DNA of 64,000 nt from Mycobacterium sp. Marseille-P9652 (lineage in GTDB: Bacteria > Actinomycetota > Actinomycetes > Mycobacteriales > Mycobacteriaceae): contig NZ_CACRUY010000002.1 of assembly GCF_902652685.1 (NCBI RefSeq), positions 1 through 64,000 on the forward strand. The letters run 5' to 3'. The first letter of the stretch is position 1; each line of letters opens with the position of its first letter. The notes below the pieces were generated by a model. That model saw nothing but the letters and a program-made list of their open reading frames with translations. It ran no database searches and was not told the origin of the DNA. A program made the translations under genes and the position numbers. This document shows positions 1 to 64,000 of the stretch, in pieces.

Positions 1-170
1 TGCCGACACAACGCACGAACGCCAACCTCCTCAAGGCGGCAGTGTTTGTAAGAGCCAGACACCGGGTGATCTGGACCCAACCACCGCAAACGCGGCAACG
101 CCACCCTGACACTGAGTGTTTGCACGCCGACACGCCGTCCAAGCGGTCATTCTGCGCACGCTCGCCGCGC
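1..170. other. Gene-free window edge
   Basis: No convincing coding region, hairpin or promoter was recognised here. Open frames crossing it have no family resemblance and overlap the VOC gene on the other strand. It is probably intergenic DNA after the VOC-fold gene, which ends at 171 on the minus strand. Confidence 0.4.
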
Positions 171-584
171 CTATTTCGGCGCCGTGAGCTCCAGAGCGAT
201 GTTGTCCGGGTCGCGGAACTCCAGGATGTAGGACGGGCCGATGTCCTTGACCGGCTCGTGCGCGACGCCGATCTCCTCCAGATGCGCTGCGGCCGAATCC
301 AATTCGGCCTTGCTGCCGACCCGGAACGCGATGTGGTCCAGGCCCACCCGGTCCTCGTCGAAGCGGTCGGTGGCCACCGGCCGCAGCCCGAGCAGCGTGC
401 CGCCGAGGTCGTAGATGACACCTCCGAACAGGAAGCCGAGCTGGTTGCGGGTCGCCTCGTCGGCGTTGTCCGGAACCTCCAGCAGCACCGGCCACCCGAA
501 GACGCTTTCGTAGAACTGCCGCGACCGCTCGATGTCGGTGACCGTCAGGCGGACGTGCGCGATGGAGGTACTGGTCACACCCAT
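171..584 (-). CDS. VOC-fold (glyoxalase/dioxygenase-like) protein
   Basis: A 137-residue single-domain protein of the vicinal oxygen chelate superfamily, whose members bind a metal and act as lyases, epimerases, dioxygenases or resistance proteins. Two beta-alpha-beta-beta-beta halves are visible. Likely metal or active-site positions are His10 (IAHVRLTV), a His in GLDHIAFRV and the Glu in IALELT near the C-terminus. The chosen start is the ATG just before the first strand; a longer reading back to 758 would add arginine-rich sequence that looks non-coding and overlaps the next gene. It is divergent from the luciferase-like oxidoreductase, with about 26 bp between starts. Substrate is unknown. 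Confidence 0.75.
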   Translation of the reverse strand: MGVTSTSIAHVRLTVTDIERSRQFYESVFGWPVLLEVPDNADEATRNQLGFLFGGVIYDLGGTLLGLRPVATDRFDEDRVGLDHIAFRVGSKAELDSAAAHLEEIGVAHEPVKDIGPSYILEFRDPDNIALELTAPK

Positions 585-610
585 CCGGCCATGCTGCCAG
601 AATCGCCGTC

Positions 611-1504
611 GTGCGGGTAGCGATGACGATGCCGGTGATGGAGCCGGACTTGGACGCGGATGTCCTCGAGAGTTGGGCGCGGGCGATCGACGAGGGACCC
701 TTCTCGTCGCTGTGCTGGGGCGAGCGCATCGCGTTCGACAACCCCGACAACCTGACACTGCTCGGGGCGCTGGCCGCCTGGACCCGTCGGGTACGGCTGC
801 TGACCACCGTCATCGTGCCGCAGCTGCACGACCCGGTGATGCTCGCCAAGGCGCTGGCCACCGGCGACGTGCTGTGCGGCGGGCGCCTGAGCGTGGGCAT
901 CGGCGTCGGCGGTAGGCACGAGGACTACCACGCCGTCAGCGCCGACCCCGCGACGCAGACCATCCGGGGCCTGGCCGACCGGGTGGCGGTGATGAAGCGG
1001 GTCTGGTCCGGGGAGAAGGTCACCGAGTCGGTGCTGCCCGTCGGACCGGCCCCGGGGGGGGGGGGCGGCCCGCCGCTGCTCATCGGCAGCATCGGCCCGA
1101 AGACCATCCGCCGCGCCGCGGACTGGGCCGCCGGCCTGGCCGGCACCACCCTCGACCTCGACGTCGACAAGCAGAACGAGCTGTTCGACGTCGCCCGCAA
1201 GGCGTGGGCGGACGCCGGGAAACCCAAGCCACACCTGGTGACGTCGTTCTGGTTCGCCTTCGGCTCACCGGAGGACGCCCGCGCCCAGGTGCACCGGCAC
1301 CTGCGTCACTACATGAATTGGATCCCGGCCGAGTACGTCGACGCGATGGCGCCGATGACCGGTTGGGCCGGCACGGAGGACGACCTGCTGGCGACGTTGC
1401 GCAGGTTCGCCGAGATCGGCGCCGACGAGGTTCAGCTCATCCCGACGAGCTCGGACCTCGACCAGCTGCACCGCGCGGCCGACGTCGCCGGGCGGCTGGA
1501 GTGA
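611..1504 (+). CDS. Luciferase-like (LLM, F420-type) oxidoreductase
   Basis: A 297-residue flavin/F420-dependent oxidoreductase of the bacterial luciferase-like monooxygenase family, a TIM barrel; mycobacteria carry many F420 versions. Family signatures include the early WGERIAF segment, the LLTTVIVPQLHDPVMLAKALAT strand-helix region, GGRLSVGIGVGG and the later PLLIGSIGPKT glycine loop. The start is GTG. A run of twelve G bases (1054-1065) encodes part of an APGGGGGPP stretch just before the conserved PLLIG motif. The reading frame is intact, but gain or loss of one G would truncate the enzyme. The substrate cannot be read from sequence, and use of F420 rather than FMN is inferred from the host. 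Confidence 0.8.
   Translation: MRVAMTMPVMEPDLDADVLESWARAIDEGPFSSLCWGERIAFDNPDNLTLLGALAAWTRRVRLLTTVIVPQLHDPVMLAKALATGDVLCGGRLSVGIGVGGRHEDYHAVSADPATQTIRGLADRVAVMKRVWSGEKVTESVLPVGPAPGGGGGPPLLIGSIGPKTIRRAADWAAGLAGTTLDLDVDKQNELFDVARKAWADAGKPKPHLVTSFWFAFGSPEDARAQVHRHLRHYMNWIPAEYVDAMAPMTGWAGTEDDLLATLRRFAEIGADEVQLIPTSSDLDQLHRAADVAGRLE
1054..1065 (+). repeat. Homopolymeric G12 tract inside the LLM oxidoreductase gene
   Basis: Twelve consecutive G bases preceded by CCC inside a coding region. It encodes an enlarged glycine run before the PLLIG motif. Such tracts slip easily during replication and are also prone to sequencing error. Confidence 0.85.
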
Positions 1505-1541
1505 ATTGCCGCGCCCGTCGGGGTGCGGTGTCATTGGCCGC

Positions 1542-2354
1542 ATGAGCGAGCCGGAGCTGGCCGCGACGGTTCGGCTGGCCGCGGAGTGTGCGGGCGACGG
1601 TGACTACGCCGGCGCCGTCAGCCACGCGAGCGAGCTGCTCGACCGGTGCCGTGCGGAGTGGGGCGAGCGGCATCGCGACGTCCTGGAGCTGGAGGTGGCG
1701 CTGGCGACACTGCGGCTCCAGGCGGGCGACGGCGAGGCCGCCTACGCCACGTTCGAGCGGCTCATGCCCGACCTCGTCGAGGTGCTCGGACGCAACCACG
1801 CCAACACGCTGGCCGCGCGGCACCTCCTGGCGGGCCGGGCCGGGGAGCACCCGCTGCGGTCGCTGGCCGAATGGTTGCGGCTGTTCGCCGACGAGCAGCG
1901 CGTCCTGGGCCCGGATCACGCGAGCACGCTGGCGGCCAGGGAACGGGTGGCCGAAAAGCGTTGGGAGATCGGCGATCTCGTGGGCGCTATCGCCGAGGCC
2001 GAACGCGTCCTCGCGGCGCGGCAGCGCGTGCTCGGCGGCGACCACGCCGACACTCTCGGCACGCGGCTCATGATCGCGATATGGCGGGGTCGCGCGGGTG
2101 ACGGCTCGGCGGCCCTGGCGGAGCTCGAGTCGCTCGCCGGCGAATGCCGCGAGACGCTGGGGCCCGACCACCCCCACACGCTGACGGCGCGGCACATGCT
2201 GGTCCTGTGGCAGCCCGGTGCGGCCGACGCCGCCGCCTGGGAATTCCTCGTCGGTGAGGAGGCGCGCCTGCTGGGTGACGAGCACCCGCTGACCGTCGCG
2301 AGCCGCCAGGAGCTGGCGAGGCTCAGGCAATCCGCCTCCGGCTCGCAGCCCTGA
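1542..2354 (+). CDS. Tetratricopeptide-repeat protein (kinesin-light-chain-like TPRs)
   Basis: A 270-residue soluble protein made of about five to six TPR-type repeats of roughly 42 residues. Each ends in a variant of LGxDHxxTLxAR: LGRNHANTLAAR, LGPDHASTLAAR, LGGDHADTLGTR, LGPDHPHTLTAR and LGDEHPLTVASR. This TPR_10/TPR_12 pattern is common in actinobacterial NB-ARC and scaffold proteins, but no ATPase, DNA-binding or membrane segment is attached here. A role in protein-protein interaction is inferred. The ATG at 1542 was chosen because the sequence between 1506 and this codon is unlike the repeats. The gene converges on the K+ channel gene with only 6 bp between stops. Confidence 0.72.
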   Translation: MSEPELAATVRLAAECAGDGDYAGAVSHASELLDRCRAEWGERHRDVLELEVALATLRLQAGDGEAAYATFERLMPDLVEVLGRNHANTLAARHLLAGRAGEHPLRSLAEWLRLFADEQRVLGPDHASTLAARERVAEKRWEIGDLVGAIAEAERVLAARQRVLGGDHADTLGTRLMIAIWRGRAGDGSAALAELESLAGECRETLGPDHPHTLTARHMLVLWQPGAADAAAWEFLVGEEARLLGDEHPLTVASRQELARLRQSASGSQP

Positions 2355-2360
2355 CGCCCG

Positions 2361-4082
2361 TCAGCTCGCCTCGGCCTTCGGCGAGCGTCCGGCGATGTCG
2401 GGTTGCTGCGGCGGCTGACCCTTGCGCAGGGTCGCCAGCAGCTCGCGGTAGGGGCCGACGACGTAGACGGTGTCGCCGGCGCAGAGCCGTGCGTCGCGCC
2501 GGGGGTGGAGCTTGACCGGCGCATCGTCGCGGGTGATCGCGATGACCCGGGTTTGCGTGGACAGCTCGAACATCTGCAGGCCGTCGAGCTCGCTGCCCCC
2601 GGCCACGTGCATCCCGCCGACCATGAACGAGCGCTGGCCGACCCAGAAGGTGCCCAGCACCTGCAGGCCCATCGCGGCGCCGATGAACCACGGGGCGGCC
2701 AGTTCGACGGTCGACCGCACGTTGTCGAACCCGAATCGCTCGGCGACGGCGCTGCCCAACGCGCGGTCGTACACGCGCAGCACCAACGGAACCCCGGGCC
2801 GGATCACCTCGGGCAGCACCCGCGGGCCCAGCATCTCGCGCAGCACGATCCCGGTCTCGATGTTCACCATGTCGTCCTGGGTGAGCAGCGCGACCGCCCG
2901 CGCGTGCTTGACGCCGGCCGACTCCAGCGTCTGGCGCAACGTCGCGTCCCCGAACACCACCGGCACGTCGAGTTCCTCCGCCGACGACAGGTAGCGGTTG
3001 TTCTCGTCCCGCTCGACGACCGCGACGTCATACCCGGCGGCGGCCAGGTCGCACACCACGCGGCTGCCGAAGGAGCCCAGCCCCACCACGATGACGTGGT
3101 TGCGCAGGTGCCGCGCCCGCCGGCGTCCGGCGGAGCGGGCGAAGCGGCGCGAGATCAGCAGGTCGGCGATGAACGCGACGAGCACCGCGGTGGTGATGAC
3201 GCCGGCGAACATCAGCATCACGCTGAACAGGCGCAGCCAGACGGGCTGCGTGCTGAAGCTGAAGTCGCCGTAGCCCACGGTCGCGATCGTCTCGGCGCTG
3301 AAGTACAGCGCGTCGATCCACTGCATGCCCGGGCGGTGGTAGCCGAAGCGCAGCACGACGGTCGACCCGATCAGCAGTAAGGCCGCGGCCAGCAGCGCGC
3401 GGGCGAACATCGGGTTGACGTCGTCGCGCAGGGACCGTGCGGCGTCCAGCGCCTGACGCAGCGGCGCCCGGCGCGAGCGTGTCGGCGTCGGGCGGGGCAC
3501 CTTGATGCCGCGGGCGGCCAGCTCGTCGACGCTGCCGATCATCGCCGTCCAGTCACCCGCGCGCACGTGCAGGTCGCGCCCGGGGCACGGTTCCACCGAG
3601 CCCGGCGCGGCCGAGTTCTTGCCCTGGATCACGGCCACCGGAGCGAGGTCGCCGTAGATCTCCCGCAGCGTCCCGTCGCGCGACACCTCGGCGCCCGACA
3701 CGACGAACTTGATACCGGCGGCCTCGAACGGGTGCGCCGTGTGCGCCAGGCAGGCCTCGACCACGGACGGCGCCGCGAGGTCGGCCACGTCGAGGATGGC
3801 CCCAGGACCGTTGTCGGCCGCGACAGCCCCTCGCAGCACGTCATTGGCCAGCCGCGCGACCACCCGCACCCGGGGATTCAATTTCCTTGCCAGCAAAGCG
3901 ATTTCGAGGTTGACGGCATCGTCGTCCCCGGCACACACGACGGCGACCGCCCGATCGATGCCGGCGTCGGCGAGTTCGGCCGGGTTCTCGAGTTTGACGA
4001 CGCTGACGCCGGCGTTGTTCAGCTCATCGATGATGGTCGTCGCCAGCGCGTCCTCGCCGCTGACGATGATGTGGCGGCGCAT
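2361..4082 (-). CDS. Two-TM potassium channel with N- and C-terminal NAD-binding (TrkA-N/RCK) domains
   Basis: A 573-residue ion-channel protein. An N-terminal Rossmann/TrkA-N-like domain (about residues 1-110, beginning RRHIIVSGEDA) is followed by a linker, a membrane helix near residue 235-255, a pore loop with selectivity filter TVGYGDF, a second membrane helix and a C-terminal Rossmann domain (HVIVVGLGSFGSRV) with an RCK-C-like tail. The filter and the flanking nucleotide-binding domains indicate a K+-selective channel gated by a ligand bound to the RCK modules, similar to bacterial CASTOR/POLLUX-like or Kch-type proteins. ATG at 4082 starts directly at the first beta strand; a longer start at 4163 is possible. 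It is divergent from the Nudix gene. Confidence 0.82.
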   Translation of the reverse strand: MRRHIIVSGEDALATTIIDELNNAGVSVVKLENPAELADAGIDRAVAVVCAGDDDAVNLEIALLARKLNPRVRVVARLANDVLRGAVAADNGPGAILDVADLAAPSVVEACLAHTAHPFEAAGIKFVVSGAEVSRDGTLREIYGDLAPVAVIQGKNSAAPGSVEPCPGRDLHVRAGDWTAMIGSVDELAARGIKVPRPTPTRSRRAPLRQALDAARSLRDDVNPMFARALLAAALLLIGSTVVLRFGYHRPGMQWIDALYFSAETIATVGYGDFSFSTQPVWLRLFSVMLMFAGVITTAVLVAFIADLLISRRFARSAGRRRARHLRNHVIVVGLGSFGSRVVCDLAAAGYDVAVVERDENNRYLSSAEELDVPVVFGDATLRQTLESAGVKHARAVALLTQDDMVNIETGIVLREMLGPRVLPEVIRPGVPLVLRVYDRALGSAVAERFGFDNVRSTVELAAPWFIGAAMGLQVLGTFWVGQRSFMVGGMHVAGGSELDGLQMFELSTQTRVIAITRDDAPVKLHPRRDARLCAGDTVYVVGPYRELLATLRKGQPPQQPDIAGRSPKAEAS

Positions 4083-4264
4083 CGTCACGCACGCTTCGAG
4101 TCGTCCGGCATGTCCCACCTCTGTGACGTTGGCGATTCGCGCGTTGCTAAGACTATCGGGCACCGTACCGCGTCAGGCCGCCGAAACGTCCCGCCGGCCG
4201 TCGGCGGTTTCACCGCGGATGCAACGCGTTGGTGCGCAGGCGAAGTCGCGGCAATACTGGCGGC

Positions 4265-4810
4265 GTGCCTTTCATCGAATGCGTCTCGTCCCGGGAGATC
4301 TACCGGAATCCGTGGCTGGTGCTCCGCGAGGACAGGATCCGCCGCCCGGACGGCAGTCCGGGCATCTACAGCGTCGTGGAAAGGCCCACGTACGCCCTCG
4401 TGGTGCCCTACGAACCCTTTGATGGCGGCCGGTTCCGATTGGTCGAGCAGTACCGGTATCCGCTGGGCGCGCGCCGGTGGGAGTTCCCGCAGGGCACCGC
4501 TCCCGACCTCGCGGAGACCGAGCCGTCGGCGCTGGCCGCGCGCGAGTTGCGCGAGGAAACCGGGCTCAGCGCCACGTCGTTCGAAGCGCTCGGCCAGATC
4601 GACACCGCGGCCGGCCTGACCAGCCAGCGCGGCTGGGTGTTCCTGGCCACCGGCATCGTCGAGGGGGAGGCCGAGCGGGAGCACGAGGAACAGGACATGC
4701 GCAGCGCGTGGTTCCCGCTCGACGAGTTCGAGCGGATGATCCGCGCCGGGGTGATCTCGGATGCCCAGTCGATCGCGGCCTACGGGCTGTTCCTGCTGCG
4801 GAGCCGCTGA
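4265..4810 (+). CDS. Nudix hydrolase (ADP-ribose-pyrophosphatase type)
   Basis: A 181-residue Nudix protein. The Nudix box lies at about residues 77-101 and ends in RELREETGL, the Mg2+-binding helix. The first acidic position of the box is shifted by one residue compared with the usual spacing. The order of elements (N-terminal strand domain, EQYRYPLG then WEFPQG before the box) resembles the ADP-sugar pyrophosphatase subfamily, which cleaves nucleotide sugars such as ADP-ribose; the exact substrate is inference. The GTG start at 4265 fits the family's N-terminal length better than the start at 4229. It is divergent from the channel gene. Confidence 0.78.
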   Translation: MPFIECVSSREIYRNPWLVLREDRIRRPDGSPGIYSVVERPTYALVVPYEPFDGGRFRLVEQYRYPLGARRWEFPQGTAPDLAETEPSALAARELREETGLSATSFEALGQIDTAAGLTSQRGWVFLATGIVEGEAEREHEEQDMRSAWFPLDEFERMIRAGVISDAQSIAAYGLFLLRSR

Positions 4811-4881
4811 CACACCAGAGCGGGGACCCGCTGGGGTCCCCGCACGGTGGTGGCGGCACTCCGGCCGGGATCAGGCCGTGA

Positions 4882-5214
4882 TCAGGCCGACGTGACGTAC
4901 TGCGGGCAGTAGGCCGAGGCGGCGTCGATGGAGAACGTCTTGGCGCCCTTGGCGCTCAGGCCCGTCGTCTGGGCGACCGCGTTGATCACGTCCTTGCTCG
5001 AGTAGCCCGCGTCGAGCGCCTTGCAGACGGCGTGGGCCTCGCTGACGGCGGCCGACGCGCTCGGCGGGGTGATCCCGTCCGCGTTCAACTGGGCCAGGAA
5101 TGACTCGTCGACCGAGCTGGCGCCGGCGGTGCCGGCGAGGAACACGGCGACGCCGAAAGCGGAGGCGGCCAGGGTGGTACCGGCCAGGGCGGAGGTGATG
5201 CGGCGAGCGAACAT
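4882..5214 (-). CDS. Secreted DUF732 protein
   Basis: A 110-residue exported protein. A Sec-type signal (positively charged MFARRITS, then an alanine-rich hydrophobic stretch ending GTAGASS) precedes a small helical DUF732 domain. That domain shows the usual [10 protein letters not shown] start, a Cys in HAVCKAL and a second Cys in AYCPQYV that probably form a disulfide. DUF732 proteins are small, abundant, mostly mycobacterial and of unknown function. A good ribosome-binding site (GAAGGAG) sits a few bases before the ATG on the minus strand. Confidence 0.85.
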
Positions 5215-5571
5215 TGTGAACTCCTTCGGTGATTCCGGGTGGGGCGCTGTGTGCGCTTGAGAAGAAGGATCACCAGGGACCCTTTACGTGTTCTCAATAA
5301 ATTCTTGACGCGGTCGCAACACGGCTAGTCGTGAATTGTTGTGGGTTGACCCGCGACCTGCTTAGCGCGGCTGACTTTGCCACCAGCAAACCCGTCAAGT
5401 CGCGACAACCCGGGACGTGTGATAGACCAAAAACATTGATGACGGCTATTCGGCGGTCTGGATGGGGCGGCGTGAACATGGGGTTTCCGGTGGATTGTCG
5501 GGTCGCCGACACTTCACGGATGCCGACGGGTTCTTCCAGCTGACAGTCCAGGTCGCCGCGAGCAAAGGTGG
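5215..5571. other. Intergenic region between two divergent secreted-protein genes
   Basis: About 357 bp separating the divergent DUF732 gene and the next secreted-protein gene. It should hold both promoters; a TTGACC hexamer near 5345 and AT-rich bases near 5290-5310 are candidates only. A 70-codon frame at 5331-5543 has no protein-like features. Nothing else was recognised. Confidence 0.4.
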
Positions 5572-6027
5572 ATGATGATGAATCTCGAGTCAGGTATCGC
5601 GCGAGGGTTCGCCGTAACCGCTGTGTGCGCCGGTCTAGCGTTCGGTGCGGCCGGCCCAGCGTGGGCGGACAATACAACGATGAGCGGTAGCTACAACGAG
5701 ACCTCGACATCGCCGGACGGCCACGCCGTGACCACCAGCTGGTCGGTCAACCCCTGCGCGCAGCAGCCCAACGGCGGATGCGTCTGGGTCAAAGCCGGCG
5801 CTGGAGGTAACCCGGCGTACCTAGTTAATGGTCAATGGGTGCTCGACGGTACGGGCGACATAATCTGTGCCGACGGTAGCTATCACCAGATGGGCACCAG
5901 CTACCACATGACGTGGGATCCCGACAGCCTGGAAGGCACAAACGTCATCACCTACACCGGTGCGGAGTGCGGCCACCCACCGGGATACACGCAGACGAAC
6001 AAGATCACCATCAAGTCGGCATCCTGA
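5572..6027 (+). CDS. Small secreted protein, function unknown
   Basis: A 151-residue exported protein. The N-terminus has a signal peptide with a hydrophobic core (VTAVCAGLAFGAAGPAWA) and a probable cleavage site after AWA. The mature part is rich in Ser, Thr, Gly, Tyr and Trp with four Cys residues (NPCAQQ, GGCVWV, DIICADG, GAECGH), suggesting two disulfides and a compact beta fold. Similar small proteins are common in mycobacteria and have no assigned role. Three in-frame ATGs overlap at the start (5572, 5575, 5578); a purine-rich AAAGGTGGA precedes them, so any could be used. Confidence 0.7.
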   Translation: MMMNLESGIARGFAVTAVCAGLAFGAAGPAWADNTTMSGSYNETSTSPDGHAVTTSWSVNPCAQQPNGGCVWVKAGAGGNPAYLVNGQWVLDGTGDIICADGSYHQMGTSYHMTWDPDSLEGTNVITYTGAECGHPPGYTQTNKITIKSAS

Positions 6028-6235
6028 CGCATCCCGACGTCGCGGGTGCTGACCTGAAGGGCAGCGGCCCGCCCGGACGCACGCTTGGACGGATGGTCGA
6101 CCCGGGGCGCCGAGTCCCGGGTTGCCAGCCGGCAGAGGCGGTCCCGGCTGGAGTGAGTTGAGTCCGGGCGGCGGACGCGACATCGAGGCGTTCGTTCTCG
6201 CGGGAGATGACCGGTGTCGCGCCAGGCCCCACCAC

Positions 6236-6241
6236 TAACCT
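6236..6241 (+). promoter_or_regulatory. -10 box (TAACCT), predicted leaderless start at 6249
   Basis: A TANNNT hexamer ends 7 nt before a GTG codon, the spacing expected if transcription begins at the start codon. This supports the 6249 start for the following gene. Confidence 0.35.
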
Positions 6242-6248
6242 CATAACC

Positions 6249-6548
6249 GTGAGCACGGGCCAGGCTTTTGACACCATTCCGGCAGCGGAGATACGGCGGG
6301 ATGACAACATCGAGTTCCCCGCCGACAACCCGGACGTGAAGTGGCACTATGACGAGAACAGGGCATCGAAGCCCCCATGCAACCAGCCGGGGGTGCAGTG
6401 GTTCGTCGAGGAGTTGGGGGAACCGCTGCTCGGCAGCCCGTTGGGCGATCTCTACACGTTCATCGTGAAGGAGGTCGGCGGGGCGGGAGCCGACGTGGAG
6501 GTCAAGATCAGGGGTCATGTGCCTGTTCGTCGTTACCGGCGTAACTGA
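6249..6548 (+). CDS. Hypothetical small protein
   Basis: A 99-residue protein with no family I recognise. Residue use looks protein-like rather than random: a mixed N-terminal half (DNPDVKWHYDENRA), then LGDLYTFIVKEVGG and a terminal strand VEVKIRGHV. No signal peptide or membrane segment is visible. An alternative ATG exists at 6207, but the GTG at 6249 sits correctly behind a -10-like box. Its 3' end overlaps the convergent rimI-like gene by 41 bp, which weakens the call. Confidence 0.45.
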   Translation: MSTGQAFDTIPAAEIRRDDNIEFPADNPDVKWHYDENRASKPPCNQPGVQWFVEELGEPLLGSPLGDLYTFIVKEVGGAGADVEVKIRGHVPVRRYRRN

Positions 6549-7008
6549 GCCTCCGCATCGTGACCGCGTCGGTGCCGTTGTAGTACCCCGGACGCAGGCC
6601 GACCTGGTCGAACCCCACGCTGCGGTACAGCGCGATGGCCGCCTCGTTGTCGCACCGCACCTCCAGATACACGGTGCCGCCCGCCGCGAACGTCAGCAGC
6701 TCGTTCAACAGCCGGCGGCCGACGCCGTGCCCCTGGTACGCCGGGTCCACGCCGATATTGCGCACCTCGTAGAAGGCCACGCCCGTAAAACCCGTGGAAC
6801 CCAGACGCGCGATCCCGGCGTAGCCGATCAGCGTGCCGGCGCGGCGAGCACCCACGAAATGGTTGTCCTTGCCGGCTAGCTCACGTGCGAAGACCGCCGC
6901 CGACCATGGCGTATCACCCGCGAACAGCAGTGCGTCCAACTCGGCGCACCTGTCGACGTCGGCCGGTAGGAGTGGTCCGAGGAGCACCGGCTCCGGGGGC
7001 GTGGTCAT
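6508..7008 (-). CDS. rimI: RimI-like GNAT N-acetyltransferase
   Basis: A 166-residue GNAT-fold enzyme matching ribosomal-protein S18-alanine N-acetyltransferase RimI. The acetyl-CoA loop is in GVDPAYQGHGVGRRLL (about residues 90-105), after the FYEVRNIGV strand; the C-terminal part has VYLEVRCDNEAAIALYRSVGF and the GYYNGTDAVTM tail typical of RimI. As I recall, mycobacterial rimI normally lies between tsaB and tsaD; here neither neighbour is present, so this may be a paralogue or a displaced gene. A 31-bp piece of its 5' end is repeated, with two mismatches, at 9800-9830. Confidence 0.72.
   Translation of the reverse strand: MTTPPEPVLLGPLLPADVDRCAELDALLFAGDTPWSAAVFARELAGKDNHFVGARRAGTLIGYAGIARLGSTGFTGVAFYEVRNIGVDPAYQGHGVGRRLLNELLTFAAGGTVYLEVRCDNEAAIALYRSVGFDQVGLRPGYYNGTDAVTMRRLSYAGNDEQAHDP
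6936..6966 (+). repeat. Direct repeat, copy 1 (inside rimI 5' end)
   Basis: A 31-bp sequence matching 9800-9830 at 29 of 31 positions in the same orientation. It encodes the PADVDRCAEL region of the RimI-like protein on the minus strand. Confidence 0.7.
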
Positions 7009-7170
7009 TGGCCCGCGACGGTCGACGGCGCCGGGATTGCTAAGACTTCCATTCTGGAAGTGTCCCTGAACTGCGAAACCTGTGCGCGCGGCAGGTTCGA
7101 ACCTGCTGGGGAGTTTGCCAGATCACGAGAATCGAACCGCTGATTGAGTTTTCGAAGTCGGTCGCCCCAG

Positions 7171-7950
7171 TCAGCCCCGGCGGGCGACGTCTTGGCTCAG
7201 GAGCTGCGGCCAGGTCTCGACATCGGCCGGGGTGTGCGCCACGGTGAGCGTTGACCGCGGCATCAGTGCGGCAAGCGATTCCGCTGTCGACATCGGATGC
7301 GCCGGGTCGCCGACCCAGGCCAAAATCGTCGTCGGCACATCGATTCGTGCGACCGCTTCGCGAGCGGGCAGGTCGCTGAGAGCCGCGCCTCGAAACAGTG
7401 ACGGCAGCAGCGCGTCGGCCACATCGGGAACCGTTTCGGGCGCGCCGACCGTGGCTGGTGGCGGAGTCGCCTTACGCGCCGCCGCGATGAATGCCCCGAC
7501 GCCCTCGGCCTCGATCAACTCGGCCGCAACCCGGTAGATCGTCGCCTGCGCGGGCCGGGTTTCCCAGGCGGTGGCCGGCACCATCAGCGTGAGGCCGGCG
7601 AAGCGGTCCGGCTCGCGGGCGGCGGCATGCAGCAGCGTCCCGGCACCCATGGACGGGCCGACTCCGTGCACCTGTTCGCCGGGAAACCATTTGTCGAGCA
7701 GTTGCAGAAGATCCTCGGCAAGGCATTCCCACCGGTAATCCTCCGGGACCTTGCGCCCCGTGGACTTGCCATGGCCGCGTGCGTCGTACCGCAGCAGTCG
7801 GGTCCCGCTGAGGCCCCTGCCGAGGTCGAGATTGAGCACCCGGTCACGCGCGCGGCTGGAGGTAAGCCCGTGCAGTTGAACTACCGGATGACCACCTTCG
7901 TCGCTCAGTTCAACCGCAAGCTCTGCTCCGGGAACCACGAAAGTGGACAT
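7171..7950 (-). CDS. Alpha/beta-fold hydrolase
   Basis: A 259-residue serine hydrolase. The oxyanion-loop HG lies at residues 27-28 (VVQLHGLTSS), YDARGHGKS follows at about 55-63, and the nucleophile elbow is GPSMGAG with Ser100. The late Asp (VGDPAHPM) and His (VAHTPAD) complete a plausible triad. The chosen start is the ATG at 7950; upstream sequence is arginine-rich and non-protein-like. It is divergent from the condensation-GNAT gene with 80 bp between start codons, so the two probably share a regulatory region. Substrate is unknown; an acyl or ester product of the neighbour is a speculative possibility. Confidence 0.78.
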   Translation of the reverse strand: MSTFVVPGAELAVELSDEGGHPVVQLHGLTSSRARDRVLNLDLGRGLSGTRLLRYDARGHGKSTGRKVPEDYRWECLAEDLLQLLDKWFPGEQVHGVGPSMGAGTLLHAAAREPDRFAGLTLMVPATAWETRPAQATIYRVAAELIEAEGVGAFIAAARKATPPPATVGAPETVPDVADALLPSLFRGAALSDLPAREAVARIDVPTTILAWVGDPAHPMSTAESLAALMPRSTLTVAHTPADVETWPQLLSQDVARRG

Positions 7951-8018
7951 CACGCAACTCTTTTCACGACCCGACGGCTCGCCCCGCGCTGACCGAGCAT
8001 TCAGGCTATCTGGGGCGT

Positions 8019-8024
8019 TAGGGT
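8019..8024 (+). promoter_or_regulatory. -10 box (TAGGGT) for the condensation-GNAT gene
   Basis: A TANNNT hexamer six nt upstream of the ATG at 8031, consistent with a leaderless transcript. A TAGCCT on the minus strand (8003-8008) could serve the divergent hydrolase. Confidence 0.38.
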
Positions 8025-8030
8025 ACCGCC

Positions 8031-9797
8031 ATGCGGCTGACCAACGTGGCGCACCTGCGGCTACCCTTCGGACGACTCTGGGGCTATGACGTGTCGGTGT
8101 CTGACCTCGGCCGGCAGCTGCCGGTGTCCTTTGACCAGCGCATACACGTTGGTGCGGGCGCACGACCCGGCTCCTGGATGGCTCTGTCCATTCGGTTGCC
8201 GACGGGGGTCAGCCGCCAATCGCTGGCCGATGCGTGGCTGGCCGTGATCGCCCGCCACGGCACCCTACGAACGGCATTCACGCCCGGGGCTGACGGCGAT
8301 CCGCGGCTGCATGAGATCGATATTCACCCGGGGGAGTGGGTAGAGCATGAGATCGCTCCGGGTCAGGCTGTCAACGACGCACTGCGAGTAGTTCTCAATG
8401 CGACCTGCTCGCCCTATCAGCGGCCCTCACATCGGTTGTGTGTGTTGGAGACCGCCGCCGGATTGACGGTGGTGATCGCTGCCGACCACGCCCACGTGGA
8501 CATGTGGTCGATGCTGGTGATCGCCCGGGACCTGTTGTCGATGCTCGCCGACGCGCGGATCGGACGCACCTTGTCGCTGCAGCCTCCGCCGGCATTTGTC
8601 GTGCACACGCAAGCACTATTGGACCGTTCCGCGGCACCGGACTACGTGCGCGAACGATGGGCACAAATCATCAGCGACAGCGGTGGGGTGATGCCACGGT
8701 TTCCGCTGCCGTTGGGTGAGTGCGGGCCGCATCCGGAACGCGTTGAAGTGCGCGACGTGTTCGATGTCGATGACGGCGCCGCGTTCGCCGCGCAGGCACG
8801 CGACGACGGTGTCTCGACGCTGGCACTCGCTGTGGTCGCCATGACTGCGGTGACCCACGAGTTGGCCGGGGCGCCGCTGCGCGCGGTCTTCCCCGTGCAC
8901 AGCCGATTTGAAGACAAATGGCACGACTCGGTGGGCTGGTTCATCACTAATTCGGTCCTGGAGTCGGCGGTCGCCGAGCCGCACGCCGCGGCCGCCGCCG
9001 TCAAAGAAGCCGTGCAGCTTGGTTCCTGGCCACTGGCCGACGTGCTGGCTCCGTGGGGTGGAATGCCCGTCGCGCCCGGCATGTTCGCGATTTCCTGGCT
9101 GGACCAAAGCAGACTTCCGGTGCGCATCGACTCGGTCGGACTCGACGCCCAGTATGTGAGCGCGAGCGTCCACACCGACGACGTCATGCTCTGGTTCATC
9201 CAGGACGAGTCCGGGCTCCATCTGCGATGCCGCTACCCAGATACCGCGGAAGCACGCATCAACGTGGGGGCGTGGCTGGACCTGTTGGTGGCGCGCCTAC
9301 AGGCACTGGCGCAGTCCTCGGTTCGAGGACTGCTGCGGGTAGCGGGCCGCACATTTCGTGTGCAGCGCGCGACGCGCGAACACGTGGGCGTGATCGCCCA
9401 GCTGCTCTCCGACGACGAGTTCGGTCAGGAGCGGGAAGGCGCCGAACTCGAACGCTACGAGGCGGCCTACGACATCGTCGTTCGCAACCGATCCAACTTT
9501 CTCGGAGTCGTCCTGAACAGTAGCGATATGGTCGTCGCGACTGTGCAATTGACGATCATCCCCGGCCTTTCCCGCGCCGGCGCCACCCGGCTGCAGATCG
9601 AGGGATTACGGGTCGCCCAAGCCGAACGCGCACAGGGTCTTGGTACTGCGCTCGTCGAGTGGGCACACAACTACGGCCGAGCACACGGGGCACGGCTGGC
9701 GCAGGTGACCACTGACGGGGCTCGGGAAAGGGCTCGGGCGTTCTATTGCCGGCTCGGGTATCACGCCGCCCACGTCGGACTGAAATGCACCATTTGA
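8031..9797 (+). CDS. Condensation-domain / GNAT acetyltransferase fusion protein
   Basis: A 588-residue two-domain protein. Residues about 1-430 form a condensation (NRPS-C/PapA-type CoA-dependent acyltransferase) domain: RHGTLRTAF at about 75-83 matches the family's RHExLRTxF motif, the catalytic HxxxD is His153-Ala-His-Val-Asp157, and SVGWFITNSV near 295 matches the later VGxFVNT motif. Residues about 445-588 form a GNAT domain with the acetyl-CoA loop in ERAQGLGTALVEWA and the C-terminal ARAFYCRLGY strand-helix. Neither domain lacks key residues. No adenylation or carrier domain is nearby. An enzyme that acylates and acetylates one small molecule or lipid is a reasonable inference; I recognise no named homologue. 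Confidence 0.75.
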   Translation: MRLTNVAHLRLPFGRLWGYDVSVSDLGRQLPVSFDQRIHVGAGARPGSWMALSIRLPTGVSRQSLADAWLAVIARHGTLRTAFTPGADGDPRLHEIDIHPGEWVEHEIAPGQAVNDALRVVLNATCSPYQRPSHRLCVLETAAGLTVVIAADHAHVDMWSMLVIARDLLSMLADARIGRTLSLQPPPAFVVHTQALLDRSAAPDYVRERWAQIISDSGGVMPRFPLPLGECGPHPERVEVRDVFDVDDGAAFAAQARDDGVSTLALAVVAMTAVTHELAGAPLRAVFPVHSRFEDKWHDSVGWFITNSVLESAVAEPHAAAAAVKEAVQLGSWPLADVLAPWGGMPVAPGMFAISWLDQSRLPVRIDSVGLDAQYVSASVHTDDVMLWFIQDESGLHLRCRYPDTAEARINVGAWLDLLVARLQALAQSSVRGLLRVAGRTFRVQRATREHVGVIAQLLSDDEFGQEREGAELERYEAAYDIVVRNRSNFLGVVLNSSDMVVATVQLTIIPGLSRAGATRLQIEGLRVAQAERAQGLGTALVEWAHNYGRAHGARLAQVTTDGARERARAFYCRLGYHAAHVGLKCTI

Positions 9798-9799
9798 GG

Positions 9800-9830
9800 C
9801 CAACTCCGCGCACCTGTGGACGTCGGCCGG
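9800..9830 (+). repeat. Direct repeat, copy 2 (rimI-like remnant)
   Basis: It starts 3 bp after the stop of the condensation-GNAT gene and matches 6936-6966 at 29 of 31 positions. Read on the minus strand it gives ...LAPADVHRCAELA, the N-terminal segment of a RimI-like protein, then stops resembling it. It is probably the scar of a duplication or insertion. Confidence 0.6.
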
Positions 9831-10129
9831 TGCGAGCGACAGGCGACGGCTTGGTATCGCGAGGTGGCAAGTTTGGGTCCGTGATCGGATGCATCCGCGT
9901 GTCGACACCGAAAGTTGTTCCGCGCAAAGCCAATTCGACTTCCTCGCGCCTCAAACTCGGCATGACGGCCTCCGTTCGGCTGGTTGGCGCGCCAGCGCCG
10001 TGGCGCGATCGAACCTGGACGACTGCGCACGGCCTATAGTTGCACCATGGGGTAGCTGCCCGAAACGTCAAGGGCGCTGACGACGAGGACTTTTCGACCG
10101 GCGCCGGGTCAGATTCGCGGGGGGAAATT
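9831..10129. other. Intergenic region before the LysB-like gene
   Basis: About 300 bp without a supported gene. The first bases continue the RimI-like remnant, and a promoter-like TATAGT lies at 10035-10040. No protein-like frame was recognised. Confidence 0.4.
10035..10040 (+). promoter_or_regulatory. -10 box (TATAGT) for the LysB-like gene
   Basis: A near-consensus -10 hexamer about 90 bp upstream of the ATG at 10130. No good -35 hexamer is seen. A GGGGGA ribosome-binding site precedes the ATG. Confidence 0.35.
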
Positions 10130-11059
10130 ATGGCGCAGCACATCGTGATCACGGCCTCGGGCAGCAACGTCTCGATGTGGGACACCACGCCGCCCCAACC
10201 CGCGGCGGTGGCCGTCGCGCTCAATCAATCGCTGTGCTACTGGCAGCCGCTGGGGAACTACCCGGCCAGCGTCACCAACCCGCAGATGGGTCAATCGGTG
10301 CAGGACGGCGTCAACGAGATCGTGCGCCTGATCAACGACGTGTATCCGCCGGGGAATCCCCGAGGCACATCGTTCATCTTGCTCGGCTATTCGCAGGGCG
10401 CCATCGTCGTCAGCCACTTCGTTCGGGACGAACTGCTCAGCGCCACCGGGCGCTGTGCCGGGCGAGCCGGCGACCTGGTGGCCGTGGGTGTGTGGGGAAA
10501 CCCGTGCCGGCTGCCCGGCTGGGCGAGCGGCAACCAATATGCGGGCTGGCCGTTGCCCGCCGACCTCGACGGCGTTGTCACCGGGGGGATCGCGGGGCCG
10601 GATTGCCTTCAGCCGCAGCACGTCGTGCCGCACCTGGCAAACCCGGTCACGCATTTCTGGGGCGAATGGGTCAACACGATCGGCGACGGCAACGACCTGT
10701 ACACCGACGCTCCGGTCGGGCCGCCGTCGGGCAGCCCGGCTGGATTGAACATTTCGACGTCCGGTCCGCCGTGGGTAAACGAGCCGCCCGCCGGCGTGTA
10801 CGAGACGCAGATCTACAACATCGTGCAGCAATGGTGGCCGAACGTCCTCGCGATCGCGCTGGACATCTTCCGGATCTTCGGGCCCGACCTGTTCGAACAA
10901 CTCATGGGTATCGCCGAGGCGGTCATCAACGGCGGTATGTTCCTCGCCGCCGGACCCAATGCGAGCCACTACACCTACGACATAACCCCGATCATCAACT
11001 TCATCGGCCAGGCCGCGGCGGAGACACCGCCATTTCCTTCCATCGCGTCGCAGATGTGA
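10130..11059 (+). CDS. Mycobacteriophage LysB-like mycolyl-arabinogalactan esterase
   Basis: A 309-residue alpha/beta serine hydrolase. It resembles phage lysin B, which releases mycolic acids from arabinogalactan: YWQPLGNYPA at about 37-46, LGYSQGAIVVS with nucleophile Ser88, VWGNPCRLPG at about 121-130, an acidic GDGNDLY segment (Asp186 or Asp189) and a late SHYTYD with His280 occur in the LysB order, as I remember it from phage D29. No signal peptide is visible, as in phage LysB. Start at 10130 is chosen for the SD and because upstream codons are not protein-like. No holin, LysA or structural genes are nearby. The cutinase gene follows. Confidence 0.72.
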   Translation: MAQHIVITASGSNVSMWDTTPPQPAAVAVALNQSLCYWQPLGNYPASVTNPQMGQSVQDGVNEIVRLINDVYPPGNPRGTSFILLGYSQGAIVVSHFVRDELLSATGRCAGRAGDLVAVGVWGNPCRLPGWASGNQYAGWPLPADLDGVVTGGIAGPDCLQPQHVVPHLANPVTHFWGEWVNTIGDGNDLYTDAPVGPPSGSPAGLNISTSGPPWVNEPPAGVYETQIYNIVQQWWPNVLAIALDIFRIFGPDLFEQLMGIAEAVINGGMFLAAGPNASHYTYDITPIINFIGQAAAETPPFPSIASQM

Positions 11060-11280
11060 CTGAAAGGGCCGGTTGCATCGGGTTTTCCGCCACAAGCTGA
11101 GGTGTACGCCTGCAAGAACATGGCCGCTCCTGCGGCGCCTGAGTGGAACGATCGGTCCGTGCACACTTCACCGGAAAAGCACCTATTTGACCGGTTCCAG
11201 AACAAATCGGCCGTGTTGTTCTTCCTTCGCATTTTCGGCCCTTGAGCCTGCCCGGAAATTCGCGGTTTAGGGAGTCGCAT

Positions 11281-12069
11281 ATGTGGGCACACTGCGCCAT
11301 GTTTGCGCGCCCCATCCCTCGTTTCCTTGCTCCTGCGATAGTCGCGACCTCGGGTGTCAGCATTTCCGTCCTCGCGACGGCGATCCCGGCCGCGGCCGCT
11401 CCGTGTCCGGACGTTCAGGTGGTGTTCGCCCGCGGCACCGACGACCCTGCGGGTGTCGGCCCGACCGGACAGGCATTCATCGACTCCCTGCGCCCCCGCG
11501 TTGGCGCCAAATCGCTCGACATATATCCGGTCGACTACCCCGCTACCTACGACTTCAAGAACGCAGCCATGGACGGAATCAGAGACGCGGACGCGCATGT
11601 CGTTTCAATGGCGCACGACTGTCCCAACACCAAAATGGTGCTCGGCGGTTATTCCGCGGGCGCGGCCGTCATGGGCTTCGTCACCTCGGCTGCCGTACCG
11701 GCTGGGATCGATCCGGCGACCGTTCCCAAACCGATGGACCCCGAAGTGGCCAACCACGTCTCCTCGGTTGTGCTCTACGCGTTGCCGAGCGACAAGATGA
11801 TGAATCTTTTCGGCGCCCCGCCGGTCATCGTCGGGCCGCTTTATCAAGCCAAGTCCATTCAGGTATGCGCTCCCGAGGACCCGATCTGTTCCGACGGGGG
11901 GAGTTTCGACGTACACAAATCGTATTCGACCAACGGCCCAATCATTGACCAGGGCGCGGCCTTTGCGACCAGTCGTCTCGGCGGAGGCCCTGGCGCCCCA
12001 GGGGGTGCGGGTCCTGGCGCGCCGGCGGTCGTCGCCGGGTCCCTGTCGCCTGGGGGCTTTGCTAGCTAG
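11281..12069 (+). CDS. Secreted cutinase-family esterase (CFP21/culp type)
   Basis: A 262-residue exported serine esterase. The signal peptide runs through FLAPAIVATSGVSISVLATAIPAAAA, followed by the mature start PCPDVQVVFARGT, typical of mycobacterial cutinase-like proteins. The nucleophile is in GGYSAGAAV; the catalytic Asp and His are in the EDPICSDGG...DVHKSY segment. A C-terminal tail rich in Gly, Pro and Ala (about residues 235-262) has no fold. Family members hydrolyse lipid esters at the cell surface. The start chosen is the ATG at 11281; an ATG at 11242 would place 13 extra residues before the signal peptide. Confidence 0.85.
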   Translation: MWAHCAMFARPIPRFLAPAIVATSGVSISVLATAIPAAAAPCPDVQVVFARGTDDPAGVGPTGQAFIDSLRPRVGAKSLDIYPVDYPATYDFKNAAMDGIRDADAHVVSMAHDCPNTKMVLGGYSAGAAVMGFVTSAAVPAGIDPATVPKPMDPEVANHVSSVVLYALPSDKMMNLFGAPPVIVGPLYQAKSIQVCAPEDPICSDGGSFDVHKSYSTNGPIIDQGAAFATSRLGGGPGAPGGAGPGAPAVVAGSLSPGGFAS

Positions 12070-12150
12070 TTCTCACCATGACAGCCCGTCGTCTTGTGCG
12101 GAGCGGCAAGCGCCACGTTCCGACATCGCGTCCCGGTCAAGGTGAGTGAC

Positions 12151-12199
12151 CAGGGGGGCGGCCCGCAACGGATAACCCATAGATCACCTGGCCGCCCTG
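12151..12199 (-). terminator. Possible hairpin after tRNA-Arg
   Basis: GC-rich inverted arms (CAGGGGGGCGGCC and GGCCGCCCTG) lie about 40 nt beyond the tRNA 3' end on the tRNA strand. No U-tract follows, so termination is uncertain. Confidence 0.25.
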
Positions 12200-12240
12200 A
12201 TGACCCTTCAAATCGGCCATTGACCTGCAAAAACGACCTG

Positions 12241-12313
12241 TGCCCCCGGCAGGATTCGAACCTGCGGCCTTCTGCTCCGGAGGCAGACGCTCTATCCCCT
12301 GAGCTACGGGGGC
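12241..12313 (-). tRNA. tRNA-Arg (anticodon CCG)
   Basis: A complete 73-nt cloverleaf on the minus strand. The acceptor stem GCCCCCG pairs with CGGGGGC before discriminator A, the D arm includes AGCTCAGGGGATAGAGC, the anticodon stem TCTGC/GCAGA encloses loop CTCCGGA with anticodon CCG, and the T arm is GCAGG-TTCGAAT-CCTGC. No CCA is encoded. It reads CGG arginine codons. It lies upstream of argS, as in other mycobacteria, and is a possible integration site for the accessory region to its left. Confidence 0.95.
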
Positions 12314-12424
12314 GGACCGATGAAGACGTCGCGCCATGGGGCTTGCAACAAGCACGCACAGACTAACGCATCACAGTGGCCGCCTAGCCACCGCAATCAA
12401 TTCGGGCGAATCCAGCCCAGCCCA

Positions 12425-12430
12425 TAGGAT
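12425..12430 (+). promoter_or_regulatory. -10 box (TAGGAT) for argS, predicted leaderless
   Basis: A TANNNT hexamer ends 8 nt before the GTG start of argS at 12439, so transcription probably starts at or next to the start codon. It would drive the argS-lysA-thrACB operon. Confidence 0.45.
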
Positions 12431-12438
12431 GGACGTTC

Positions 12439-14091
12439 GTGACCCCCGCCGACCTGGCTGAGCTGCTCAAAGCCACCGCTGCCGCGGTGCTCGCCGAGCG
12501 CGGGCTGGACGCTGCCGCTTTGCCGGCGACGGTGACGGTGGAGCGGCCGCGCAACCCCGAGCACGGCGACTACGCCAGCAACCTGGCGCTGCAGCTGGGC
12601 AAGAAGGTCGGCGCGAACCCGCGCGAGCTGGCCGGGTGGCTGGCCGACAAGCTGGCCCAACAAGACGGCATCGCCTCGGCCGAGGTGGCCGGCCCCGGCT
12701 TCATCAACATGCGCCTCGAGGCCTCCGCGCAGGCCGTGGTCGTGAGCAACGTCATCGACGCCGGTGACGAGTTCGGCCAGTCCGACGCGCTCGACGGGCT
12801 GAAGGTCAACCTCGAGTTCGTCTCGGCCAACCCGACCGGGCCGATCCACATCGGGGGCACCCGCTGGGCCGCCGTCGGCGACGCGCTGGGACGCCTGCTG
12901 TCGACACAGGGCGCCGCCGTGGCGCGCGAGTACTACTTCAACGACCACGGCGCCCAGATCGACCGGTTCGCCGCCTCGCTGATCGCCGCCGCCAAGGGCG
13001 AGCCGACGCCGCAGGACGGCTACGCGGGCGCCTATATCAACGACATCGCCGCGCAGATCCTGCAGCAGGCCCCCGACGCGCTCGGCCTGCCCGACGCGGA
13101 CATGCACGAGACGTTCCGCCGCATCGGCGTGGACCTGATGTTCGACCACATCAAGGAATCGCTGCACGAGTTCGGCACGGACTTCGACATCTACACCCAC
13201 GAAGACTCCATGCACACCAGCGGCCGCGTCGACCAGGCCATCGCACGGCTCCGCGAGACCGGCAACGTCTACGAGAAGGACGGCGCAACCTGGTTGCGCA
13301 CCAGCGCCTTCGGCGACGACAAGGACCGCGTCGTCATCAAGAGCGACGGCAAGCCGGCCTACATCGCCGGCGACATCGCCTACTACCTCGACAAGAGGCA
13401 GCGCGGCTTCGACCTGTGCATCTACATGCTCGGCGCCGACCACCACGGCTACATCGCCCGGCTCAAGGCGGTCGCGGCGGCGTTCGGCGAGGACCCGGCC
13501 ACCGTCGAGGTGCTCATCGGTCAACTCGTGAACCTGGTCCGTGACGGGCAGCCCGTCCGGATGAGCAAGCGGGCGGGCACGGTGCTGACGCTCGACGACC
13601 TGGTCGACGCGATCGGGGTCGACGCCGCCCGCTACAGCCTGATCCGTTCGTCGGTGGACACCCCAATCGACATCGACCTGGCGCTGTGGTCGTCGGCGTC
13701 CAACGAAAACCCGGTCTACTACGTGCAATACGCGCACGCCCGGCTCTCGGCGCTGGCCCGCAACGCCGACGAGCTCGGCCTGAGCGCGAGCACCGAGCAT
13801 CTCGAGTTGCTCACCCACGACAAAGAGGGCACGCTGCTGCGCACCCTCGGCGAGTTCCCGCGGGTGCTGAAAACCGCTGCGTCACTGCGCGAACCGCACC
13901 GCGTGTGCCGCTACCTCGAGGACCTCGCAGGCGACTACCACCGGTTCTACGATTCCTGCCGGGTGCTGCCCCAGGGCGACGAGGAACCCACCGACCTGCA
14001 CGCCGCCCGCCTGGCGCTGTGCCAGGCCACCCGTCAAGTGATCGCGAACGGCCTGACCATCCTCGGGGTCGGCGCACCGGAGCGAATGTGA
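12439..14091 (+). CDS. argS: Arginyl-tRNA synthetase
   Basis: A 550-residue class I aminoacyl-tRNA synthetase that charges tRNA-Arg in the cytoplasm. The N-terminal Arg-tRNA-recognition domain covers about residues 1-95; the HIGH-type motif appears as HIGG in [10 protein letters not shown] near residue 137, the class I KMSKS signature as RMSKRAG near 375, and the C-terminal DALR anticodon-binding domain includes [11 protein letters not shown]. Length is normal. The start is GTG. It lies next to a tRNA-Arg gene on the opposite strand and its stop overlaps the lysA GTG by 4 bp, showing co-transcription with amino-acid biosynthesis genes. Confidence 0.97.
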
Positions 14092-15506
14092 ACGTCCACG
14101 CCGCCGGCCCCCGGCACGCCGAGGAGACGCGCCACGTCGAGAGCCCGCCGCGACCGCAATCGCCCGAGGACCTGTTGCGGTTGGCCCCGAATGTGTGGCC
14201 GCGCAACATCGCACGCGACGAGGCCGGGGTGGCGTCGGTCGCCGGCGTCTCCGTGACCGACCTCGCCCACGAGTACGGGACCCCGCTGTTCGTCGTCGAC
14301 GAGGACGACTTCCGCGCGCGGTGCCGGGAGATGGCGTCGGTCTTCGGTGGCGGGCACAACGTGTACTACGCGGCGAAGGCGTTCTGGTGCACCGAGATCG
14401 CGCGCTGGGTCAACCAGGAGGGCCTGTCGGTCGACGTGTCCACCGGCGGGGAACTGGCCGTGGCGCTGCACGCCGACTTCCCGCCGGAGCGAATCACTTT
14501 CCACGGCAACAACAAGTCCGTCGCGGAGTTGACCGACGCGGTCAAGGCCGGGGTCGGCCACGTCGTGGTCGACTCCATGATCGAGATCGAGCGCCTGGAC
14601 GCGATCGCCGCCGAGGCGGGGGTGGTCCAGGACGTCTTCGTGCGTCTCACCGTCGGCGTCGAGGCGCACACCCACGAGTTCATCTCCACCGCGCACGAGG
14701 ACCAGAAATTCGGGCTGTCGATCGCCAGCGGCGCCGCGATGGCGGCGGTGCGGCGGGTGTTCGCTACCGATCACCTGCGACTCGTCGGGCTGCACAGCCA
14801 CATCGGGTCGCAGATCTTCGACGTCGACGGGTTCGAACTGGCCGCGCACCGCGTCATCGGCCTGCTGCAGGCCATCGTCGAGGAGTTCGGCGTCGACAAG
14901 ACCGCGCAGATCTCGACCGTGGATCTCGGTGGGGGCCTGGGCATCTCCTATCTTGCCGCCGACGACCCCCCGCCGCTGAGCGAACTGGCGGCCAAGCTGG
15001 GCGCCATCGTGGGCAAGGAGTCGTCGGCCGTCGGCCTGCCGACGCCCCGGCTGGTGGTCGAGCCCGGCCGCGCCATCGCCGGTCCCGGCACCATCACGCT
15101 CTACGAAGTGGGCACCGTCAAGGACGTCGACGTCAGCGCCACGGCGCACCGGCGCTACGTGAGCGTCGACGGCGGCATGAGCGACAACATCCGCACCGCC
15201 CTGTACGACGCGCAGTACGACGCCCGCCTGGTCTCCCGGACCAGCGACGCGCCGGCGACGCTGGCCCGCATCGTCGGAAAGCATTGCGAGACCGGCGACA
15301 TCGTGGTGCGCGACACCTGGGTGCCCGGCGACATGCGGCCCGGCGACCTCCTCGGCGTGGCCGCCACGGGCGCCTACTGCTATTCGCTCTCGAGCCGGTA
15401 CAACATGATCGGCCGGCCGGCCGTCGTGGCGGTGCGCGACGGACGCGCCCGCCTGATCCTGCGCCGGGAGACGGTCGACGATCTGCTCAGTCTGGAAGTG
15501 AGGTGA
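14088..15506 (+). CDS. lysA: Diaminopimelate decarboxylase
   Basis: A 472-residue PLP enzyme of the alanine-racemase-fold decarboxylases that converts meso-diaminopimelate to lysine, the last step of lysine synthesis. The PLP lysine lies in NVYYAAKAF, the substrate and phosphate loops are in HSHIGSQIF and GGGLGISY, and EPGRAI and GAYCYSLSS follow in family order. The annotated start gives about 25 residues more than I recall for M. tuberculosis LysA; the match begins near [10 protein letters not shown], so a later start is possible. The GTG at 14088 shares GTGA with the argS stop, and thrA follows after 3 bp. Confidence 0.95.
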
Positions 15507-15509
15507 ACG

Positions 15510-18855
<3,346 letters not shown>

Positions 18856-18880
18856 CCCACAGCGAGGCCGGAGCGTTTGC

Positions 18881-18909
18881 TTGCTTCCGACAGCGATGGG
18901 GGCTATCCT
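18881..18909 (+). promoter_or_regulatory. Candidate rho promoter
   Basis: TTGCTT (18881-18886) and TATCCT (18904-18909) are 17 bp apart, giving a predicted start near 18916 and a 5' leader of about 200 nt before the rho GTG. Rho leaders are often used for self-regulation; no specific structure was confirmed here. Confidence 0.4.
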
Positions 18910-19116
18910 CGGAGCCGTCCAGCAATCGCAGCATCTGCATCTGTACTGCATTGCGGCTAGGACGACCACCAATTCTTCTCGTGGACGAGGTTCGCCGCAC
19001 TCTCCGCCGATCCAGGCGATCACCGTTGCAGAGTCGATGATTGGGCGCACTCGGCGATTCTGCTGAATGCAACGACCCCCCGAATGACCTGATCAGCGGG
19101 GGAAGAAAGGAAATCC

Positions 19117-21003
19117 GTGACTGATACGGACCTCTTCACGGCTGGCGAAAGCGCCGACAGCGACCAGCTGTCCAAGCCCGTGACTTCAGACGCCCCCGAC
19201 GTCAGGACAGACGCCCCGGTTGGCTCACTCTCCACCATGGTGCTGCCCGAGCTGCGCGCGCTGGCCAATCAGGTCGGCGTCAAGGGGACCTCCGGCATGC
19301 GCAAGAACGAGTTGATCGCCGCGATCAAGGAGATCCGAGGCAAGGCGAACGGCACGTCAACCAATCCCGAGACCAATCCGGACGCCGGCGCCGAGTCCCG
19401 TTCGGACTCCGCCGCCAAACCCGACGAGGGCGCATCCGACGGCGTGGCTGCCGAGCAGCCGGCGGCGCAGGGGGAGCAGAACGGCACGACCGCCGAGGCC
19501 CCCCGCCGCGAACGGCGCAGCGCCTCCCGGGAACCCGGGTCGGCCGCGCGCGCCGCGGAGGACACCGACGGTTCCGGCGGCCGCGATGGTGGCCGCGAGG
19601 CAAATGCCAACCAGCGCCAGGGCGGCCGGCAGGACACCAAGACCGACGACCGCGGGCAAGAAGCCGGCGGTGACAATGGCTCCGGAGGCTCCGGGGGCTC
19701 CGGCGGCCAGCAGCGCGGCGGTCAGAACCAGAACCAGAACCAGCAGGACGACGACGGGGAGGGCCGCCAGGGCCGCAGGGGACGCCGCTTCCGCGACCGT
19801 CGCCGCCGCGGCGAGCGCTCGGCCGACGGCACCGACGCCGAACTGCGCGAGGACGACGTCGTCCAGCCGGTCGCCGGAATCCTTGACGTGCTCGACAATT
19901 ACGCGTTCGTGCGCACCTCCGGCTACCTGGCGGGCCCGCACGACGTCTACGTGTCGATGAACATGGTGCGCAAGAACGGCCTGCGCCGCGGCGACGCGGT
20001 GACCGGAGCGGTCCGGGTGCCCAAGGACGGCGAGCAGCCCAACCAGCGGCAGAAGTTCAACCCGCTGGTGCGCCTGGACAGCGTCAACGGCGGTTCGGTC
20101 GAAGACGCCAGGAAGCGGCCGGAATTCGGCAAGCTGACGCCGCTGTACCCGAACCAGCGGCTGCGCCTTGAGACCACCCCCGACCGGCTGACCACCCGGG
20201 TCATCGACCTGATCATGCCGATCGGCAAGGGGCAGCGCGCGCTGATCGTCTCGCCGCCCAAGGCGGGTAAGACGACGATCCTGCAGGACATCGCCAACGC
20301 GATCACCAAGAACAACCCCGAATGCCACCTCATGGTCGTGCTCGTCGACGAGCGGCCCGAGGAGGTCACCGACATGCAGCGCTCGGTCAAGGGCGAGGTC
20401 ATCGCCTCCACCTTCGACCGGCCGCCGTCGGACCACACGTCGGTCGCCGAGCTGGCCATCGAACGCGCCAAGCGGCTCGTCGAGCAGGGCAAGGACGTCG
20501 TGGTGCTGCTCGACTCGATCACCCGCCTCGGGCGCGCCTACAACAACGCGTCGCCCGCCTCGGGCCGGATCCTGTCCGGTGGTGTCGACTCCACCGCGCT
20601 GTACCCGCCCAAGCGCTTCCTGGGCGCCGCGCGCAACATCGAGGAGGGCGGGTCGCTGACGATCATCGCCACCGCGATGGTGGAGACGGGCTCGACCGGT
20701 GACACGGTCATCTTCGAGGAGTTCAAGGGCACGGGTAACGCCGAGCTGAAGCTCGACCGCAAGATCGCCGAGCGGCGCGTGTTCCCGGCCGTCGACGTCA
20801 ACCCGTCGGGCACCCGCAAGGACGAGCTCCTGCTCAGCCCCGACGAGTTCGGCATCGTGCACAAGCTGCGCCGGGTGCTCTCGGGCCTCGACTCGCACCA
20901 GGCCATCGACCTGCTGATGAGCCAGCTGCGCAAGACGAAGACCAACTACGAGTTCCTGGTCCAGGTGTCCAAGACGACACCCGGCTCGATGGACAACGAC
21001 TAG
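19117..21003 (+). CDS. rho: Transcription termination factor Rho
   Basis: A 628-residue hexameric RNA helicase that ends transcription. Domain order: Rho-N helical domain (about residues 28-70, LPELRALANQVGVKG), a long disordered insertion (about 75-245) rich in Gly, Gln, Asn, Asp and Arg with runs such as NQNQNQNQQDDDGEG, the RNA-binding cold-shock-like domain (about 248-325), then the RecA-type ATPase with Walker A in PPKAGKTT and Walker B in VVVLLDSIT. The large basic/acidic insertion is typical of actinobacterial Rho and enlarges RNA binding. GTG start behind an AGGAAA ribosome site. Confidence 0.97.
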   Translation: MTDTDLFTAGESADSDQLSKPVTSDAPDVRTDAPVGSLSTMVLPELRALANQVGVKGTSGMRKNELIAAIKEIRGKANGTSTNPETNPDAGAESRSDSAAKPDEGASDGVAAEQPAAQGEQNGTTAEAPRRERRSASREPGSAARAAEDTDGSGGRDGGREANANQRQGGRQDTKTDDRGQEAGGDNGSGGSGGSGGQQRGGQNQNQNQQDDDGEGRQGRRGRRFRDRRRRGERSADGTDAELREDDVVQPVAGILDVLDNYAFVRTSGYLAGPHDVYVSMNMVRKNGLRRGDAVTGAVRVPKDGEQPNQRQKFNPLVRLDSVNGGSVEDARKRPEFGKLTPLYPNQRLRLETTPDRLTTRVIDLIMPIGKGQRALIVSPPKAGKTTILQDIANAITKNNPECHLMVVLVDERPEEVTDMQRSVKGEVIASTFDRPPSDHTSVAELAIERAKRLVEQGKDVVVLLDSITRLGRAYNNASPASGRILSGGVDSTALYPPKRFLGAARNIEEGGSLTIIATAMVETGSTGDTVIFEEFKGTGNAELKLDRKIAERRVFPAVDVNPSGTRKDELLLSPDEFGIVHKLRRVLSGLDSHQAIDLLMSQLRKTKTNYEFLVQVSKTTPGSMDND

Positions 21004-21180
21004 CGGTTCACCCGGCCGTCGACACGTGCACCAGGCACACGACGCGCCGCGCGCCGTCGCCCTGCTGCACGTTTCGGCGCACCCCGGCCGGCGGGAATGC
21101 CCGGGCCCTTCCCGCTGTTTTGGGGAGATAGCGCGTGACCTGGCATAATCGATGCCCGATAACCCCCGAAGAGGACTTTC

Positions 21181-21408
21181 ATGAAATCTGACATTCATCC
21201 CGCATACGAGACGACCACGGTCCACTGCGGTTGCGGCAACACCTTCGAGACCCGCAGCACCAAGCAGGGCGGCCGCATCGTCGTAGAGGTCTGCTCGCAG
21301 TGCCACCCCTTCTACACCGGCAAGCAGAAGATTCTCGACAGCGGCGGCCGCGTGGCCCGCTTCGAGAAGCGGTACGGCAAGCGCAAGGCCGCTGACGCCG
21401 ACAAGTAG
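21181..21408 (+). CDS. rpmE: 50S ribosomal protein L31 (zinc-binding form)
   Basis: A 75-residue ribosomal protein. It is the zinc-binding (C+) type: Cys16 and Cys18 in HCGCGNT, and Cys37 and Cys40 in VCSQCHPF form the ligand set. As known for other bacteria, C+ forms are replaced by a Cys-free paralogue under zinc starvation; the paralogue would lie elsewhere. An AGAGGA ribosome-binding site precedes the ATG. It sits in the conserved rho-rpmE-prfA order. Confidence 0.96.
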
Positions 21409-21495
21409 CCGGCTTACCGACGCCCGAACTGTGCGCCAGTCGCACGGGCCGGGCGTCGATTTGCGTGTGCGCCCAGGTGGGGCAGGAGGTGAGAC

Positions 21496-22569
21496 ATGAC
21501 GCAGCCGGTGCAGACGATTGACGTGCTGCTGGCCGAACACGCCGAACTCGAGCGGCGGCTGGCCGACCCCGAGTTGCACAGCAACCCCGGCGAGGCCCGC
21601 AAGGCCGGTCGCCGGTTCGCCCGCCTGGCCCCGATCGTCGCCACCTACCGCAAGTTGTCGTCGGCCCGCGGCGACCTCGAGACCGCCCGCGAGCTGGCCG
21701 CCGACGACGCCTCGTTCGCCGAGGAGGTCACCGAACTCGAGGCGCGCGTGGCCGAGTTGGACACCCAGCTCACCGACATGCTCGCGCCGCGCGACCCGCA
21801 CGACGCCGACGACATCGTCCTCGAGGTGAAATCCGGTGAGGGCGGTGAGGAGTCGGCGTTGTTCGCGGCCGACCTGGCCCGCATGTACATCCGCTACGCC
21901 GAGCGCCACGGCTGGACCGTGACCGTCCTGGACGAGACGACCTCGGACTTGGGCGGGTACAAGGACGCCACCCTTTCCATCGCCAGCAAGGGCGACACCG
22001 CCGACGGGGTGTGGTCCCGGATGAAGTTCGAGGGCGGGGTGCACCGCGTGCAACGCGTCCCCGTCACGGAATCGCAAGGCCGCGTTCACACCTCGGCGGC
22101 GGGTGTGCTCGTCTATCCCGAACCGGAGGAAGTCGGCGAGGTGCAGATCGACGAGTCGGACCTGCGCATCGACGTCTACCGCTCGTCCGGCAAGGGCGGG
22201 CAGGGCGTCAACACCACCGACTCCGCGGTGCGCATCACCCATCTGCCGACGGGCATCGTCGTCACCTGCCAGAACGAACGCTCGCAGCTGCAGAACAAAG
22301 CCCGTGCGTTGCAGGTGCTGGCCGCCCGCCTGCAGGCGCTGGCCGAGGAGCAGGCGCAGGCCGACGCGTCGGCCGACCGGGCCAGTCAGATCCGTACCGT
22401 CGACCGCAGCGAGCGGATCCGCACCTACAACTTCCCGGAGAACCGGATCACCGACCACCGCATCGGTTTTAAGGCCCACAACCTCGACCAGGTGCTCGAC
22501 GGCGACCTGGACGCGCTGTTCGACGCCCTGAGCGCCGCCGACAGACAATCGCGGCTGCAACACACATGA
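21496..22569 (+). CDS. prfA: Peptide chain release factor 1
   Basis: A 357-residue class I release factor that reads UAA and UAG. The stop-codon recognition segment with the P-x-T tripeptide is visible as [15 protein letters not shown], and the catalytic GGQ loop as [17 protein letters not shown] near residue 235. The Gln of GGQ is the expected target of the methyltransferase PrmC, whose gene overlaps by 4 bp downstream (ATGA). Confidence 0.97.
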
Positions 22570-23414
22570 CCGCCCTCCGGCGCGCGATCGACTGTGCCGC
22601 GGCGCAACTCGCCGAGGCGGGGATCGACTCCGCCCGGTATGACGCCGAGCAACTGGCCGCCCACGTGGCGGGCACCGAACGCGGCCGGCTCGCCCTCCTG
22701 GACCCACCCGACGACGAGTTCTTCGGGCGCTACCGCGACATCGTCGCCGCTCGCGAGCGGCGGGTGCCGCTGCAGCACCTCCTCGGGACCGCGGCCTTCG
22801 GGCCGTTTTTGCTCAACGTCGGACCGGGCGTGTTCATCCCGCGCCCGGAGACCGAGGCCATGCTGGAATGGGCCATGGCGCAGGCTCTTCCGGGCAACCC
22901 GTTGATCGTCGACCTGTGCACCGGCTCCGGTGCGCTGGCCGTCGCTCTGGCACATCACCGGCCGACCGCCCGCGTCGTCGGCATCGACGACTCCGAGGCC
23001 GCCCTCGAGTACGCGCGCCGCAACACCGAGGGCACGTCGGTGGAACTCCTGCGCGCCGACGTGACCGAGCCGGGGCTGCTTCCCGAGTTCGACGGGCGTG
23101 TGGACCTTCTTGTGGCCAATCCGCCGTACGTCCCCGACAGCGCCGACGTCGGGCCCGAAGTCGCCGTACACGATCCGCATCACGCCGTTTTCGGTGGACC
23201 GGACGGGATGGCGGTGATCGCCCCGATCGTCGCACTCGCCGCGCGGTGGCTGCGGCCGGGCGGCCTGGTCGCCGTCGAGCATGACGACACCGCAGCCGAG
23301 CAGACGACCGAATTGTTCGGTGCTGCAGGGCTTTTCGACGAAGTGCGCAGTCGCCGCGACCTGGCCGGCCGGCCGCGCTTCGTCACGGCCCGACGGGGCG
23401 GGGCCCATGACTGA
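22566..23414 (+). CDS. prmC: Release-factor glutamine methyltransferase
   Basis: A 282-residue SAM-dependent enzyme that N5-methylates the GGQ glutamine of RF1 and RF2. The N-terminal helical domain covers about residues 1-75, followed by a Rossmann methyltransferase: [14 protein letters not shown] binds SAM, and VANPPYVPD contains the NPPY motif that positions the amide substrate. ATG overlaps the prfA stop, and the 3' end overlaps tsaC by 8 bp, so the three genes are coupled. Confidence 0.96.
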
Positions 23415-24060
23415 AGTCTTCGACTGCGCAGACCCCGACCGGCGGGCGCTGGGAATCGCCTCTGCGGCAACGGCGCTCAAGGGCGGCCGACTGGTGGTGA
23501 TGCCGACCGACACCGTGTACGGCATCGGCGCCGACGCCTTCAACAGCGCCGCGGTCGCCGCCCTGCTGGCCGCGAAGGGCCGGGGCCGCGACATGCCGGT
23601 CGGTGTGCTCGTCGGCTCGTGGCACACCATCGAGGGCCTCGTCTACACGGTGCCCGACGGCGCCCGCGATCTGATCCGCGCGTTCTGGCCCGGCGCGCTG
23701 AGCCTGGTCGTGACGCAGGCGCCGTCGCTGCAGTGGGATCTGGGCGACGCGCGCGGCACCGTCATGCTGCGGATGCCGCTGCACCCGGTCGCGATCGAGC
23801 TGCTCCGCGAGGTGGGCCCGATGGCGGTGTCCAGCGCCAACGTGTCCGGCCGCCCTGCCGCGGTGAACGCCGGCGAGGCGCGTGACCAGCTCGGCGACCT
23901 GGTCGACGTCTACCTCGACGCGGGACCCTCACAGCAACAGGCGGCGTCCACGATCGTCGACCTCACCGGCCCGGCCCCGCGCATCCTGCGCCCGGGGCCC
24001 GTCAGCACCGAGCGCATCGCGGAAGTGCTCGGCGTGGAGCCGGCAACCCTGACCGCCTGA
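23407..24060 (+). CDS. tsaC: Threonylcarbamoyl-AMP synthase (TsaC/Sua5/YrdC)
   Basis: A 217-residue YrdC-fold enzyme making threonylcarbamoyl-AMP for the t6A37 modification of ANN-decoding tRNAs. Family motifs are LVVMPTDTVYGIGADAF near the N-terminus, a basic KGRGRDMP segment, PGALSLVV, and VSSANVSGRPA. It is the short TsaC form without the extra Sua5 domain. The ATG lies within the prmC 3' end. Confidence 0.92.
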   Translation: MTEVFDCADPDRRALGIASAATALKGGRLVVMPTDTVYGIGADAFNSAAVAALLAAKGRGRDMPVGVLVGSWHTIEGLVYTVPDGARDLIRAFWPGALSLVVTQAPSLQWDLGDARGTVMLRMPLHPVAIELLREVGPMAVSSANVSGRPAAVNAGEARDQLGDLVDVYLDAGPSQQQAASTIVDLTGPAPRILRPGPVSTERIAEVLGVEPATLTA

Positions 24061-24115
24061 TCACGGTGTTCCGAAAACCACCGCCCCGCCGGGGGATTGT
24101 CGAGGTCTCAGGTTG

Positions 24116-25312
24116 TTGCAGTACGGTCTCGACGTGTCCAGCGTCGCCGGTGGTCTGCTCGCGCTGTCCGACCGCAGCGCCGGCGTCCCGTTGCGCGAAC
24201 TCGCACTCGTCGGCCTGACCGCGGCGATCATCACGTACTTCGCGACCGGCCCGGTGCGCATGCTGGCCACCCGGCTCGGCGCGGTCGCCTACCCCCGCGA
24301 GCGTGACGTGCACGTGACTCCCACGCCGCGCATGGGCGGCCTGGCGATGTTCGTCGGCGTCCTCTCGGCGGTGTTCCTGGCGTCGCAGCTCCCGGCGCTC
24401 ACCCGCGGTTTCGTCTACTCGACGGGCATGCCCGCGGTGCTCGTGGCGGGCGCGGTCATCATGGGCATCGGCCTGATCGACGACCGCTGGGGCCTGGACG
24501 CGCTGACGAAGTTCGCCGGTCAGATCACCGCGGCCAGCGTGCTGGTCACCATGGGCGTGGCGTGGAGCGTCATCTACATCCCCCTGGGCGGCGTCGGCAC
24601 GATCGTCCTCGACCAGGCCTCCTCGATCCTGCTCACCCTGGCGCTCACCGTGTCGATCGTCAACGCAATGAACTTCGTCGACGGCCTCGACGGGCTGGCC
24701 GCGGGGCTCGGGCTCATCACCGCGCTGGCCATCTGCGTGTTCTCTGTGGGCCTGCTGCGCGACCACGGCGGCGACGTGTTGTTCTACCCGCCCGCGGTCA
24801 TCTCCGTCGTGCTGGCCGGGGCATGCCTGGGCTTCCTGCCGCACAACTTCCACCGGGCGAAGATCTTCATGGGCGATTCCGGCTCGATGCTGATCGGCCT
24901 GATGCTCGCCGCCGCCTCCACCACCGCGGCCGGACCCGTGTCGCAGAACGCCTACGGCGCCCGCGACGTGTTTGCTCTGCTGTCGCCGTTCCTCCTGGTG
25001 GTCGCGGTCATGTTCGTGCCGATGCTGGACCTGCTGCTGGCCATCGTGCGCCGCACCCGCGCCGGCCGCAGCGCGTTCAGCCCCGACAAGATGCACCTGC
25101 ACCATCGGTTGCTGCAGATCGGTCATTCGCACCGCCGGGTGGTCCTGCTGATCTATCTGTGGGTGGGCATCGTGGCCTTCGGCGCCGCGAGCACGATTTT
25201 CTTCGACCCGCGCGACACCGCCATGGTGATGCTGGGGGCCATCGTGGTCGCCGGGGTGGCAACGGCCATCCCGCTCCTGCGCCGCCGCGACGACTACGTC
25301 GACGAGGACTAG
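24116..25312 (+). CDS. wecA: Undecaprenyl-phosphate GlcNAc-1-phosphate transferase
   Basis: About 398 residues with roughly eleven membrane helices. This polyprenyl-phosphate glycosyl-1-phosphate transferase adds GlcNAc-1-P to decaprenyl phosphate, the first step of the mycobacterial arabinogalactan linker. Key family motifs are GLIDDRWGLD, MNFVDGLDGLAAG, IFMGDSGSMLIG and the cytoplasmic MHLHHRLL histidine loop. The start is probably TTG (24113 or 24116), because protein similarity as I recall it begins LQYGLDVSS; GTG at 24134 is an alternative. Confidence 0.93.
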   Translation: MQYGLDVSSVAGGLLALSDRSAGVPLRELALVGLTAAIITYFATGPVRMLATRLGAVAYPRERDVHVTPTPRMGGLAMFVGVLSAVFLASQLPALTRGFVYSTGMPAVLVAGAVIMGIGLIDDRWGLDALTKFAGQITAASVLVTMGVAWSVIYIPLGGVGTIVLDQASSILLTLALTVSIVNAMNFVDGLDGLAAGLGLITALAICVFSVGLLRDHGGDVLFYPPAVISVVLAGACLGFLPHNFHRAKIFMGDSGSMLIGLMLAAASTTAAGPVSQNAYGARDVFALLSPFLLVVAVMFVPMLDLLLAIVRRTRAGRSAFSPDKMHLHHRLLQIGHSHRRVVLLIYLWVGIVAFGAASTIFFDPRDTAMVMLGAIVVAGVATAIPLLRRRDDYVDED

Positions 25313-25558
25313 CCGCGTCTACGACACCAGGTAGTAGTAGCGGTCGCGCTATGGTACGGTGCAGGTAGAAGCCCAAAAACAAGCCTCGGAGGACACCGGG
25401 CAATCGGCCGTTCGGGCGCCAGTTCGGATGGGCGGTTTGAAGACCGGCGCCTGGAGCTACCCCTTGGGCGAATCAGCTGTGACGTGCGATACGCTCGGCG
25501 GGCCACCGATCAGTCGATCGGGGGTTTCCGTTTGTCAACCTGGGATTGAGGTGCTGCA

Positions 25559-26041
25559 GTGACGACACCAGCGCAGGACGCGCCGTTGGTGTTCCCCTCT
25601 GTTGCTTTCCGCCCCGTCCGTCTTCTCGTGATCTGCCTCGTGATCGCGGCGGGGGCGACGCTCGCCGCGGGGCTGTCCGGTCACCTCATGGTCGGCGTGT
25701 TCTTCGGCGCCGGCTTGCTCCTCGGTTTGCTCAACGCGCTTCTGGTGCGCCGGTCGGTGGAGTCGATCACCGCGACCGACCACCCCCTGAAGCGGAACAT
25801 GGCACTCAACTCGGCATCGCGGCTCGCGGTCATCACGGTCCTCGCGCTGATCGTCGCCTTCGTCTTCCGCCCCGCCGGCCTGGGCGTGCTCTTCGGGCTG
25901 GCGCTGTTCCAGGTGCTGCTGGTCGTGACCACGGCAATCCCCGTCTGGAAGAAGATCCGCGCCGGGGGCGTGGCCGTCGAGGCGGCGGCCCCCGACGCGG
26001 CCACCACCGGGACCGAGGAAAGGACCCCAGGGAATGACTGA
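25559..26041 (+). CDS. atpI: ATP synthase operon membrane protein (AtpI-like)
   Basis: A 160-residue protein with about four membrane helices ([68 protein letters not shown]). It occupies the position of AtpI, a helper in c-ring assembly or ion supply. Sequence similarity to E. coli AtpI is weak, so the function is inferred from place. GTG start; its 3' end overlaps atpB by 8 bp. The 246 bp upstream should contain the operon promoter; TATGGT at 25350 is one weak candidate. Confidence 0.8.
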
Positions 26042-26789
26042 AGTCTTCTTGGCCGATTCCCAGATCGAGGTCGGGCAGCACAACACGGCGACGTGGTTCG
26101 GCCTGACCGTCAACACCGACACCGTCCTGTCGACCGCGATCGCCGCGGTGATCGTGCTGGCGCTGGCCTTCTTCCTGCGGGCGAAGATCACGTCGACGGG
26201 CGTGCCCAGCGGCGTTCAGTTGTTCTGGGAGGCGCTGACCATTCAGATGCGCGACCAGATCGAGGCGGCGATCGGCATGCGGATCGCGCCGTTCGTGCTG
26301 CCCCTGGCGGTCACGATCTTCGTGTTCATCCTGATCTCCAACTGGTTGTCGGTTCTGCCCCTGCAGTACACCGACAAGTCGGGCCACACCACCGAGCTGC
26401 TGAAGTCCGCGGCCGCCGACATCAATTACGTTCTGGCGCTGGCCCTTTTTGTGTTCGTCTGTTACCACGTCGCCGGCATCTGGCGGCGCGGGATCGTCGG
26501 CCACCCCTTGGCCGTGCTGAAGGGCCACGTGGCGTTCCTGGCGCCGATCAACCTGGTCGAGGAGCTCGCCAAGCCGATCTCGTTGTCGCTCCGGCTCTTC
26601 GGAAACATCTTCGCCGGCGGCATCCTGGTGGCGCTCATCGCGCTCTTCCCCTGGTACATCATGTGGTTGCCCAACGCGATCTGGAAGTCGTTCGACCTCT
26701 TCGTCGGCGCGATCCAGGCCTTCATCTTCTCGATCCTGACGATCCTCTACTTCAGCCAGTCGATGGAAGTGGAGGAACACCATGACTGA
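26034..26789 (+). CDS. atpB: ATP synthase Fo subunit a
   Basis: A 251-residue membrane subunit that forms the proton half-channels against the c-ring. The essential stator Arg is in [14 protein letters not shown]. About five or six membrane helices are seen. It starts within the atpI 3' end, showing translational coupling, and is followed after 87 bp by atpE. Confidence 0.96.
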
Positions 26790-26864
26790 AACCGCCACGA
26801 CGCGGCCCAAGATCCGCACCAACACAGGCGCCTGATAGACCGCTATCAGACAGCCACCACATAA

Positions 26865-27122
<258 letters not shown>

Positions 27123-27141
27123 TTGGTGTGACGGGCCTGTG

Positions 27142-27678
27142 ATGCATAGCGCGCACCTCAGTGTCCTGGCCGAAGGCCAGGGATCCGAGGGAGGGGGAGG
27201 CAGCAACTTCCTCGTTCCCAACGGCACGTTCTTCTTCGTGCTCGGCATCTTCCTCATCGTGCTCATCATCATCGGCACGTTCGTCGTGCCGCCGATCATG
27301 CGGGTGTTGCGCGAACGCGAGGCCTTGGTCGCCAAGACCGCGGCCGACAACAAGAAGGCCTCCGAGCAGTTCGAGGCGGCCCGGGCCGACTACGAAGAAG
27401 CGTTGAAGGAGGCCCGGGTTCGGGCGTCGTCGTTGCGCGACGATGCCCGCGCGGAAGGCCGTAAAGTGGTGGAGGACGCGCGCGCCCGCGCCGAGCAACA
27501 GGTGATGTCCACGTTGCAGGGGGCCGCCGAACAATTGAAGCGGGAGAGGGACTCCGTGGAACTCGATCTGCGCGCGAACGTCGCGGGCATGTCGGCGACG
27601 CTGGCCAGCCGGATCCTGGGTGTGGACGTCGCCCCCGTCGCGGCGACGACGTCCTCGACCGCGAAATCGGGGCGGTAA
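27142..27678 (+). CDS. atpF: ATP synthase Fo subunit b
   Basis: A 178-residue stator subunit. After a short Gly-rich N-terminus it has one membrane helix ([21 protein letters not shown]) and then a long charged coiled-coil helix. In mycobacteria this b partners with the b-like part of the AtpH fusion, so the stalk is b plus b'-delta. Start ATG at 27142 is chosen by alignment with the known protein length; the next gene starts 6 bp after its stop. Confidence 0.93.
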
Positions 27679-27684
27679 TCGCGC

Positions 27685-29025
27685 ATGTCGACATTCTTCG
27701 GCCAGTTGCTGGGATTCGGCCTCATCGTGTTTCTGGTGTGGCGCTACGCCGTTCCGCCCATCCGCCGCATGATGAAGACCCGGCAGGAGACGGTGCGCCG
27801 GCAGCTGGAAGAGTCGTCCGCGGCGGCGGACCGGCTGACCGAGTCGACCACCGCCCACAGCCGGGCGGTGGAGGACGCCAAGTCGGAAGCCGAACGGATC
27901 GTCGAGGAGGCGCAGGCCGACTCGGCCCGACTCGCCGAGCAGCTGCGCGCCCAGGCCGGCGTCGAGGCGGAACGCATTGAAGCCCAAGGCAACCGGCAGG
28001 TGGAGCTGCTGCGGACGCAGCTGAGCCGTCAGCTCCGGCTGGAACTCGGTCACGAGGCCGTTCGCCAGGCGGGCGAACTGGTGCGCAACTACGTCGCGGA
28101 CGCAGAACAGCGGTCGGCCACCGTCGACCGGTTCCTGGACGACCTCGACGCCATGGCCCCGGCGCCCACCGAGGTGTCGTACCCGCTGCTGGCCAAGATG
28201 CGCTCGGCCAGCCGCAGGGCGGTGACCGAGCTGGCGGAGCGGTTCAAAGACCTGGCCAAAGACCTTGACACCAAAGCCCTTTCGACGCTGTCCGAGGAGC
28301 TGGTCGCGGTAGGCCAGATGCTGGACCGCGAGATCGTGGTGACCCGGTACCTCACCGTGCCCGCCGAGGACGCGACGCCCAGGGTCCGGCTGATCGAGCG
28401 ACTGGTGTCGGGCAAGGTCAGCGACGCCACGCTCGACGTCCTGCGCCTCGCGGTCTCCGAGCGCTGGTCGGCCAACGCCGACCTCGTCAGCGCCATCGAA
28501 CACGTGTCCCGGCAGGCGCTGCTCGAGGTGGCCGAGCGCGAGGACAAGGTCGACGAGGTCGAGGACCAGCTGTTCCGGTTCTCCCGCATACTCGACGCGC
28601 AGCCGCGGCTGGCGATCCTGCTGGGCGACTACTCCGTTCCCGTGGAGGGACGGGTGGGGCTGCTGCGCAAGGTGCTCGACAGCGCGAGCGGCGGCGTCAA
28701 CCCGGTTGTGCTGCAACTGCTCACCCACACCGTCGAACTGCTGAGGGGCCAGAACGCCGACGAGGCAATCCAATTCCTGGCAGGGGTCGCCGTGGCGCGC
28801 CGCGGCGAGGTCGTCGCGCAGGTCACCGCGGCGGCCGAGCTCAGCGACGCGCAGCGCTCGCGGCTCACCGAAGTCCTCGGCCGCATCTATGGGCACCCGG
28901 TGGCGGCGCAGGTGCAGGTCGACGAGGCCGTGCTGGGCGGGCTGCTCATCTCCGTTGGCGACGAGGTGATCGACGGGACCCTCTCGTCACGCCTGGCCGC
29001 GGCCGAGGCGCAATTGCCCGACTGA
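27685..29025 (+). CDS. atpH: ATP synthase fused b'-delta subunit
   Basis: A 446-residue fusion. Residues about 1-165 are a b-type membrane anchor (one helix, [15 protein letters not shown]) and coiled coil; the rest is the delta subunit (from about residue 280, [21 protein letters not shown]) with an intervening helical segment unique to mycobacteria. It ties F1 to the membrane stator. The fusion is the normal state in mycobacteria, and the length equals what I recall for M. tuberculosis. Confidence 0.95.
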
Positions 29026-29086
29026 CCACCGAGCACCCACCACCAAGACCGACGCGAACAAAGATCAAGTAGGAAGACGAAAACCC

Positions 29087-30766
29087 ATGGCCGAGTTGAC
29101 AATCTCCGCTGAGGACATCCAGGGCGCCATCGAGGAGTACGTAGACTCCTTCACCTCCGACACCGCCCGCGAGGAGGTCGGTACGGTCATCGAGGCCGGT
29201 GACGGCATCGCGCACGTCGAAGGCCTGCCCTCGGTCATGACCCAGGAACTGCTGGAGTTCCCGGGCGGCGTCCTGGGCGTCGCGCTGAACCTCGAAGAGC
29301 ACAGCATCGGCGCAGTGATCCTGGGTGACTTCGAGAAAATCGAAGAGGGCCAACAGGTCAAGCGCACCGGTGAGGTGCTGTCGGTGCCCGTCGGCGACGC
29401 GTTCCTCGGCCGCGTCGTCAACCCGCTGGGGCACCCCATCGACGGCCAGGGCGACATCGAGACCGACATCCGCCGCGCGCTCGAGATCCAGGCGCCGTCG
29501 GTGGTGCAGCGCCAGAGCGTCAAGGAGCCGCTGCAGACCGGCATCAAGGCCATCGACGCCATGACGCCGATCGGTCGCGGGCAGCGGCAGCTGATCATCG
29601 GTGACCGCAAGACCGGCAAGACCGCCGTGTGCGTCGACACGATCCTCAACCAGCGCGGCAACTGGGAGTCGGGCGACGAGAAGAAGCAGGTCCGCTGCGT
29701 CTACGTGGCCATCGGGCAGAAGGGCACGACCATCGCGTCGGTCCGGCGCGCGCTCGAGGAGGGCGGCGCGATGGACTACACCACCATCGTCGCGGCCCCG
29801 GCGTCCGACTCCGCCGGCTTCAAATGGCTTGCGCCGTACACCGGTTCGGCGATCGCGCAGCACTGGATGTACGAGGGCAAGCACGTGCTGATCGTCTTCG
29901 ACGACCTCAGCAAGCAGGCCGAGGCCTACCGCGCGATCTCGCTGCTGCTGCGCCGCCCGCCCGGCCGCGAGGCCTACCCGGGCGACGTCTTCTACCTGCA
30001 CTCCCGCCTGCTGGAGCGCTGCGCCAAGCTGTCCGACGACCTTGGTGGCGGCTCGCTGACCGGCCTGCCGATCATCGAGACCAAGGCCAACGACATCTCG
30101 GCCTACATCCCCACCAACGTCATCTCGATCACCGACGGTCAGTGCTTCCTGGAGTCAGACCTGTTCAACCAGGGCGTGCGGCCGGCCATCAACGTCGGTG
30201 TCTCGGTGTCCCGCGTGGGCGGGGCGGCGCAGATCAAGGCGATGAAGGAAGTGGCCGGCTCGCTGCGTCTGGACCTGTCCCAGTACCGCGAACTGGAGTC
30301 GTTCGCGGCGTTCGCCTCCGACCTGGACGCGACGTCCAAGGCCCAGCTGGAGCGCGGCGAGCGGCTCGTCGAGCTGCTCAAGCAGCCGCAGTATCAGCCG
30401 ATGCCCGTCGAGGAGCAGGTGGTCTCCATCTTCCTGGGCACCGGCGGTCACCTGGACTCGGTGCCCGTCGAGGACGTCCGGCGGTTCGAGACCGAGCTGC
30501 TCGACCACATGCGCGCGTCCGAGGAGAGCTTCCTGGCCGGGATCCGCGACAGCGGGAAGCTCTCCGAGGAGGGCGAGAACCAGCTCACGGAGATCATCAA
30601 CAACTTCAAGAAGAGCTTTGCCGCGTCCGACGGTGCCTCGGTGGTGCCCGACGAGCACGTCGAGGCGATGGACGAAGAGGACCTGGAAAAGGAGTCGGTG
30701 CAAGTCAAGCGCGAAAAGCCCAAGGAACAAAAAGAATCCAAGGACGCCAAGAAGGACAAGAAGTAG
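29087..30766 (+). CDS. atpA: ATP synthase F1 subunit alpha
   Basis: A 559-residue non-catalytic nucleotide-binding subunit. N-terminal beta-barrel (about 30-100), nucleotide domain with Walker [10 protein letters not shown] near residue 175, and helical C-terminal domain. A lysine- and glutamate-rich tail of about 40 residues ([10 protein letters not shown]...KKDKK) extends beyond the usual bacterial end. This tail is known in mycobacteria to suppress ATP hydrolysis. The region following atpH (61 bp) contains an AGGAAG ribosome site. Confidence 0.97.
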
Positions 30767-30772
30767 CTAAAG

Positions 30773-33179
<2,407 letters not shown>

Positions 33180-33180
33180 C

Positions 33181-33546
33181 ATGGCGGAATTGAACGTTGA
33201 GATAGTCGCCGTCGACCGGAAGATCTGGTCGGGCGAGGCGACGTTCCTGTTCACCCGCACCACCGTCGGCGAAATCGGCATCCTGCCGCGGCACATCCCG
33301 CTCGTCGCGCAGCTGGTCGACGACGCCATGGTGCGCGTCGAACGCGAGGGCGAGGACGACCTGCGGATCGCGGTGGACGGCGGCTTCCTGTCGGTCACCG
33401 AGGAGGGCGTGACCATCCTGGCCGAGTCCGCCGAGTTCGAGTCCGACATCGACGAGAGCGCCGCGCGGGAGGACTCCGAATCGGACGATCCCCGCATCGC
33501 GGCCCGGGGACGCGCCCGATTGCGCGCCGTCGGCGCGATCGACTAG
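33181..33546 (+). CDS. atpC: ATP synthase F1 subunit epsilon
   Basis: A 121-residue subunit coupling rotation to the c-ring. The N-terminal beta-sandwich ([29 protein letters not shown]) is followed by a short C-terminal helical part ([22 protein letters not shown]), shorter than in E. coli as usual for mycobacteria. It begins one base after the atpD stop and is the last ATP synthase gene. Confidence 0.95.
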
Positions 33547-33559
33547 CAGCGCCCGAACG

Positions 33560-34006
33560 ATGATGAGCGCGCCCATGGTTGGCATGGTCGCGCTCGTCGT
33601 CGTGCTGGCGGGGGCCGTCATCGCGCTGAGCTTCCGGCTGTGGAAGCTGCGGCAGGGCGGCACGGCGGGAATCATGCGCGACATCCCCGCGGTCGGCGGC
33701 CACGGCTGGCGTCACGGCGTGATCCGCTATCGCGGCGGGGAAGCCGCGTTCTACCGGCTCTCGAGCCTCCGGCTCTGGCCGGATCGCCGGCTGAGCCGCC
33801 GGGGGCTCGAAATCGTGGCCAGGCGCGCGCCGCGGGGCGACGAGTTCGACATCATGACCGACGAGATCGTCGTCCTGGAGTTGCGCGACACGACGCAGGA
33901 CCGCCGGCCCGGGTACGAGCTCGCGCTCGACCGCGGCGCGTTGACCGCGTTCCAGTCTTGGCTCGAGTCCCGTCCGTCGCCCCGTGCGCGCCGCCGCAGC
34001 GTCTAG
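33560..34006 (+). CDS. DUF2550 membrane-anchored protein
   Basis: A 148-residue protein with one N-terminal membrane helix (VGMVALVVVLAGAVIALSF) and a DUF2550 domain (HGWRHGVIRYRGGEAAFYRLSS...). It follows atpC by 13 bp, as in other mycobacteria, and is probably transcribed with the ATP synthase. The function is unknown; the conserved position suggests a link with membrane energetics or simple co-transcription. Confidence 0.85.
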   Translation: MMSAPMVGMVALVVVLAGAVIALSFRLWKLRQGGTAGIMRDIPAVGGHGWRHGVIRYRGGEAAFYRLSSLRLWPDRRLSRRGLEIVARRAPRGDEFDIMTDEIVVLELRDTTQDRRPGYELALDRGALTAFQSWLESRPSPRARRRSV

Positions 34007-34040
34007 CGGTCGGCTAACTAGCCCCGAGCCTGCGCTCGGT

Positions 34041-34105
34041 GCGCCGAGACTGCGCTCAGTGCGTCGAAAACCGGGAGATGAGTGTCTCGGCGCAGTTTCG
34101 ACGCC
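34041..34105. repeat. Inverted repeats between convergent genes
   Basis: GCGCCGAGAC (34041-34050) is the exact complement of GTCTCGGCGC (34083-34092), and GCGTCGAAA pairs with TTTCGACGC just after. The two pairings are interleaved, so they are alternative folds or a pseudoknot. It lies between the convergent DUF2550 and adenosyltransferase genes and may act as a two-way terminator. Confidence 0.45.
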
Positions 34106-34153
34106 ACCACCGCAGGGTCGGCGCCGAAAAAGCACTTACTCGCAACGCTTTCC

Positions 34154-34738
34154 CTAGCCGGCGCTCGGCGCGCCGCCGCCCGGCCGCCAGAGCACGTCGC
34201 CGTCGGGGTTGGCCACCCGGGAAAGGATGAACAGCAGATCGGACAGCCGGTTGAGGTACTTCGCCGGCAGGGCGCTCGTGGTTTCGGGTGCGGCGTGCAC
34301 CGCGGCCCACGCCGAGCGCTCCGCTCGCCGCGTCACGGTTCGGGCGACGTGCAGATACGCCGACAGCGGTGAACCGCCCGGCAGCACAAAGGAATTCAGC
34401 GCGGGCAGCGGCTCGTTGTATTCGTCGCACCAGCGTTCGAGCCGGTCGATGTAGGGCTGGGTGATGCGCAGCGGCGGATATTGGGGGTTCTCCACCACCG
34501 GGGTCGACAGGTCGGCGCCGGCGTCGAACAGGTCGTTCTGGATCTGCCGGAGCACCGCGGCGATCTTCTCGTCGGGTCGCCCGACCGCGACCGCCACGCC
34601 GATCGCCGAGTTGGCCTCGTCACAGTCGGCGTACGCCACCAGACGGGGGTCGTTCTTCGACACCCGCGAGAAGTCGCTCAGACCGGTCGTTCCGTCGTCG
34701 CCGGTCCGCGTATAGATGCGGGTCAGGTGGATGGCCAT
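34154..34738 (-). CDS. Cob(I)alamin adenosyltransferase (PduO type)
   Basis: A 194-residue ATP:cob(I)alamin adenosyltransferase making adenosylcobalamin, the cofactor of methylmalonyl-CoA mutase. PduO-family signatures: IYTRTGDDGTTGLSD (ATP binding), YADCDEANSAIG, and LNRLSDLLFILSR near the C-terminus. The start at 34738 is preferred to 34744 because a TACGGT -10 box lies six nt before it on the minus strand. It is divergent from murA with 80 bp between start codons. Confidence 0.93.
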   Translation of the reverse strand: MAIHLTRIYTRTGDDGTTGLSDFSRVSKNDPRLVAYADCDEANSAIGVAVAVGRPDEKIAAVLRQIQNDLFDAGADLSTPVVENPQYPPLRITQPYIDRLERWCDEYNEPLPALNSFVLPGGSPLSAYLHVARTVTRRAERSAWAAVHAAPETTSALPAKYLNRLSDLLFILSRVANPDGDVLWRPGGGAPSAG

Positions 34739-34744
34739 GAGCAA

Positions 34745-34750
34745 ACCGTA
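34745..34750 (-). promoter_or_regulatory. -10 box (TACGGT) for the adenosyltransferase gene
   Basis: On the minus strand a TANNNT hexamer ends six nt before the ATG at 34738, predicting a leaderless transcript. Confidence 0.4.
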
Positions 34751-34805
34751 CCCGGCGCATGAAATGACCCGGCCCTAGCTGACTGACAAGGCGATACCCC
34801 TTCAC

Positions 34806-34811
34806 TAAACT
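34806..34811 (+). promoter_or_regulatory. -10 box (TAAACT) for murA, predicted leaderless
   Basis: A TANNNT hexamer ends seven nt upstream of the murA GTG, so transcription likely starts at the start codon. Confidence 0.45.
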
Positions 34812-34818
34812 GACCCGG

Positions 34819-36075
34819 GTGGCTGAGCGATTCGTGGTGACCGGCGGCAACCGGTTGTCCGGCGAAGTCGCAGTCGGGGGCGCCAAGAACAGCGTGCTCA
34901 AGCTGATGGCCGCAACACTGCTGGCCGAGGGCACCAGCACGATCACGAACTGCCCCGACATCCTCGACGTGCCGCTGATGGCGGAGGTGCTGCGCGGCCT
35001 GGGCGCCACCGTCGAGCTCGACGGCGACGTCGCACGGATCACCTCACCCGACGAGCCCAAGTACGACGCGGACTTCGCCGCGGTGCGGCAGTTCCGGGCC
35101 TCGGTCTGTGTGCTCGGCCCGCTTGTCGGGCGGTGCAAGCGGGCCAGGGTGGCGTTGCCCGGCGGTGACGCGATCGGCTCGCGCCCCTTGGACATGCACC
35201 AGGCGGGCCTTCGGCAGTTGGGCGCCCAGTGCAACATCGAGCACGGCTGCGTCGTCGCCCAGGCGGACACGCTGCGCGGCGCCGAGATCCAGCTGGAGTT
35301 TCCCTCGGTGGGAGCCACCGAGAACATCCTGATGGCGGCCGTCGTCGCCGAGGGCGTCACCACGATCCACAACGCGGCGCGCGAGCCCGACGTGGTCGAC
35401 CTGTGCACGATGCTCAATCAGATGGGCGCGCAGATCGAGGGCGCGGGATCCCCGACCATGACGATCACCGGCGTCCCGCGGCTGCATCCCACCGAGCACC
35501 GGGTGATCGGCGACCGCATCGTCGGCGCCACCTGGGGCATCGCCGCGGCGATGACCCGCGGGGACATCACCGTGACCGGGGTGGACCCGGCCCACCTGCA
35601 GGTGGTGCTGCACAAGCTGCACGACGCCGGCGCCACCGTCACCCAGACGGACAACAGCTTCCGCGTCGTCCAGTACGAGCGGCCCAAGGCCGTCAACGTC
35701 GCGACGCTGCCGTTTCCCGGCTTCCCCACCGACCTGCAGCCGATGGCGATCGCGCTGGCGTCCATCGCCGACGGCACCTCGATGGTCACCGAAAACGTCT
35801 TCGAGGCGCGGTTCCGGTTCGTCGAGGAGATGATCCGCCTCGGCGCCGACGCCCGCACCGACGGTCACCACGCGGTGGTGCGCGGGCTGCCGCAACTGTC
35901 GAGCGCGCCGGTGTGGTGCTCCGACATCCGGGCCGGCGCCGGCCTGGTGCTGGCGGGCCTGGTAGCCGACGGCGAGACCGAGGTGCACGACGTCTTCCAC
36001 ATCGACCGCGGCTACCCGCTGTTCGTGGAGAACCTGGTCAGTCTCGGGGCCGAGATCGAGCGGGTGGGCGGGTAG
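34819..36075 (+). CDS. murA: UDP-N-acetylglucosamine 1-carboxyvinyltransferase
   Basis: A 418-residue enzyme that adds enolpyruvate to UDP-GlcNAc, the first committed step of peptidoglycan synthesis. Substrate-binding [13 protein letters not shown] is at the N-terminus. The active-site loop reads [19 protein letters not shown], in which the residue corresponding to the E. coli catalytic Cys115 appears to be Asp (GGDAIG), the mycobacterial state that gives natural fosfomycin resistance. GTG start. It stands directly upstream of the rRNA operon, as in all mycobacteria. Confidence 0.96.
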
Positions 36076-36323
36076 CCTCGCCCGACGCCCGCCGGTCGAA
36101 TCCCCCTGACGTACCTGCCAGGCCGGGGGCCGGAACAAATCCGTCGAACCGGCTGTTGACTACCTCGTACCCCGGTCGGGCGGCCCCATTTTCGGGCCCC
36201 GCGACCACCCGAGATCAGCCGCCAAAACCCGGCGATTTTGGGAGCCGAGACCGAGCGGGTACAGTGTTCAAAGTCAATGCCCCACAAGGGCGGTCGCCTC
36301 TCGCAGGTGGTCTCAACCGGGGC

Positions 36324-36353
36324 TTGACTTCCCTACCGGATCGGTACTAGCCT
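36324..36353 (+). promoter_or_regulatory. rRNA operon promoter P1
   Basis: TTGACT (36324-36329), an 18-bp spacer and TAGCCT (36348-36353), followed by a GGCACGGCTGCCCCGAAG start region. This corresponds by position to the upstream mycobacterial rrnA promoter. It is one of two copies in an 83-bp tandem arrangement. Confidence 0.75.
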
Positions 36354-36406
36354 GGCACGGCTGCCCCGAAGCGGTCACCCTCCAAGGAGATGACCAAAAC
36401 TGGGGC

Positions 36407-36436
36407 TTGACGCCTCTGCCAGAACGGTATTAAGCT
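36407..36436 (+). promoter_or_regulatory. rRNA operon promoter P2 (PCL1-like)
   Basis: TTGACG (36407-36412), an 18-bp spacer and TAAGCT (36431-36436), with the same surrounding bases as P1 exactly 83 bp upstream. It corresponds to the PCL1 promoter next to the antitermination leader. Confidence 0.75.
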
Positions 36437-36470
36437 GGCAGGGTTGCCCCGAAGCGGGCGGAACAAGTGT

Positions 36471-36496
36471 TGTTTGAGAACTCAATAGTGTGTTTG
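36471..36496 (+). promoter_or_regulatory. rRNA leader antitermination element (boxA region)
   Basis: TGTTTGAGAACTCAATAG and the following GTGTTTGG match the mycobacterial rRNA leader boxA/boxC sequence, where NusB/NusE load to prevent premature termination. Confidence 0.7.
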
Positions 36497-36532
36497 GTTA
36501 ATAAGTTTGTTGTTGTTTTTTTGGCCATGCCT

Positions 36533-36558
36533 AGCACTCCCCGTGTGTGGGTATGGCC
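36533..36558 (+). promoter_or_regulatory. Leader hairpin upstream of 16S
   Basis: GGCCATGCC and GGTATGGCC can form a nine-pair stem (one G-U) with an eight-nt loop, placed between boxA and the 16S 5' end, where RNA processing is expected. Confidence 0.5.
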
Positions 36559-36635
36559 GTTTTGATGCCAGTTAATGGCGTCTTTTTGTTAGGTCAGATT
36601 TTCTCTGATTTGAAATCACCTCGTTCTCGAGGAGT

Positions 36636-41526
<4,891 letters not shown>

Positions 41527-41592
41527 AACACATCGCAACCACTGTCTTTCTGACACCACACCCCCCACCGATACCCACAAATTTAAATAGAG

Positions 41593-41707
41593 TTACGGCG
41601 GCCACAGCGACAGGGAAACGCCCGGTCCCATTCCGAACCCGGAAGCTAAGCCTGTCAGCGCCGATGATACTGCCCCTCCGGGTGGAAAAGTAGGACACCG
41701 CCGAACA
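41593..41707 (+). rRNA. rrf: 5S ribosomal RNA
   Basis: A 115-nt 5S rRNA starting TTACGGCGGCCACAGCG with the internal CCCGGTCCCATTCCGAACCC and ending ACACCGCCGAACA. Compared with M. tuberculosis as I recall it, one helix shows a paired change (GACAGG with CCTGTC), which keeps base pairing and supports function. Confidence 0.96.
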
Positions 41708-41711
41708 TATA

Positions 41712-41745
41712 CAAAAACACCCCCGCGCAAGCGGGGGTGTTTTTG
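41712..41745 (+). terminator. rRNA operon intrinsic terminator
   Basis: A perfect 15-bp hairpin (CAAAAACACCCCCGC / GCGGGGGTGTTTTTG) with a GCAA tetraloop begins five bases after 5S. The right arm itself contains a five-T run. It is unusually strong for a mycobacterium and could work in both directions, also serving ogt from the other side. Confidence 0.92.
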
Positions 41746-41760
41746 CATTTCTTACGCGGT

Positions 41761-41817
41761 CGAACGTCGACTTGTTGCGGAAATTCCGGCTAAATATCGC
41801 AACGAGTCGACGTTCGC
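41761..41817. repeat. Intergenic inverted repeat, copy A
   Basis: Arms of 19 bp (CGAACGTCGACTTGTTGCG at 41761-41779; CGCAACGAGTCGACGTTCG at 41799-41817) match at 18 of 19 positions around a 19-nt centre. It stands between the rRNA terminator and the 3' end of ogt. A related element lies at 58516-58572. Confidence 0.7.
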
Positions 41818-41821
41818 CGGC

Positions 41822-42325
41822 CTAATCGAACAGGGTCAAATCGGAGTTCGCCGACGCCCGGCCCTTTTCCAGGTCGAGCAGCGTCCGCTTCCGATCGAGT
41901 CCTCCGCCGTAGTCGGTGAGGCTGCCGCCGGCCCCGATGACGCGATGGCACGGGACGACGATCGCAATGGGATTGTGGCCGTTGGCCAGTCCCACCGCGC
42001 GGGCCGAGCCGGGCGCGCCGATTTGGTGGGCGATCTGGCCGTACGACCGGGTCTCCCCGTAGGGAATGGTCAGCAGTGCCGCCCAGACGCGGCGCTGGAA
42101 CTCGCTGCCGTGCAGGTCGATTCGGACATCGAAGTCGGTGAGATCGCCGGCGAAATAGGCGACGAGTTGCTCGACGACATCGTCGAACGCCTTTGGGTCG
42201 GGCGACCAGTCGGCGCGGCTGGGCTCGTAGGTCTGGTCGACCATGCGCAGGTGGGTCAGGACCGAGTCCCGGCCCGCCAGGGTCAGCGGTCCGATGGGGC
42301 TGTCGACGGTGCGGTAGGTGATCAC
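41822..42325 (-). CDS. ogt: Methylated-DNA-protein-cysteine methyltransferase
   Basis: A 167-residue suicide repair protein that takes the alkyl group from O6-alkylguanine. The acceptor Cys is in IVVPCHRVIG; the helix-turn-helix and arginine-finger region is GETRSYGQIAHQIGAPGSARAVG, and the Asn hinge is NGHNPIA. GTG start, 4-bp overlap with the upstream alkA stop (GTGA), so the two alkylation-repair genes form one operon. Confidence 0.95.
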   Translation of the reverse strand: MITYRTVDSPIGPLTLAGRDSVLTHLRMVDQTYEPSRADWSPDPKAFDDVVEQLVAYFAGDLTDFDVRIDLHGSEFQRRVWAALLTIPYGETRSYGQIAHQIGAPGSARAVGLANGHNPIAIVVPCHRVIGAGGSLTDYGGGLDRKRTLLDLEKGRASANSDLTLFD

Positions 42326-43800
42326 GCGACCTCCTGTGGTGGCCAATGGTTTACCGGATGATCGAGGGTGGTCCACAAGTGCTGGGTGGCGTACGAACGC
42401 CAGGGCCGCCAGCGCGCGCTGCGCGCGGTCAGTCTTCGCTGATCGGTCGGGAGTCCGAGGTCCTCGGCAGCCAGCCGCAGCCCGAGGTCGCTCGAGGGAA
42501 AGGCGTCCGGATCTCCCAGGCCGCGCATCGCGATGACCTCTGCCGTCCACGGGCCGATGCCGGGCAGCGCGAGCAGCTGCGCGCGGGCGCGATCCCAGTC
42601 GCTGCCCGCGTCCAGCACGAGGCTCCGGTCGGCGAGGCCGCCGACCAACGCACTCAGGGTCCGCTGCCTCGCCTTGGGGACCGCCAGGTGGACGGGATCG
42701 ATGTCGGCCAGTTCGTCGACCGACGGGAAGGTGTGGGTCAGCCCGCCGTCGGCATCGTGGATCGGACGCCCGTAGGCCGCCACCAGTCGGCCGGCGTGAG
42801 TCCGTGCCGCCTTGGTCGACACCTGCTGGCCGAGCACCGCCCGCACGGCCAGTTCGGCCTCGTCGACCGTGCGCGGAATGCGCTGCCCGGGTGCCTTTTT
42901 CACGATCGGGGCCAACTGCTCGTCGCCCGACAGGGCGTCGACCACCGCCTCGGGGTCGGCGTCGAGGTCCAGGAGCCGGCGGCAACGGGCAATCGCGGTG
43001 GTGAGGTCGCGGAAGTCGTCGAGGACGAGCGCGCAGCGCACGTGGTCGACGGCCGGGGTGAGGGCGACCACCGCGGTGCCTCGCGGAAGTCGCAGGCTGC
43101 GGCGGTAGGCGCCGCCGCGCACCTCCTCGCACCCGGGCACGGCGGTGGCCGCCAGGTGGCCGAAGACGCCCTCGTACGCGAACGGTGTGCGCACCGGTAG
43201 CCGGAGCGTCAGCACCCCGGTCGCCGGACCCGGCTGACCCGTCGCGCGCCGGCGCAGCGCCGACGGGGTGGCCTCGAACACCAGTCGCACGGTGTCGTTG
43301 AACTGGCGGATGCTCGAGAACCCGGCGGCGAACGCCACGTCTCCGAACGGCAGGTCCGTGGTCTCGATCAGCACACGGGCGGTCTGGTCGCGCTGCGCGC
43401 GGGCCAGCGCGAGCGGCCCGGCACCGACCTCGGCCTGCAGCAGCCGCTCCAACTGTCGCGTGGTGTATCCGAGGTGGGCCGCCAGCCCGCCGACGCCGTC
43501 CCGGTCGACCGTGCCGTCGGCGATCAGCCGCATGGCGCGAGCGACCACGTCGCCGCGCACGTTCCATTCCGGCGACCCCGGTGAGGCGTCCGGGCGGCAC
43601 CGCTTGCACGCGCGGAAGCCCGCGCGCTGCGCGGCCGCCGCGCTGGGATAGAAGCGCACGTTGCGCGCGAACGGCGGCCGCGCGGGACAGCTGGGCCGGC
43701 AGTAGATTCCGGTGGTGAGCACGGCGGTCACGAACCAGCCGTCGAACCGGGCATCCTTGGATTGGACGGCCCGGTAGCAGCGGTCGAAGTCGGCTTGCAC
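42322..43800 (-). CDS. alkA: Ada regulatory domain - AlkA DNA glycosylase fusion
   Basis: A 492-residue adaptive-response protein. Residues about 1-80 are the Ada Zn domain with the methyl-phosphotriester acceptor Cys set (GIYCRPSCP, CKRCRPD). About 85-185 is an AraC-type DNA-binding region (GVGGLAAHLGYTTRQLERLL, FAAGFSSIRQFNDTVR). About 200-492 is an AlkA 3-methyladenine glycosylase with the helix-hairpin-helix LLALPGIGPWTAEVIAMRGLGDPDAFP, including the catalytic Asp. It senses alkylation, activates genes and removes 3-methyladenine. GTG at 43800 begins directly at the domain start. It is followed by ogt. Confidence 0.95.
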   Translation of the reverse strand: MQADFDRCYRAVQSKDARFDGWFVTAVLTTGIYCRPSCPARPPFARNVRFYPSAAAAQRAGFRACKRCRPDASPGSPEWNVRGDVVARAMRLIADGTVDRDGVGGLAAHLGYTTRQLERLLQAEVGAGPLALARAQRDQTARVLIETTDLPFGDVAFAAGFSSIRQFNDTVRLVFEATPSALRRRATGQPGPATGVLTLRLPVRTPFAYEGVFGHLAATAVPGCEEVRGGAYRRSLRLPRGTAVVALTPAVDHVRCALVLDDFRDLTTAIARCRRLLDLDADPEAVVDALSGDEQLAPIVKKAPGQRIPRTVDEAELAVRAVLGQQVSTKAARTHAGRLVAAYGRPIHDADGGLTHTFPSVDELADIDPVHLAVPKARQRTLSALVGGLADRSLVLDAGSDWDRARAQLLALPGIGPWTAEVIAMRGLGDPDAFPSSDLGLRLAAEDLGLPTDQRRLTARSARWRPWRSYATQHLWTTLDHPVNHWPPQEVA

Positions 43801-43870
43801 GTTTCCACAGTTACACCACGGCGCCGACAAAACTAGCGGAAAAGCGACACGGCAGTGACCGTTGAGCGCG

Positions 43871-44470
43871 TCAGGGCTCAAGCGGCCCGAGCAGATAGCG
43901 CTGCAGGGTGTCGCCCAGATCCGCCGCGACACGTGCGCGCGGGTGACCCGTCAATGGTTCGAGGCCCACGATGCTGTTCGCCATGGCGTAGCCGGAGATC
44001 TGCGACATCACCAGGCTGGCTCGGTAGGCGGCGTCCTCGGCCCCGAGTCGTTCGGCGATGGGCTGAAGTATGTTGCACGTCAGGAATTGTCGTACCAACT
44101 TCGCGGCTTCCGGTTCGGACGTGGCGGCGCGGATCATGCTCACCATGGATCGTCGCCGGGCTTCGTCGGCGAGGATCTCGATGATGGCCGTGGCAAGCCG
44201 TCGACCGGCCGTGGCGTGGTCGCCGGAGACGACCCCATCGATCAGCGCGGCCATATCCGCGACCGGCTCGACGACCGCCAAGAAGAGTTCCCACTTGGTG
44301 CCGAAGAAGTAGGTCACCAAGCCAGGGTCGACGCCGGCGTTCTTGGCGACCTGCCGGACGGTGGTTCGGTCGTAGCCGTGTTCCGCGAAGAGCTTGCGAG
44401 CGCTGTCCTCGATCGCCGCTTGCGTGGCGGTTGGCCCCGGCCGTCGGCCGGAGTGACTGCGTTTGACCAA
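43871..44470 (-). CDS. TetR-family repressor
   Basis: A 199-residue one-component regulator. The N-terminal helix-turn-helix is at about residues 15-60 (RKLFAEHGYDRTTVRQVAKNAGVDPGLVTYFFG); the C-terminal part is a helical ligand-binding and dimer domain. The start codon appears to be TTG at 44470, as no ATG or GTG fits near the first helix. It is divergent from an mmpS-mmpL operon, and the 179-bp space holds a good inverted repeat, so it probably represses the transporter. The effector is unknown. Confidence 0.85.
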   Translation of the reverse strand: MVKRSHSGRRPGPTATQAAIEDSARKLFAEHGYDRTTVRQVAKNAGVDPGLVTYFFGTKWELFLAVVEPVADMAALIDGVVSGDHATAGRRLATAIIEILADEARRRSMVSMIRAATSEPEAAKLVRQFLTCNILQPIAERLGAEDAAYRASLVMSQISGYAMANSIVGLEPLTGHPRARVAADLGDTLQRYLLGPLEP

Positions 44471-44518
44471 GAATTCCGCCTACCGCTTGACACTGGAATT
44501 CTACGGCCGCAGAATTCC
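44470..44518. promoter_or_regulatory. Candidate TetR operator
   Basis: GGAATTCT (44495-44502) and AGAATTCC (44511-44518) form a perfect inverted repeat with an eight-nt centre. A third AGAATTCC is at 44470-44477 across the TetR start. This arrangement between divergent regulator and transporter genes suits TetR autoregulation. Confidence 0.55.
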
Positions 44519-44649
44519 TTATGCGTCCAACTCTAGCGCACGGATAGCGGGGAAGCCAGTGTGCGACAGGCAAGTCGCCACTCGCGGCTCGACGGGTGTC
44601 GCCGGTCGCTTGTAACCAGGACGCGACGCCGGATAGGACGGAACGCGAA

Positions 44650-45105
44650 ATGCCAACGGTGAGAACGTATTCTCCGGCGAGCGTGGCCAGGCGATGGTGG
44701 CCCCTGCTGGTGGTCGTCGTCGTGGCGGCGGTGGCGGCGTTCTGCGTGTATCGCCTGCACGGAGTCTTCGGCTCGCACCACAACACCTCGGCCGGCGGCG
44801 GCCTGTCCGAGCAGACCGAGCCCTTCAACCCCAAGCGCATCACGCTCGAGGTCTTCGGTGATGCGAATGCGACGGCGACGATCAACTACGTCGACATCAA
44901 CGTGCAACCGCAGCAAGTCATGAACGCGACCTTGCCCTGGACGCTGACCATGGTGACCACCCAGCCCGGTGCCTTCACAAATGTTGTGGCACAGGGAAAT
45001 AGCAGGTCTCTAGGCTGTCGCATCCTGGTGGACGGCGAGGTGAAGGACGAAAGGGTCGTCAACGAAGTGAACGCGTACACCTTCTGCCTGGTGAAATCGG
45101 CATGA
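44650..45105 (+). CDS. MmpS-family accessory protein
   Basis: A 151-residue membrane-anchored periplasmic protein, partner of an MmpL transporter. One N-terminal membrane helix ([19 protein letters not shown]) is followed by the MmpS beta-sandwich ([20 protein letters not shown]...) with two late Cys residues (LGCRILV and YTFCLV) that probably pair. The ATG at 44650 gives the normal family length. Its stop overlaps the mmpL ATG by 4 bp. Confidence 0.9.
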
Positions 45106-48041
45106 CCGAGGAAGGCGCCCCGCGGCCCGCGCTGGCGGCCGCGATCCGCCGGCTCTGCGTGCCGATTCTGCTCGTGTGGGTGGGACTGGCGGCCGTGTCG
45201 AACATCGCGGTGCCCAACCTCGAGGACGTGGCCAAAGCGCACAACGTCTCGCTCAATACCCCGGACGCGCCGTCGTTCCAAGCCATGCGCCACATCGGCA
45301 AGGTGTTCCACGAATTCGATTCCGACAGTTCGGCGATGATCGTTCTCGAGGGTGACAAGCCGCTCGGTGACGACGCTCACCGCTTCTACGACGCCCTGGT
45401 GCGTAAACTCGAGCGTGATCCGAAGCACGTCGAGCACGTCCAGGACTTCTGGGGCGATCCCCTGACGGCGGCGGGCTCGCAAAGCAAGGACGGCAAAGCC
45501 GCTTACGTGCAGGTGTATCTCGCCGGCAACCAAGGCGACGAGTTGGCCAACGAGTCGGTCGACGCCGTCCGCAAGGTCGTGGGGCAGACGCCGCCACCCG
45601 CCGGGGTCAAGGCCTACGTCACCGGCGCGGCGCCGCTGGTCACCGATCAGTTCGAGGTGGGCAGCAAGGGCATCTTCAAGGTCACCGTGATCACCGTCCT
45701 GGTGATCTTGGGGATGTTGTTGTGGGTGTACCGGTCGGTGACGGCACTCCTGGTCCTGGTCACGGTGATCGTCGAAATGGCCGCCGCCCGAGGCATCGTC
45801 GCTTTCCTGGGCAATGCCGGATTGATCGGGTTGTCGACGTACGCCACCAATCTGCTGACGCTGCTGGTGATCGCCGCGGGCACCGACTATGCGATCTTCT
45901 TCGTCGGCCGGTATCACGAGGCGCGTCACGAAGGCCAGGATCGCGAAACCGCTTACTACACCATGTATCGCGGCACCACCCATGTCGTACTGGGTTCGGG
46001 CCTGACCGTGGCGGGCGCGGTGTTGTGTCTGCGTTTCACCCGGCTGAACTACTTCCAGAGCCTCGGCATCCCCGCCGCGATCGGCATCGGGGTTGCCCTT
46101 GCCGCAGCCCTCACCCTCGCCCCGGCCATCATCACCGTGGCGAGCCTGTTCGGGCTGCTCGACCCGAAACGTCCGGTCGCGACGCGGGGGTGGCGGCGCA
46201 TCGGCACCGCGATCGTGCGCTGGCCCGGACCGATTTTGGTGGTGGCGATCGGGGTCGCCCTGATCGGTCTGCTCGCGCTGCCGGGGTATCAGACGAATTA
46301 CGATGCGCGGCGCTACATTCCGGCCAGTGCGCCCGCCAACGTCGGGTATGCGGCCGCGGAGCGGCACTTCTCACAGGCCCGGCTCAACCCCGAGCTGCTG
46401 ATGATCGAGACCGACCACGACATGCGCAATCCGGCCGACATGATCAATCTCGAACGGGTGGCGAAGGCGATCGCCCACCTGCCCGGCATCGCCCAAGTGC
46501 AGTCCATGACCAGGCCGTTGGGGACACCGCTCGAGCACACCTCCCTCGCCTTCCAGATCAGCGCCGGCAGCCTCGGCAGCGTCGAGAACCTGCAATATCA
46601 GAAGGACCGCGCCGAGGACATCCGGAAGCAGGCCGACACCCTGAGGGATACCATCAGCATCCTCAACCGGCAGTACGCGCTGCAGAAGGATCTCGCGGCT
46701 TCGACGAACGAGGAAACGCAAGGCTTCCACGACACCGTCGCCATCATCACCGACCTGCGCGACAAGATCGCGAACTTCGATGACTTCTTTCGGCCGATCC
46801 GCAGCTACTTCTACTGGGAACGGCATTGCTACGACATCCCCGTCTGCTATGCGTTCCGGTCACTTTTCGACGCGCTGGACGGCATCGACCAGCTGAGCGA
46901 ACAGTTCGCGACGCTCACCGCCAGCCTGGACAAGCTGGACGCGGGTCAACAGAAGCTGGTGGCGCTGCTGCCGCCGCAGATCGCCGACCAAGAAAAGAAC
47001 CTTGGCCTCACGCTCTCCAACTTCGCGACCAACTTTGGAATCAACGCCCAGACGAGGGCGAACACGGACACCGCGACCGCCCTGGGGCAGGCGTATGACG
47101 CCGCCAAGAACGACGATTCCTTCTTTCTGCCGCCCGAGGCGTTTGACAACCCCGAGTTCAAGCGCGGGCTCAAACTCTTTCTCTCTTCTGACGGGAAAGC
47201 GGCGCGCATGATCATCACCCATGAGGGCGATCCGGCGACGCCCGAAGGGATTTCGCACATCGACCCGATCACCAATGCGGCGAAGCTGGCGGTCAAGAAC
47301 ACGCCGCTCGGCGACTCCAACATCTACCTCGCCGGCACGGCCGCGACCTACAAGGACATCGCGGACGGCGCGAAGTACGACCTGATGATCGTTGGCATCT
47401 CCGCGCTGAGTCTCATCCTCGCGATCATGGTGATCATCACCCGCAGTCTGGTGGCCGCGATCGTCATCGTGGGCACCGTGGCGCTGTCGCTGGGTGCGTC
47501 CTTCGGCCTGTCCGTTCTGCTCTGGCAGGACATCATCGGGATCAAGTTGTATTGGATCTGCCTTGCGCTGTCCGTGATCATCTTGTTGGCCGTGGGATCT
47601 GACTACAACCTCCTGCTCATTTCGAGGTTCAAGGAGGAAATCCGCGCCGGGCTGAACACCGGGATCATCCGGGGAATGGCCGGCAGCGGGGCCGTGGTGA
47701 CCGCCGCGGGGCTCGTCTTCGCTTTCACCATGTCCTCGTTCGCGTTCGCCACCCTGTTGGTGCTGGGCCAGATCGGGACGACGATCGCCCTCGGGTTGTT
47801 GTTCGACACGCTGATCGTGCGAGCCTTCATGACACCGTCGATCGCCGCGCTGCTTGGGCGGTGGTTCTGGTGGCCGCAGCGCGTTCGGCCCCGGCCTGCC
47901 AGCACCATGCTCCGCCCGTATGGGCCCCGCGCGGCCGTTCGTCAACTGCTGCTTTGGGAGGACGGAGACCCCGCAGTCACCTTCGCATCGCCCTCGCGGA
48001 CGATGGCTGGGGGGCGTTCGCCAGGAAGCGGAAGCCGATGA
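45102..48041 (+). CDS. MmpL-family RND transporter
   Basis: A 979-residue transporter of the mycobacterial MmpL group, exporting lipids, siderophores or drugs by proton flow. Twelve membrane helices are arranged 1+5, a large periplasmic domain, then 1+5. The conserved proton-relay Asp-Tyr pairs appear as [11 protein letters not shown] in the first half and [15 protein letters not shown] in the second. The long second periplasmic loop (about 400-720, with a coiled region around [15 protein letters not shown]) places it with the MmpL4/MmpL5 type, which work with MmpS. Cargo cannot be read from sequence. Confidence 0.93.
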
Positions 48042-48475
48042 GCGTGTTGGCCGAGCTCATGGTGATCGCTGCCCTTGCGGAGATCTTTTTCGCCGCATGC
48101 GCTTTCGTCTACGTCGGGCGGCTTCTGCGGCGCCAGCCCACGCCGACCGGGGAACGGATCGGAGGCTTCAGAAGCGCGCTCACCAAGCTGCGCCGCGGTG
48201 AGCCGATGTCCGATGAGGAGCTGCATGTCGCGGCGCAGGTCATCGCCGAGCGGCGGTCGCTCCTCGCGTTTTCCATCCCCGCCGCGGTGTTCACCATCGG
48301 ATGCTTTTATGTGTTGGGGAGCATCGAATTGCACGGAATCCATTCCCTGCGAATCTATATCGGCTTGTTCCCGATGCTGGGTTCACTCAACCTCACGATC
48401 CAATTACTGCGCGTCGCCGTCCTCAAGGGGCGTTTGGAGGAGCGGTTGAGGCGGTCCGAACTGTCCGTCCGTTGA
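48038..48475 (+). CDS. Small membrane protein linked to mmpL
   Basis: A 145-residue protein with about three membrane helices ([61 protein letters not shown]) and charged loops. I recognise no family. The ATG overlaps the mmpL stop (ATGA), so it is translated with the transporter and may be a third component or assembly factor of this MmpS/MmpL unit. Confidence 0.7.
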
Positions 48476-48484
48476 CCCCGTCCG

Positions 48485-49414
48485 TCAACGTCGGCGCCGC
48501 GCCTTCACCCCGTCCTCAGCAGTGGGTCGTTGCCGCTGCACGGCCGCGGCCGACGCGATGAAGTCCCGGGCGGGGCGGGACAGCGGCCGACCGGAATGCC
48601 AGATCATTCCCACGTCGCGATAGGCGTCCGCGTCGGCCAGCGGCAGCACGGTGATCCCGGATGCGTACTCGCTGCCGTCAATGGGGAGCAGGCTCACGCC
48701 GAGTCCGGCGGCGACGAGGCCGGCCGTCGTGGTCAAAGTCGCCGCCTCCAGGACGATCCGCGGCCGGAATTGCGCCGCGGCACAGAGCTCGTCGAGCAGC
48801 CGGCGCATGCCGAAGCCCGGGTGCATCGCGACCATCGCGTCGTCGGCCAGGTCGATCAGCGATACCGCCGCCTCGTGCGCGAGCCGGTGGCCGCCGGGGA
48901 CCGCCACGCCGAGTCGCTGACGAAACAGGCTGCGCCAGGCCAACGTCGGCGCTTGGGGCCGGGGGGACACCACCCCGATGTCGACGGAGCCCGACTGCAC
49001 CAGGTCGCCGATCGACTCCGCGGACCCCTCTTCGAGCGTGAACGTCACCCGCGGTGAGGACGCCTTGAACCCGGCGATCAGGCGTGGCACCACCACCACG
49101 CCGAAGGAACCGAGGAAGCCCAGCCGGATCTCGCTCACCGCGGGATTGCTCAGGTCGTCGATCGCGCGCCGGGCCGCGTCCAGCTCGGACTGCGCTCGCC
49201 GCGCGCGCTCGTAGAAGATCCGGCCATAGGTGTTGAGCGAGAGCCGCCGGCCGTGACGGTCGAACAGCGCGACGCCGAGCTGGCGTTCCAGGCGCGCCAG
49301 CATCCGGGTCAGCGTCGGCTGCGCGACGTGCAGCTGCGCCGCCGCCGCCGTGACGTGCTCGAGCTCCGCGAGTGTGATGAACCACTCGTAATCGTCTCCC
49401 GACACGGCCACCAC
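48485..49414 (-). CDS. LysR-family transcriptional regulator
   Basis: A 309-residue LysR-type activator. The winged helix-turn-helix is at about residues 12-70 (TAAAAQLHVAQPTLTRMLARLERQLG); the effector-binding periplasmic-binding-like domain covers about 95-295. It is divergent from the MFS gene with 81 bp between starts, the usual layout for a LysR protein controlling its neighbour. The AT-rich stretch at 49425-49470 is the likely binding region. Ligand unknown. Confidence 0.88.
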   Translation of the reverse strand: MVAVSGDDYEWFITLAELEHVTAAAAQLHVAQPTLTRMLARLERQLGVALFDRHGRRLSLNTYGRIFYERARRAQSELDAARRAIDDLSNPAVSEIRLGFLGSFGVVVVPRLIAGFKASSPRVTFTLEEGSAESIGDLVQSGSVDIGVVSPRPQAPTLAWRSLFRQRLGVAVPGGHRLAHEAAVSLIDLADDAMVAMHPGFGMRRLLDELCAAAQFRPRIVLEAATLTTTAGLVAAGLGVSLLPIDGSEYASGITVLPLADADAYRDVGMIWHSGRPLSRPARDFIASAAAVQRQRPTAEDGVKARRRR

Positions 49415-49495
49415 CTCGACTTATGCGACAGAAACATCATTATCCATCAAACGATTCATTTCACATATGAGCACCGTGGGGGGAGCATCGGTGGC

Positions 49496-50743
49496 ATGAG
49501 TCAGACCGTGTCGACGCCCACCGCCCACCGGACCGGAACGCGCGGATTCCGGCGCGTGACCGCAGCGCTGTACGGTGCCGGACTCGCCAGCTTCGCCGCG
49601 ATGTACTGCAGCCAGGCCCTGCTGCCCGCCCTGTCGGATTACTACCGGATCACCCCGGCCACCGCGGCACTCACCGTCTCGCTCACCACGGGAATGCTTG
49701 CGGTGGCGATCATTCCGGCCAGCGTGCTCTCCGAACGCTATGGGCGCATCACCGTGATGCTCACGTCCGGGGTGGCCTCCAGCGTCATCGGGCTGTTGCT
49801 GCCGTTCAGCCCCACGCTCGGCGTCCTGCTGGTCGGCCGGGCGCTGCACGGCGTGGCGCTCGCGGGGATCCCCGCGGTCGCGATGGCGTACCTGGCGGAG
49901 GAGGTGCACGCGTCCTCGCTCGGCGCCGCGATGGGACGCTACATCGCCGGGACGACGGTGGGAGGTCTGGTAGGACGGATCGTCCCGTCGCTGATCGTCG
50001 ACGTCAGCAATTGGCGCGTCGCTCTGCTGGTCTGCGCGCTGACAAACCTGGCCGGCACCGCGCTGTTCGCCGTTGCGGTGCCCCGCTCCCAGTTCTTCAC
50101 CCCCAAGCCGGCGAGCGTGCGCGCCACCGTCCGCAATCTCGCCGCGCACGCGCGAAACCCCGTGTTGTGGAAGCTCTTTGCGGTGGGCTTCGCCCTGATG
50201 GGCGGGTTCGTCACCGTCTACAACTACCTGGGCTACCGACTCAGCGCCCGCCCGTTCGAGTTGGCGTCATCGGTGGTCGGCCTGTTGTTCGCGCTCTACC
50301 TCGTCGGCACCTGGACGTCCGTGGTGGCCGGCCGGCTCGCCGATCGCCGGGGCCGTCAGCTCGTGCTGGCGGGCGCGCTGCCGATCACGGCGCTCGGGCT
50401 GCTGCTGACCGTCCCGCAAACCCTGGCGGCGATCATCGTCGGCGTCGGCGTCTTCACCGGCGGGTTCTTCGCGGCGCACACCGTGGCCAGCGGCTGGGTC
50501 GGCGCGGTTGCCCAGCGCGACCGCGCCGAGGCGGCGGCGCTGTATCTGTTCAGCTACTACCTGGGTGGTTCGGTCGCCGGTGCGCTGGGCGGCGTCGTCT
50601 ACGGCGCCGGGGGATGGCCGTCGACCGTGCTGTTCGTGGGCGCGCTGCTGCTGGCCGGCGCGGCGCTCGTCGCGGTGCTGGTGCGGGGTGAGATCGCCCG
50701 CGCCGCAACGAACGCCGTGCCGGCCGTGGCAACCGTCGGCTGA
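49496..50743 (+). CDS. Major facilitator superfamily transporter (YnfM-like)
   Basis: A 415-residue exporter with 12 membrane helices. The motif A-like loops are SERYGRITVMLTSG after helix 2 and GRLADRRGRQLVLAG between helices 8 and 9, and motif C-like glycines occur in AGTTVGGLVGRIVP. It resembles the YnfM/arabinose-efflux group. The substrate is unknown. It is controlled, by inference, by the divergent LysR protein. Confidence 0.85.
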   Translation: MSQTVSTPTAHRTGTRGFRRVTAALYGAGLASFAAMYCSQALLPALSDYYRITPATAALTVSLTTGMLAVAIIPASVLSERYGRITVMLTSGVASSVIGLLLPFSPTLGVLLVGRALHGVALAGIPAVAMAYLAEEVHASSLGAAMGRYIAGTTVGGLVGRIVPSLIVDVSNWRVALLVCALTNLAGTALFAVAVPRSQFFTPKPASVRATVRNLAAHARNPVLWKLFAVGFALMGGFVTVYNYLGYRLSARPFELASSVVGLLFALYLVGTWTSVVAGRLADRRGRQLVLAGALPITALGLLLTVPQTLAAIIVGVGVFTGGFFAAHTVASGWVGAVAQRDRAEAAALYLFSYYLGGSVAGALGGVVYGAGGWPSTVLFVGALLLAGAALVAVLVRGEIARAATNAVPAVATVG

Positions 50744-50761
50744 GCCGTCAGGCGCCGCCGA

Positions 50762-51151
50762 TCACGGTGCGGGCGGGGTGCCGACGCACACCGGCCCCGC
50801 GCACGCTCCCGCGCCACCCGGGCCGGCGCCCGCGCTCGCACCCGGTACGCCCGCGCTGGCCCCGCCCGGGCCGGCGCCGGCTCCGCCGCCCGGCACGGCG
50901 GTCGAAGCACCACCGGGCCCAGTGCCGGACCCCGGCGCGCCCGTGTCACCCGGTCCCCCGGGGGCGGGGGACGCGGGAGGTACCGTCGTCGTGCTGGCAG
51001 GCGTCGTGACGGTCGTGGTGACCGTCGAGGTGGACGGGCTCTTGTTCTTGTCCTTGTCCGAGCTGCAGCTCGCGGTCAACGTGCTCAGCGTGACCGCCGC
51101 GGCTATCGCGGCGGCGACGGAAATGCGGCGGGCCGTTCCAATTCCTGTCAT
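50762..51151 (-). CDS. Secreted or lipid-anchored Pro/Gly/Ala-rich protein
   Basis: A 129-residue exported protein with low-complexity content. The N-terminus has a signal-like segment (RRISVAAAIAAAVTLSTLTASC); the Cys could be lipidated, although Thr at -3 is not ideal for a lipobox. The rest is a Ser/Thr-rich linker (STSTVTTTVTTP) and then a Pro-Gly-Ala tail without fold, ending in two Cys residues. It converges on the MFS gene with 18 bp between them. Function unknown. Confidence 0.6.
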   Translation of the reverse strand: MTGIGTARRISVAAAIAAAVTLSTLTASCSSDKDKNKSPSTSTVTTTVTTPASTTTVPPASPAPGGPGDTGAPGSGTGPGGASTAVPGGGAGAGPGGASAGVPGASAGAGPGGAGACAGPVCVGTPPAP

Positions 51152-51195
51152 GCCGGTCCAATTACCCGCTGGCGCCCGATTTCAAGCGCACGCTT

Positions 51196-52239
51196 GTGCC
51201 CGCACCGCACCGGGTACACGCAGGGGACATTCGCGCGGGAGAAGGGCGCAGCTTGTCGGTGGAGTCGGCATGTCCGAAACGGATGGAGTTCGGGCCGTGC
51301 GGCGGCGTGCGCCCGGACGGCCAGTGCGAAATGCGTCCAGGCCCTTGCGCATTCGCCGACGTCGTGCCCTGGCCGGTTAAGTCGGCCGTGCCGTCCGCGC
51401 CGCGGCCCGTCCGGGCCCCCTTGGTGCTCACCGACTTCAGCTGCACGCCGTTCGATCGCGACGACGTCGCGGCCACCGCCGCCGTCCTCGCGCCGGGTTG
51501 TGACGCGGTGCTGGTGGGTGAGCATCAGAACAAGCCCGACTTCCCGCCGACGCTGATGGGTTCGCTGCTGCTCGACGCGGGCGTCGCGCCATGGATCACC
51601 CTGTCGTGCCGCGACCGCAACCGGGTGGTGCTCGAGCAGGAGCTGCGCGGGCTCAAGACCATCGGGGTCGACACGGTGCTCTGCGTCACCGGGGACGGCC
51701 GCGGCTACGACGTGCGTCCGGACGTCACCCAGACCTTCGACCTGGACGGGCCCCGCCTGGTCGCTTTGGCCGCGTCGCTCGACATGGTCGCGGCCGTGCC
51801 CGAAACGCCCACGGCGCCACCGGTGTCCGCGCGGCCCGGCCGGCTGGTGCAGAAGCAGCGGGCCGGGGCCAGTCTGGCGGTGCTCAACCACGTGCCGTTT
51901 CCCGCGATGATCGCGGAGTTCGTGGCGACGGCCCGGTCACAGGGGCTGTCGATTCCGGTGATCGCCGCGGTCGCGGTGTTCACCGACACCGTATCCGCGG
52001 CCGTGCTGCAGGGCCTGCCGGGACTCGAACTGGACGAGGCGGTGACCGAGCGGGTGCTGGGTGCGGCGGACCCGGTCGCGGCCGGCATCGCCGCGGCCGT
52101 CGACGAGGCGCGCGCCCTGTTGTCCATCGAGGGTGTCGACGGCGTCAACGTCTCCGGGCTGGCGTCGGCGTCCGGCACCCGCATCGGCGCGGAGATCAAG
52201 GCGGAGGTCGGCCGCCGCATTCGGGAGGAGACAGCGTGA
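51196..52239 (+). CDS. Methylenetetrahydrofolate reductase-like protein with N-terminal Cys cluster
   Basis: A 347-residue protein. Residues about 24-50 carry CPKRMEFGPCGG and GQCEMRPGPC, the metal-binding pattern of the MTHFR_C (MetV-like) family. The rest is a TIM-barrel MetF-like domain (LLLDAGVAPWITLSCRDRNRV, TVLCVTGDGRGYDVRPD). It may reduce or bind methylene-tetrahydrofolate, perhaps without the usual flavin-dependent arrangement; this is inference. GTG start at 51196; the 3' end overlaps a methyltransferase gene by 4 bp, which suggests a joint one-carbon role. Confidence 0.72.
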   Translation: MPAPHRVHAGDIRAGEGRSLSVESACPKRMEFGPCGGVRPDGQCEMRPGPCAFADVVPWPVKSAVPSAPRPVRAPLVLTDFSCTPFDRDDVAATAAVLAPGCDAVLVGEHQNKPDFPPTLMGSLLLDAGVAPWITLSCRDRNRVVLEQELRGLKTIGVDTVLCVTGDGRGYDVRPDVTQTFDLDGPRLVALAASLDMVAAVPETPTAPPVSARPGRLVQKQRAGASLAVLNHVPFPAMIAEFVATARSQGLSIPVIAAVAVFTDTVSAAVLQGLPGLELDEAVTERVLGAADPVAAGIAAAVDEARALLSIEGVDGVNVSGLASASGTRIGAEIKAEVGRRIREETA

Positions 52240-52991
52240 CGGAAGCGATGGAGGCCGAGTTCGACACGGTCGCGGAATGGACGGCCCGCGTGGCCGCCGA
52301 CCTCGGCCCCGACTACCACGTGCCGGCGGGATGCCGGGGAAGCGGCAGCCCCGCCGCCCTGGATTGGCTCATCGAGCAGATGGCGCTGGCACCGGGCGAC
52401 TCGCTTCTGGATTGCGGCGCCGGGGTCGGCGGACCCGCCGCCTACGCGGCGCAAGCGAGCGCGGTTCGCCCGGTCCTCGTCGAACCCGAGGCGGGCGCCT
52501 GTCGCGCGGCGAAGCGGTTGTTCGGCTTCCCGGTGGCGCGCGCCGACGCCGCGGCGTTGCCGCTCGCGGAATCGAGCTTCGACGCCGCCTGGTCGCTGGG
52601 GGTGTTGTGCACGACGCCGGACCAGCTCGGGCTTCTCCGTGAGCTGCGACGGACCGTACGGCCCGGCGGCCCGATCGGGTTGCTGGCGTTCGTCATTCAC
52701 CGCGACATCCCCGATGAGCGGCTCGCCGAGAACCACTTCCCGACCCCCGACGGCCTCGCGGAGTTGGCGGAGCGCTCCGGGCTTCGTGTCGAGCGGTGGC
52801 TGCGCACCGCGGAGCTGCCGGAAATCCCCGACGAGTGGGATCGGCGGGTGGACAAGGTGGAAAAGGAATTGGCGGACCGGCACGGTCACACGCGGGCCTG
52901 GCAATTGGCCGAGCGGCAGAGTTCGGACATCGGGCGGCTGCTCGGAAACGGCACGCTCACCGGCGAATTGCTGGTGCTGCGGCACGCGTGA
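52236..52991 (+). CDS. SAM-dependent class I methyltransferase
   Basis: A 251-residue Rossmann-type methyltransferase. SAM-binding motif I is LLDCGAGVGGPAAYAA near residue 55, motif II-like acidic residue in PVLVEPEAGAC, and motif IV region ESSFDAAWSLGVL. It belongs to the UbiE/small-molecule type; the substrate is unknown. GTG start overlapping the MetF-like gene (GTGA) indicates one operon. It converges on the cyclase gene with 3 bp between stops. Confidence 0.82.
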   Translation: MTEAMEAEFDTVAEWTARVAADLGPDYHVPAGCRGSGSPAALDWLIEQMALAPGDSLLDCGAGVGGPAAYAAQASAVRPVLVEPEAGACRAAKRLFGFPVARADAAALPLAESSFDAAWSLGVLCTTPDQLGLLRELRRTVRPGGPIGLLAFVIHRDIPDERLAENHFPTPDGLAELAERSGLRVERWLRTAELPEIPDEWDRRVDKVEKELADRHGHTRAWQLAERQSSDIGRLLGNGTLTGELLVLRHA

Positions 52992-52994
52992 AGC

Positions 52995-54617
52995 TCACTC
53001 GCGCTCGGCGTCCTCGACCGGCAGGGCCAGCCGCGTGGGCTCGTCGTGCCCGCGCAGCGTGACGGTGTCACCCAATGTCCAACGGGCGCGCTCGCTTTCG
53101 CTCGCGCCGTCCAGCGTGTCGGCCGTCGCCAGCAACAGGGTCGGCTGCTGCTTGGCGAGCTCGCACAGTCGCGCCGCCTCGTTGACCGGTTCGCCGATCA
53201 CGGTGTACTCGAAGCGTTCCCGCGCGCCGACGTTGCCGGCCACGACCTGGCCCGCCGCGACCCCGATTCCGGCCTGGCACTCGGCGATCTCGCGCGAGAG
53301 CCGACCGGCGATGTTACGGGCCGCCGCCAGCGCCTGATCCTCGGGACTGTCGAGGTGGTTCGGGGCGCCGAAGATCGCCAGGGTCGCGTCGCCCTCGAAC
53401 TTGTTGAGCAGACCGCAGTGTCGGTCCACCTCCTCGACGATGATCGCGAAGAACCGGTTGAGCAACGCGACGACCTCGGCCGCGGGCCGGCTGGTCACCA
53501 GCTTGGTCGAGCCGATGATGTCGATGAAGACCACCGCGACGTGGCGCTCCTCGCCGCCCAGCTTCGGTTTCTCCCGCTCGGCGGCCAGCGCCACCTCGCG
53601 CCCCACGTGCCGGCCGAACAGGTCGCGCACCCGCTCGCGCTCACGCAGCCCGTCGACCATCGCGTTGAAACCGCGCTGCAGCTCGCCGAGTTCGGTGCCG
53701 TCGAACACGACGAGGTCGCCACGCAGGTCGCCGCGCTCGACGCGCCGGAGCGCCGCGCGGACCACGCGCACCGGAGTCGCGGTGATCCAGGCCAGGATCC
53801 ACATCAGGAGGCAACCGAAGATCACCGTGGCGAGCGAGACGATCAGCACGCCGACCGCGAACTGGGTCTCGGTCAGGTTTCGCATCAGGGCCTGGAAGCC
53901 CGCCAGGAAGGCGATGCCGAGGACGGGGAGGCCCGAGCCGAGGAACCAGACCACCATGGTCCGGCCCATGATGCCGGACGCGAATCGCCTTGGTGGCGGC
54001 CCCGCTTCGAGCGCCTGCGCCGCCGCCGGCCGCAACGCGAACTCGGCGAGCAGATAGCTGCCGGTGGCCACCAAGACGCCGCAGATGCCGACCGCGATGA
54101 GGAAGCGCGGGATGAACAGCGTGTTGACCAGGCCGTAGAGCGTCGTCAGCACCACCGCCCCGACTCCCCACAAAATCAGGTCGAAGCGGGCGATCCGCCA
54201 AGGCGCCAGGAACGTGTTGCGTTCGTCGTCCGGTGTCGGCGCGCGCTCCTCGATCGCCCAACGCAGCGATATGACCGTCCTGCGGGTGATCCAGTACGTC
54301 CCCACCGCGAGTGCCAGCGCGATATAGGCCGGTGAGGCCGCAAAGGTGATCCACCAGGGCGCGTCGTCGAACACGCTCGGCTGCGGGATCGCGACGGTCA
54401 CCAGGAGCAGCGCGACGGCGATCCCGATCAGGTTGGCGCCCAGGACGAGCACGGTCAGGATGATCTGGATGCGGATGCGGCGCCGTCGCTGGCTCTCGGC
54501 GACCCGTCCCAGCAACAGGGAGCCGTACGCGGGTGTCTCCGGTAGCCGACCGCTCTGACGGGTGACCGTCTCGAGCACCCGGCCGATGCGTTTCGCCAAG
54601 CTCAGGTTGGCCGACAT
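52995..54617 (-). CDS. Membrane class III adenylate cyclase with HAMP domain
   Basis: A 540-residue signalling enzyme making cAMP. Six membrane helices (about residues 50-285) are followed by a HAMP linker (about 285-335, [21 protein letters not shown]) and a class IIIb cyclase domain (about 355-530). Metal and substrate residues are seen in [12 protein letters not shown] and [30 protein letters not shown] carries the late substrate-binding region. It matches the Rv1318c-Rv1320c group; M. tuberculosis has three in tandem here, this genome shows one. It is divergent from nucS. Confidence 0.92.
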
Positions 54618-54653
54618 GGTGGCGTCAGCCTAATTTGTCGGCCACGCTCTAAG

Positions 54654-55334
54654 GTGAGTCGGGTGCGTCTTGTGATCGCCCAGTGCACCGTCGACTACAT
54701 CGGCCGGCTCACCGCGCATCTCCCGTCGGCGCGCCGTCTGCTCCTGTTCAAGGCCGACGGCTCGGTCAGCGTCCACGCCGACGACCGCGCCTACAAGCCC
54801 CTGAATTGGATGAGTCCCCCGTGCTGGCTCACCGAGGAGCCCGGCGAGCGGGCTCCGGTCTGGGTGGTCCAGAACAAGGGGGGCGAGCAGTTGCGCATCA
54901 CCGTCGAGGAGGTCGAGCACGACTCGAGCCACGACCTCGGCGTCGACCCCGGGCTGGTGAAGGACGGCGTCGAGGCGCACCTGCAGGCACTGCTCGCCGA
55001 GCACGTCCACCTGCTGGGGGAGGGGTACACCCTGGTCCGCCGGGAGTACATGACGGCGATCGGTCCCGTCGACCTTCTCTGCCGCGACGAGAGCGGCGGC
55101 TGCGTCGCCGTGGAGGTCAAGCGTCGCGGTGAGATCGACGGCGTCGAGCAGCTCACCCGCTACCTCGAGTTGCTCAATCGCGACAGCGTGCTGGCGCCGG
55201 TGAAGGGAGTGTTCGCCGCACAGCAGATCAAACCGCAAGCCCGCACGCTGGCGGTCGATCGCGGAATCCGTTGCCTGACGCTGGATTACGACCAGATGCG
55301 CGGCATGGACAGCGACGAATACCGGTTGTTCTGA
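54654..55334 (+). CDS. nucS: Mismatch-specific endonuclease NucS/EndoMS
   Basis: A 226-residue endonuclease that cuts both strands at mismatches and starts the non-MutS mismatch repair of actinobacteria. The N-terminal domain (about 1-110) binds DNA and dimerises; the C-terminal PD-(D/E)xK nuclease has Asp in GPVDLLCRD and Glu-Lys in [11 protein letters not shown]. The short C-terminal end (MDSDEYRLF) is suitable for sliding-clamp contact. GTG start at 54654; a second GTG at 54663 is possible. Confidence 0.95.
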
Positions 55335-55342
55335 TCGCTCAC

Positions 55343-55348
55343 TAGACT
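55343..55348 (+). promoter_or_regulatory. -10 box (TAGACT), predicted leaderless start at 55355
   Basis: A TANNNT hexamer ends six nt before the ATG at 55355, supporting both expression and the start of this small gene. Confidence 0.45.
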
Positions 55349-55354
55349 TGGCGC

Positions 55355-55663
55355 ATGCCCCGGCGCCGTGCCCCGTCCCGCCGGGTTCGGCCGCTCCCGC
55401 CGCTCGCCGGGCCGCCCCGGGTGGAGACCGGGCCCGACGGCCACCAGTACGAAGTTCGTCCCGTCGCCGCGGCGCGCGCCGTCAAGGCGTATCGCTGTCC
55501 CGGTTGCGATCACGAGATACGTTCGGGGACCGCACATCTGGTGGTATGGCCGGCCGATTCGACGCTCGGGGGCGGCCCGGGACTGGTCGAAGACCGGCGG
55601 CATTGGCACACGCCGTGTTGGACTCACCGCAGCACGCGCGGACCGACGCGCAAGTGGTCATGA
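55355..55663 (+). CDS. Small zinc-ribbon-like protein (annotated elsewhere as ATP/GTP-binding)
   Basis: A 102-residue basic protein. The first 30 residues are rich in Arg and Pro; then CPGCDHEIRSG and HWHTPCW provide a likely C-x-x-C/H-x-x-x-C metal site. Similar small proteins lie next to nucS in other mycobacteria. No nucleotide-binding motif is visible, so the common database label looks unjustified. Function unknown; RNA or DNA binding is possible. Confidence 0.7.
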   Translation: MPRRRAPSRRVRPLPPLAGPPRVETGPDGHQYEVRPVAAARAVKAYRCPGCDHEIRSGTAHLVVWPADSTLGGGPGLVEDRRHWHTPCWTHRSTRGPTRKWS

Positions 55664-55716
55664 CGATTGGGCGCCGAGTGCCCGGCCAGCGGGGCGCTCG
55701 GCGCTGTTAGACCAGA

Positions 55717-56178
55717 CTAGGCCTGCTCGACGAGCTCGATCAGCACCCCGCCGGCGTCCTTGGGGTGAATGAAGTTGATCCGGGAGTTTGCGGTGCCGCG
55801 CCGGGGCGCCTCGTACACCAGGCGGACGCCCTGCGCCCGCAGGCTCTCGCAGAGGCTGTCGAGGTCGCTGGTGCGAACGGCCAGCTGCTGGATGCCGGGG
55901 CCGCGCTTGTCGAGGAACTTGGCGATGGTCGAGGAGTCGTCCAGCGGCGCCATGAGCTGAAGCTGTGCGGTGCCCTTCAGGGCGCCCGGCACGGCGAGCA
56001 TGGCTTCGCGGATACCCTGGTCATCGTTGACTTCCTCGTGCACGAGGATCATCCCGAGATGGTCGTGGTACCACTCGATGGCCGCGTCCAGGTCGGCGAC
56101 TGCGATGCCGACGTGATCGATCGCCGTCACCAGCGCGGTGGCCAGGACCTGACGGGCGTCAACTTGATCGGTCGTCAT
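55717..56178 (-). CDS. mce: Methylmalonyl-CoA epimerase
   Basis: A 153-residue VOC-fold enzyme converting (S)- to (R)-methylmalonyl-CoA, linking propionyl-CoA and the B12-dependent mutase. Metal ligands are expected at His in AIDHVGIAV, at Gln/Leu region GIQQLAVRT and at Glu in [10 protein letters not shown]. It starts at ATG 56178 and is divergent from fadA4 with 81 bp between. The adenosylcobalamin needed by its partner pathway could come from the adenosyltransferase at 34154-34738. Confidence 0.9.
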
Positions 56179-56259
56179 CACACCACGGTAACCTGGCGGC
56201 AACGATTCCGCTTCTCGGGGGATCGAAATCCGGGGTCCGCGCACGTCCAGGAGGTATTC

Positions 56260-57441
56260 ATGACCACGTCGGTGATCGTTGCTGGAGCACGGACGCCCAT
56301 CGGCAAGCTGATGGGCTCGCTGAAGGACTTCTCGGGCACGGACCTGGGCGCGATCGCGATCCGCGGCGCGCTGGAGAAGGCGGGCGTGCCGGCGTCGGCC
56401 GTCGAGTACGTGATCATGGGCCAGGTGCTGACGGCCGGGGCCGGTCAGATGCCGGCACGGCAGGCCGCGGTGGCGGCGGGCATCGGCTGGGACGTCCCCG
56501 CGCTGACGATCAACAAGATGTGCCTGTCGGGCATCGACGCCATCGCGCTCGCGGACCAGCTGATCCGCGCCGGCGAATTCGACGTGGTGGTCGCGGGCGG
56601 TCAGGAGTCCATGACGAAGGCTCCCCACCTGCTGATGGACAGCCGCGCGGGCTACAAGTACGGGGACGTCACGGTGCTCGACCACATGGCCTACGACGGG
56701 CTGCACGACGTGTTCACCGACCAGCCGATGGGCGCGCTCACCGAGCAGCGCAACGACCTCGACCAGTTCACCCGCGAGGAGCAGGACGCCTACGCCGCGG
56801 GGTCGCACCAGAAGGCCGCCGCGGCGTGGAAGGACGGCGTGTTCACCGACGAGGTGGTGCCCGTCGAGATCCCGCAGCGCAAGGGCGATCCGCTGCAGTT
56901 TGCCGAGGACGAGGGAATCCGCGCGAACACGACGGTCGAGTCGCTGTCCGGGCTGAAGCCGGCGTTCCGCCGCGACGGCACGATCACCGCCGGTTCGGCC
57001 TCGCAGATCTCCGACGGCGCCGCCGCCGTGGTGGTGATGAAGAAGGAGAAGGCGCAGCAGCTGGGGCTTTCGTGGCTGGCCGAGATCGGCGCCCACGGGG
57101 TCGTGGCGGGCCCGGACTCGACCCTGCAGTCGCAGCCGGCCAACGCCATCAAGAAGGCGATCGCCCGCGAGGGCATCTCCGTCGACCAGCTCGGCGTCAT
57201 CGAGATCAACGAGGCGTTTGCTGCTGTGGCCCTGGCCTCGACCCGCGAACTCGGTGTGGACCCCGAGATCGTCAACGTCAACGGCGGCGCGATCGCGGTG
57301 GGACACCCGATCGGCATGTCCGGGGCGCGCATCGCCCTGCACGCGGCGCTGGAACTCAAGCGCCGCGGCTCCGGTTACGGCGTCGCGGCCCTGTGTGGGG
57401 CCGGCGGGCAGGGCGACGCCCTGATCTTGCGGGCCGGATAA
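56260..57441 (+). CDS. fadA4: Acetyl-CoA acetyltransferase (thiolase)
   Basis: A 393-residue thiolase that condenses or cleaves acetoacetyl-CoA. The nucleophilic Cys is in [11 protein letters not shown] near residue 90; [18 protein letters not shown] (His) and the C-terminal CGAGGQGDA (second Cys) complete the active site. The length is normal for a biosynthetic-type tetramer. An AGGAGG site precedes the ATG. Confidence 0.95.
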
Positions 57442-57594
57442 TTTGCCCGCAGTCGGAAGGCGTTGCTGGCGGCCAGACTGTGTGATTTTCGTCATACCGG
57501 CTGGTGACGCGGCCCGCGGCGCGGATTTCGCTGTGCGTGAGCGGCCGCCGCACCGGGTGGCTCGCGGGTCGTTCCGCATGCCAGACTTGACCGC

Positions 57595-58506
57595 GTGACG
57601 CGTCCGCGATCCTCAATCGGGCCCGCGATGGCTGGTGCGGTCGACCTGTCCGGCCTCAAACAGCGGGCACAGCAGAAGGCCTCGGCAGGCGGTCCCGGAG
57701 GCGGCGCCCCGACGCCCCCCGGTGCCACCGAGATCACCGAGGCCAACTTCGAAGCCGAGGTCCTGCTTCGGTCCGAGGAAGTGCCCGTGGTGGTGCTGCT
57801 GTGGTCCCCGCGCAGCGACGCCTGCATCGAGATGCTGGACATGCTGTCCGCCCTCGCCACCGAGGACAACGGAACGTGGGCGCTGGCGACGGTCAACGTC
57901 GACGTGGCGCCCAGGGTGGCCCAGATCTTCGGCATCGACGCCGTCCCCACCGTGGTGGCGCTGGCCGCCGGGCAGCCGCTGTCCAGCTTTCAGGGCATGC
58001 AACCCCCCGAGCAGTTGCGCCGCTGGGTGGACTCACTGCTGCAGGCGACGGCCGGAAAGCTCAGGGGCGCAAGCGGTTCGGAGGAAGTCGAGGCGGTGGA
58101 CCCGCAGCTGGCGGCTGCGCGTCAACACCTCGACGAGGGCGATTTCGACGCCGCCAGGCAGGCGTATAAGGCGATCCTCGACGCCGACCCCGCGAGCGCC
58201 GAGGCGAAGGCAGCGATCCGCCAGATCGATTTCCTCACACGCGCAACGGGGCACCGCCCAGACGCGGTGTCCGTCGCCGACGCGGCGCCGGGCGACATCG
58301 ACGCCGCCTTCGACGCCGCCGACGTGCAGATCCTCAACCAGGACGTGAGCGCCGCGTTCGCCCGGCTTATCGCGTTGGTGCGCAGCACATCCGGCGACGA
58401 GCGGACCCGGGTGCGCACCCGGCTGGTCGAACTGTTCGAGCTGTTCGACCCCGCAGACCCCGAGGTGGTCGCGGGCCGGCGCAACCTGGCCAACGCGCTG
58501 TACTGA
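57595..58506 (+). CDS. YbbN-like thioredoxin-fold/TPR protein
   Basis: A 303-residue co-chaperone-type protein. A thioredoxin fold (about residues 45-155) carries WSPRSDAC where active thioredoxins have W-C-x-x-C, so only one Cys remains and redox activity is unlikely. TPR-type helices follow (about 170-300), ending ELFDPADPEVVAGRRNLANAL. In E. coli YbbN such proteins bind chaperones. GTG start. It converges on glgB. Confidence 0.85.
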   Translation: MTRPRSSIGPAMAGAVDLSGLKQRAQQKASAGGPGGGAPTPPGATEITEANFEAEVLLRSEEVPVVVLLWSPRSDACIEMLDMLSALATEDNGTWALATVNVDVAPRVAQIFGIDAVPTVVALAAGQPLSSFQGMQPPEQLRRWVDSLLQATAGKLRGASGSEEVEAVDPQLAAARQHLDEGDFDAARQAYKAILDADPASAEAKAAIRQIDFLTRATGHRPDAVSVADAAPGDIDAAFDAADVQILNQDVSAAFARLIALVRSTSGDERTRVRTRLVELFELFDPADPEVVAGRRNLANALY

Positions 58507-58515
58507 GCGCGCGCG

Positions 58516-58572
58516 CGAACGTCGAGTTGTTTGCGCCGATCCGGCCGAACCGTGTCAACAAGTCGACGCTCG
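58516..58572. repeat. Intergenic inverted repeat, copy B
   Basis: CGAACGTCGAGTTGTT (58516-58531) and AACAAGTCGACGCTCG (58557-58572) pair at 14 of 16 positions. The arms resemble those of the repeat at 41761-41817. It lies between convergent ybbN-like and glgB genes. Confidence 0.6.
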
Positions 58573-58586
58573 GCCCCAAAACACCG

Positions 58587-60782
58587 CTACTCGGGCTCGA
58601 ACCACAACGCCGACGTGGGCGGCAGCACCATCACCGCCGAGGCCGGGCGGCCGTGCCAGGGGTCTTCGGTGGCGTCGACGCCGCCCATGTTGCCGATGCC
58701 CGAACCGTTGTAGACGGTCGCGTCGGTGTTGAGCACCTCGCGCCAACGCCCGGCCAACGGCAACCCCAGCCGGTAGCCGCTGTGCTCGCTGCCCGCGAAG
58801 TTGAACACGCAGGCCATCACCGAACCGTCGCTGCCGTACCGCAGGAAGCTCAGGACGTTGTTGGCCGAGTCGTTGGCGTCGATCCACGAATAGCCGTCGG
58901 GAACGGTGTCCTGGCTCCACAGCGCGGGACGGCTCTGGTAGATCGCGTTGATGTCCTGCACCAGGCGCAGGACGCCGTTGGAGAAGCCCTGCTCGTCAAG
59001 CTGCCACCAGTCCAGGCCGTTCTGCTCCGACCATTCGGCGCGCTGCCCGAATTCCTGCCCCATGAACAGCAATTGCTTGCCCGGGTGGGCCCACTGGTAG
59101 GCCAGCAGGCTGCGCAGCCCGGCGGCCTTGGTGTGGTTGTTGCCCGGCATCCGGCCCCACAGCGTGCCCTTGCCGTGCACCACCTCGTCGTGGCTGATCG
59201 GCAAGACGAAGTTCTCGCTGTAGGCGTAGAGCATCGAGAACGTGATCTCGCCGTGGTGGTAGCTGCGGTGGATCGGGTCGCGGCTGATGTAGTCGAGCGT
59301 GTCGTGCATCCAGCCCATGTTCCACTTCATCGAAAAGCCAAGTCCACCAAGGCTTGTCGGGCGGGTGACGCCCGGCCATGAGGTGGATTCCTCGGCGATG
59401 GTGACGATGCCCGGCGAATGCTTGTGCGCGGTGGCGTTCATCTCCTGCAGGAACTGCACGGCCTCGAGGTTCTCGCGGCCGCCGTAGACGTTCGGGGTCC
59501 AGCCGCCCACGGGCCGCGAGTAGTCCAGGTAGAGCATCGACGCGACGGCGTCCACCCGAAGCCCGTCGATGTGGAACTCCTCGAGCCAATACAGCGCGTT
59601 GGCCACCAGGAAGTTGCGCACCTCCGCGCGCCCGAAGTCGAAGACGTAGGTGCCCCAGTCGAGTTGCTCGCCGCGCTTGGGGTCGGAGTGCTCGTAGAGC
59701 GGGGTGCCGTCGAACCGCCCCAGCGCCCACGCGTCCTTCGGGAAGTGAGCGGGCACCCAGTCCACGATGACGCCGATGCCCGCCTGGTGCAGCGAGTCCA
59801 CCAGGACGCGGAAGTCGTCGGGCGTGCCGAACCGCGACGTCGGTGCGTAGTACGACGTCACCTGGTAGCCCCAGGATCCGGCGAACGGGTGCTCGGCCAC
59901 CGGCAGCAATTCCACGTGGGTGAACCCGTGGTCGACCACGTACGCGGTCAGCTGGTGGGCGAGGTCGCGGTAGCTCAGCCCCGGGCGCCAGGAGCCCAGG
60001 TGAACCTCGTAGGTGCTCATCGGCTCGAACACCGGATTGCGCTCGGCGCGCCGCGTCATCCAGTCGGCGTCGCTCCACTCGTACCGGCTGCGCGTCACCC
60101 GCGAGGCGGTGTGCGGCGGCACCTCGGTGGCGAAGGCCATGGGGTCGGCGCGCTCGGTCACGGCCCCGTCGGCGCCGTGCACCCGGAACTTGTACAGGCC
60201 CTCCTGCGGAAAGTCGGGCCAGAACAGCTCCCAGACGCCGGACGAGCCCAGCACTCGCATCGGGGCGTCGTTGCCGGTCCAGCCGTTGAACTCGCCGATC
60301 AGGTTGACGCCCTTGGCGTTGGGCGCCCACACCGCGAACGAGACGCCGTTGACCACCCCGTCGGCCGTGGTGAACGAACGAGGATGCGCGCCAAGCACTT
60401 CCCACAGCCGCTCGTGGCGGCCCTCACCGAACAGGTGCAGGTCGACCTCGCCGAGCGTGGGCAGGAAGCGGTAGGCGTCCGCGACGACGTAGGGCTCACC
60501 ACCGGGGTAGGTGATCTCCAGCCGGTAGTCGATCAGGTTGACGAACGGCAGGGCGACGGCGAACAGGCCGGCCTCGACGTGCTGCAGCGGGAAGCGGTCC
60601 TGGCCCACCAGCGCGACGACCTCTTCCGCGTGCGGACGAAACGCCCGGATGACGGTGTGGTCGCCGTACTCGTGGGCCCCCAGGATGCCGTGCGGGTTGT
60701 AGTGCGCGCCGGCCAGCAGGAGCGAGAGGTCCTCGGGGTCGGGCGCCAGGTGCGTCTTGGCGAGTTGATCGGCTTGGCTCAT
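58587..60782 (-). CDS. glgB: 1,4-alpha-glucan branching enzyme
   Basis: A 731-residue GH13 enzyme that makes alpha-1,6 branches. The N-terminal domain pair (about 1-225) includes a CBM48 module ([13 protein letters not shown] in the first, [20 protein letters not shown] in the second). The catalytic barrel has HFPKD, nucleophile Asp in [12 protein letters not shown], acid Glu in IAEESTSW and [10 protein letters not shown]. It starts one base after the glgE stop, so both are one operon making branched alpha-glucan from maltose-1-phosphate. Confidence 0.96.
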
Positions 60783-60783
60783 G

Positions 60784-62916
<2,133 letters not shown>

Positions 62917-63165
62917 TGCCCGGATTCTCCTCGGCCCGCTTCGCGGCCCGCGTCCTCGCCGGGCGTCTTCCGATTGCGTGTGCGGCCAAACCGCGGTGTG
63001 CTCCGTCGCGGAATGCCTCTCGTCTGGCGAAATTCTGTCGTGAAATTTCTGCGCGGGGAAGCACCGTCGCCGCCCCAACACCTAACCTCTACCCACCCTA
63101 GTGGCCGGTCACACCCCCGGCGGAAAACGTCGACGGCATCGCCGTGCGAGCGCCGAAATCCTCAG

Positions 63166-63171
63166 TAAGGT
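63166..63171 (+). promoter_or_regulatory. -10 box (TAAGGT) for glgP, predicted leaderless
   Basis: A TANNNT hexamer ends eight nt before the GTG at 63180. Confidence 0.42.
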
Positions 63172-63179
63172 AAGGACGC

Positions 63180-64000
63180 GTGAAAGCCCTTCGCCGGTTC
63201 ACCGTTCGCGCGCATCTTCCGGAGCGTCTCGTCGCGCTGGATCAGCTGTCGACCAACCTGCGCTGGTCATGGGACAAACCGACGCAGGACCTCTTCGCGA
63301 CCATCGACCCGACGCTGTGGGAGCGCTGCGGCAGCGACCCGGTGGCGATGCTCGGCGCGGTGAATCCGGCCCGGCTCGACGAACTCGCGCTCGACGAGAA
63401 CTTCCTCGGCCGGCTCGACGAGTTGTCGGCCGACCTCAACGACTACCTCACCCGCCCGCTGTGGTACCAGCAGCGGTGCGAGGAGGGCGTGCCTATGCCC
63501 ACCGGCATCGCCTACTTCTCCATGGAATTCGGCGTCGCCGAGGTGTTGCCCAATTACTCGGGCGGCCTCGGGATCCTCGCCGGCGACCATCTCAAATCCG
63601 CGTCCGATCTCGGCGTGCCGCTCATCGCGGTGGGCCTCTACTACCGTTCCGGGTACTTCCGGCAGTCGCTGACCGCCGACGGCTGGCAGCACGAGACCTA
63701 TCCCTCGCTGGACCCGCAGGGGCTGCCGCTGCGGCTGCTCACCGAACCCGGCGGCGAGCCGGTCCTGGTCGCGCTGACGCTGCCCGACTTCGCGCTCCTG
63801 TATGCCCGGGTGTGGGTCGCGCAGGTCGGTCGCGTCCCGCTGCTGCTGCTGGATTCCGACGTTCCGGAGAACGAGCACGACCTGCGCAGCGTCACCGACC
63901 GCCTCTACGGCGGTGACCAGGAACACCGGATGGTGCAGGAGATCCTCGCCGGCATCGGCGGGGTGCGGGCGATCCGGGCGTTCACCGCGATCGAAGGGCT
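63180..64000 (+). CDS. glgP: Glycogen phosphorylase (partial, cut by window end)
   Basis: The first 273 codons of an alpha-glucan phosphorylase (short bacterial/archaeal type), which releases glucose-1-phosphate. The reading frame starts at GTG 63180 (VKALRRFTVRAHLPERL) and stays open to the last base. MEFGVAEVLPNYSGGLGILAGDHLKSASDLG is the conserved N-terminal glycan and PLP-domain entry; its internal NYSGGLGILAGD is seen at about residues 122-133. The PLP lysine lies outside the window. It is divergent from glgE-glgB, so synthesis and breakdown of glucan are side by side. Confidence 0.93.
   Translation, partial: MKALRRFTVRAHLPERLVALDQLSTNLRWSWDKPTQDLFATIDPTLWERCGSDPVAMLGAVNPARLDELALDENFLGRLDELSADLNDYLTRPLWYQQRCEEGVPMPTGIAYFSMEFGVAEVLPNYSGGLGILAGDHLKSASDLGVPLIAVGLYYRSGYFRQSLTADGWQHETYPSLDPQGLPLRLLTEPGGEPVLVALTLPDFALLYARVWVAQVGRVPLLLLDSDVPENEHDLRSVTDRLYGGDQEHRMVQEILAGIGGVRAIRAFTAIEG

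Follow-up and report, generated by a model that had tools for sequence, protein, structure and literature searches.

A PapA-like condensation–GNAT fusion and its divergent hydrolase-fold partner: a proposed mobile acyl-conjugation module of Actinomycetota

The gene considered here encodes a protein in which a PapA-like condensation (C) domain is followed by a GNAT domain. It is located in a 64,000-nucleotide stretch of DNA from Mycobacterium sp. Marseille-P9652, referred to below as the window (G000:C2:1-64000). The locus is more aptly viewed as a mobile module of two genes than as a fusion standing alone: an alpha/beta-hydrolase-fold gene adjoins the fusion gene in divergent orientation, the two genes stay together in nearly all relatives, and the pair has moved between soil bacteria as one unit. 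The core of the module is the C domain plus the hydrolase, while the GNAT domain is accessory. A self-contained, horizontally spreading two-gene module for acyl conjugation is proposed, and the handling or detoxification of a small molecule is considered its most likely role, with about even confidence. An earlier note on this DNA had presented the fusion as being without NRPS partners and had missed the hydrolase gene. The features of the locus are collected in Table 1.

Table 1. Features of the module and their positions in the window.
Feature	Position	Strand	Remarks
C-GNAT fusion gene	8031..9797	+	ATG, 588 aa, uninterrupted open reading frame
PapA-like condensation (C) domain	8031..9314	+	aa 1-428; Pfam, profile, alignment
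His153, predicted catalytic base	8487..8489	+	faces PapA2 H166; kept in 41/41
Variable linker	9315..9356	+	aa 429-442; 0/14 columns invariant
GNAT domain, accessory	9357..9785	+	aa 443-585; Pfam, profile, conservation
Partner gene, 259-aa alpha/beta-hydrolase-fold protein	7171..7950	-	PF00561 E 1e-15; start codon chosen from alignment
Divergent intergenic region, 80 bp	7951..8030		between hydrolase and C-GNAT starts
-10-like box TAGGGT, 6 nt before C-GNAT ATG	8019..8024	+	predicted leaderless transcript
Possible -10 box TAGCCT of hydrolase gene	8003..8008	-	by eye

Two families are recognized in the fusion protein by Pfam, both above their curated cut-offs: PF00668 (Condensation) at residues 50-326, with an E value of 6.4e-13, and PF00583 (Acetyltransf_1) at residues 469-577, with an E value of 2.4e-11. 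Among solved structures, a profile built from 41 relatives matches PapA2 best in the C part (6aef; positions 37-419, E 1.8e-11), and the condensation domains of nonribosomal peptide synthetases (NRPS) rank behind it, from E 1.4e-9. For the second part, the best solved structure is the GNAT protein 1z4e (positions 443-585, E 1.9e-28). The earlier description of a complete condensation domain and a complete GNAT domain in one protein holds; the boundary that it placed at residues 440/441 lies nearer 428/443. The motifs that it named are located at residues 75-83 (RHGTLRTAF), 153-157 (HAHVD), and 301-308 (VGWFITNS). The H153 and D157 of the HxxxD motif are invariant in all 41 aligned sequences, as are G302, W303, and F304. 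The active site of PapA2 is H166 (PMC6996325), and H153 is aligned with it. From these alignments, the C part appears to be a whole fold with a putatively catalytic HxxxD motif, of the PapA type within the CAT/condensation superfamily. Its relatives within its own genome share 24-28% identity with it. In the GNAT part, the loop that binds the acetyl-CoA pyrophosphate (RxxGxG/A) is present, with R533, G536, and G538 each kept in 39 of the 41 aligned rows. It is altered in two Brevibacterium loci (L107 and L113) and in one Psychromicrobium locus (L087), and intact in L112. The underlying alignment comprises 41 of 43 sequences, excluding L078, which has an in-frame stop, and L103, for which the match lacks the first residues; the hydrolase of L078 was kept in the hydrolase alignment.

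Two trivial origins of the fusion were considered and rejected. An NRPS remnant would be expected beside carrier or adenylation domains, and none is present in cis or within the window. A domain search of the contig gives no PP-binding or AMP-binding match within the 64 kb, as the earlier note had stated for the vicinity of the gene; the nearest such matches on the contig are at C2:199522 and C2:95564. A frameshift joining two genes is rejected on the grounds that the reading frame is uninterrupted and the fusion is collinear in relatives. Among the best 80 of 135 relatives, the fusion is collinear along its full length in most loci, at 57-96% identity, and collinearity extends to residue 584 or further in all but seven: L081, where the contig ends; L108, which has the C part only; L103, in which the match starts no earlier than residue 30; and L087, L107, L112, and L113, whose matches end at residues 557-577. 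Values of dN/dS lie between 0.10 and 0.28 for the C and GNAT parts in eight pairs (L042, which would have been the ninth, was left out because of its length), and both parts are under purifying selection. The concern that the fusion might be an artefact is thereby settled, and the condensation fold that was to be sought by domain search was found. Several individual loci deviate. In Arthrobacter ulcerisalmonis (L078, 8001-9752), the C gene carries one in-frame stop beside the hydrolase match; at G970:C2:496689-497964, the C gene is in two pieces, also beside a hydrolase match; and in Psychromicrobium xiongbiense (L087, 8001-9716), the fusion protein has 571 residues, a divergent C-terminal end, and the altered GNAT loop.

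The pairing of the two genes is nearly constant. According to tblastn, 79 of the best 80 of 135 relatives have the hydrolase gene and the C gene in head-to-head orientation, and the sole exception, Microbacterium halotolerans (L091), has the fusion without a hydrolase in its 17.7-kb locus. In a genus sample of 396 genomes, some of which overlap the 80 loci, the fusion occurs in 30, once split across two contigs, and the hydrolase is found at 30/30 loci. In a phylum sample (396 genomes), a C gene scoring at least 380 bits is present in four genomes; the same four hold a hydrolase of at least 286 bits, adjacent each time, and the next-best hydrolase scores 188 bits. In a class sample (394 genomes), which shares at least the four carriers of the phylum sample, a C gene of at least 290 bits is present in 17 genomes: ten are fused, six are intact C-only proteins of 428-452 residues, and one is in two pieces. 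All 17 have the hydrolase beside the C gene. Class-sample C matches below 190 bits (G1005, G973, G967, and G1078) were regarded as distant PapA-like proteins and excluded from the carriers; the one locus checked among these weaker matches, L178, has no hydrolase. The gap between the two genes is 33-143 bp across loci, and hosts beyond Mycobacterium include Arthrobacter, Microbacterium, Brachybacterium, and Brevibacterium. The survey of the fusion and its neighbours proposed in the earlier note thus confirms that the fusion recurs, with the additions that the hydrolase is nearly always adjacent and the GNAT domain is absent from some members.

Beyond the hydrolase, little is shared between loci. 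Rough gene calls and clustering of the best 80 of 135 relatives, which missed some hydrolases known to be present and may therefore have missed other neighbours, give no third neighbour that recurs in different genera, apart from ychF, which is present at some of the loci. In the same gene calls, no conserved cluster, of lipid genes or otherwise, extends beyond the hydrolase, and no regulator or receptor gene is conserved beside the pair. PADLOC has no family for the fusion or the hydrolase at an E value of 0.01, and phage records contain no match to the fusion protein at 1e-8. Four unlinked relatives of the hydrolase are located on plasmids, in contexts without a common theme. The searches met no characterised homologue, in agreement with the earlier statement that no characterised enzyme has this order of domains, and no description of the fusion or of a PapA/GNAT/hydrolase pair was found in the open-licence literature by title and start of abstract.

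Transfer of the pair as a unit is visible at several levels. In 13/13 Mycobacterium loci that reach argS (of 14 given; hom is out of reach in L037), the dS of the module relative to the window is 0.11-0.22, roughly one third of the 0.38-0.62 obtained for argS, lysA, and hom; the lower values for the module could stem in part from codon constraint. In four carriers (L036, L037, L040, and L044), DNA homology spans approximately positions 7169-9801 of the window at ~94% identity and then stops, each end lying only a few bases from one of the two stop codons, and the argS stretch is about 86% identical. Among 41 genomes searched with argS, the nearest by identity (G017, 92%) is without the module, while one module carrier (G001) is slightly ahead of it in argS bits. 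In a tree of the fusion protein comprising 39 of the 41 rows (without L115 and L116), seven of the 14 Micrococcales rows, from Arthrobacter, Microbacterium, Psychromicrobium, and Galactobacter, are sister to Antrihabitans with an SH-aLRT support of 97. This clade belongs to a larger one of 15 rows that also contains Mycobacterium and Smaragdicoccus (SH-aLRT 100), and the remaining Micrococcales rows are placed elsewhere. The seven rows are thus nested among Mycobacteriales, and the pair breaks the species tree.

YchF could be compared at 24 of the 80 loci, where the flanking sequence extends as far as its gene. In 18/18 loci of Arthrobacter, Microbacterium, and Galactobacter, the fusion protein shares 75-81% identity with that of the window genome, compared with 61-69% for YchF. 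One Rhodococcus and one Gordonia locus show the reverse (YchF 78%, fusion 69-70%; lower in 2/2), three Antrihabitans loci have similar values (YchF 78-81%, fusion 79-80%), and in Janibacter both are 65%. A plasmid of Tsukamurella tyrosinosolvens, typed as non-mobilizable, carries the pair. Among the repeats listed, none stood out as joining the two ends of the cassette. As a separate observation, L057, L058, L064, L097, and other Micrococcales and Antrihabitans loci have the module directly at the 3' end of ychF or close to it, with two alternative gene orders; nothing in the YchF identities points to a joint transfer of ychF and the module, and the ychF end is seen as a shared landing place. 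Mycobacterium ahvazicum (L049 and L050) has two module copies of equal identity ~47 kb apart on one contig, either a duplication or an assembly effect.

Within the module, the fused GNAT domain is less constant than the separate hydrolase gene. It is absent in 6/16 intact members of the class sample, and the hydrolase pairing persists in these C-only members; Microbacterium sp. GCS4 likewise has a C protein without GNAT. Invariant columns number 128/428 in the C part and 20/143 in the GNAT part in 38 rows, leaving out L087, L107, and L112, which stop where the tblastn match stopped and lower the GNAT count. With all 41 rows, the values are 120/428 and 9/143, or 13 for GNAT when gaps are ignored. 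Pairwise distances over the 36 loci common to both alignments, whose sequences are related by descent, correlate more strongly between C and hydrolase (r 0.86) than between C and GNAT (r 0.68). Without L107 and L112 (34 loci), the correlations are 0.86 and 0.71, and 143 random hydrolase columns still give 0.80-0.87 with C. A quick C-domain tree of 56 rows, which includes five of the six class-sample C-only proteins and L108 and contains some long branches, places C-only forms in three places; among the module rows, the fusion state has to change three times, and starred branches force two of these changes. Stand-alone relatives of the GNAT domain, at about 39-51% identity, are found without hydrolase or C gene in their short loci; since such relatives exist, the fusion joined two kinds of pre-existing part. 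One stand-alone GNAT of this family (G1087:C1:377875-378336) is located elsewhere in a genome that carries a C-only module.

The hydrolase-fold partner has a candidate atypical active site. The GxSxG nucleophile (Ser100, in GPSMG) and the acid after beta-7 (Asp215) are present, and both residues, as well as His218, are invariant in 47/47 sequences. After beta-8, no histidine is conserved in columns 234-251 of these 47 aligned sequences. In the profile alignment, histidine is found at position 239 in 10/47 and at position 242 in 0/47; the latter faces the histidine of GTGHEL in the macrolide esterase EstX, which we take by its position to be catalytic. Seven unlinked relatives at 39-46% identity, with no C match in their 3.6-3.8-kb loci, share the missing histidine. 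His218, three residues past the acid, might substitute for the usual catalytic histidine. Judged from the alignment, either His218 would serve in this way, or the partner would be an acyltransferase or binding protein, or the reading of the loop would be wrong. As no histidine is conserved after beta-8, plain hydrolysis by the partner is unproved.

The upstream region of the C gene is also conserved. A TANNNT box is located 5-8 nt before the C start in 81/82 loci, compared with 74/16400 random positions in the same loci, and an SD-like site is found at the C start in 1/82; the one locus without the box at the usual distance is L087. At the hydrolase starts, the proportions are reversed, with an SD-like site in 41/71 and a box in 1/71. 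The transcript of the C gene is therefore predicted to be leaderless. By eye, TCAGGCTA faces TAGGGT at a distance of ~10 bp, both at positions 8001-8024 of the window and in the intergenic regions of L035-L108. This arrangement suggests two back-to-back -10 boxes and thus a very compact divergent promoter. A leaderless-type promoter suggests steady expression, which is atypical of inducible detoxification.

The surroundings of the module in the window contain further genes. Just beyond the hydrolase, at 6508-7008 on the reverse strand, there is a separate stand-alone GNAT gene, presumably resembling RimI. On the other side, two tandem cutinase-like genes (10130-12069, forward strand) lie between the module and tRNA-Arg/argS; the second has an E value of 1.4e-40, and the first is a weak match below its cut-off. 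A tRNA-Arg(CCG) gene is located downstream of the module at 12240-12313, as in 13/19 Mycobacterium and Mycolicibacterium loci scanned (L036-L051), and a tRNA-Arg(CCT) gene is near the module in L055 and L083.

From homology with PapA2, we infer a chemistry in which the C domain would act as a carrier-independent acyltransferase: His153 would take a proton from a hydroxyl or amine group on a small acceptor, and the acyl group would come from acyl-CoA. The GNAT domain, when present, would acetylate an amine on that molecule or on one related to it. The hydrolase-fold partner would act via Ser100 on the product or substrate of the C domain, either removing the acyl group or passing it on to a second acceptor; that the two enzymes have a substrate in common is suggested by the pairing of their genes. 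The module would most likely serve to handle or detoxify a small molecule inside the cell, perhaps one that comes from outside, and not to build a secondary metabolite. Hosts of the pair include groups without mycolic acids. Handling or detoxification is favoured over an envelope lipid role because mycolic and non-mycolic hosts share the pair, the pair travels alone, and no lipid cluster accompanies it. A more specific formulation is put forward tentatively, with somewhat less than even confidence: a mobile acyl-conjugation system of Actinomycetota with no known counterpart, in which a leaderless PapA-type enzyme, mostly with GNAT fused to it, and a hydrolase subfamily lacking the usual histidine (operating with a different arrangement such as Ser100-Asp215-His218 or as an acyltransferase) would act on a small molecule common to many soil bacteria, in detoxification or signalling.

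Other explanations have to be weighed against this role. An envelope glycolipid pathway, in which the C enzyme acylates a trehalose-like sugar and the partner moves acyl groups, as for PapA3, Chp2, and penta-acyltrehalose in M. tuberculosis, is regarded as unlikely. It is consistent with PapA2 being the closest solved relative of the C domain, with aligned FPLPLG and GWF stretches. In addition, three C-only relatives at 29-35% identity are located in tandem PapA-like arrays, one of them with a GT28-like glycosyltransferase nearby; in that array, the C-only relative itself has no Pfam match, while its two tandem neighbours have one. These arrays favour a glycolipid role and are the main evidence against detoxification. 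However, the same pair is found in Arthrobacter, Microbacterium, Brachybacterium, and Brevibacterium, which do not have mycolate envelopes, and the gene calls show no third conserved gene alongside except ychF in part of the loci. Chp2 transesterifies the product of PapA3, and the catalytic domain of Chp1 is cytosolic (PMC4183827); the partner described here has no membrane anchor by eye, unlike Chp2. A small acylated signal, made by the C enzyme and destroyed by the hydrolase, would fit the head-to-head layout, the short gap, and the near-constant pairing. Signal lactonases with an alpha/beta-hydrolase fold are known in Actinobacteria, namely AiiM (PMC4036043) and JydB (PMC9728292), and AiiM was considered as a possible identity of the partner. 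The lack of a conserved receptor or regulator gene beside the pair in the gene calls, together with the different N-terminus encoded by the AiiM primer and the different AiiM neighbours, makes such a signal distinctly unlikely.

The remaining explanations concern the proteins themselves. In the model of the earlier note, the C and GNAT domains act stepwise on one substrate, with the fusion as the functional unit. The fused form is the commoner one (10/16 intact class-sample proteins), the pyrophosphate loop is largely kept, and the GNAT part is under purifying selection. The model is nevertheless quite improbable given that C-only forms are found at three places on the C tree with at least two changes forced, that proportionally fewer columns are invariant in the GNAT part and its distances correlate less strongly with those of C, and that the hydrolase pairing persists without GNAT. 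The fusion is real, but the idea of two acyl-transfer chemistries in each chain is weakened, as the GNAT domain is missing in some members and its loop is altered in others. Finally, the hydrolase-fold partner could have no enzymatic activity and instead bind or regulate the C enzyme or its ligand, in line with the lack of a conserved histidine after beta-8 in the 47 sequences, including the seven unlinked relatives. The invariance of Ser100, Asp215, and His218 goes beyond the needs of binding alone, and very little probability is assigned to this possibility.

The module has several wider implications. Nearly all of the best 80 of 135 relatives keep both genes together, and no third neighbour was seen in every genus, a pattern that suggests a single defined reaction. 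The module would represent a portable form of PapA-type acyl transfer, outside the lipid clusters of mycobacteria, in which a domain fused to the enzyme varies more than the partner encoded by a gene of its own. Its hydrolase is a candidate for an alpha/beta-hydrolase with an atypical active site, and its C gene is a clear case in nature of predicted leaderless expression that has been conserved.

Several known systems resemble parts of the module. NRPS condensation domains have carrier and adenylation domains in cis or nearby, which are absent here in cis and within the window. The GNAT protein 1z4e, presumably BH1968 of Bacillus halodurans, is collinear with the GNAT domain, whereas it stands alone and was deposited as a transcriptional regulator. 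PcaD-type enol-lactonases and EstX (11tv) share the alpha/beta-hydrolase core and the aligned Ser and Asp with the partner, which has a variable residue opposite the histidine of EstX. The PapA genes of M. tuberculosis adjoin PKS and FadD lipid genes, in contrast to the present module, beside which the gene calls of the 80 loci show no conserved cluster; PP-binding and AMP-binding matches are likewise lacking within the window. PapA trehalose acyltransferases such as PapA2 (6aef) have the same stand-alone C fold, HxxxD motif with H166 facing H153, and FPLPLG and GWF stretches. The C domain described here is distant from them, is usually fused to GNAT, has a fixed hydrolase partner and no lipid cluster alongside, and is also present in non-mycolate genera. 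The Chp proteins have a hydrolase fold. Chp2 is anchored in the membrane, with its catalytic domain in the periplasm; by eye, the partner described here lacks such an anchor. PapA3 with Chp2 and PapA1/PapA2 with Chp1 share with the module the combination of a PapA-type C enzyme and a lipase-like partner acting on acyl groups (PMC4183827), and by this analogy PapA3 with Chp2 may be regarded as its nearest working counterpart.
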